From positions 1-36,536 of the forward strand of contig JALWYX010000071.1 in NCBI GenBank assembly GCA_027078415.1: a stretch of DNA of 36,536 nucleotides, written 5' to 3'. Origin of the DNA: Thermoanaerobaculia bacterium. Its GTDB lineage: Bacteria; Acidobacteriota; Thermoanaerobaculia; JALWYX01. The notes below the pieces were generated by a model. It had not been told where the DNA came from and did no database searches. It saw nothing but the letters and a program-made list of their open reading frames with translations. Position 1 is the stretch's first letter; each line of letters opens with the position of its first letter. This document shows, one piece after another, positions 1 through 36,536 of this stretch. The translations under genes and the position numbers were made by a program.

Positions 1-624
1 CTTATAGATACTGGTGGGATAGGAGGTGGGAAAAAGGTGGCTAGCATTTTATCTAGTTACGGTATAAGAGAAGTAGATTATGTGATCATTACTCATCATC
101 ATCTAGATCACTGTGAAGGTCTTTTGGAGCTAGACAATAGGTTAAAAATAAATAAACTACTGGTTTCTTCGCCCGGAATTTGTAACTACTACCTAAGGTC
201 AAACGTTTTTGACATAGTTAATGCAGGTGAAAGTTTAGAGATAGGAGAAGCTAAAATCGATTTTTTATGGCCTGTTGAAGTCTCCACTTTAGGTGTTAAT
301 AGTAACTCTTTGGTTTTCAAACTTTATTTTAAAGGTAAAAGCTTCCTTTTTACAGGCGATATATCTGTAAAGGAGGAAAAGAAACTGGTTCTTATGTATA
401 GAGAAAAGCTAAAAAGTCATTTTCTCAAGTCTCCTCATCATGGTAGTAAGGGTTCAAATTCTTTAGTTTTCTTATCTTACGTTTCCCCGTCGGTAACTGT
501 AATTTCTGCTCGTAGTTTTAGTTCGTCTGTTGTTAGAAAATTACTGCAGTTTGGAGAGGTTATAAGAGTCAATGGGTTGAGTGTTTATACGTTGAAAGAA
601 GAGCAACTCCTAAGAGAGCTATAA
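1..624 (+). CDS. comEC: ComEC/Rec2-type metallo-beta-lactamase domain, C-terminal end of a partial gene
   Basis: The reading frame is open from the first base of the window (it begins Leu-Ile-Asp-Thr-Gly-Gly), so the gene starts upstream and only about 207 C-terminal codons are visible; the GTG at 37 is an internal codon, not a start. The visible part is a metallo-beta-lactamase fold: the HHHLDH metal motif at bases 91-111, a TGD motif near 355 and the PHHGSKGS motif near 433. This trio is typical of the C-terminal domain of ComEC, the inner-membrane channel for DNA uptake in natural transformation. The membrane competence domain itself lies outside the window, so a free-standing hydrolase of the same family is possible. 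The 3' end overlaps the convergent MFS gene by 56 bases. Confidence 0.8.
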   Translation, partial: LIDTGGIGGGKKVASILSSYGIREVDYVIITHHHLDHCEGLLELDNRLKINKLLVSSPGICNYYLRSNVFDIVNAGESLEIGEAKIDFLWPVEVSTLGVNSNSLVFKLYFKGKSFLFTGDISVKEEKKLVLMYREKLKSHFLKSPHHGSKGSNSLVFLSYVSPSVTVISARSFSSSVVRKLLQFGEVIRVNGLSVYTLKEEQLLREL

Positions 625-1723
625 ATGCTATAAGGATAAAAGCTATAAAACTCCCATATTTATACCACAATGCACCTAAGAGCAAATTGGATAAAAATTT
701 GCCTCCCGAGGTAGCTAGGTTATAGCCTCCTAAAGATGCTCCCTTACTTGTTTTTTTCTCCATATCCAAGTAGAGAGCCTTTTCAGGTCCTTCTAAGGCT
801 CCTGTTGTTAAAGCTAAAAGGAGGTATGCAGGAACAATAAAAATGTTGGATGATACAAAAACTATTAACATGATAGAAGTTGTACTCCAACATAATATTG
901 TGAATTTTTTTAATCCCAAGCTGTTTGCTATTTTACCGCTTGGTATGCTTGCTATAGATTGTAGAGTGTTAAAGATTGACCATAGAATTGCGGTCTTGAT
1001 AGGAGATATACCGGAGTATGATGCAAGATAAGTTATTAGAAACATTTCACTAGCTTTTGAGAACGAAAACAGAAAATAGGGTAAGGAGTGTTTGCTTAAA
1101 GAGAGTTCTATATTTTTGACTTTAATTCCTTTTATCTCTTTTATCGATGTGATTGCTATTATTACTCCTAGTAATCCTGGAATCGAAGATATAAGAAAGA
1201 TCGTTCTAAAGTCTGTTTCTAAAAACAGTAGATAAGCTCCTATAAGTGGCCCTATAGCTGCACCCATATGGTCCAGTCCCCTGTGAAATGAGAAAGCGTA
1301 ACTGCGTAGCTGCTTGGGAGTGGTGTACGCTATAAGGGCGTCTCGTGGGGCAGTTCTTAAAGCTTTACCTATTCTGTCAAATATTCTAAACGTTATAAGT
1401 TTCCCTATCGAATCTACGAAATAGAAAGATATTTTAGCTATAGTGGAAATTGAGTACCCTGAAACCACAAAAGGTTTACGTGCGTCCCATTTGTCGCTTA
1501 TTACTCCAGCGTAACCTTTGAAAACTGTTAAAAATAAGATAGCAAAAGCTTCCATTATGCCTATAACTAGAGGAGGAGATTCGAGTTCATATGCTATAAA
1601 TAGAGGTATTATAGGATATATCATTTCCGACGATATATCTTGAAAGAACGATACAGCTCCTAGGACTTTCACTTCCTTGGGAAGGGATTTACCCGTATAG
1701 ATTGGTATAATTTTCTTAAACAT
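569..1723 (-). CDS. Major facilitator superfamily transporter
   Basis: A 384-residue, strongly hydrophobic protein consistent with the 12 membrane segments of an MFS carrier. The loop with Asp-Arg-Ile-Gly-Lys-Ala-Leu-Arg-Thr-Ala-Pro-Arg-Asp-Ala around residues 115-128 is a signature of a group of uncharacterised MFS permeases related to drug or small-molecule exporters, and the SDKWDARKP stretch near residue 75 is the usual MFS loop 2-3 motif. The substrate cannot be told from sequence. It is transcribed alone, convergent with the comEC-like gene, and its last 56 bases lie antisense to that gene's 3' end. I see no clear ribosome binding site ahead of the ATG. Confidence 0.85.
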   Translation of the reverse strand: MFKKIIPIYTGKSLPKEVKVLGAVSFFQDISSEMIYPIIPLFIAYELESPPLVIGIMEAFAILFLTVFKGYAGVISDKWDARKPFVVSGYSISTIAKISFYFVDSIGKLITFRIFDRIGKALRTAPRDALIAYTTPKQLRSYAFSFHRGLDHMGAAIGPLIGAYLLFLETDFRTIFLISSIPGLLGVIIAITSIKEIKGIKVKNIELSLSKHSLPYFLFSFSKASEMFLITYLASYSGISPIKTAILWSIFNTLQSIASIPSGKIANSLGLKKFTILCWSTTSIMLIVFVSSNIFIVPAYLLLALTTGALEGPEKALYLDMEKKTSKGASLGGYNLATSGGKFLSNLLLGALWYKYGSFIAFILIAFIALLGVALLSTYKHSTH

Positions 1724-1742
1724 TGAAGAGAAAGTTTTGAAT

Positions 1743-1748
1743 ATTATA
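1743..1748 (-). promoter_or_regulatory. Possible -10 box for the MFS gene
   Basis: The minus strand reads TATAAT here, 19 bases before the MFS start codon, a plausible -10 hexamer with a very short leader. No convincing -35 hexamer lies 16-18 bases upstream, so this is tentative. Confidence 0.3.
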
Positions 1749-1858
1749 CTAAAGCTGTATTGTGATGCAGGTGCTTAATTTGAATTAAAAATGGTTGTTT
1801 AATGTTAGTTATTGGATAAGAATTGTTTTTTGATAAGTTAGAGTCAAAAGTAATTGTT

Positions 1859-2515
1859 ATGAGAAAGTTTACCTTTACCGTTTTTCTATTTGGGTATGTT
1901 TTTTATTTAAATGCAGATCTTGTTGTTATGAGGAGTGGCCATTATTTAAAAGTGGATAGGTATCTTCTAAAGGGTGATAAGATAGAGCTTTATCTAAAAA
2001 GCGGTGGTTCTATAGTTGTACCTGTTTTAAAGGTGGAGAGAATAGTGGACGATTATAGAGATACTAATCCTGTTAAGGTGATCGATTTTGATTTAGATTT
2101 TAGGGAGAGTGAACTTCCTCTAGGTGTGCCTTATGAGGAAGAGATAGTGAGTACAGCTAGGAAGTATGGAATTTCTGCTAAGTTTGTAGCTGCTATAATA
2201 GAGATTGAATCATCTTTTAACCCATCTGCTATATCTCCTAAGGGTGCTATTGGACTTATGCAAGTAATGCCTGCTACTGCTGAGCGATTTGGGGTTCCTT
2301 CAAGTTATCTTTTAGATGTCAGGTGGAACCTAGAAGCGGGGGTTAGATATTTAAGGTACCTTAGGAAGTTGTTTGGTGACAGTGTGATAGAGATTTTGGC
2401 ATCTTATAACGCTGGGGAAGGTAACGTACTTAGATACAGAGGTGTGCCACCGTTTCAGGAAACAAAACGTTACGTTGATATGATAATATATAAACTGAGT
2501 GACAGAGAGAGGTAA
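1859..2515 (+). CDS. Secreted lytic transglycosylase (SLT domain)
   Basis: Cleaves peptidoglycan glycan strands in the periplasm. I prefer the ATG at 1859 because it gives a clean signal peptide: Met-Arg-Lys, a hydrophobic run, then Leu-Asn-Ala cleavage near residue 19. A TTG at 1823 in the same frame would add 12 residues and spoil that layout. A short beta-rich region (residues about 20-65) of the type often preceding SLT domains comes first. The SLT domain follows, with catalytic Glu in IIEIESSFNP, the GLMQVMPATA motif and the ASYNAGEGNV motif near the C terminus. Length (218 residues) fits family 1 enzymes. It is the first gene of the run leading into nuoBCDI, with only 3 bases before the next gene. 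Confidence 0.88.
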   Translation: MRKFTFTVFLFGYVFYLNADLVVMRSGHYLKVDRYLLKGDKIELYLKSGGSIVVPVLKVERIVDDYRDTNPVKVIDFDLDFRESELPLGVPYEEEIVSTARKYGISAKFVAAIIEIESSFNPSAISPKGAIGLMQVMPATAERFGVPSSYLLDVRWNLEAGVRYLRYLRKLFGDSVIEILASYNAGEGNVLRYRGVPPFQETKRYVDMIIYKLSDRER

Positions 2516-2518
2516 GAT

Positions 2519-2929
2519 ATGTCGAGATTATCTGCTTGGAGAGAGAGTTTAAAGGCAGCTTTTAGGGCTGAAGCTGAATCTGCTGCTCTTTTTAGAGCTT
2601 TTGCTGAGAAGGCTCGTAAAGAGGGAAAAGAGAATTTAGCTAGAGCTCTTGAGGATATAGCGTCTTCAAAAGATGCTCTTGCAGCTTCGCTGCTTGATAA
2701 ATCGGGACGTATTAACGATAGTTACAGCAATCTGAAAGAACTGATAGCTATGGAGCAGTACGAGATCGATTTGCTATATCCTAGGTTGGCAGATTTTTGT
2801 GTAGAGGATGGAAGAGAAGATTTGGTAGATTATCTTTCAGGGATTAGAGAGAAGCATAAAAAGGTGGTTGATCAACTGGATAATTTGATTGAGAAGCTAG
2901 AAGAGTCTCCTAAAGATATTAAGGTTTAG
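2519..2929 (+). CDS. Rubrerythrin-like four-helix protein lacking most metal ligands
   Basis: A 136-residue, all-helical protein. The first half (Glu-rich helix, then AFAEKARKEG and a second helix) and the second half (MEQYEIDLLYPRLADF, then a charged helix) follow the four-helix plan of rubrerythrin/ferritin-like proteins. The second helix, where the family has Glu-x-x-His, reads SSKDALA here, and the fourth has REKH with no Glu three residues before the His. A normal di-iron centre is therefore unlikely, and there is no rubredoxin domain. The start has a GAGAGAGG ribosome site inside the end of the preceding gene, and nuoB follows after 9 bases. Position suggests a role linked to complex I, but function is unknown. 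The family assignment is by pattern only. Confidence 0.6.
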   Translation: MSRLSAWRESLKAAFRAEAESAALFRAFAEKARKEGKENLARALEDIASSKDALAASLLDKSGRINDSYSNLKELIAMEQYEIDLLYPRLADFCVEDGREDLVDYLSGIREKHKKVVDQLDNLIEKLEESPKDIKV

Positions 2930-2938
2930 GATATTACT

Positions 2939-3442
2939 ATGGTTAAAGAAAACGAATTAACTAGTCCTTCGTGGATTACTTCTAAGTTGGAAGTTATAGA
3001 GAAATGGGCTAGATCGCGGTCATTTTGGCCGCTGCCGTTTGGAACTGCGTGTTGTGCGATAGAGTACATGGGTGTTGTTTCTTCTCACTATGACGTTGCT
3101 CGTTTTGGTTATGAGGTTGTACGTTTTTCTCCTAGGCAGAGTGATTTACTTATAGTGGCAGGTACTATAACTGATAAAATGGCTCCTGTCTTAAGAAAGA
3201 TATATGAACAGATGCCTGATCCCAAGTGGGTTATATCTATGGGAGCTTGTGCGTCTTCTGGGGGATTTTATAGAGCTTATCATGTTGTGCAGGGTATAGA
3301 TGAAATTATACCGGTCGATGTTTATGTCCCTGGATGCCCGCCGTCTCCGGAAGGTTTAATCTTTGGAATACTTCAGTTGAAAGAATTGATAAAGCGAGGA
3401 AGGGATAGATATTCTAGAAAAGCGGAAGTTTCAGATGGATAA
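2939..3442 (+). CDS. nuoB: NADH-quinone oxidoreductase subunit B (complex I, N2 cluster)
   Basis: NuoB carries the terminal [4Fe-4S] cluster N2, which passes electrons to quinone at the junction of the peripheral and membrane arms. All four cluster ligands are visible: adjacent Cys38-Cys39 in [11 protein letters not shown], Cys104 in [10 protein letters not shown] and Cys133 in [10 protein letters not shown]. The length of 167 residues is normal for the family. The last 8 bases overlap the start of nuoCD, which implies translational coupling. No nuoA precedes it; the usual neighbour is replaced by the rubrerythrin-like gene. Confidence 0.96.
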
Positions 3443-5120
3443 GAAGTTACCTGTCTGGGTTAGAGCTCAAGATAATTACGCAGGTAAAGTGGAATTGGAA
3501 CACGACGTCGATATTCCTACTTGGATAGTAGATTCTTCTGTTTCTAAGGAGTTGTTAAGTGATCTTTATAGAGAAGAAAAATTTGATATGCTGCTTGATT
3601 TATGCGGTGTAGATTATCCGGGTAGAGAAAAAAGATTTGATGTAGTGTATCATCTCTATTCGTTCTCTACGGGGAAGCGTTTGAGAGTGAAGGTTCCTGT
3701 ATCTGAAGATAGATGTGAAGTTGACTCTGTGGTTGATATATGGAAAGCGGCTGATTGGTTTGAACGAGAAGCTTATGATATGTTTGGTATAAAATTCAAG
3801 GGACATCCAGCTTTGCGGAGGATATTGACTCACGAAGGTTTTGTTGGGCATCCGCTGCGTAAAGATTACGACCCAGGAAAGAGATGGCAGCTTGAGGAAG
3901 ATAAGATATATAAGCCGGTTTTTCTTAATTTGCCCCCAGAAGAGGACTCTATGTTCGAGCGGATGACCATTAATATAGGTCCATCTCATCCAGCTATGCA
4001 TGGTACTTTTAGATTGATGGCTGTTTTGGAAGGAGAAGTGATAGTAGATAGTGATGTAGAGATAGGGTATCTTCATCGTTGTTTTGAGAAGATGGCCGAG
4101 ACCCATCCGTGGCAACAAGTTGTACCGTATACCGATCGTCTGAACTACTGTTCTGCTTTTATTAACAACGTTGCATATTGCAAAACTGTGGAAGATATGC
4201 TTGGTCTGGAACTTCCTCCAAAAGCTATTTGGGGACGTATGGTTCTTATGGAGTTATCAAGAATAATGGACCATTGTGTTTGCAACGGGACAACGCTTGT
4301 AGACGTAGGTGCCCTTACCAATTTTTGGTATTTCTTTGAAATAAGAGAGGAGATATACTCTTTGCTGACCAAGTGTTTTGGTTCTAGGTTGACTGTAGCT
4401 GGATGTAGAATAGGAGGTTTCCAACACGATCTGCCGCCCGATTTTATAGATCTATGCAAACATTTGTTGGAGATAATCCCTCCTCTTATAGAGGATATAG
4501 ATAAACTCGTTACGCACAATAGAATATGGTTGGACAGGTCGGTGGGAATATCGGCTATATCTGGGAAAGAGGCTATAAATTGGGGTTGGACAGGGCCTTG
4601 TTTGCGAGCTAGTGGGGTACAATTTGATTTGCGGAAGAACGAACCTTACTACTGGTACGATAAAGTAGACTTCGATATCCCTGTATTCTACGGAGGCGAC
4701 GTTTATGATCGCTATAGAGTTAGAATGGCGGAGATCAAAGAATCGCTTAAGATAGTAAGGCAGCTGGTAGAGCAAGGAATTCCTGACGGACCGTATGCTG
4801 TAGATGATTATCATGTAATGTTGCCTCCGAAGGATATGGTCTATAATCAAATGGAGTCGATGATATACCATTTCAAATTGATATTTGAAGGTATGAGAGT
4901 TCCCCCAGGAGAACGTTACGGTTACCTGGAAGGTGCTAACGGTGAGTTAGGTTTTTATATAGTTAGTGATGGTTCTCCAAATCCTTACAGGATTAAAGTC
5001 AGACCGCCATGTTTTCCTATTTTCTCTACATTTTCACGTTTGATTAGAAATCAAACGGTTGCGGATGCTATTATCACTTTAGGTGGGTTGAATATTATAG
5101 CAGGGGAGTTGGAAAGATGA
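3435..5120 (+). CDS. nuoCD: Fused NADH-quinone oxidoreductase subunits C and D
   Basis: A natural NuoC-NuoD fusion of 561 residues. Residues about 1-160 are NuoC, with the conserved [14 protein letters not shown] stretch (residues 106-119) and the GHPLRKDY motif (138-145). Residues about 177-561 are NuoD, starting with the [10 protein letters not shown] motif whose His residues (185 and 189) belong to the quinone-binding region beside cluster N2. The C terminus ends in GELER, close to the usual GE-x-DR ending. NuoCD helps form the quinone pocket and connects the Fe-S chain to the membrane arm. Its start overlaps nuoB by 8 bases and its stop overlaps nuoI by 4 (ATGA). CD fusions are known in several proteobacteria and other phyla. 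Confidence 0.95.
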
Positions 5121-5689
5121 GGATTCCGGATAAAACTAAACCTTATAGATACAGTTTGTGGGAAAAGTTGTATCTGCCTGCTATTTTTAGTGGGCTTAAA
5201 GTCACTATATCTCATTTCTTTAAGAATATTAGAAAGAGCCCTTTTACTATTGAGTATCCTGAGAAAAGGCGTGATTATGGTAATAGGTACAGGGGTTATC
5301 ACATATTAACTACTAGGCCGGACGGTTCCCTAAAATGTGTAGCGTGCTATATGTGTGCAACTGCGTGTCCTGCTCAATGTATACATATAGAAGCTGCGGA
5401 GCATCCTGACCCTAACGTGGAGAAATATCCTGTTGTGTACGAAATAGATATGTTGCGATGCGTTTTTTGTGGTTATTGTGTAGATGCATGTCCGGAGAAT
5501 GCAATTATTATGAGTAATACCTATGATATGGCTTATTTTTCACGCAAAGATTCGATTGCTGGTATAGATGATTTGCGTAAACCCTTTACAGTATCCCAAG
5601 AATGGTTGGGATATAGGCCTTATTTCCCAGAAGAGAGAAAGGTTGACCTTGTAAAGATGGCTAAGGAGAGAGGGCCGGTCGCAGCGTAA
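5117..5689 (+). CDS. nuoI: NADH-quinone oxidoreductase subunit I (two [4Fe-4S] clusters)
   Basis: An 8Fe ferredoxin-type subunit of complex I. Two complete cluster motifs are visible, Cys74/77/80/84 and Cys115/118/121/125, each followed by Pro. These bind clusters N6a and N6b, which relay electrons towards N2. An N-terminal stretch ([15 protein letters not shown]) matches the family's membrane-surface helix, and the TIEYPEKRR motif is typical. It starts within the nuoCD stop codon (ATGA). In most nuo operons nuoH stands between nuoD and nuoI; here it is absent, and korA follows 5 bases after the nuoI stop. Confidence 0.95.
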
Positions 5690-5694
5690 GAGAT

Positions 5695-7533
5695 ATGAAA
5701 GAAGCGAAGAGAGAAGTAGTAATACGGTTTGCTGGTGACAGCGGGGATGGTATACAGTTAGCAGGTACCAAGTTTACAGAAGCATCTGCTTTTGCGGGTA
5801 ATGATTTCTCTACCTTTCCAGACTATCCTGCTGAAATTAGAGCACCAGCTGGTACTATAGCAGGGGTTTCAGCTTTTCAAATTAGGATAGCTGATCATGA
5901 TATCCATACTCCTGGTGATCAACCAGAAGTATTGGTAGTTATGAATCCTGCAGCTCTTAAGAAAAATTTACTCGATCTTGCAAAAGGTGGAATAATCATA
6001 GCAAACACTTATGAATTTACCCCTAGAAATTTAAAAAAAGCGGGTTTTGATTCTAACCCTCTAGAAGATGGGTCGTTAGAAGGATATAGAGTGATAGCTG
6101 TGGATATAACCTCTATGACACGTGAAGCGTTGAAAGATCTACCTTTGGATACTCGTAGTAAAGACAGGTGTAAGAATTTTTTTGCTTTAGGTATATGTTA
6201 CTGGATGTTTACGCGGCCTCTTGAGCCTACTATTAACTGGATAAGAAAAAAGTTTGCTAATAGACCTGAGATAGCGGAGGCCAACGTAAAGGCTCTTAAA
6301 AGTGGTTATAATTTTGCTGATATAAGTGAGATATTCGATGCACGTTACGAAATAAGAGGAGCTACAGATCTTGAGCCTGGTGAGTATAGGGTAGTTAATG
6401 GAAATCATTCTCTTGCGATGGGTTTGATCGCAGCGTGTGAGAAAGCGGGTGTTTCTCTGTGTTACTGTTCCTATCCTATAACTCCTGCTAGCGATATTCT
6501 GCATTTCCTTGCTTCTATGAAAAATTATGGTGTTATCACTTTCCAAGCGGAAGATGAAATAGCGGCTGTGTGTGCTGCTATTGGTGCGTCTTACGCTGGG
6601 TCTATGGGTGTTTGTGGAACAAGCGGACCTGGATTAGCACTTAAAATGGAAGCGATCGGCTTGGCAGTTATGGCTGAGTTACCTCTGATTGTGATAGACG
6701 TTCAAAGAGCAGGACCTTCCACTGGTATGCCAACAAAAATGGAGCAGAGCGATCTTCTTCAGGCTCTTTTTGGACGTAACGGCGAAGCACCCGTGGTTGT
6801 AATAGCTCCTTCTTCACCAAGTAACGCTTTTGATATAGCTTACAAGGCGGTAGAAATAGCTTTAAGGTATATGGTTCCTGTTATAATTCTCTCTGACGGG
6901 TACTTAGCTAACAATGCTGAACCTTGGCTTATACCTCGTGAGGATACACTTCCAGATATTAAGGTAGAAACATTTGAAGGAAACGGAAAATTTTATCCCT
7001 ATATAAGAGATGAGAAAACGCTGGCACGTCCTAGAGTTATACCTGGTACTCCGGGATTAGAGCACAGAATAGGGGGACTCGAAAAAGAGGATATCACAGG
7101 TAACATCTCTTACGATCCTTTAAACCACGAAAAGATGGTTAGGTTAAGGGCTGAAAAGGTTGAAAGAGTCCAGGATATTATCCCTCCTATTGAGGTGGAT
7201 GGAGAAGATGAAGGAGATCTTCTGGTTTTGGGATGGGGAAGCAGTGAAGGTGCTATAATAGGAGGGGTTAATATGGTGAGAAGGGAAGGATATACAGTTT
7301 CTAGGGCGCATCTTAATTATTTGAATCCTTTCCCTCCCAACTTGAAAGAATTGCTTTCTCGCTTTAAAAGGGTTCTTATACCTGAGAATAATAGAGGCCA
7401 GCTGTCTCTTTTGATTAAAGGTAATTTCAATGCAAATGTAGTAACATACTCTAAAGTACAAGGTAAGCCCTTCTTTAGAATGGAGATTTATAGGAAATTA
7501 AAGGAATTGTTAAATGAAGAGTGCGCAGGTTAA
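5695..7533 (+). CDS. korA: 2-oxoacid:ferredoxin oxidoreductase, fused gamma-alpha subunit (KorA type)
   Basis: Large subunit of a two-subunit, CoA-dependent 2-oxoacid:ferredoxin oxidoreductase. Residues about 1-190 form the gamma domain (FAGDSGDGIQLAG near the start; PAEIRAPAGTIAG). Residues about 235-612 form the alpha domain with the YPITP motif at 260-264, which is involved in CoA and substrate handling in this family. The architecture matches KorA of the actinobacterial/archaeal two-subunit type, where 2-oxoglutarate is the usual substrate; pyruvate or branched-chain oxoacids cannot be excluded. The gene lies 5 bases after nuoI and overlaps korB by 20 bases. There is no separate ferredoxin-like delta subunit, so a soluble ferredoxin would carry electrons away. 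Confidence 0.93.
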   Translation: MKEAKREVVIRFAGDSGDGIQLAGTKFTEASAFAGNDFSTFPDYPAEIRAPAGTIAGVSAFQIRIADHDIHTPGDQPEVLVVMNPAALKKNLLDLAKGGIIIANTYEFTPRNLKKAGFDSNPLEDGSLEGYRVIAVDITSMTREALKDLPLDTRSKDRCKNFFALGICYWMFTRPLEPTINWIRKKFANRPEIAEANVKALKSGYNFADISEIFDARYEIRGATDLEPGEYRVVNGNHSLAMGLIAACEKAGVSLCYCSYPITPASDILHFLASMKNYGVITFQAEDEIAAVCAAIGASYAGSMGVCGTSGPGLALKMEAIGLAVMAELPLIVIDVQRAGPSTGMPTKMEQSDLLQALFGRNGEAPVVVIAPSSPSNAFDIAYKAVEIALRYMVPVIILSDGYLANNAEPWLIPREDTLPDIKVETFEGNGKFYPYIRDEKTLARPRVIPGTPGLEHRIGGLEKEDITGNISYDPLNHEKMVRLRAEKVERVQDIIPPIEVDGEDEGDLLVLGWGSSEGAIIGGVNMVRREGYTVSRAHLNYLNPFPPNLKELLSRFKRVLIPENNRGQLSLLIKGNFNANVVTYSKVQGKPFFRMEIYRKLKELLNEECAG

Positions 7534-8539
7534 ATGGAAGGAATACGCTTCCGATCAGGAAGTTAGATGGTGCCCTGGGTGTGGTGATTACGCTATATTA
7601 AAAGCTGTTCAGCAGGCGTTTGCTGATCTTGGGTTGTCTAAAGAAAAAGTTGTTATTGTCTCAGGTATAGGATGCTCTAGCCGTTTTCCTTACTATATGG
7701 CTACCTACGGTTTCCATACTATTCACGGTAGAGCGCCAGCTATAGCTACAGGAGTCAAGTTAGCCAATCCCGAACTGAGCGTGTGGGTAATTACTGGAGA
7801 CGGTGATGGACTTTCTATAGGTGGTAACCATTTGCTACACGCATGTAGAAGAAACGTCGACTTGAAGGTTATTCTTTTTAACAATCGTATTTATGGTTTA
7901 ACAAAAGGGCAGTACTCTCCTACATCTGTTGTAGGTACCAAAAGTAAATCTTCCCCTTTTGGATCTATTGATAGTCCTATTAATCCTATTCTCTTTGCTT
8001 TATCTGCAGGAGCTTCGTTTGTTGCTAGGAGTGTTGATATATTCCAGAAACACTTAAAGTCCATGCTCGTTGAAGCTGGTCGCCATAAAGGCTTAGCTTT
8101 TATAGAAGTGTATCAAAACTGTATTATATTTAACGATGGTACTTTTTCTGATGTGACAAGTAAGGAAGGTAAAAGGAAGAGAGTTCTATGGTTAGAGGAT
8201 GATTATCCTTTAACGTTTGACGAAGACGATTCTAAAGCTTTAACGTTTGATAGTGATTTAATGGATCTGAAAGTTACTGATGATAAAGATAAAGCTCTTG
8301 TTTGGAACAGCGATGGCAGGTACGATATCTTTGCGTATAAGTTAGCTCAGATTGATAATCCCACAGCTTTTGGTATTTTTAGGAAGATATGTAGACCCAC
8401 ATATGAGGAGCTTGTCAGAGAACAAATTTTTGCTCTTCAGAAGAGAAAGGGAGGTAAACCCACGTTATCCGAACTGTTTAACAGTGGGGAGAGGTGGCGG
8501 GTTTTGGGGGATGGTGTTATTAAGAAGCTAGTTAGATAG
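7514..8539 (+). CDS. korB: 2-oxoacid:ferredoxin oxidoreductase beta subunit (KorB type)
   Basis: Catalytic subunit binding thiamine diphosphate and one [4Fe-4S] cluster. Cluster Cys are visible at 20 and 23 (RWCPGCGDY), 54 (GIGCSSRF) and 203 (YQNCIIF), with spacing as in characterised archaeal two-subunit enzymes. The thiamine/Mg motif is GDGD at 95-98 with Asn123-Asn124. The SSRFPYYM, HTIHGRAPAIATG and YGLTKGQYSPTS stretches are highly characteristic of KorB. The start overlaps korA by 20 bases, with AAGGAA at 7501-7506 as ribosome site, so the two subunits are probably translationally coupled. The tail beyond about residue 220 is acidic and less conserved. Confidence 0.94.
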   Translation: MKSAQVKWKEYASDQEVRWCPGCGDYAILKAVQQAFADLGLSKEKVVIVSGIGCSSRFPYYMATYGFHTIHGRAPAIATGVKLANPELSVWVITGDGDGLSIGGNHLLHACRRNVDLKVILFNNRIYGLTKGQYSPTSVVGTKSKSSPFGSIDSPINPILFALSAGASFVARSVDIFQKHLKSMLVEAGRHKGLAFIEVYQNCIIFNDGTFSDVTSKEGKRKRVLWLEDDYPLTFDEDDSKALTFDSDLMDLKVTDDKDKALVWNSDGRYDIFAYKLAQIDNPTAFGIFRKICRPTYEELVREQIFALQKRKGGKPTLSELFNSGERWRVLGDGVIKKLVR

Positions 8540-8596
8540 GGTGGTTTCAGCTTGTTGTAATTTATCATAAAAGTGAAGGAAGTTGCTTTTTATAAG

Positions 8597-8627
8597 TTAC
8601 ACCCAACGTTATAGGGAGGAGGTGTAA
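8597..8627 (+). promoter_or_regulatory. Inverted repeat enclosing the ribosome binding site of leucine dehydrogenase
   Basis: TTACACC at 8597-8603 pairs perfectly with GGTGTAA at 8621-8627, the bases just before the ATG. The 17-base loop holds most of the strong AGGGAGGAGG ribosome site. The fold could modulate translation, but a 7-bp stem can arise by chance. Confidence 0.35.
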
Positions 8628-9716
8628 ATGAAGGTTTTTGAGTATCTTAACGAACTAGAGCATGAAAGAGTGATATTTTGCTCAAATCCTGAAATTGGTT
8701 TAAAGAGCATCATAGCGATTCATTCTACTACGTTGGGACCTGCGTTAGGTGGTGTTAGAATGTGGCCTTATAGATCTGAAGAGGAAGCCTTGTTAGATGT
8801 TTTGCGTTTGTCACGGGGTATGACTTACAAGGCAGCCACCGCGGGTTTGAATTTGGGTGGCGGAAAAGCGGTAATAATAGGAGATCCTAAGAAAGATAAA
8901 AGTGAAGCACTCTTTAGAGCGTTTGGAAGGTTTGTTGATCAGTTAGGAGGGGATTATATAACAGCTGAAGATGTAGGTACCGACATGGAGGATATGGAGA
9001 CTATCTTGATAGAAACTAAATGGGTGTGTGGAGTTTCTCCGGCTCATGGAGGAAGTGGTGATCCGTCACCGGTAACTGCTTACGGTGTTCTACAGGGGAT
9101 GAAGGCAGCTGTTAAACTTAAAATGCCGGATAAAGAGTTGGGTGATCTGTCGGTAGCTATCCAAGGATTGGGAAGTGTTGGGTATCACTTAGCTAAGTAT
9201 CTTAGAGATCTGGGCAGTAAAATATTTGGTGCCGATATAGATCCCGAGGCTAACGATATAGCTGCGGAGGAGTTGGGAGTTGAGATAGTTTCCCCTGACG
9301 ATATTTTTGATATAGAGTGCGATATCTTCTCACCTTGTGCGTTGGGTGGAGTTTTAAACGACGATACTATACCTCGTATGAAGTGCAAGATAGTTGCTGG
9401 GGCGGCTAATAATCAACTTGCCGATGAGAAAAGACACGCAGAGATGATATACAAGAGAGGTATACTTTACGCTCCCGATTTTGTTATAAATGCAGGTGGG
9501 CTTATAAATGTATATAATGAGTTAATAGGTGAGTATAACCAGGAAAGGGCGTTACGTATGACAAGAGGTATATATTTAAATCTGCTTAGGATTTTTCAGC
9601 TTGCTCAAGAAAACGATATGACACCTACTGAAGCTGCGAGTAAAGCGGCTATAGAGAGGATAGAGAATATTAAGAAGTTGGGTAGTAGGCATTGGGATAA
9701 GTTTATAAAGAGGTAA
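8628..9716 (+). CDS. ldh: Leucine dehydrogenase (Glu/Leu/Phe/Val dehydrogenase family)
   Basis: Catalyses reversible NAD-dependent oxidative deamination of leucine, isoleucine and valine to branched-chain 2-oxoacids plus ammonia. The N-terminal catalytic domain has the LGPALGGVRMWPY stretch, Lys68 (MTYKAATAG) and Lys80 (GGGKAVI), the positions of the catalytic lysines in Bacillus leucine dehydrogenase, plus Asp115 in AEDVGTDM. A Rossmann domain follows with GLGSVG at about 180-185. Length (362 residues) matches leucine rather than glutamate dehydrogenases, which are longer. It has its own strong ribosome site (GGGAGGAGG) and an 88-base gap from korB, so it may be separately expressed. Valine or phenylalanine preference cannot be excluded. 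Confidence 0.87.
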   Translation: MKVFEYLNELEHERVIFCSNPEIGLKSIIAIHSTTLGPALGGVRMWPYRSEEEALLDVLRLSRGMTYKAATAGLNLGGGKAVIIGDPKKDKSEALFRAFGRFVDQLGGDYITAEDVGTDMEDMETILIETKWVCGVSPAHGGSGDPSPVTAYGVLQGMKAAVKLKMPDKELGDLSVAIQGLGSVGYHLAKYLRDLGSKIFGADIDPEANDIAAEELGVEIVSPDDIFDIECDIFSPCALGGVLNDDTIPRMKCKIVAGAANNQLADEKRHAEMIYKRGILYAPDFVINAGGLINVYNELIGEYNQERALRMTRGIYLNLLRIFQLAQENDMTPTEAASKAAIERIENIKKLGSRHWDKFIKR

Positions 9717-9761
9717 TGTTGTTGCAAATAAAAGATTCTGCTCATGTGTAAGGTGTAAGGT

Positions 9762-11237
9762 ATGGAAGAAAAACAGGTTAGAGATGGAAGAGAAAAGGAA
9801 GGGAAGTTTCTCAACGAGTTAGATAACTTGTTGTCAGTTATGTATAAAATAGGAGCCTCAGATTTGCACCTCAAACCTATGCGCCCACCTTTAGTGAGAG
9901 TGAACGGTGATATATCTGAATTATCTGATTATAAAGTTTTGAAACCTGAAGATATAGAAAGAATGGTCTTGAAAATTTTACGTCCTCATCAGAAGAGAAA
10001 ATTGGAAGAGAGACTTTCTGTAGATATAGGGTACGGTGTAAGAGGTATAGCTCGTTTCAGAGGTAATATATATGTGCAGAGAGGAACTTTAGCTGCTTCT
10101 TTTAGGATAATACCTTATAAGGTTCAGTCTATGGAGGAACTTGAGCTTCCTGACACACTTCTTGATTTTTGCTCACTTCCTATGGGGTTGGTATTGGTTA
10201 CAGGTCCCACCGGCTCAGGAAAGTCCACCACCCTGGCAGTTCTTATCAATTATATAGCTAGAACTAGACCTGTACACATAATAACGATAGAGGATCCTAT
10301 AGAGTTTCTTTTTCATGACAATAAGGCAACCATAGCTCAAAGGGAAGTTGGTACAGATACTATAAGTTTTGCCGAAGCTCTTAGGAATGCTATGCGACAG
10401 GATCCTGATGTGATCATGGTAGGTGAGATGAGGGATCTTGAAACTATAGCTACTACTATAACGGCTGCTGAAACTGGACATTTAGTTTTTTCGACACTTC
10501 ATACAAATAGTGCGGCTCAGACTATAGATCGTATTTTGGATGCTTTTCCTCCTCAACAGCAGAAACAGGTTCGTAGTCAGTTGGCACAGATCTTAAAAGG
10601 TGTTGTTTCTATGAAACTTGTTACTAGAAAAGGAGGTAAAGGACGAGTTCCTGCTATGGAGATTATGAAAACTTCTCCCAGGATAGCTGAACTTATAGAA
10701 AAAGGAAATATAGCTGATATTCCTGAAGAGATTGAAAAATCTGTAGAGTATTACAGGATGCAAACGATGAATCAGTCGCTGCTAGCACTGCTTGTGTATG
10801 GTACCATTTCTATAGATGAAGCGATGAGACAATCTCCAGATCCTGAAGACTTATCCCTTAAGATGCGAAAAATGTTCCCGCGTCTTGAGCAGAAAGGAGG
10901 AGAAGAGATGCCATCTACAGCTGATTTTTCTGAAATTTTAAAACTGCAGGAGTACAGGAAATTATACGAAGAGCAAGAAGAGAAACATAATCTTCAACTT
11001 ATGGAAAAAGACCAAGAAATTAGTATGTTAAAACAAGAAATAGCTTCTAAAGAGCAGGAAATAGTTCAACTGAAAAAGAGAATGGAAGATATGAAGAAAG
11101 AGATGGAAAAGATGAGAGGAGACTTTAAAAGATTGCGGGAGGAAGCGCAGCAGCGGATAGATAAGCTTATGGCAAGAATAAGAGAGCTAAATAGAAAACT
11201 TGAAGGAGGAGATCGAAAATCAGGACTTTTTGGCTAG
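9762..11237 (+). CDS. pilT: Type IV pilus retraction ATPase PilT with a C-terminal coiled-coil tail
   Basis: Residues about 15-370 are a complete PilT-type motor: Walker A GPTGSGKST at 148-156, Asp box around 176-185 (TIEDPIEF), Walker B DPDVIMVGEMRD at about 214-225 and His box GHLVFSTLHTNSA at 239-251. PilT hexamers hydrolyse ATP to retract type IV pili for twitching and DNA uptake. Unlike standard PilT (roughly 340-380 residues), this protein continues to 491: residues about 395-482 are almost uninterrupted charged heptads (many Glu, Lys, Gln, Leu), a clear coiled coil. No other pilus genes lie nearby. The last 18 bases overlap the convergent nucleotidyltransferase gene. The spacer ahead of it contains a tandem TGTAAGG duplication (9747-9760). 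Confidence 0.92.
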   Translation: MEEKQVRDGREKEGKFLNELDNLLSVMYKIGASDLHLKPMRPPLVRVNGDISELSDYKVLKPEDIERMVLKILRPHQKRKLEERLSVDIGYGVRGIARFRGNIYVQRGTLAASFRIIPYKVQSMEELELPDTLLDFCSLPMGLVLVTGPTGSGKSTTLAVLINYIARTRPVHIITIEDPIEFLFHDNKATIAQREVGTDTISFAEALRNAMRQDPDVIMVGEMRDLETIATTITAAETGHLVFSTLHTNSAAQTIDRILDAFPPQQQKQVRSQLAQILKGVVSMKLVTRKGGKGRVPAMEIMKTSPRIAELIEKGNIADIPEEIEKSVEYYRMQTMNQSLLALLVYGTISIDEAMRQSPDPEDLSLKMRKMFPRLEQKGGEEMPSTADFSEILKLQEYRKLYEEQEEKHNLQLMEKDQEISMLKQEIASKEQEIVQLKKRMEDMKKEMEKMRGDFKRLREEAQQRIDKLMARIRELNRKLEGGDRKSGLFG

Positions 11238-12389
11238 GTTGCGTATATATTGTAGACCACCATTTTTATCTTTGAAAATACCATCAAGCTGGGCCAAATA
11301 AGTGTTCAAATATACTTTATTGGTATCTGATATAGGGAAAAGTTGGGTTTCTATTATCTCTTTTGCCGAAAGTATAGGTTTTGGAGGAGTAAAAGGAGTT
11401 GATATAAGATTCGCTATTTCAAGACTTTTTGCTGGATCCAAAGAGGCAAGAAAGACGGCCTTCTCCAAAATTAAATTGTCCCTAATTCCTAAAATTGCCC
11501 TGTAAGAAAATCTATTTTTAAACTGTAATATTTTTAAAATTGAACTAGCCTTACGTATCTCTTTTTGTGGAATTGTGTTGTTGGCTTTTAGCTTATCTAA
11601 TATAGAGCCGTTCTCCGTAGCAAGTAAAGCTAACTTTACGCTTAATTCGTTAAAAGTTGAGTTGGGAAAAAACTTCTTTTTTATCTCTTTAAATCTCTTT
11701 ATTTTACTTTTAAACGACCGGTAATCTATGTAAGATCCTGTTAATACTTCAAATAGGTTGATTTTTGCTAAGAACTCTATAGCTATATCCAGGTACTCAC
11801 CTTCTATTAATTTTGTAATTTCATGCTGGATTCTCTCTATTGGTTCTTTCCTTAGCAGATTAACCTGTCGAACAGCTTCCTCTAAGGTATCTTTTGCTAT
11901 TTGAGTAAAACCGTGAGTTGCTTGTAATCTTCCTATTCTTAGTATTCTTATGGGATCTTTTTCTATATTTCCTTTGCGTGGTGCTCGTAATATCATTCTT
12001 TTTATGTCTGATATACCTGATACGTAATCCATTATTCGTTTTTCCTTTAAGGAGTAAAACAAAGCATTTACGGTCAAATCTCTACGAAAAGCGTCTTCTT
12101 TTAAGTTGGATATAAATGTAACATCTATAGTAATATCTTCTTTGCATATCCTATATGTGGGCTCTTTTTTTCCTAAGGTTATTATTTTGGCTTTTAAAAA
12201 CTTTGCTATTTTAAATATATCTTCTTTGTTACTTTGTTTAAGTATAACTAGATCGAGATCGAACCAAGGTTTGCCTAGTAGTTCGTCTCTTATCGCACCT
12301 CCTACTATAAAAACGTTTTTGTTTCCTTCTATTATTTTTAAGGTTTGTTTAATTTCTTTTTTAAAGGTGGTACTATTTTCAAATAACAT
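11220..12389 (-). CDS. cca: CCA-adding / poly(A) polymerase family nucleotidyltransferase
   Basis: A class II tRNA nucleotidyltransferase-type enzyme, which builds or repairs the CCA end of tRNA. The head domain has GGAIRD at 30-35 and the metal-binding DLD at 44-46; the neck contains RRDLTVNAL at 102-110 and EKDPIRILRIGR around 143-154. A helical body follows, without a recognisable HD phosphohydrolase domain. Specificity is uncertain: it may be a full CCA enzyme, one half of a split CC-/A-adding pair, or a poly(A) polymerase. The neighbouring tRNA-Pro has CCA encoded, so repair would suffice for that one. The start codon is only 17 bases from the divergent gatC start and no ribosome site is evident ahead of it. 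Confidence 0.85.
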   Translation of the reverse strand: MLFENSTTFKKEIKQTLKIIEGNKNVFIVGGAIRDELLGKPWFDLDLVILKQSNKEDIFKIAKFLKAKIITLGKKEPTYRICKEDITIDVTFISNLKEDAFRRDLTVNALFYSLKEKRIMDYVSGISDIKRMILRAPRKGNIEKDPIRILRIGRLQATHGFTQIAKDTLEEAVRQVNLLRKEPIERIQHEITKLIEGEYLDIAIEFLAKINLFEVLTGSYIDYRSFKSKIKRFKEIKKKFFPNSTFNELSVKLALLATENGSILDKLKANNTIPQKEIRKASSILKILQFKNRFSYRAILGIRDNLILEKAVFLASLDPAKSLEIANLISTPFTPPKPILSAKEIIETQLFPISDTNKVYLNTYLAQLDGIFKDKNGGLQYIRNLAKKS

Positions 12390-12406
12390 ATTCGTTAGGA
12401 GGAGTT

Positions 12407-12691
12407 ATGGGATTTACTATCAAAGATATAGCATATATAGCTAAACTTGCAAGGTTGGAGTTGTCTGAAGATGAGATAGAGCAGTTTAGCTCTGAGTTAA
12501 GTAAGGTGGTTGATTATTTTAACCAGCTGGCTTTATTTGAAGAAGAAGAAAAGGAGATAAAGACGTTACCCTCTGTTTTGGAAAGAGATGATAACATTAG
12601 TGTTTCTTTATCACAGGAGATTGTGCTTTCTCTTTTCCCATCTAGAATAGATAATTTTTTAGTTGTTCCTAAGGTCAGGAAGGAGGAGTGA
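12407..12691 (+). CDS. gatC: Asp/Glu-tRNA amidotransferase subunit C
   Basis: The small subunit of the GatCAB amidotransferase, which converts misacylated Glu-tRNA(Gln) and/or Asp-tRNA(Asn) to the amidated forms; GatC wraps around and stabilises GatA and GatB. The N-terminal IKDIAYIAKLARLELSEDE stretch is diagnostic, and the 94-residue length is usual. A good ribosome site (AGGAGG, within 12395-12403) precedes the ATG. It overlaps no coding part of gatA if gatA starts at 12696, as argued there. gatB is not in the window. Confidence 0.92.
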   Translation: MGFTIKDIAYIAKLARLELSEDEIEQFSSELSKVVDYFNQLALFEEEEKEIKTLPSVLERDDNISVSLSQEIVLSLFPSRIDNFLVVPKVRKEE

Positions 12692-12695
12692 AGTT

Positions 12696-14102
12696 GTGGT
12701 TAGTATAGCTGATACAGTGGCTGCTATAAAGAGGGGGGAGCTAAAGGCTACAGATCTAATAAGTGATTGTTTGCAGAGAATAAAGAAGAGATCATCTATA
12801 AATGCTTTTGTTGAAGTTTTTGCTGATGAAGCTTTAAAGTCGGCTGAAAAAATAGATGAGAAGGTATCATCTGGTGAGAAGGTAGGATCTTTAGCTGGTA
12901 TTCCTATTGCTATAAAAGATAATATAGCTTATAAGGATCATTTTCTTTCCTGTGCTTCTAAAATTCTTGAGGGCTATAGATCTCCCTATTCTGCTAATGT
13001 TGTAGAAAAAATCGTTGCTGAAGATGGGATTATTATAGGAAGAGCTAATATGGATGAGTTTGCGATGGGGTCGAGTGGCGAGAATTCTTGCTACGGTCCT
13101 ACTTTAAATCCTTTAGATTCCAGCTTGGTACCGGGAGGGTCTAGTTCCGGTTCAGCAGCTGCTGTGGCTGCAGGTATGGTTCCTGTGGCTTTAGGAAGTG
13201 ATACTGGAGGATCTATAAGACAGCCTGCTGCTTGTTGCGGTGTGGTTGGGTTAAAACCTACATACGGACGTGTTTCTAGATGGGGTTTGGTAGCTTTTGC
13301 TTCTTCTCTTGATCAGATCGGTCCTATTGCACGGAATGTAGAAGATGTAAGCTATCTTTTGGAAATTATCTCAGGTTACGATAAGAGAGACGCTACTTCT
13401 GCTGATATGGCTCCCTTTAAATATAAAGATGTAGATGTTAGAACCTTAAGGGTGGGTTACCTCAAAGAAGCAGATGAAATGTTGGATGGTCGGCTGCGTT
13501 CTTTATGGTTTGATTCAATAGATTATATAGCTAATATAGTGAATGCTGTAGAGAAAGTTTCTGTTCCAACTATTAAAGCATCTATAGCTATATACTATGT
13601 GGTAGCAAATGCGGAAGCTAGCGCAAATTTGGCCCGTTTTGATGGAATTCGTTATGGTTATAGAGCTACCAGTGTATCCTCTCTAGAGGATGTATACTTT
13701 AGAAGTAGAGGGGAAGGTTTTGGGAAAGAGGTTAAAAGGAGAATTATTCTAGGAACTTTTGCTTTGGCTTCCGGCTATTATGACCAATATTACGGTAGGG
13801 CTATAAGAGTGAGAGAAAAGTTGAAGTCTGAATTTATGGATCTCTTTTCTAAAGTTGATCTTCTGATTGTTCCAACCCTTGCGAGTGCTCCTCACAAATT
13901 GGGTGAAAAGTTGGATATATTGGATAGATATAGGGCAGATATATTTACAACTCCAGCTAATTTGGTAGGGGTGCCAGCTATTTCTGTTCCTACTCCTCTA
14001 CGTATAGATGAAAAAATACCTTGGTCGCTTCAAATAATTGGTAAGTGGTGGGATGAAAATGGTGTAATTAATTTGGCTTCTAGGATTTATGGTAAATCCT
14101 AA
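12696..14102 (+). CDS. gatA: Asp/Glu-tRNA amidotransferase subunit A (amidase)
   Basis: The glutaminase subunit of GatCAB, an amidase-signature enzyme releasing ammonia for transfer to misacylated tRNA. I place the start at the GTG at 12696 because AGGAGGAG (12681-12688) lies 7 bases before it and the protein then begins as other GatA proteins do; an upstream in-frame TTG at 12663 would lie inside gatC. Counting from this start, the Ser-cisSer-Lys triad is Lys74 (IAIKDNIA), cis-Ser149 (GGSSSGS) and Ser173 (DTGGSIRQPA). At 468 residues it is slightly short but complete. The stop overlaps the next gene by 14 bases. Confidence 0.93.
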   Translation: MVSIADTVAAIKRGELKATDLISDCLQRIKKRSSINAFVEVFADEALKSAEKIDEKVSSGEKVGSLAGIPIAIKDNIAYKDHFLSCASKILEGYRSPYSANVVEKIVAEDGIIIGRANMDEFAMGSSGENSCYGPTLNPLDSSLVPGGSSSGSAAAVAAGMVPVALGSDTGGSIRQPAACCGVVGLKPTYGRVSRWGLVAFASSLDQIGPIARNVEDVSYLLEIISGYDKRDATSADMAPFKYKDVDVRTLRVGYLKEADEMLDGRLRSLWFDSIDYIANIVNAVEKVSVPTIKASIAIYYVVANAEASANLARFDGIRYGYRATSVSSLEDVYFRSRGEGFGKEVKRRIILGTFALASGYYDQYYGRAIRVREKLKSEFMDLFSKVDLLIVPTLASAPHKLGEKLDILDRYRADIFTTPANLVGVPAISVPTPLRIDEKIPWSLQIIGKWWDENGVINLASRIYGKS

Positions 14103-15783
14103 ATATAAAACCTCTATTGCTGTTCTGTCGTTTTGCCTTATCCCGTGTGTGTTGCACGCGTTAAAGTATAAGAGATTTGTGAAAGTGGAAGATAACTTTT
14201 GGGGAGGTATAGATAGAGATGGCAAGATTGTAGCATTGTTTGCACCTATGAAAGGAGAAGGATGGAAACATTTTGTTAATAGAATTTCTAAAGGTAAGTG
14301 TAGTTGGAAGCGAGTAGCTAAAGGTAGAAAGCTTTTGTTAGGTAAACGGTACAAGTTTGATTTTTTCTGTTTATCTCCTGTCAATAAGATGTTACTTTTG
14401 GATTCCATATTTCCTCAAGATAGGTTGGAAAGCGATGGTTGGGTTCATACTGTGAATTTTAAGAAAGGATTTGTTTACGATATAGGTGACCTTTCGTTGT
14501 GGTTAACGGGTGATTTTAGCAATACTCGAGTTATAGTAGAGTTTAATAAAAAGGGGGATGAGTCGCTTATTGAAGGTGAAAAAATAGTTGTTCCTGCAGA
14601 AATTTTGTTACAGGATCTTAGGATTTTCCTTCCTAGAAAAACTGATGTTTTGTTGGAGTATCCGCCAGATAAAGACTATGCTATATACCGATTGAGGCCT
14701 GGAGAAGCACTTTATTCTGCTGTAGTGGTTCGTTTTACTGGAAGAGTATTTGCGGAGGATGTAAACAAGCTCGCTTATACTTTTGCGAGGTTATCTGGTA
14801 TAACGGATGTAACGGATATTCCCAAGTGGTATCCTATAAGGATACCTTTTGAGTATTTATTACCTCAATATCTGCCTGAGGATCATCCTTCACGGGTGAT
14901 GTATGAGCGGCAGAAAGCGCGTGTTGTAAAGAAAAAAAACCGTTTTAGTGTATCCTATGCTGTGGTTGTAATAGATCCTGGTCATGGAGGATTGGATATA
15001 GGAGCTAATAGGGGTAAGATATGGGAATCTGTGTACGTTTATGATATAGCGGTAAGGTTAAAAAACATTTTAGAAAGGAATAAACTAATCAAAGTGTTTA
15101 TTACAACTAACGATCCAAAATATAAGTTGGTTAATAAAAATTGGCTAGATCTTTCAAAAAAGCATTTTGTTAAAACCTCTCCTCCATATTTTATAAAAGA
15201 CTCAAAGATAGGTGTGCATCTAAGGTGGATGTTGGCTAATTATATTTCGAGGAAGGAGGAAAAAAACGGAATAGACAGAAGTCATCATCTATTTCTTTCT
15301 ATACACGCTGATTCTCTACATCCGAGTCTTAGAGGGGCTATGATATATGTACCATCAGCTAGATTGTCTAAAGGTAGAGTTAGGCTAACATCTAAAGTTT
15401 ATAAAAGGAGAAAAGAGTACTCGCGCGTTTCTTTTACAAATTTTTCACTTAGGGAACGTATAAAAAGCCAGAACTTGTCGTATACTTTTGGAAAAATTTT
15501 ATTAAACAATTTCAGAAAAAGGTCACTTCCTATTCATAGTTACAATCCTATACGTACAAAAATTATTAGAGGAAGAAGCGTTTATGTTCCAGCTATTTTG
15601 CGGTTTAATATAATTCCTACTAAAGTGCTTTTAGAAATTGTAAATTTGTCAAATAGTAAGGATCGCAAGCTTATAACTTCTTATCTCTTTAGGCAGAGAG
15701 TAGCAGATGCTATAGCAGATTCTGTAGAAGAGTTCTTATTGTTTTCCTCGCCTAAAATCGCAGAAGTTTACTATGATAGATAA
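14089..15783 (+). CDS. Periplasmic N-acetylmuramoyl-L-alanine amidase (Amidase_3)
   Basis: A zinc amidase that cuts the stem peptide from muramic acid, normally for cell separation. A signal peptide (residues 1-24, ending Leu-His-Ala) sends it across the inner membrane. Residues about 25-285 are a poorly conserved N-terminal region; one part (about 198-260, YRLRPGEALYSAV) loosely resembles a LysM unit. The catalytic domain starts near 290: zinc ligands His299 (DPGHGG), Glu313 and His406 (SIHADS), with catalytic Glu516 (LLEIVNLSN). The segment between Glu313 and His406 is long, and so is the region after it, suggesting lineage-specific insertions. It overlaps gatA by 14 bases, a translational coupling with no obvious functional reason. 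Confidence 0.86.
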   Translation: MVNPKYKTSIAVLSFCLIPCVLHALKYKRFVKVEDNFWGGIDRDGKIVALFAPMKGEGWKHFVNRISKGKCSWKRVAKGRKLLLGKRYKFDFFCLSPVNKMLLLDSIFPQDRLESDGWVHTVNFKKGFVYDIGDLSLWLTGDFSNTRVIVEFNKKGDESLIEGEKIVVPAEILLQDLRIFLPRKTDVLLEYPPDKDYAIYRLRPGEALYSAVVVRFTGRVFAEDVNKLAYTFARLSGITDVTDIPKWYPIRIPFEYLLPQYLPEDHPSRVMYERQKARVVKKKNRFSVSYAVVVIDPGHGGLDIGANRGKIWESVYVYDIAVRLKNILERNKLIKVFITTNDPKYKLVNKNWLDLSKKHFVKTSPPYFIKDSKIGVHLRWMLANYISRKEEKNGIDRSHHLFLSIHADSLHPSLRGAMIYVPSARLSKGRVRLTSKVYKRRKEYSRVSFTNFSLRERIKSQNLSYTFGKILLNNFRKRSLPIHSYNPIRTKIIRGRSVYVPAILRFNIIPTKVLLEIVNLSNSKDRKLITSYLFRQRVADAIADSVEEFLLFSSPKIAEVYYDR

Positions 15784-15797
15784 CTAGTAGTTACCTC

Positions 15798-17840
15798 TTA
15801 TTCGTTGTATTTTGCTATTCGTGTTATTTTCCAAACTTTATCTTTCCAAAGGAGTGTCTCTCCAACTTTTTTACCTAAGATGGCTTTTGCTATATCGCTT
15901 TTGTAAGATATGATTCCTTTCTCAGGATCACTTTCCCAGGGCCCTAGTATCGTTATAGTGATTTCCTCTTTAGGATTGTCTGTACTGGATAGGTATATCT
16001 TTGTACCTACACTTGCTTGTGAAGTATTAATTTTATCTATTTCTATTTCTACAACTTCCGATAACTGGGAATTTAGATGGTCAGCAAGTGAAGTTAGGTA
16101 CTCGTATCTTTGACGAGCACTCTTGTATTCAAAGTTTTCACGCAGATCTCCAAGTGCTCTTGCTTCCTCTATAGCTTTTCTAGTTTTAGGGATTTCGTGT
16201 TGTAATATTTTCTGTAACTCCTCCTTTTTAGCATTTATGGATTCTCCAGTGGCGTAGAACTTATCTGTCTCCTCTTTTATTATCTCAGGGTAACGTAATC
16301 TTATAGATTCCAGTAAAGGCTTTTTCAGGTAGTTCTCTATAAAAGGAGAGTTCTTTATTATCTGGAATAGCTCTGCTGCATCTTTTTCATCCACTGCATT
16401 TATAAGTAGTGCTACACTTCCTCCGGGAGAAAGAAGAGAGGTCAATTTTTTACGGTAAAACACAAATGCTGGATCTCCACAGGCTTTGATTGTTTTCACT
16501 ATGATGTCACTTGCATTCGATTTTATATACTCCTCTTGTGTGAGGTTTTCTATAACCCACGTGAAAAGCTGGGGGTATTTAGAGTACCTAGCAATGATAT
16601 ACTCAAGAAATTGTAGTTTTTTTGTTTTATTCTGTGATACGTAGGGATAAAGAGTCTCTAACGTTTTTTGAGTACTTTCTTTAAGAATAGTGGTAAAGAA
16701 GATTTCTACACTATCGTCGAAATTCTTTCTTATTAGTTCTATTGCTTGCTTCTGAAGATTTTTAGAAGCTATTTTGCCAAACAGTTCTGTAAAGTTTGTA
16801 TATAGAAACTGTAGATCTTTCTCTTCTATCTTCTTTTCAAGCGAGTAAAGTAGTAGTAGTGTGTTGATCTTTTCTATAGGGCTACTAGATTTCAGGGCAC
16901 CCTTTAATATAGGTATAACCTTACTTATAAACTCCTTGTCGCCTTTATAGATTTTAATAGCATCCTCTTTTTCTTTTGTGGATAGAGAAGAGAATTTTTC
17001 TACAAGTTCTTGGACTTTGTCTTTGGTCTCGTCTTGCCATTTATATTTACGGGGTGAACCTGGAATTTTAATTAGTTGAGGAGACTTTTGCATATTTTTA
17101 ACTACTTCGTTTATTTCTTGGGGTGTGAGAACGTCGGATAATACAGATTTTATCTCTTGCATAGTCAAGGGATGATCAAAGCTCTTGAATAATTTTTTTA
17201 ACAGGGTAGTTTTGTCCTTCGCTGCCAGCTCTTTGATTAGTGTTGGGTTTTTCAGTTTTAAGTACAGAATATGTGTGGGTTGGAGTATTTCTATCTTGTT
17301 TACGAGAGATATTCCCAGATTTAAAGTTCCCTTTTTACCGAAATCTATTTTGAAAGTACCCAGTTTTAGATTTACTTCCTCTATTTTCCCTTCTCCTTTA
17401 TCTTTGAAAAATATAGGGGTGCCTTTTTTTATCTTTATTACCGTTTCTATATTGTTTACCTTTTCCCAGAAGATCTCTCCCTTATTTCGGTAATTGGGCA
17501 AATTGAACAATTTTATTAGGGTATTAACTTTTTCTTCGTCACGGTAGATTCTTTTTAAAATCTTAATAGTAATAGGGTATATATCTTTTTCTTTCAAGAA
17601 TAGTTTCCCTACTTTTTTTACCAGTATAAGACGCAAGTCGTCTTTTTCTAACTCTTTGAGGGTTTCGTCTATTAATTGGAGTAATGTTTTTAGAGTAGAT
17701 GGGGAGAGTTTAGAAGAGTTTTGTTGTATTAGAGTAATTACCTCCTCGAATGACTCGGGCAAGTTGTCTATTTTTTCTAAGATTTTTTCTTCTATTGTTA
17801 AAGAGTCTGTTGTTTTACTGTTTGTTTTAGTTTTGGTCAT
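15798..17840 (-). CDS. greA: Oversized transcription elongation factor GreA
   Basis: A 680-residue protein whose last 150 or so residues are a complete GreA: coiled coil with the tip motif GDLREN at 564-569 (Asp565 and Glu568 are the Mg-coordinating residues needed for RNA cleavage in RNA polymerase) and the FKBP-like domain after about 605. GreA rescues backtracked polymerase; ordinary GreA is only about 158 residues. The N-terminal 520 residues are mostly helical, with a small beta domain at about 136-187 (KKGTPIFFKDKGEGKI, then FGKKGTLNLG). Comparable long GreA proteins are known from spirochaetes and some former Deltaproteobacteria. GGAG lies about 6 bases before the ATG. The gene converges on the amidase gene with 14 bases between stops. 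Confidence 0.88.
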   Translation of the reverse strand: MTKTKTNSKTTDSLTIEEKILEKIDNLPESFEEVITLIQQNSSKLSPSTLKTLLQLIDETLKELEKDDLRLILVKKVGKLFLKEKDIYPITIKILKRIYRDEEKVNTLIKLFNLPNYRNKGEIFWEKVNNIETVIKIKKGTPIFFKDKGEGKIEEVNLKLGTFKIDFGKKGTLNLGISLVNKIEILQPTHILYLKLKNPTLIKELAAKDKTTLLKKLFKSFDHPLTMQEIKSVLSDVLTPQEINEVVKNMQKSPQLIKIPGSPRKYKWQDETKDKVQELVEKFSSLSTKEKEDAIKIYKGDKEFISKVIPILKGALKSSSPIEKINTLLLLYSLEKKIEEKDLQFLYTNFTELFGKIASKNLQKQAIELIRKNFDDSVEIFFTTILKESTQKTLETLYPYVSQNKTKKLQFLEYIIARYSKYPQLFTWVIENLTQEEYIKSNASDIIVKTIKACGDPAFVFYRKKLTSLLSPGGSVALLINAVDEKDAAELFQIIKNSPFIENYLKKPLLESIRLRYPEIIKEETDKFYATGESINAKKEELQKILQHEIPKTRKAIEEARALGDLRENFEYKSARQRYEYLTSLADHLNSQLSEVVEIEIDKINTSQASVGTKIYLSSTDNPKEEITITILGPWESDPEKGIISYKSDIAKAILGKKVGETLLWKDKVWKITRIAKYNE

Positions 17841-17931
17841 TATATGCTCCGTTTTGTGTTCTGTTTAGTATTTACTGTTTTTCAATTATATTATTTTTGG
17901 AAGGTTATTTACTACGATATTATTTAGGTAT

Positions 17932-18594
17932 ATGGAGACTATCGACTTTACTAGAGCTAGAAAAATATTGCGGACTCCTTCTAGTAGTTTTCATGATATA
18001 GAGATGATTTTGTCTTGCGAAGAACTTATGAAGTTTTACGAAATCAAACGGTTGTTAGTATTGCATCCTAAGGTTCCACGATACGTTGCTGTTGATTTAG
18101 TAGCTTCTCTTTTTTGGAGAGACCTTATGGAAGTAGGGGTCTCTACACGTGTTCATCCGATTGTAAGAAGAGCTGCGGATAATAGACTTATAGAGAAGCT
18201 TCGTGTGCTAACGGTAGGTGAGAAGGTAGCTTTAGCTAGGAGGGCGTCGCATAGGGTCCTTAGTCATTTGCGTTACGATCCTACAGTTAGAGTTATATCG
18301 GCTATGTTGGATAATCCCAGGGCAACGGAAGGTTTGGTGGTTTCTTTAGCAGGGTACGGTAAGGCCAATCCTAAAGTTTTAGAGGTTGTAGCTAAACATG
18401 AAAAATGGGGTAGACTTTACAACGTAAAGGTAGCTCTTTGCAGGAATCCTCAAACACCTTTGTCTGTTTCTGTTACTATTGTAGATGAGTTACTTTATAG
18501 TGATATCGAGGCTATTTTTAAAGATGATACTCTTCCTTACATTTTGAGAAGGAAATGTCAGTTGCTTTTATCTGGTCAGGATACTCTATTGTAA
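17932..18594 (+). CDS. Helical-repeat protein of unknown function (paralogue of the protein at 19401)
   Basis: A 220-residue protein I cannot name. It is built of short helical units recalling HEAT or leucine-rich-variant repeats, with recurring Asn-Pro/Asp-Pro helix caps (LHPKVPR, YDPTVR, DNPRAT, RNPQTP). No signal peptide or membrane segment is visible, so it is probably cytoplasmic. Residues 93-214 align along their whole length with the C-terminal 120 residues of the protein at 19401-20489: LTVGEKVALARRAS matches LPVPKRVKLARRAS, and RNPQTP matches NNPRTP. Similar uncharacterised proteins occur, to my recollection, in acidobacterial and deltaproteobacterial genomes. It is the first gene of the cluster with the RodZ-like protein, and probably serves as a binding scaffold (inference). 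Confidence 0.65.
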   Translation: METIDFTRARKILRTPSSSFHDIEMILSCEELMKFYEIKRLLVLHPKVPRYVAVDLVASLFWRDLMEVGVSTRVHPIVRRAADNRLIEKLRVLTVGEKVALARRASHRVLSHLRYDPTVRVISAMLDNPRATEGLVVSLAGYGKANPKVLEVVAKHEKWGRLYNVKVALCRNPQTPLSVSVTIVDELLYSDIEAIFKDDTLPYILRRKCQLLLSGQDTLL

Positions 18595-18622
18595 AATTTA
18601 TTAAAATAATTACACCGGATTT

Positions 18623-19399
18623 ATGAGTGAAGTAAACGGTAGTGATGATAACAGAAGTTTTGGAGAATGGTTACGTAGAGAGCGTGAAAGGCGAGGTATA
18701 ACTCTTGAAGAGATAGCTGAGGCAACTAAAATAGGGAAGAGATATTTGGAAGCTTTTGAAAGAGAGAGAGTGGATGTTATTCCAAGAGCTCCTATATTTG
18801 CTAGAGGTTTTCTAAGGCAGTACGCGGAGTATGTAGGCTTGGATCCCGAGGAAGTCTTAAATAGATTTGATAATGCAATATCTTTCCCTTCATCTTATGA
18901 GGTAAGAAAAGAGGAAAAATGGAATTCCGTACCTTTAAGGTTTTGGCTTGTTGTAGGATTTGTTTTTTTTATCATCGTACTTTTTATAATAGTTAGTAGT
19001 TTAAGTGCAGGAAATGTGGGGAGTGACTCTTATTTTTCCTATTTGAAAAATTTCTACATATTTACTGGTGAGAATGATCGTTTATTTCTAGGAATTTCTG
19101 AGGAATTTTTTAAGAACGATGGTGTAGTTGTTACTGTGGATGCTTTATATCCTACCGAGATTATAGCTTTCATCGACGGTAAATTTTTCTATAGTTACCC
19201 CGTTTTAGGGGATTCGATAAAACTTGTAGCCAGAGAGTCGTTGGAGTTGCAAATTCGTGATCCATCAGTAGCTAGATTGCTTGTGAATGGTAGAGTATTC
19301 GAGCTTGTGCGAGTTGTTGAGAATATACCTTTTAAGATTATTTGTAAAAAGGAGGGAGATTTGAGAATTATACATATCAAGGGAGGATATTTGAGATAG
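18623..19399 (+). CDS. rodZ: RodZ-like membrane protein with N-terminal helix-turn-helix
   Basis: Residues about 11-82 are the HTH_25-type domain typical of RodZ (FGEWLRRERERRGITLEEIAEAT split over residues 13-35; then YLEAFE, ARGFLRQYAEYVGLD). A single membrane segment lies at about 105-128, followed by a periplasmic part of some 130 residues with beta-rich character, like the DUF4115 domain of RodZ. In rod-shaped bacteria RodZ links the MreB cytoskeleton to the cell-wall synthesis complex. The cytoplasmic linker between HTH and membrane is very short (about 20 residues), shorter than in E. coli RodZ. mreB is not in the window. The start lacks a strong ribosome site. A membrane regulator with the same layout is the alternative. 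Confidence 0.78.
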   Translation: MSEVNGSDDNRSFGEWLRRERERRGITLEEIAEATKIGKRYLEAFERERVDVIPRAPIFARGFLRQYAEYVGLDPEEVLNRFDNAISFPSSYEVRKEEKWNSVPLRFWLVVGFVFFIIVLFIIVSSLSAGNVGSDSYFSYLKNFYIFTGENDRLFLGISEEFFKNDGVVVTVDALYPTEIIAFIDGKFFYSYPVLGDSIKLVARESLELQIRDPSVARLLVNGRVFELVRVVENIPFKIICKKEGDLRIIHIKGGYLR

Positions 19400-19400
19400 A

Positions 19401-20489
19401 ATGGAGTTTTCCGATATAGCCAAACGTATACTGGAAGGAGACGAGTCTATGCAGCTTCTAGCTGCGCAAGGTTTGGTTCCCCTACCAGTAGACGAACTTA
19501 TAGAGATACAAGTTTTATTAACAAAAAGTGATAATCTGCAGATAGCTACTTTATCTAAATCTAGCCTTGAATCTCTTGATCCTAATATATTTGCCGATGC
19601 TGTTGGTAGCTTATCAAACAGAGCGCTTGAGTATTTTGTTGAGAACGTAAATAATGAGAAGCTACTTTTGCCGATAGTAAGAGTAAGAAATGTTCCCACC
19701 TCACTCCTTAAAAAGTTGGCTAAGAAGGGAAATGAATCTATTCAAGAAGCTATTTTGCTACGTCAAGATAAAATAGTTGAAGATCCTTCCATTCTTGATT
19801 CCTTAGAAAAAAATCCTTCCCTTACCGAGGCTTCTAAGATTGCTATAGATGATTTGAGATTTTATCTGCTCAGACACGTGAAAGAACCTACCAAAGAACA
19901 GGTGGAAGAAGAGCGTGAGACCAGTGAGCAGGCAGTTTTGGAGTTGGAGTCTTCTCGTGAAGCTGTAGTTGAAGAGGTAATAGAGGAAGGGGAAGTTGTA
20001 GCAGAGGAAGAAGAGGTTGATGAGATAATAGAGAGTGCTAAGCAATTTCCTCCTGGAGGAGAAAAGGATGAATTAACAGGACTGACTGAAGCTCAGATTA
20101 GACAGTTACCTGTTCCTAAGAGAGTTAAGTTAGCTAGAAGAGCTTCTTCTAGGAGTATGCGTGCTATGCTTATAAAAGATCCTAATCCTCAAGTGGCTTT
20201 GGCAGTTTTGCAAGGTGGTGGTATGAGTGATCAAGAGATAGAGATGGTAGCTAAAAATAGAACGGTTTCCGAGGACGTATTGGAGGCTATAGCGCGTAAT
20301 AAGAGATGGGTAGCTAAGTATCCTATAGTTATCTCGCTTGTTAATAACCCTCGTACTCCTCCGGGAGTTGCCGTAAGATTGTTGAGTCGTTTATCGGTTA
20401 GGGATTTAAAGATGGTTATGATCAACAAGAACATTTCTGAAACTGTGAGGGCTACAGCAAAACGTATCTTTAGAGTAAAATCTAAATAA
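19401..20489 (+). CDS. Helical-repeat protein with acidic linker (paralogue of the protein at 17932)
   Basis: A 362-residue protein of unknown function in three parts. Residues about 1-160 are helical-repeat-like. Residues about 161-212 are an acidic linker rich in Glu and Val (VEEERE, EEGEVVAEEEEV), likely disordered. Residues 236-358 repeat the C-terminal domain of the gene at 17932 (KLARRASSR, ARNKRW, VNNPRTP). No signal peptide or membrane segment is visible. The ATG sits 1 base after the rodZ-like stop, so coupling with that gene is likely. The pair of related repeat proteins around RodZ suggests cytoplasmic adaptors for its N-terminal domain, but this is inference from position. Confidence 0.65.
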   Translation: MEFSDIAKRILEGDESMQLLAAQGLVPLPVDELIEIQVLLTKSDNLQIATLSKSSLESLDPNIFADAVGSLSNRALEYFVENVNNEKLLLPIVRVRNVPTSLLKKLAKKGNESIQEAILLRQDKIVEDPSILDSLEKNPSLTEASKIAIDDLRFYLLRHVKEPTKEQVEEERETSEQAVLELESSREAVVEEVIEEGEVVAEEEEVDEIIESAKQFPPGGEKDELTGLTEAQIRQLPVPKRVKLARRASSRSMRAMLIKDPNPQVALAVLQGGGMSDQEIEMVAKNRTVSEDVLEAIARNKRWVAKYPIVISLVNNPRTPPGVAVRLLSRLSVRDLKMVMINKNISETVRATAKRIFRVKSK

Positions 20490-20502
20490 GGGGTGGCTTT
20501 CA

Positions 20503-21159
20503 ATGATAGAAGGGAGAAAAGATTACTATCAAATTTTAGGGGTACCGGAGACTGCTAGTCGCAGTGAGATACGTGAAAGGTTTCTTGAGCTTGCTCGTGA
20601 GCTACATCCTGATAAGTTTGATCAAGATCAGAAGCGTGAAGCAGAGGAAAGGTTTCAAGCTATAACTGAAGCGTTTAACATTTTGTACAATCCTCATACA
20701 AGGAGTAAGTATGACTTGGAGCGTAAAGGTGCCCAGACAGAGTCGAAGAGGGTTGATCATAGAAAGGAAGTGTTTAAAGCGTACCTTGTTAGGGGTAAAG
20801 AAGCACTTAAGAATAATGATTTCCGTGAAGCAGCCAAAAACTTCTTTGAAGCTACGAAGGTTAATCCAGATGATTCCAAGGCATTTTACTATTTAGCTTT
20901 TGCGTGTTTTAAAGATCCAAATATGTTAGATAGGGCTGAGAACGCTATTATGAAAGCCATTAGATTATCTCCGACAGATGGTAAAATTTTGAAACTTGCG
21001 GGTAACATATATTACAAGAAAGGAGATGTTGAAAGCGCAAGACAATACTTTGAAAAAGCTTTAGATTGGTTAGGTGAAGATATAGAAATAGAGAAAAAGT
21101 TGCAAGCATTGCAGAGTAAGAAGAAGAAAGGGCTTTTCAATATTTTTAGAAAGAGCTAG
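20503..21159 (+). CDS. J-domain protein with TPR repeats
   Basis: Residues about 6-70 are a J domain (KDYYQILGVPE, His-Pro-Asp in LHPDKF, then YNPHTRSKYD), the part that stimulates DnaK ATPase. Residues about 85-205 hold at least three TPR-like helical pairs (REAAKNFFEATKVNPDD, ENAIMKAIRLSPTD, ESARQYFEKALDW), which normally bind peptides. The zinc-finger and C-terminal substrate domains of true DnaJ are missing, so this is a specialised co-chaperone. The C terminus is a short basic stretch. It follows the second repeat protein by 13 bases with a GGGGTGG ribosome site, and the phosphatase gene follows after 4 bases. Confidence 0.86.
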   Translation: MIEGRKDYYQILGVPETASRSEIRERFLELARELHPDKFDQDQKREAEERFQAITEAFNILYNPHTRSKYDLERKGAQTESKRVDHRKEVFKAYLVRGKEALKNNDFREAAKNFFEATKVNPDDSKAFYYLAFACFKDPNMLDRAENAIMKAIRLSPTDGKILKLAGNIYYKKGDVESARQYFEKALDWLGEDIEIEKKLQALQSKKKKGLFNIFRKS

Positions 21160-21163
21160 AGTT

Positions 21164-21925
21164 ATGAGACTTAGAGCTGTAGGGATTTCTGATACTGGGA
21201 AGGTTCGTTCAAGTAATGAAGATTGTTTTGGGATAGATTTGGCTAATAATGTTGTAATAGTTGCAGATGGTATGGGTGGGCATAGCTACGGTGAGATAGC
21301 ATCTAGAATAGCAGTTAAAACTATCCAGGATTTTATAAGTAGAACCGCAGATCAAGATTCTACATGGCCTTTTGCTTATGATGCGAGGATACAACATCAT
21401 TCAAATAGATTACAAATGGCCATACGAATAGCTCAAGATAAAATACGTAAAGCTATCGAAAAGGAAGAACGACTGCGAGGTATGGGAACAACTGTTGTCA
21501 GTATGATGCTTAAAGGTAACGTGGCGGTTATAGCTCATGTAGGAGATAGTAGAGCTTATAGGTTTAGAGATGGTAAACTAGAACTTTTAACGAGTGATCA
21601 TACTTGGGTTAATGAACAGATAGCTCTAGGTAATTTGTCAGAGGAGCAGGCCAGAGAGCACCCTTTCCGTAATGTCGTAACTAAGGCGTTAGGAGGAGAA
21701 GGGTACGTTTCTGTAGATGTTAGAGAAGAGACTGTAGTACCGGGTGATCTCTTCCTCCTTTGTTCCGATGGCTTGACAGGTATGTTAGAAGATAAAGAGA
21801 TAGAAGATTATTTAGCTAAGGATGCTTCTTTAGAAGAGAAATGCAAGATGTTGGTAGACGCTGCTAATGAAAGAGGAGGAACAGATAACGTTACTGTAGT
21901 GTTAGCAGTAGTTGAGGAGGAGTAA
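21164..21925 (+). CDS. PP2C-family serine/threonine protein phosphatase
   Basis: A 253-residue soluble phosphatase of the Stp1/PrpC type, which removes phosphate from Ser/Thr residues set by Hanks-type kinases. Metal-binding motifs are visible in order: SSNEDCFG (Asp20), VADGMGGHSYGE (Asp35-Gly36), HVGDSRAYR, TSDHTW, CSDGLTG and GGTDNVT. All usual acidic residues appear present. No transmembrane or sensor domain is attached. It is the last gene of the RodZ/J-domain cluster (4-base spacing), and no partner kinase lies in the window. The gene converges on bioF, with 32 bases between stops. Confidence 0.92.
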   Translation: MRLRAVGISDTGKVRSSNEDCFGIDLANNVVIVADGMGGHSYGEIASRIAVKTIQDFISRTADQDSTWPFAYDARIQHHSNRLQMAIRIAQDKIRKAIEKEERLRGMGTTVVSMMLKGNVAVIAHVGDSRAYRFRDGKLELLTSDHTWVNEQIALGNLSEEQAREHPFRNVVTKALGGEGYVSVDVREETVVPGDLFLLCSDGLTGMLEDKEIEDYLAKDASLEEKCKMLVDAANERGGTDNVTVVLAVVEEE

Positions 21926-21957
21926 CGTATCAGTTGAAACAAAGGTATTGGAAAGGT

Positions 21958-23136
21958 TTAAATTTTTAGTGTTGTTTCCTTAAGCGTATTAAGTAAAGAG
22001 AAAAAGTCAATTATATCTTCTCTTTTGTGCAATGCAGTTAGACTTATCCTCAGGCGAGCTTTGCCTTTTGGTACAGTTGGGTACCTGATAGGTGGAGCGA
22101 GATAGCCTTTTTCCTTGAGAACTCTAGATAGGAGGATTGTTTTCTTTTCTTCACCTATTATTATTGGAACTATTTGAGAATCTAAGTTTTTACCTGTGAA
22201 TTTGCTTGCAATATGTATATTCTCCCAAAGTGTTTTTCGACATTTATCGTTCTTTTCTAAATAATCTATAACATTTAGGGAATGTATTGTTACTGGTAAA
22301 GGTAATGAGGTGGAGAATATATAACTTCGTGCTTTGTTTGTTAAGTATTCTTTTATACTCTTAGAAGTAGCGGCAAATCCTCCTAAGCTGCCAAAGGCTT
22401 TACTAAGGGTGCCTACATTTATATCTACCTCTTCTTCAACCCCAAACATTTCAGCTACTCCGGCACCTCTTTCTCCGAAAATCAAAGTTGCGTGCGCTTC
22501 GTCTACAACTAACAGAAAGTTGTATGCTTTCTTTAGTGCTATTATGTCTCTCAATGGCGCTATATCACCATCCATGCTAAACAAAGTTTCTGTTATAACA
22601 ACTTTGTATTTTGAGGTATCTTTCTTTAGAAATTGTTCTAGATGGTTTACATCGTTATGACGATAAAATTTTACTTTTGCTCCTAACCTTTTAGAAATAC
22701 GTAACCCGTCGTATATCGAAGCGTGGTTGTATCTGTCTGAAAAAAAGGATACTTCTCTTCCTGCTAGTGAAGTTATAACACCTATATTAGCTAGATATCC
22801 TGATGAGAATAGAAGGGCCGTTTCCTTACTTTTAAGCTTGGCTAGCTTTTCCTCCAATTCCTCATGATATTTGGTATAACCTCCAAGCAAAGGAGATCCT
22901 CTTTCACCCATACCTATTTTTTTAACCTTTTCACAACTTAAAGAAACAATTTCAATATTTCTACTCATTCCTAGATAATCGTTAGAAGTGAAGGAGACAA
23001 ATTGATTGGTTCTTGATTTTGCTTTCATTCCTTCTATATACTCTAGGACCTCGCTTTTTCTTAGCAGGTTTTCATGAGCTAGTTTTTTTAGCTCGGAGTT
23101 TATTAATTTTTGCCATATTTTCATCGTAGTAGCCAC
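21958..23136 (-). CDS. bioF: 8-amino-7-oxononanoate synthase
   Basis: A pyridoxal-phosphate enzyme that joins pimeloyl-thioester and L-alanine, the first step of building the biotin rings. The aminotransferase class II fold is shown by FTSNDYLGMS, ERGSPLLGGYTKYHEELE, VVDEAHATLIFGERGAG and the cofactor lysine in GTLSKAFGSLGG. The 392-residue length is usual. The closely related enzyme Kbl (2-amino-3-ketobutyrate CoA ligase) is a possible confusion, but the position as last gene of a complete bioBADF run settles the call. It overlaps bioD by 16 bases. Confidence 0.93.
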   Translation of the reverse strand: MATTMKIWQKLINSELKKLAHENLLRKSEVLEYIEGMKAKSRTNQFVSFTSNDYLGMSRNIEIVSLSCEKVKKIGMGERGSPLLGGYTKYHEELEEKLAKLKSKETALLFSSGYLANIGVITSLAGREVSFFSDRYNHASIYDGLRISKRLGAKVKFYRHNDVNHLEQFLKKDTSKYKVVITETLFSMDGDIAPLRDIIALKKAYNFLLVVDEAHATLIFGERGAGVAEMFGVEEEVDINVGTLSKAFGSLGGFAATSKSIKEYLTNKARSYIFSTSLPLPVTIHSLNVIDYLEKNDKCRKTLWENIHIASKFTGKNLDSQIVPIIIGEEKKTILLSRVLKEKGYLAPPIRYPTVPKGKARLRISLTALHKREDIIDFFSLLNTLKETTLKI

Positions 23137-23750
23137 GAGATTATCTTGTCTTGGAATTCCTCGTTTGTATCTATTATTTTAGTGTTGGGTAACAAACGCT
23201 TGAGAGTATTTAAATTGTGTTCTTGTGCTAAGTCGTTTGGAGATAGTTGAGTATTGAGTAAAATAACAAATTGCAATCTCTGTTTTTTCATAAAGAAGTC
23301 TATAAGGGATACTACATTTAAAGATCCTAGTTTATTGGGCACTACTACTATAAATTTGGCGTTTAACGTTTTTCCAATATCTACTATGGTGTAATTCCAT
23401 CCTAGAGGAGATAATATACCTCCTGCTCCTTCTAGTACGTTTATTCCGTTTATTAAATATTTATTTATTTCTGATATTAGCTGATCTAGCGTTGGTAGGT
23501 GCTTTTTTTCTATTTCTGCAGCTACACATGGTGCTAGAGGTAAATTGTAATTCCATAGTGCTTTAGTTGGGAACGGTTGTTCTGCAGCTTTAGCTAGTAG
23601 GTAAGCGTCTTGGCCGTTGCCGCTTTCTAGTGGTTTAATGGCTCTAACGGGCATATTTTTATCTTTTATGTATCTGATTATTTTGCATCCTATATATGTT
23701 TTGCCAATCTCTGTATCGCTTCCTGTTACGATGACTGTTTTGATATCCAT
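23121..23750 (-). CDS. bioD: Dethiobiotin synthetase
   Basis: ATP-dependent carboxylation of 7,8-diaminopelargonate to dethiobiotin. Residues 9-18 carry the P-loop of the family (TGSDTEIGKT), and Glu-Gly-Ala-Gly-Gly (about residue 103, EGAGGILSPL) is the typical second motif, though shortened relative to the commoner EGAGGLLVPL. The protein is 209 residues, slightly short. The start lies 25 bases inside the bioA coding region and the end overlaps bioF by 16 bases. Confidence 0.9.
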   Translation of the reverse strand: MDIKTVIVTGSDTEIGKTYIGCKIIRYIKDKNMPVRAIKPLESGNGQDAYLLAKAAEQPFPTKALWNYNLPLAPCVAAEIEKKHLPTLDQLISEINKYLINGINVLEGAGGILSPLGWNYTIVDIGKTLNAKFIVVVPNKLGSLNVVSLIDFFMKKQRLQFVILLNTQLSPNDLAQEHNLNTLKRLLPNTKIIDTNEEFQDKIISWLLR

Positions 23751-25072
23751 ATATCTATTGCTTTTTCTAAAGCTTCTGTTACTTTTGCAAGTTGTTCATC
23801 CGTTATAATAAGAGGTGGCATTATTACAAGGGTGTCTCCTAGAGGACGTGTGAATACTCCGTATTTCAAGGCTAGATTAGATATTTTCATACCTACTCTT
23901 CTGTCGGGATCGAATGGTTTTAATCCGTTTTTGTAGTCTGCTAGTTCTATTCCTGCAGCTAGACCCCATTGTCTCACATCTTTGACGATCGCGATTTTTT
24001 CAAAATTTTTTAATAGCTTTGATAAGACTTTTTCTTTCTTTTTAACGGAATCTAGAAAGGCTTGTTGTGATACTATTTCAAGTACTTCTAAGGCTACAGC
24101 TGATCCCAGCGCGTTTCCTGTGAATGTATGTCCGTGGTAAAAAGTGCGTTCTTGAGATGGTTTGCCTAAAAATTTTTCGAAAACTTCGTTTGTAGTAAGG
24201 GTAGCTGCTAAAGGAAGGTATCCTCCTGAGAGCCCTTTTGCAAGACATATAAAGTCTGCGTACTTGTCTATATTTTCTCTTTGTGAAGCAAATAGGTATC
24301 CTCCTCTACCAATACCTGATGCTACTTCATCGTAAATGATGAGAATTTCTTCTTCTTTTGCTAACTCTACTATAGTTTTTAAAAAGTTTTTTGGGTATGT
24401 AACTATACCGGCAGCACCTTGAAATCCCGGTTCTATTATAAGAGCTGCTATCTCTTCTTTGTGATATTGGAGGATTTCCTTAAATTGCTCTATATGTATA
24501 GAGTAGTTGTCTTCTCTATATTGAGGTGTAGGTAGGTGTATAGCTTTAAATAACAGAGGTTTGAATCTCCTATGAAATGTATTAATACCTCCTACAGATA
24601 CGCTGCCTATTGTGTCTCCATGGTAAGCGTTGTTTAAGGATACAAAAAGATTTTTCTTCTTTCCTTTAATCTGCCAGTACTGAAAGGATATTTTGATTGC
24701 TATTTCAATTGCGGTTGAACCGTTGTCTGAAAAGAAGATTTTTCTTAGTTGTTTAGGAGCTAAATCGATCAATTTTTTTGCTAACTTTATGGGCGTAGTA
24801 TTGCTATTTCCTAATAAGGTGGAATGTGCTATTTTATCTATCTGTTCTTTTATCGCTTTATCCAGCCTTGGATGTCTATGTCCAAGTATTGCGCACCAAA
24901 TGGATGATACCGCGTCTATATATTTATTCCCATAGATATCGATTAGATAGATTCCTTCACCTCTGTCTATTATAAGAGGGGATTCTTTGTCGTATATAGA
25001 GTGTTGAGTAAAAGGGTGCCATATATATTCTCTATCCCACTGGATAAACTTGTTTAGTTCGGGGGATGTCAT
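23726..25072 (-). CDS. bioA: Adenosylmethionine-8-amino-7-oxononanoate aminotransferase
   Basis: A class III pyridoxal-phosphate aminotransferase converting 8-amino-7-oxononanoate to 7,8-diaminopelargonate, normally with S-adenosylmethionine as amino donor. Diagnostic parts are IWHPFTQHS near the N terminus, DAVSSIWCAILGHRHP, FSDNGSTAIEIA, NAYHGDTIGSVSVGG, IYDEVASGIGRGG and the cofactor lysine in CLAKGLSGGYLPLAAT, all typical of BioA rather than other class III enzymes. The length, 448 residues, is normal. It starts 4 bases inside bioB and ends 25 bases inside bioD. Confidence 0.94.
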   Translation of the reverse strand: MTSPELNKFIQWDREYIWHPFTQHSIYDKESPLIIDRGEGIYLIDIYGNKYIDAVSSIWCAILGHRHPRLDKAIKEQIDKIAHSTLLGNSNTTPIKLAKKLIDLAPKQLRKIFFSDNGSTAIEIAIKISFQYWQIKGKKKNLFVSLNNAYHGDTIGSVSVGGINTFHRRFKPLLFKAIHLPTPQYREDNYSIHIEQFKEILQYHKEEIAALIIEPGFQGAAGIVTYPKNFLKTIVELAKEEEILIIYDEVASGIGRGGYLFASQRENIDKYADFICLAKGLSGGYLPLAATLTTNEVFEKFLGKPSQERTFYHGHTFTGNALGSAVALEVLEIVSQQAFLDSVKKKEKVLSKLLKNFEKIAIVKDVRQWGLAAGIELADYKNGLKPFDPDRRVGMKISNLALKYGVFTRPLGDTLVIMPPLIITDEQLAKVTEALEKAIDIWISKQSS

Positions 25073-26049
25073 ACCACTATTTCGAATCCCGATTTGGTTA
25101 AATTATCTATGTCTTTCTCTATTGGATTTCCACAGGTGGTTAGATATCCGGATGAAAATATAGAAGTTGCTACTTTTATAATGTCTGTTCTGCGTTTGTT
25201 AAATACCTTTTCTCTTCCTGCAGAGGCTCTTATATCTGCTTTTGGATTTGTGAAGCGGAAAAGAATTAAAGTCTTTAATGCTACTTCTTCTTCGACTAAA
25301 GGTAGTGTATCTAGAGGGGTACCTGGCCGTGGATCTAAGAAGTTCACTGGTATAGATTCTACATTTAGCTTGGATAAGCTAAGTGCCAAATATACCCTGT
25401 CCACAATCTCTTCGCCCATACCTATAATTCCGCCACAACAGATTTCTAGTCCTGCTTTTTTAGCTCTTAAAACGGTTTTTAATCTATCTTGCCAGCTGTG
25501 AGTTGTACACACATTGGAGTAAAAGCTTTCTGAACTTTCCAAGTTGTGATTGTACCTATCTACTCCACTTTCCTTAAGTTTTTCAGCTTGACCCTCTTTT
25601 AACAATCCTAAAGATGCGCATATCTTCTTGGTAGGATATTTCTGTTTTATAATTTCTGCTGCCTTTGTTACTGTCTGTAGCACTTTGGTGTTTGGACCTC
25701 GTGTTGCTGTTACTATACAGTAAGTATACGCTCCGTTTTCGTAAGCTTTTTCAGCCGAGCTTACTATTTCTTCTATAGTTTCTAAATCGTAGGTGGGGAT
25801 TGCTGTGTTAAACCTTATAGATTGGGAACAGAATTTACAATCTTCCGGACATTTTCCACTTTTTGCATTTTTTAGCACATGGATTCTGACTTTGTTCCCG
25901 AAAAAGTGGTATCTTATCTCTTCTGCAGCCTCTAGTAGATATTCTATTTCGTTGTCGGGAGAGGTTAGTATGCTTAGTGCTTCTTCTTTTGATAGCCGAT
26001 AACCGTTAATTACTTGTTTGCTCAGAGATAACCAATAATTTTTGTTCAT
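25069..26049 (-). CDS. bioB: Biotin synthase (radical SAM)
   Basis: Inserts sulfur into dethiobiotin, the last step of biotin synthesis. The radical-SAM cluster motif is Cys67-x3-Cys71-x2-Cys74 (KCPEDCKFC), followed by SQSIRF; YNHNLESS and GGIIGMGE are further BioB motifs. Other conserved Cys for the second cluster are present (ICASLG, NVCTTHSW, EICCGG). The protein has 326 residues. The ribosome site (AAGGA) lies some 10 bases before the ATG. It is the first gene of bioBADF, 23 bases downstream of a tRNA-Pro on the same strand, so the two may share a transcript. Confidence 0.95.
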   Translation of the reverse strand: MNKNYWLSLSKQVINGYRLSKEEALSILTSPDNEIEYLLEAAEEIRYHFFGNKVRIHVLKNAKSGKCPEDCKFCSQSIRFNTAIPTYDLETIEEIVSSAEKAYENGAYTYCIVTATRGPNTKVLQTVTKAAEIIKQKYPTKKICASLGLLKEGQAEKLKESGVDRYNHNLESSESFYSNVCTTHSWQDRLKTVLRAKKAGLEICCGGIIGMGEEIVDRVYLALSLSKLNVESIPVNFLDPRPGTPLDTLPLVEEEVALKTLILFRFTNPKADIRASAGREKVFNKRRTDIIKVATSIFSSGYLTTCGNPIEKDIDNLTKSGFEIVV

Positions 26050-26069
26050 TGGTAATATTCCTTTCTATA

Positions 26070-26149
<80 letters not shown>

Positions 26150-26160
26150 GTTTTTTTAAT

Positions 26161-26166
26161 TTTATA
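26161..26166 (-). promoter_or_regulatory. Possible -10 box for the tRNA-Pro/bio transcript
   Basis: The minus strand reads TATAAA, 11 bases before the tRNA 5' end, the right place for a -10 hexamer. The surrounding 26150-26238 is extremely AT-rich and serves both the tRNA/bio genes and the divergent acyl-CoA synthetase gene. No clear -35 hexamer is seen. Confidence 0.3.
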
Positions 26167-26238
26167 GAAAAAAATTTTTTAATAAAAATATGGCTAAATA
26201 TTAGGTAAAATTGTTTAGAATAAGAGGAGGTAGGTATA

Positions 26239-28017
26239 ATGAGTATAAATACTTTATCTGAACTTTTTTTGGTTACTGCGAAGCATGAAAGAAAAGAGTG
26301 CCTTTTTTATAAGGAGGAGGGGGAATATAAACCTATATATAGAGACGAGTTTGTTAGTAGAGTTACATATCTTGCTAAAGCTTTATCGGAGTTAGGTGTC
26401 AAGAGGGGAGATAAGGTTGCCCTTATGTGTAACAATAGGCCTGAGTGGCCTATTGTTGACTTTGCGTGTTTATCACTTGGGGCTGCGTTGGTCCCTGTGT
26501 ATCCCACTCTTTTGCCTGAAGGAGCGGTTTATATAATACGTAATAGTGATTCGAAGGTAGTTTTTGTCGAAGGTAAGGAGAGGTTAGAAGGTATTTTGGA
26601 ACTTTCAGATCAACTCGAGCATGTCAAAGAGTTTGTTGTTATAGGAGAGAAAGATTCTGTAGAAAAAGCTGTTTCTTTTGATCAGTTTGTTGCTAGAGGG
26701 CAAGGTGCTTCTTGGGAGTGGTTAGAAGGTGAGGCTAAAAAAACTAAGAGAGACGAGCTTGCTACTATCATCTATACCAGTGGAACAACGGGTGTACCTA
26801 AAGGTGTAATGCTTTCTCATTGGAATATAACTTCTAACGTTGTAAACACTTTAAAGATATTCGAATTAGATCCGTCTTTTGTAGCTCTTTCTTTTCTTCC
26901 TCTTTCACATGCTTACGAGAGAATGGTTAATTATATATATTTCTTTAAGGGGATAGCTATAGCGTATGCTGAATCTGTTCAGACTATAGCACAAAATTTG
27001 CAAGAGATAAGACCTCATGTTTTTGTTTCTGTTCCTAGGGTTTACGAAAAAGTGCATGCTAGGATATATGAGAATATAGCAAAGTCTTCTCCGATAAAGC
27101 AAAAGTTGTTTAATTGGGCCGTTAATGTAGGTAAAGAGGCGTTGGATTATAGGTTGAAGCAGAGTTCTCCTGGTGGTCTGTTAGGTCTTAAGTTGTCTAT
27201 AGCGGACAGGTTGGTGTTCAGTAAAATACGGGAAAGATTGGGAGGAAGGTTTCAATTTGCAATGAGCGGGGGAGGTCCTCTATCTAAGGATCTTGCCGAG
27301 TTCTTCTGGGCTGCAGGTATTAGAATATACGAGGGATACGGTTTAACTGAAACTTCACCTGTTTTGACGGTTAATACTCCTGACGCTGTTAAGTTGGGTA
27401 CAGTTGGTAAACCTATACCTGAGACAGAGATAAAGATAGCAGATGACGGTGAGATATTAGCTAAAGGACCTCAAGTTATGCAAGGTTATTATAAAATGCC
27501 TGATGCTACGGCAGAGGTTATAGATGATGACGGTTGGTTCCACACTGGGGATATAGGGGAGATAGATGAAGATGGTTTTGTGAAAATAACCGATAGAAAG
27601 AAAGAGATTATAGTAAACGCTTACGGTAAAAATATAGCACCTGCACCTATAGAGAATATGATTAAAAGTAGCTTTTACATTTCACAAGCTGTTGTAATAG
27701 GGGATAGAAGAAAATTTTTAAGTGCTCTTTTAGTGCCTGATTTTGAAGCTATTAAAGCGTGGGCAGCTAGAGTAGGTAAGGAGATAGGTGAAGCTAATGA
27801 AGATATAGTTAAAAATAGCGATGTTAGAGAGCTTATTGCCTCTGAAGTGGAAAAAGTGAATTTGAAGCTTGCAAACTATGAACAGATAAAAGCCTGGGAG
27901 CTTGTGCCACATGAGTTTACTATAGAGGGAGGAGAGTTGACTCCGACGCAGAAAGTTAAAAGAAGAGTTATAAATGTAAAATACAAAGAGTTGATAGAGA
28001 GTATGTATTCGGAATAA
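26239..28017 (+). CDS. fadD: Long-chain fatty-acid-CoA ligase (AMP-binding)
   Basis: Activates fatty acids to acyl-CoA via an acyl-adenylate, the entry step of beta-oxidation. The adenylate-forming motifs are visible: IIYTSGTTGVPKGVMLSH (about residues 177-194), YGLTETSPV, TGDIGEIDEDGFVKITDRKKEI (split near residues 433-454) and the catalytic Lys region near the C terminus (GELTPTQKVKRR). Early motifs such as MCNNRPEWPIVDFAC and the length (592 residues) place it in the eukaryotic-like long-chain group (COG1022 type) rather than E. coli FadD. It has a strong AGAGGAGG ribosome site. The next gene, fadJ-like, starts 29 bases downstream. Chain-length preference is unknown. Confidence 0.92.
   Translation: MSINTLSELFLVTAKHERKECLFYKEEGEYKPIYRDEFVSRVTYLAKALSELGVKRGDKVALMCNNRPEWPIVDFACLSLGAALVPVYPTLLPEGAVYIIRNSDSKVVFVEGKERLEGILELSDQLEHVKEFVVIGEKDSVEKAVSFDQFVARGQGASWEWLEGEAKKTKRDELATIIYTSGTTGVPKGVMLSHWNITSNVVNTLKIFELDPSFVALSFLPLSHAYERMVNYIYFFKGIAIAYAESVQTIAQNLQEIRPHVFVSVPRVYEKVHARIYENIAKSSPIKQKLFNWAVNVGKEALDYRLKQSSPGGLLGLKLSIADRLVFSKIRERLGGRFQFAMSGGGPLSKDLAEFFWAAGIRIYEGYGLTETSPVLTVNTPDAVKLGTVGKPIPETEIKIADDGEILAKGPQVMQGYYKMPDATAEVIDDDGWFHTGDIGEIDEDGFVKITDRKKEIIVNAYGKNIAPAPIENMIKSSFYISQAVVIGDRRKFLSALLVPDFEAIKAWAARVGKEIGEANEDIVKNSDVRELIASEVEKVNLKLANYEQIKAWELVPHEFTIEGGELTPTQKVKRRVINVKYKELIESMYSE
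26431..26457 (+). repeat. Perfect 11-bp inverted repeat inside the acyl-CoA ligase gene
   Basis: AACAATAGGCC (26431-26441) is the exact reverse complement of GGCCTATTGTT (26447-26457), with loop TGAGT. It covers the codons for the conserved Asn-Asn-Arg-Pro-Glu-Trp-Pro-Ile-Val stretch, about 65 codons into the gene. The fold would be stable in the mRNA. Confidence 0.75.
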
Positions 28018-28046
28018 TCCATAATAATTTTTAAAAGGAAAGAAAG

Positions 28047-30179
28047 ATGGGAGCATTTAAATTAGAAGTTAGTGAAAAAATAGCTACTTTGATATTCGAT
28101 TTGCCTGAGAAAAAGGTAAATATTTTTTCTAGAGATGTCCTAAAGGAGTTGGAAGAGCTTGTAGCAGAGTTAGCTAAGAGAAATGATATAAAAGTTTTGG
28201 TGTTAACTTCCGCTAAAAAAGATGTTTTTATTGCTGGAGCAGATATAGGTGAAATAGAAAAGCTGGAAGACCCCGTGATAGCTGAAGGTGCTTCTCGAAG
28301 AGGGCAACAACTTTTTAGCAGTTGGGAATCTTTGCCTTTTCCTACCGTTGCTGCGATTGACGGAGTTTGTATGGGTGGAGGCACAGAGCTTGCCTTAGCG
28401 TGTACCTATCGTGTCATAAGTAACTCTCCAAAGGCAAAGATGGCTCTGCCTGAAGTTAAACTGGGTATTTTACCAGCGTGGGGAGGATGCGTAAGATTAC
28501 CACGAACTGTAGGACTTGAAGTTGCTCTGGATATGATTTTAACCGGTAGGAGTGTTGCGGGGAGAAAAGCTAAGCGTGTAGGGTTAGTAGATGAGGTGAT
28601 ACCTCGTGCTTCTTTCTATACAGATCTATACAAGTTTATAGAAAAATTGCCTAAAAAAAGAGAGAAAAAAGCTGGTTTGAGAAAACTTATTTTGGAAGGT
28701 AATCCTTTGGGAAGAAGATTGGTATTTGATCAGGCTAGGAAAAACGTTCTCGAGAAAACTAAAGGACATTACCCAGCTCCCCTTAGGGCTGTAGAAGTGA
28801 TAAGGATAGGTGTTGAAGAGGGAATAGCGGCTGGATTTGAAGCTGAAGCTCGTGCACTAGGTGAACTAGCTGTTTCTCCTATAACTAAAAACTTGATTCA
28901 TGTTTTCCGTCTGAGTGAATTGGGTAAGAAAATTGGAGGTTATTCAGATGTAAAATCTGTAGATCTTACAGGTGTGGCAGTTGTAGGTGCAGGTGTTATG
29001 GGAGGTGGCATAGCGCACGCTGTAGTCTCTCGTGCTAACTTACCAGTGCGTTTGAAAGATATATCCCAAGAGGCGCTTACCAAAGCTATTAAAACTGCTG
29101 CCAAACTTATAGAAAAACAGGTAAAACGTAAAAGAATTTCTGAACCTGAAGCAAAAAGACAATTAGCTCTTATCAGACCTACTTTATCAAACAGAGGATT
29201 TAAAAGATGTAACCTTATGGTAGAAGCGGTGATAGAGGATATGGGAATTAAGAAGAAAGTTTTTGAAGAATTTGAGAAGCTTTTACCAGAAGACTCTGTA
29301 TTGGGTACAAACACCTCTGCACTAGATATAGAGGAGATAGCTAGTGTATGTAAAGACCCTGGAAAAGTGATAGGTATACATTTCTTTAATCCGGTAGATA
29401 AGATGCCTCTAGTTGAGATAGTTACTACTTCTAAAACTAGCAAAGTAGCTGTCAATACAGCGCTAGATTTTACAAAAAGACTCGGTAAAACCCCTGTTGT
29501 AGTAAAAAATACTCCTGGTTTTTTGGTAAATAGATTACTTATAACTACCCTTGCAGAAGCTTTATGGGTTTTCTACGAAGGTTTCCCTATAACAGAAGTT
29601 GACAAAACTATGGAAGAATGGGGTATGCCTATGGGACCGTATACCCTTAGTGATGCAGTTGGAATAGATGTGGCGTTTAAAGTCGCTAAATATTTAGCTT
29701 CTAAGTACCCAGATAGAATAGTGTTACCGGGTTTTATTGATGAGATGTTAGCTAACAAATTTTTAGGTACAAAAGTTGGCAAAGGGTTCTACGTTTACAA
29801 AGGGAATAAGAAAAAAGAAGTTAATCAAATACTTTACGATGCTTTAGGTATAAAAGTTAGGGAAAATATATGGGAGATTACATTTATAGTTGATCGCTTA
29901 GTCTTACCCATGGTAAATGAAGCTGCTCGTGTTCTTGCCGAAGGAGTAGTAACTAGTGCGGACGAGCTCGACCTTGCAATGATATTTGGAACTGGATTCC
30001 CTCCTTTTAGAGGAGGTTTGCTTAAATGGGCCGATGCATTCGGACTCACACTTGTTATAGATAGACTTGAAGACTTGTCTAAAACGATACACCCCAGATT
30101 CAAACCGTCCAAAGAGCTGTTGGAAGTAGCAAATAAAGGAGGGTTTTACTCTCTATACGGTTACGAGAAGAGTAATTGA
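28047..30179 (+). CDS. fadJ: Bifunctional enoyl-CoA hydratase / 3-hydroxyacyl-CoA dehydrogenase
   Basis: The multifunctional alpha subunit of fatty-acid beta-oxidation. Residues about 1-200 are a crotonase domain with both catalytic glutamates, Glu114 (GGGTELALAC) and Glu136 (LPEVKLGILP), corresponding to Glu119 and Glu139 of E. coli FadB. The NAD domain starts near 308 (VAVVGAGVMGGGIA), and the dehydrogenase pair His445/Glu457 lies in GIHFFNPVDKMPLVEIV. A duplicated C-terminal helical domain ends the 710-residue protein. It follows the acyl-CoA ligase by 29 bases with an AAGGAAAG ribosome site. Thiolase and acyl-CoA dehydrogenase are not in the window. FadB is an equally acceptable name. Confidence 0.93.
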   Translation: MGAFKLEVSEKIATLIFDLPEKKVNIFSRDVLKELEELVAELAKRNDIKVLVLTSAKKDVFIAGADIGEIEKLEDPVIAEGASRRGQQLFSSWESLPFPTVAAIDGVCMGGGTELALACTYRVISNSPKAKMALPEVKLGILPAWGGCVRLPRTVGLEVALDMILTGRSVAGRKAKRVGLVDEVIPRASFYTDLYKFIEKLPKKREKKAGLRKLILEGNPLGRRLVFDQARKNVLEKTKGHYPAPLRAVEVIRIGVEEGIAAGFEAEARALGELAVSPITKNLIHVFRLSELGKKIGGYSDVKSVDLTGVAVVGAGVMGGGIAHAVVSRANLPVRLKDISQEALTKAIKTAAKLIEKQVKRKRISEPEAKRQLALIRPTLSNRGFKRCNLMVEAVIEDMGIKKKVFEEFEKLLPEDSVLGTNTSALDIEEIASVCKDPGKVIGIHFFNPVDKMPLVEIVTTSKTSKVAVNTALDFTKRLGKTPVVVKNTPGFLVNRLLITTLAEALWVFYEGFPITEVDKTMEEWGMPMGPYTLSDAVGIDVAFKVAKYLASKYPDRIVLPGFIDEMLANKFLGTKVGKGFYVYKGNKKKEVNQILYDALGIKVRENIWEITFIVDRLVLPMVNEAARVLAEGVVTSADELDLAMIFGTGFPPFRGGLLKWADAFGLTLVIDRLEDLSKTIHPRFKPSKELLEVANKGGFYSLYGYEKSN

Positions 30180-30187
30180 TACTTTAT

Positions 30188-31804
30188 TTATCGCTCACCG
30201 TTTGACACTAAAGCTATACCAGGACGACGGGGATCGTCTATCGCGAAAAAGTTAGCACTTTTTACACCTGCTATTTGAACATCTCCTAGTGTATCTACGT
30301 AATCTATTTCTATTTTGTAGTTGTCTTCCAATGTGTTGATCTCGGTTTTAGGGAGCAGATAAGGATAATATTTCTCTAGTAATACTTTGGTTTTTTCATT
30401 CCCCCACCATTGTGAATGAAATCTGGGTGCAGTTACGGCTTTATATAGGGGAAATTTATAGTTTATATGATTTATAATAACTTGAAAAATAGTCGTTATT
30501 ATAGTTGGTCCTCCTGGTGATCCAAGAGCTATAATGGTGTCTTCTTTCTCTATTATTGTAGGTGTCATAGATGATACCATCCTTTTGTTTCCTTCTATAA
30601 GATTAGCTTTACTACCTGGTAACCCATAGATGTTTGTATAGTGTTCATCAATAGCAAAATCGTCAATTTCGTTGTTTAATAAAAATCCTCCACCTTCTAC
30701 TACTATTCCTGAACCGTAAGAGGTGTTGAGAGTAGTTGTTATAGAGATTGCCATTTTGTTATGGTCTATTATTGAATAATGTGTTGTGTCACTGTTTAAA
30801 ACTTTAATTTTTCGCTCTATCTGTTCGTCAGTTAGAAAGGATTTGTAATCTATCTTTACAAAGTCAGGATCACCCAAAAACCTTCTGTCTTTAAAAACCT
30901 CTTTTTCTATCTCTGCGAATTTTTTTATCTGCTCTGCCGAGTAAGGTTTTGGGAGTTTTATTTTACTAGTTATCTTAAGAAGTTGAGCTAAAGCTATTCC
31001 ACCTGCAGATGGTAAGGGCATGGTATTTATTGCATATCCTTGGTAATTTATTTTGATAGGTTGTCTCCAGATAGCTTTGTAGCTTTTTAAATCCTCTAAA
31101 GTGATCACACCTTCTCTACTTTGTACTGTTTTTACTATAAGGTTTGCTATCTTCCCTTTATAAAAATTGTTTGGATCTTTTGCTATAAGTTTTAGTGTAG
31201 AGGCTAACTCCTTCTGAGTAAATATTTTATGTAATTTGGGATTAAAGTATCGTCTAAAATTGCTGTATTGAGAGGCTATCTCCGATTTTTCAAATTTACG
31301 TTGGGCTGCAGCTACACTCTGAACAAATCTGAAATTTGCTATAAAGCCGTTTTCTGCTAACTCTATTGCAGGTTTTAATAGATCTTCCCACTCAAGTGTA
31401 CCCCACATCTTGTATAGTTCAACCATACCTGCCACAGAACCGGGTGTCCCTACAGCTTTTCCCGAATATAAGGAAAGATCTTCAACGATTTTGCCATTTT
31501 TATAGAACATTTCTGAATTGGCATTTCTAGGTGCTGTTTCTCTAAAATCTAGGGCAAAATATTTTCCACTTGGGTCTCTTATAATTGCAAAACCACCTCC
31601 ACCTATATTACCTGCTGATGGGTAAGTTACAGCTAGAGCAAAGTGCAACGCTATGGCAGCATCCACAGCATTTCCTCCTTTGATAAGTATTGCTGCTGCT
31701 ATTTCCCCGGCTATAGCTTCAGGAGAGGATATTGCAAATCGCGGTGTTGCTACTAAGGTTTGTGTGGTTATGAAAATCGTTGCTATTAGTATATTAAGTT
31801 TCAT
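30188..31804 (-). CDS. ggt: Secreted gamma-glutamyltransferase
   Basis: An N-terminal-nucleophile hydrolase that cleaves glutathione and other gamma-glutamyl compounds in the periplasm. The signal peptide covers residues 1-19 (Leu-Val-Ala cleavage). The large-subunit motifs GGNAVDAAIA, GNIGGGGF and FRETAPR (Arg88 binds the glutamyl group) come first. The enzyme should cut itself before Thr340 in SDTTHYS, which becomes the nucleophile; LNTSYGSG, NNEIDDF, MVSSMTPT and GSPGGPTI follow as in known enzymes. Length (538 residues) is close to the E. coli enzyme. Its start overlaps the RNase D gene by 11 bases. The stop is 8 bases from the convergent fadJ stop. Confidence 0.94.
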   Translation of the reverse strand: MKLNILIATIFITTQTLVATPRFAISSPEAIAGEIAAAILIKGGNAVDAAIALHFALAVTYPSAGNIGGGGFAIIRDPSGKYFALDFRETAPRNANSEMFYKNGKIVEDLSLYSGKAVGTPGSVAGMVELYKMWGTLEWEDLLKPAIELAENGFIANFRFVQSVAAAQRKFEKSEIASQYSNFRRYFNPKLHKIFTQKELASTLKLIAKDPNNFYKGKIANLIVKTVQSREGVITLEDLKSYKAIWRQPIKINYQGYAINTMPLPSAGGIALAQLLKITSKIKLPKPYSAEQIKKFAEIEKEVFKDRRFLGDPDFVKIDYKSFLTDEQIERKIKVLNSDTTHYSIIDHNKMAISITTTLNTSYGSGIVVEGGGFLLNNEIDDFAIDEHYTNIYGLPGSKANLIEGNKRMVSSMTPTIIEKEDTIIALGSPGGPTIITTIFQVIINHINYKFPLYKAVTAPRFHSQWWGNEKTKVLLEKYYPYLLPKTEINTLEDNYKIEIDYVDTLGDVQIAGVKSANFFAIDDPRRPGIALVSNGER

Positions 31805-32858
31805 TTAAAACCTCCTTTATAAAAGGAGTTATGATAATTTTTCTCCACCTAGGAATAGGGATTAAGAGGTTAATATTCTCAGGAGTTTCGAAGTAACGTA
31901 AAAGTATATCCTTTATCTCTTTTCTCAATATAAGGTTTATTGGCAGGTTTAGTTCCTCTGCTACAGAGGCAACTTTTTTTTCAAACATTTTCCATCTCAT
32001 TTTAGCTTTCTCTAATGTGTGGTTTTGATGGTGATCGGTTTGTATTTTAGATATAACCGCTACTATTTCTCGATTTTTGCTATCTTTGCCAGAGAAATTC
32101 TTAGCTAGTTTAAGCAGATCTTTATCCTTCATTATAAATGGTCTAGGAAGATTTTTTTTTCTAGCTTTTTCTTCTCTCCACTCTGCTAGCTTTTGAAGAA
32201 TAGCCAGATTTTTGCCAGTTAAGTTTAATCCTCCTTTTATTCTACGCCATGCGTTTTGAGGAGTTGGTAAGAATCTCTCTACATTTAAAAACAATTCTGT
32301 TTCTTCGAAAACCCACTGAAATCTATCTAGTTTTAATAGTTCTTTTCTCATAAGTCTAAAAAGAGGTATAAGATAGGCTACGTCTAACGATGCGTAAGTA
32401 AGCTGACAGGTAGATAATGGACGTTGCAACCAGTTAGTTCTTCTAGTTTCTTTTGTTATGGCTATGTTGAAATATTTATTTACTAAGGTTGAGTATCCTG
32501 GTGGAGGCCAATAGCCTATAAAAGTTGCGGCTATCTGTAAATCAAAACATTTCTTAGGTAACTGCAATGTGTTGTGATATAAAACTTCTATATCTTCAGC
32601 ACAGCTGTAGAAAATTTTTATAGAATCGTTTTGTAATAAAGGAACGAGAGATAGAAGGTCTATATCTAAAGGATCTATTAAGTAGATAGAGTCGACGGTG
32701 GCTATTTGTATCAAGCCTAGAAGAGGGAGAAAGGTTTTTTCACGCACAAATTCTGTATCTATAGCTACTATCTCGCTTTTTAGAATTTCCGCGATCGATT
32801 GTACACTGTTACTACGATTTACCCATACTATTTTCTTTGGGATGAACACCTTACTCAC
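31794..32858 (-). CDS. rnd: Ribonuclease D (3'-5' exoribonuclease)
   Basis: A DEDDy exonuclease that trims tRNA 3' ends. Catalytic residues are visible as Asp34 and Glu36 (AIDTEFVREKTF), Asp89 (YSCAEDIEVL), and Tyr155 with Asp159 (TYASLDVAYL). The stretch PLLGLIQIA is also typical. An HRDC-like helical domain occupies about residues 206-285 (LAILQKLAEWREEKARKKNL; DLLKLAKNF). The 354-residue length is near E. coli RNase D. One base separates it from the secreted protein gene upstream, and it overlaps ggt by 11 bases. No thematic link to ggt is evident. Confidence 0.92.
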   Translation of the reverse strand: MSKVFIPKKIVWVNRSNSVQSIAEILKSEIVAIDTEFVREKTFLPLLGLIQIATVDSIYLIDPLDIDLLSLVPLLQNDSIKIFYSCAEDIEVLYHNTLQLPKKCFDLQIAATFIGYWPPPGYSTLVNKYFNIAITKETRRTNWLQRPLSTCQLTYASLDVAYLIPLFRLMRKELLKLDRFQWVFEETELFLNVERFLPTPQNAWRRIKGGLNLTGKNLAILQKLAEWREEKARKKNLPRPFIMKDKDLLKLAKNFSGKDSKNREIVAVISKIQTDHHQNHTLEKAKMRWKMFEKKVASVAEELNLPINLILRKEIKDILLRYFETPENINLLIPIPRWRKIIITPFIKEVLNET

Positions 32859-32859
32859 C

Positions 32860-33591
32860 TTATGAAGGTGGTATAATCTTGGGATTTAAAGGATTAAACT
32901 CTATATATTTGTATCCTTTAGGCAATTCAAACATCTTTAGCGGTATATCGTAGAGATTTTTTATTTCTTCTATTCTCTCTTCCATACTTGCACTGCCAGT
33001 CGGTGTTGTGAAGGTGGTTAGCTCTCTTACAGGTATCCCTTCAGCTTTTTTTATAAAATCTAACCATTCGTCTCCTGATGGATTGAACGATGCGAGTTTG
33101 ACTCTATATTTATTTATTATGTTAAGGTGAGATAATGATCTGTCTATCCAACTTTCTATTCCTATCTTTATATAATTGTTTGAAAGCTTGACGTTGTACA
33201 CTTGCACTTTTTTCCCTTTGTACAATTTTTCTTCTTCAATGTTCCATTTAATTTCTCTAAATCGCATACTTTCTTTCATAGTTTGCCATTTTTTTAAATC
33301 AAAAATAGGGGATTGTAAGACAGCTTTAAAAGATCTTGGTATTACAGTATATTCCTTACTATTCTTGGATACTACATAAACGGTTCCTTTATTTGAATCA
33401 AAAATGGCATAACTGCTGTTGTTTTCAACCCTTAGTAAGTGGTTTTTTATCAGATAAGTTACTTTGTATCTTCCAGCATCTTTAGTGGAAGAAGAAGGAG
33501 GGGGAATAATTTCCTTTATTATTAGATATTGAGCATATGTTAGGTGATTAAACAGTAGTACTGATAATATAGTTAATATAGGATGTTTCAT
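32860..33591 (-). CDS. Secreted protein of unknown function (LolA/DUF4412-like)
   Basis: A 243-residue protein with an N-terminal signal peptide (residues 1-20, ending Thr-Tyr-Ala). The mature part looks beta-rich, with the run 'Leu-Leu-Arg-Val-Glu-Asn' then 'Ala-Ile-Phe-Asp-Ser-Asn' and 'Lys-Glu-Tyr-Thr-Val-Ile', a pattern I associate with DUF4412 and other LolA-like periplasmic proteins that bind lipid in a half-barrel. I cannot confirm the family. No Cys lies at a lipobox. It is the first gene of the minus-strand run leading to rnd and ggt, and its start is 45 bases from the divergent acyltransferase-like gene. Confidence 0.55.
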   Translation of the reverse strand: MKHPILTILSVLLFNHLTYAQYLIIKEIIPPPSSSTKDAGRYKVTYLIKNHLLRVENNSSYAIFDSNKGTVYVVSKNSKEYTVIPRSFKAVLQSPIFDLKKWQTMKESMRFREIKWNIEEEKLYKGKKVQVYNVKLSNNYIKIGIESWIDRSLSHLNIINKYRVKLASFNPSGDEWLDFIKKAEGIPVRELTTFTTPTGSASMEERIEEIKNLYDIPLKMFELPKGYKYIEFNPLNPKIIPPS

Positions 33592-33636
33592 ACATTGAGT
33601 TTACAGAAAAAAGTTTTTCTTTAGAAGGGGGGCATC

Positions 33637-34857
33637 ATGGGAGATGCCAGGTCTACAGTGAGTCTATCTTTTTGGCAGGACTTCAACTGTTTCTCTCGTT
33701 TAGAGCGTAAATGGAAAGATCTATTTTCCAGACAGAAGTTTCCTAACCACTTTACCAGTTGGGAATGGATGAGTTCGTGGTGGGATTCTTTTTCCGGCAA
33801 CGCTATTCCCCACGTGATAGGAGTAGAGGCTGGAGGTACTCTTTTAGCTGTTATGCCTCTTATGGCTATCCCAGGAGAGAAAGAAACTTTTTCTCTTGAA
33901 ACGTTGGGTAATAAATTTATTGTCTCATACGGTACTCCTGTTTTAGCGGAAGAAAAAGTTGTAGGAAGTCTTGTTAAGTTTTTATCTAGAGGCTTGTCAA
34001 GATTGTTGGATTCTAAAGAGTGGAATAGGATAGTAATAAAGGGAATAGACCAAACTACTACTAAGGCGTTTGAGAAGATTTTTGTTTCTAAAGAGCTGAA
34101 AGTTAAAGTAGAGAGCTACAGATCGTCGGCTACTATTAGATTGACTGGGGAATGGGAGCAATTTTGGCAGATGCAACCCCCTGCTATGCGAAGATCTGTT
34201 AAGAAGGGGAGAGATAATATAAAGTCTCAAAGCTTGAAGTTAAATTTCTATACTTGTAAAAGTTTTGGACTTCGCGATAAAGAGTGGTTGGAAATAACCA
34301 GAATATACAAAAGGTCTAAATTTTACGATGAAGCAGGACCTCTAAGTAGCAACGTTTTTCCTTTCTGGGAGCGGTTTTTTAGTAGAGCTACAGAAAGCGG
34401 AATATTGGAAGTTATACTGATGCTTCTAAACGATAGACCTGCAGCCTTTTCTATAGGAATAAAAAGCAAGCATAAATACACTGTATGGCTACTGGACGAA
34501 GATCCTAATGCGTCTCTTTTTAGTCCGGCGAGATTACTCATAGCGGAAATATTTAAACGTTTGTATAAGCAAAATAAGAAGATATGTGAAATATCTCCTT
34601 ATGTTCTACCCTATTTTCCGGAGTTCAACACTCGTACAAGCGAATTGTATTTGATTACAGCAGGAAAACAGTTGCAAATTATAAGAGATATTAGTAAAAA
34701 GTTGCGAGAGAGAGTTGCTTCTTTTAAAGGAAAGGATAATATCAAGGATAAAGCTGCTAAAAAGGTTGCCTCCTTTGAATCTTTGCAAAAAGAGATAAAA
34801 AGTAAGCTTGGTAATATAGCTAATTTAGGAAAAAATTGGTTTTCTAAGAGAAAGTAG
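33637..34857 (+). CDS. BioF2/FemAB-like GNAT acyltransferase
   Basis: A 406-residue protein resembling the Acetyltransf_6 (BioF2-like, CelD/FemAB-related) group: an N-terminal half with FTSWEWMSSWWDSF (about residues 39-52) and AVMPLMAI, then a GNAT-like second half with ITRIYKRSKFYDE and AFSIGIK around residues 210-275. Members transfer acyl or aminoacyl groups in envelope polysaccharide or peptidoglycan modification, but substrates are mostly unknown. After about residue 345 the protein ends in a basic helical tail rich in Lys (SKKLRERVASFKGKDN, then AAKKVASFE). No signal peptide or membrane segment is visible. A GAAGGGGGG ribosome site precedes the ATG. It stands alone, with long spacers downstream. 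Confidence 0.65.
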   Translation: MGDARSTVSLSFWQDFNCFSRLERKWKDLFSRQKFPNHFTSWEWMSSWWDSFSGNAIPHVIGVEAGGTLLAVMPLMAIPGEKETFSLETLGNKFIVSYGTPVLAEEKVVGSLVKFLSRGLSRLLDSKEWNRIVIKGIDQTTTKAFEKIFVSKELKVKVESYRSSATIRLTGEWEQFWQMQPPAMRRSVKKGRDNIKSQSLKLNFYTCKSFGLRDKEWLEITRIYKRSKFYDEAGPLSSNVFPFWERFFSRATESGILEVILMLLNDRPAAFSIGIKSKHKYTVWLLDEDPNASLFSPARLLIAEIFKRLYKQNKKICEISPYVLPYFPEFNTRTSELYLITAGKQLQIIRDISKKLRERVASFKGKDNIKDKAAKKVASFESLQKEIKSKLGNIANLGKNWFSKRK

Positions 34858-35091
34858 AATTTTCTGTAAAAGTATGAGTTTGCCCTTGTAATGTGAGAAA
34901 ATTGTGTATAAAACCTTTTTAGGATCCTTCAGTTTGTAAGTGAGGTTGTGTTATTAGAGGTATATATACGAGACATTTTTTCCCGAAAATAGATTGTAAA
35001 GTTACATGAGATTCTATCTGTCTGGTTTTAGCTGGAGAGGCATTAAGAATGTTTTATTAGTTTCATAAGTATAGTGTTGTTTGTACTTTGA

Positions 35092-35135
35092 AAAGAGGCG
35101 GATAGACTTTATCCGATCTTATCATCCGCCTCTTT
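35092..35135 (+). promoter_or_regulatory. 12-bp perfect inverted repeat, terminator-like or regulatory
   Basis: AAAGAGGCGGAT (35092-35103) pairs perfectly with ATCCGCCTCTTT (35124-35135) across a 20-base loop. A second, mutually exclusive hairpin is possible: CGGATA (35099-35104) with TATCCG (35110-35115). The stem is GC-rich in an AT-rich spacer. Only TTT then AGATATTT follows, so it is a weak intrinsic terminator at best; it could end transcription from the gene at 33637 or act as a protein-binding site just before the promoter at 35142. Confidence 0.65.
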
Positions 35136-35141
35136 AGATAT

Positions 35142-35170
35142 TTGAGTGCTTTGTTTTGGATAGGTATAAG
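35142..35170 (+). promoter_or_regulatory. Possible sigma-70 promoter for the metal-binding lipoprotein gene
   Basis: TTGAGT (35142-35147) and TATAAG (35165-35170) are separated by 17 bases, matching the TTGACA/TATAAT consensus at 4 and 5 of 6 positions. Transcription would start near 35177, giving a leader of about 74 bases. Confidence 0.45.
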
Positions 35171-35250
35171 CTTGTATGAAAACCTTTGTTTAGCTGTTAG
35201 AATTGGCTAGAAAAGTTTGTATCTGTATCCTCTTAGAGGAGGTTTTTGTT

Positions 35251-36204
35251 ATGAAAATTGTTTTGCTTTTTACCGTTTTTATTTTTAACTCTTGCTTTAA
35301 AGTTGACACGGTTGATAGGAAGACGGAAGAGCGTACTTATAAGAAAGAGGAAAAAAGTGTGGTTAGTAAGCCTAAAGTTGTGGTTACTACTTCTATAATA
35401 TACGATACGGTTTTAAATATAGCTGGTGGTGCAGTAGAACTGACTGCTATTATGCCACCTGGAGTTGATCCTCACATTTATACCCCTACAAAAAGTGATC
35501 TTTTATCTATAGCAAGAGCAGATCTTGTTATATACAATGGCCTTTATCTGGAAGGAAAGATGAGTGAAGTGTTTCTTAAATTGGAAGAGAGGGGTAGAAA
35601 TGTTGTATCGATAGCTAGTTTTATAGATAAAAGTAACTTTATAGAACCTAAGAATTTTCCTGGTCAATACGATCCTCATATATGGATGGATCCTAATATT
35701 TGGTTACTTTCATTTGAAGGGATTGCAAATAAATTAGGGGAGTTAGTGGAGAGTAAAAGAGCTTTTTTTATAGAAAGTGCTAATAATTACAGAAGAAAAG
35801 TTGAGGCTCTTTCTGAAGAGGTAGAAAAGAAAATTTCTACTATCCCAGAAAAACAGCGAGTTCTTATTACTTCTCACGATGCTTTTGAGTATTACGGTAG
35901 ACGATTTGGTATAGAAACTATAGGTATTCAGGGAATTTCAACCGTTACAGAAGCCGGTGTGGGAGATATAAAGAGAATAGTAAATATAATAATAGAGCGT
36001 AACTTAAAAGCGATCTTCTTTGAGACAACTGTGCCAAAAAGGTACGTTGTTTCCGTTATCGAGAGAGTGGGGGCAATGGGCCATTCTCTTAAGATTGGAG
36101 GAGAATTGTTATCAGATTCTTTAGCTCCTAAGGGAAAGCAAGGAGATACTTATATAGGAATGATACGGTATAACACTGATACTATAGTGAACGCTTTAAA
36201 GTAA
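35251..36204 (+). CDS. TroA/ZnuA-type metal ABC transporter substrate-binding lipoprotein
   Basis: A periplasmic metal-binding protein of cluster A-I, delivering Zn, Mn or Fe to an ABC importer. I choose the ATG at 35251 because AGAGGAGG lies 8 bases before it and the protein then starts with a lipoprotein signal ending FNSC (Cys15 lipidated). Predicted metal ligands from this start are His75 (GVDPHIYTP), His143 (YDPHIWMDP), His209 (TSHDAFEYYG) and Asp289 (GGELLSDSL). The third ligand being His rather than Glu places it with TroA/ZnuA rather than the Mn-specific PsaA type. GDTYIGMIRYNTDTIV near the end is also TroA-like. The permease and ATPase genes are not in the window; they may follow downstream. 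Confidence 0.9.
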   Translation: MKIVLLFTVFIFNSCFKVDTVDRKTEERTYKKEEKSVVSKPKVVVTTSIIYDTVLNIAGGAVELTAIMPPGVDPHIYTPTKSDLLSIARADLVIYNGLYLEGKMSEVFLKLEERGRNVVSIASFIDKSNFIEPKNFPGQYDPHIWMDPNIWLLSFEGIANKLGELVESKRAFFIESANNYRRKVEALSEEVEKKISTIPEKQRVLITSHDAFEYYGRRFGIETIGIQGISTVTEAGVGDIKRIVNIIIERNLKAIFFETTVPKRYVVSVIERVGAMGHSLKIGGELLSDSLAPKGKQGDTYIGMIRYNTDTIVNALK

Positions 36205-36536
36205 AAGTAGTGCTGGGTATATGTGCAATATTTGGAGAAAAGTTTTAGCTTGTTTTTCTAGTATAAACTGGTCTACTTTTGTATAACGAGTTTAAAAACT
36301 CCGTTAATAGACAAATTGTGTTACGCTGATTGTTTATATTCTAAAGAAGTTTGTACTTATAGTATTACTTGATTGAAATTGTTGTTTTTATATAGTGCAG
36401 CTGCTTTCCAACTTGTTATAAAAATTTATAAATAACAGTTGGAGAAGGTAAGTTTATTCTAAGGAGTTGATTTCTAAAGAATTTATATCTAGCAGCTTTA
36501 GGTTATATAATACTTTTTATGTGTATAGGTTTATAG
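36205..36536 (+). other. 332-base gap at the window end without a convincing gene
   Basis: Very AT-rich. It contains an inverted repeat at 36408-36442 and an AAGGAG at about 36461-36466, which is directly followed by a TTG and so is too close to act as its ribosome site. A 21-codon frame (36221-36286) has ATG but no ribosome site or recognisable product. A frame open to the window end after 36461 cannot be judged. Confidence 0.6.
36408..36442 (+). repeat. Interrupted inverted repeat downstream of the metal-binding lipoprotein
   Basis: CCAACTTGTTAT (36408-36419) pairs with ATAACAGTTGG (36432-36442), 11 pairs with one bulged T, around a 12-base A/T-only loop. The inner half-sites TGTTAT and ATAACA recall half-sites of Fur-family metal regulators, but the spacing is wider than in known Zur sites. 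Confidence 0.55.

Follow-up and report, generated by a model that had tools for sequence, protein, structure and literature searches.

Among bacterial systems that combine an Stp1/IreP/PrpC-type PP2C phosphatase with Hanks-type kinases, that of M. tuberculosis is reported to set one phosphatase against many kinases, 11 in number (PMC6213207). The locus reported here is similar in that respect, but its PP2C sits with RodZ, two predicted solenoid proteins (P1 and P3) and a protein with a J domain and TPRs (J/TPR), and there is no kinase among the five genes. A second comparison is offered by the Streptomyces spore-wall complex (MreB/C/D, PBP2 and RodZ, under the control of the kinase PkaI), where Ser/Thr phosphorylation likewise falls on elongasome-type proteins. 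The kinase phosphorylates MreC and PBP2 (PMC4416010), which sets a precedent for regulating such proteins through Ser/Thr phosphorylation; unlike our cluster, the complex is not known to include solenoid proteins or a dedicated phosphatase. Known RodZ proteins share with the copy in our cluster the HTH domain, a hydrophobic segment, the MreB-contact aromatics and, when class orthologues are considered, the RodZ_C domain, whereas the five-gene setting and the short, divergent C-terminus set this copy apart. For P1 and P3 the nearest described proteins are the LRV, HEAT and armadillo scaffolds, the likeness being a predicted alpha-solenoid together with weak LRV_2 and HEAT_2 matches in P3 orthologues. 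Their likeness to the PP2A A subunit is one of functional analogy alone. The parts of the cluster are of known kinds, except for the P1/P3 family, and in our literature searches no paper describing the five-gene cluster was found.

Layout of the cluster and its RodZ

The window, that is the whole stretch of 36,536 nucleotides that was analysed, comes from a Thermoanaerobaculia genome of 1.96 Mb (80 contigs, 97% complete). Five ORFs lie on the same (forward) strand and, as the original prediction had it, are separated by 28, 1, 13 and 4 bases. They encode P1 (17932-18594, 220 aa), RodZ (18623-19399, 258 aa), P3 (19401-20489, 362 aa), the J/TPR protein (20503-21159, 218 aa) and the PP2C Ser/Thr phosphatase (21164-21925, 253 aa). 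Promoter and terminator scans at the cluster gave no excess over chance; as a result, co-transcription of the five genes rests on their spacing. The RNA-element search returned nothing but one distant tRNA. It may be noted that a defence island was also considered and rejected, the PADLOC matches being generic (capH HTH and the PP2C-fold PDC-M21C) and the collections of phages and plasmids containing nothing that matches P3.

Three genes outside the module serve as syntenic markers, namely an amidase (12663-14102, forward strand), an AmiC-type N-acetylmuramoyl-L-alanine amidase (14089-15783, forward strand) and a GreA-domain protein (15798-17840, reverse strand) that diverges from P1 across a 91-base gap. 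The last, of 680 aa, has its GreA domain at the C-terminus, preceded by a long N-terminal extension; NCBIfam names comparable long GreA fusions (PRK14720, PRK06330). In several class genomes the gene is found next to the cluster, and in a genus that we call g8 (see below) it is found next to RodZ. On the other side, candidate bioF, bioD and bioA biotin genes, read from the sequence by eye, converge on the cluster (21958-25072, reverse strand).

The RodZ-like identity given to the second protein was confirmed. It has a cytoplasmic HTH_25 domain (PF13413, E 6e-23, over the cut-off), one hydrophobic segment and a short C-terminal part, and it is the sole HTH_25 protein of the source genome. Among solved structures it matches T. 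maritima RodZ determined with MreB (2wus_R, E 1e-4) and Chlamydia CT009 (4gqm_A, E 5e-7). Residues F59 and F63 are phenylalanine in all 16 orthologues; we take them to be the counterparts of E. coli F60 and Y64, placing them in the E. coli numbering through a conserved motif. In E. coli RodZ these two positions are reported to be critical for MreB binding (PMC4047632). Of 16 class orthologues, 15 give a scoring match to the RodZ_C domain (PF13464); the C-terminus of the window copy is too divergent to score, yet aligns with them. Judged by sequence, the RodZ of the cluster is genuine. The source genome also has mreB, mreC, PBP2-like and RodA/FtsW-like genes in one run on another contig, in which a small gene at the place of mreD has no Pfam match.

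The P1 and P3 repeat proteins

The original prediction held that the two proteins flanking RodZ share a domain of about 120 residues end to end. The domain is indeed common to both, with 119 residues (P1 89-206, P3 232-350) at 29% identity by BLASTP (E 9e-13) and a profile-profile match between their orthologues of 99.8% probability over 134 columns, but it does not run end to end, since it makes up the C-terminal 60% of P1 and only the C-terminal third of P3. Within P1, the N-terminal and C-terminal parts match each other with a shift of register (98.5%, profile-profile), which is the signature of a repeat. The corresponding comparison for P3 detected no homology between its N-terminal 165 residues, a predicted solenoid, and the shared domain (1.8%). 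Both AlphaFold2 models are essentially all-helical. That of P1 has a pLDDT of 96 and a pTM of 0.86; that of P3 (pLDDT 90.5, pTM 0.48) consists of two blocks and, between them at about 188-200, a linker modelled with low confidence, the P1-like domain lying at 228-362.

Neither window protein has a significant Pfam match, and none of 20 P1 orthologues has one. Among 20 P3 orthologues the matches are all weak (LRV_2, PF25591, in 4, the best at 5e-6; HEAT_2, PF13646, in 3). A sequence search of the PDB with the P1 and P3 profiles gave nothing significant, and Foldseek against the PDB gave generic armadillo/HEAT matches alone, with TM at or below 0.34; PP2A chains appeared at TM of about 0.2, which does not support homology to the PP2A A subunit. 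P1 and P3 are best described, on their predicted structures, as an undescribed LRV/HEAT-like alpha-solenoid family outside any named family.

Conservation across the class and the phylum

To follow the cluster among relatives we used 41 class loci, i.e. 40 from Thermoanaerobaculia and the window itself. The order P1-RodZ-P3-J/TPR-PP2C is complete in 37 of them, which argues that the arrangement is not due to chance. Two of the four exceptions end at a contig edge and two have no J/TPR match, one of these also lacking P1 (a P1-like match is on another contig) and the other also lacking PP2C. Gene order and content are retained among orthologues at 23-43% identity in many families. Relatives thus keep the cluster, a point on which the original prediction had been made to depend, and complete copies occur in other parts of the phylum as well. 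P3 homologues are found in Thermoanaerobaculia and other Acidobacteriota, with more distant matches in Nitrospirota, and the P3 profile has a match in 199 of 297 genomes of the phylum sample; in 154 genomes the match is strong, with E at or below 1e-60. It is unlikely that the five are a conserved operon of convenience, in which growth-linked genes share one promoter but form no joint complex; the variation of neighbours outside the class and the occurrence of P3 alone in several lineages agree with such an operon, but retention of order and content at that level of divergence over so many families does not.

Outside the class, 58 loci were picked by P3, so that the survey covers P3-bearing loci and P1 without P3 is beyond its scope. 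RodZ adjoins P3 in 43 of these, the complete set of five occurs in 17, RodZ and P3 occur without the other members in 10, and P3 is alone in 14; P1 is found in 20, always together with RodZ. In the RodZ-P3-only and P3-alone lineages, P3 has to function with no phosphatase gene next to it. The main rival of the reading that we favour below is that P3 (and P1) are primarily RodZ accessories of the elongasome, the last two genes being co-transcribed with them but serving general proteostasis (J/TPR) and kinome antagonism (PP2C). We consider it possible though rather unlikely. The frequent adjacency of RodZ to P3, in 10 cases without J/TPR or PP2C, is what one would expect of such accessories, but the 14 loci with P3 and no nearby RodZ are not.

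Some variants of the locus deserve mention. In two cases (L129, L226) the P3 homologue is part of an ORF of 640-654 aa that stands alone with no RodZ nearby. P1 lies about 4 kb away from RodZ in L040 (10479-14174), with further P1-like fragments beyond. In L134, L136 and L145 a run of small genes comes after P3, and in the first of these it includes a candidate sigma and anti-sigma factor, read from the sequence by eye. The neighbours of Nitrospirota proteins with the shared domain are unrelated, being pilMNO or an S4/FtsJ methyltransferase gene. In L117, L120 and L126 the protein with the P1/P3 domain lies upstream of pilM-pilN-pilO, an assignment with Pfam support for L120 and made by gene lengths for the others.

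The phosphatase, the kinome and genus g8

The last two genes were assigned correctly from the outset. The J/TPR protein combines a J domain (PF00226, E 9e-20) with TPRs, and its HPD motif (H35 P36 D37) is intact and kept in 16 orthologues. In most orthologues the C-terminus is a short tail of glycine, hydrophobic and basic residues (e.g. GLFNIFRKS or GFFGRLRRKG), which may be a motif for binding or for the membrane; the window protein likewise has a basic-hydrophobic C-terminal tail. The phosphatase scores 251.4 bits against the NCBIfam Stp1/IreP equivalog HMM (NF033484, cut-off 230), and its PP2C metal-binding motifs (D35/G36, D128, D202/G203 and D241/N242) are invariant in 15 orthologues. 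It is the sole PP2C_2 detected in the source genome, in which 16 Pkinase matches over the cut-off (14 strong and 2 weak) indicate Hanks-type kinases. With one PP2C_2 for 14-16 kinases, the role of the phosphatase probably extends beyond RodZ. That its substrates are probably many also favours the view that PP2C acts as a general kinome antagonist beside RodZ accessories. Many sampled Acidobacteriota genomes have tens of Hanks-type kinases, and here a single PP2C_2 faces the kinome. The locus gives concrete candidates (P1, P3 and the J/TPR protein) for how one PP2C facing many kinases may gain specificity, along with a candidate target system, RodZ/MreB.

A natural contrast is supplied by g8, a genus of the same class and the same family as a cluster-bearing genome (G028); the RodZ-P3-only lineages supply another. 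P3 is absent in all 11 sampled g8 genomes, and in all 11 the best PP2C is distant (1e-17 to 1e-28) or there is none, while class genomes that have the cluster mostly give 1e-96 to 1e-128. RodZ is kept in 5 of 5 genomes examined for it, and no J/TPR orthologue was found in the 5 examined. In the two g8 loci that were read, GreA still adjoins RodZ and nothing matches P1, P3, J/TPR or PP2C; the GreA-RodZ gap is 117 and 170 bases, compared with 782 in the window, in which P1 occupies the interval. Both amidase genes lie beyond GreA, inverted relative to the window. Kinase matches number 2-5 in all g8 genomes against 12-91 in seven cluster-bearing relatives. At the level of gene content, the g8 pattern is a joint absence of P1, P3, J/TPR and the cluster-type PP2C with RodZ kept, a term that implies no particular number of losses. 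A twelfth P3-lacking genome, from another family (G006), is also without RodZ and PP2C and for this reason looks like an assembly gap.

The joint absence with RodZ kept suggests that the module has a tie to the kinome in addition to its tie to RodZ. It also speaks against P1 and P3 as pure RodZ accessories, which should have stayed with RodZ, and against an operon of convenience, as it spares a gene in the middle of the locus. It could be read instead as an ordinary loss of signalling genes along with the kinome, RodZ being a bystander outside the module; RodZ alone of the five is kept and kinases are scarce in g8, both as such a loss would have it, but a bystander would hardly be the usual nearest neighbour of P3 in other lineages, and we regard this reading as very improbable.

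The reading that we prefer, tentatively and with confidence a little short of even, is that the cluster encodes a module for dephosphorylation that either attaches to the RodZ/MreB elongasome or acts on it. P3 and P1 would be adaptor scaffolds between the cytoplasmic domain of RodZ, the phosphatase and its substrates, by analogy with the HEAT-repeat subunits of PP2A, and the J/TPR protein may recruit DnaK to assemble or remodel the scaffold-phosphatase complex. The output would be the phosphorylation state of elongasome proteins, perhaps also of other kinase substrates, and the module would in this way couple wall growth to Ser/Thr signalling. A more specific proposal, which we hold as doubtful, is a RodZ-anchored phosphatase holoenzyme, in which the single Stp1-type PP2C is made specific by the P1/P3 scaffolds and a J/TPR assembly factor and links the MreB elongasome with a large Ser/Thr kinome; if true, bacteria would have a counterpart of the scaffolded eukaryotic phosphatases. 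The original prediction had proposed a scaffold on RodZ with chaperone and dephosphorylation control, and it is partly supported. The genuine RodZ, the conserved cluster and the elongasome genes of the genome uphold it, but the probable wider role of the sole PP2C_2 and the tie to the kinome seen in g8 redirect it towards Ser/Thr signalling.

We also compared P3 with kinome size across the phylum, first-look counts of kinase candidates being used as the proxy. The median count is 22 in genomes with a strong P3 match, 15 with a weaker match and 7 without P3. Within families of mixed status, the median is lower for the genomes without P3 in 11 cases out of 12 (sign test p 0.006, uncorrected for phylogeny or genome size). 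If families are left out in which the genome without P3 is incomplete or probably has a gap in its assembly, the result is 7 of 7 (p 0.016, likewise uncorrected), but this subset was chosen post hoc and the 11 of 12 is the figure to rely on. Counterexamples exist both ways, as P3 is missing from 13 genomes with at least 30 kinase candidates and present in six with at most 5. The link to the kinome is therefore a tendency, and a simple rule by which P3 needs kinases was rejected. In f38, genomes with 4-5 kinase candidates retain strong P3 matches, an observation that fits P3 as a RodZ accessory.
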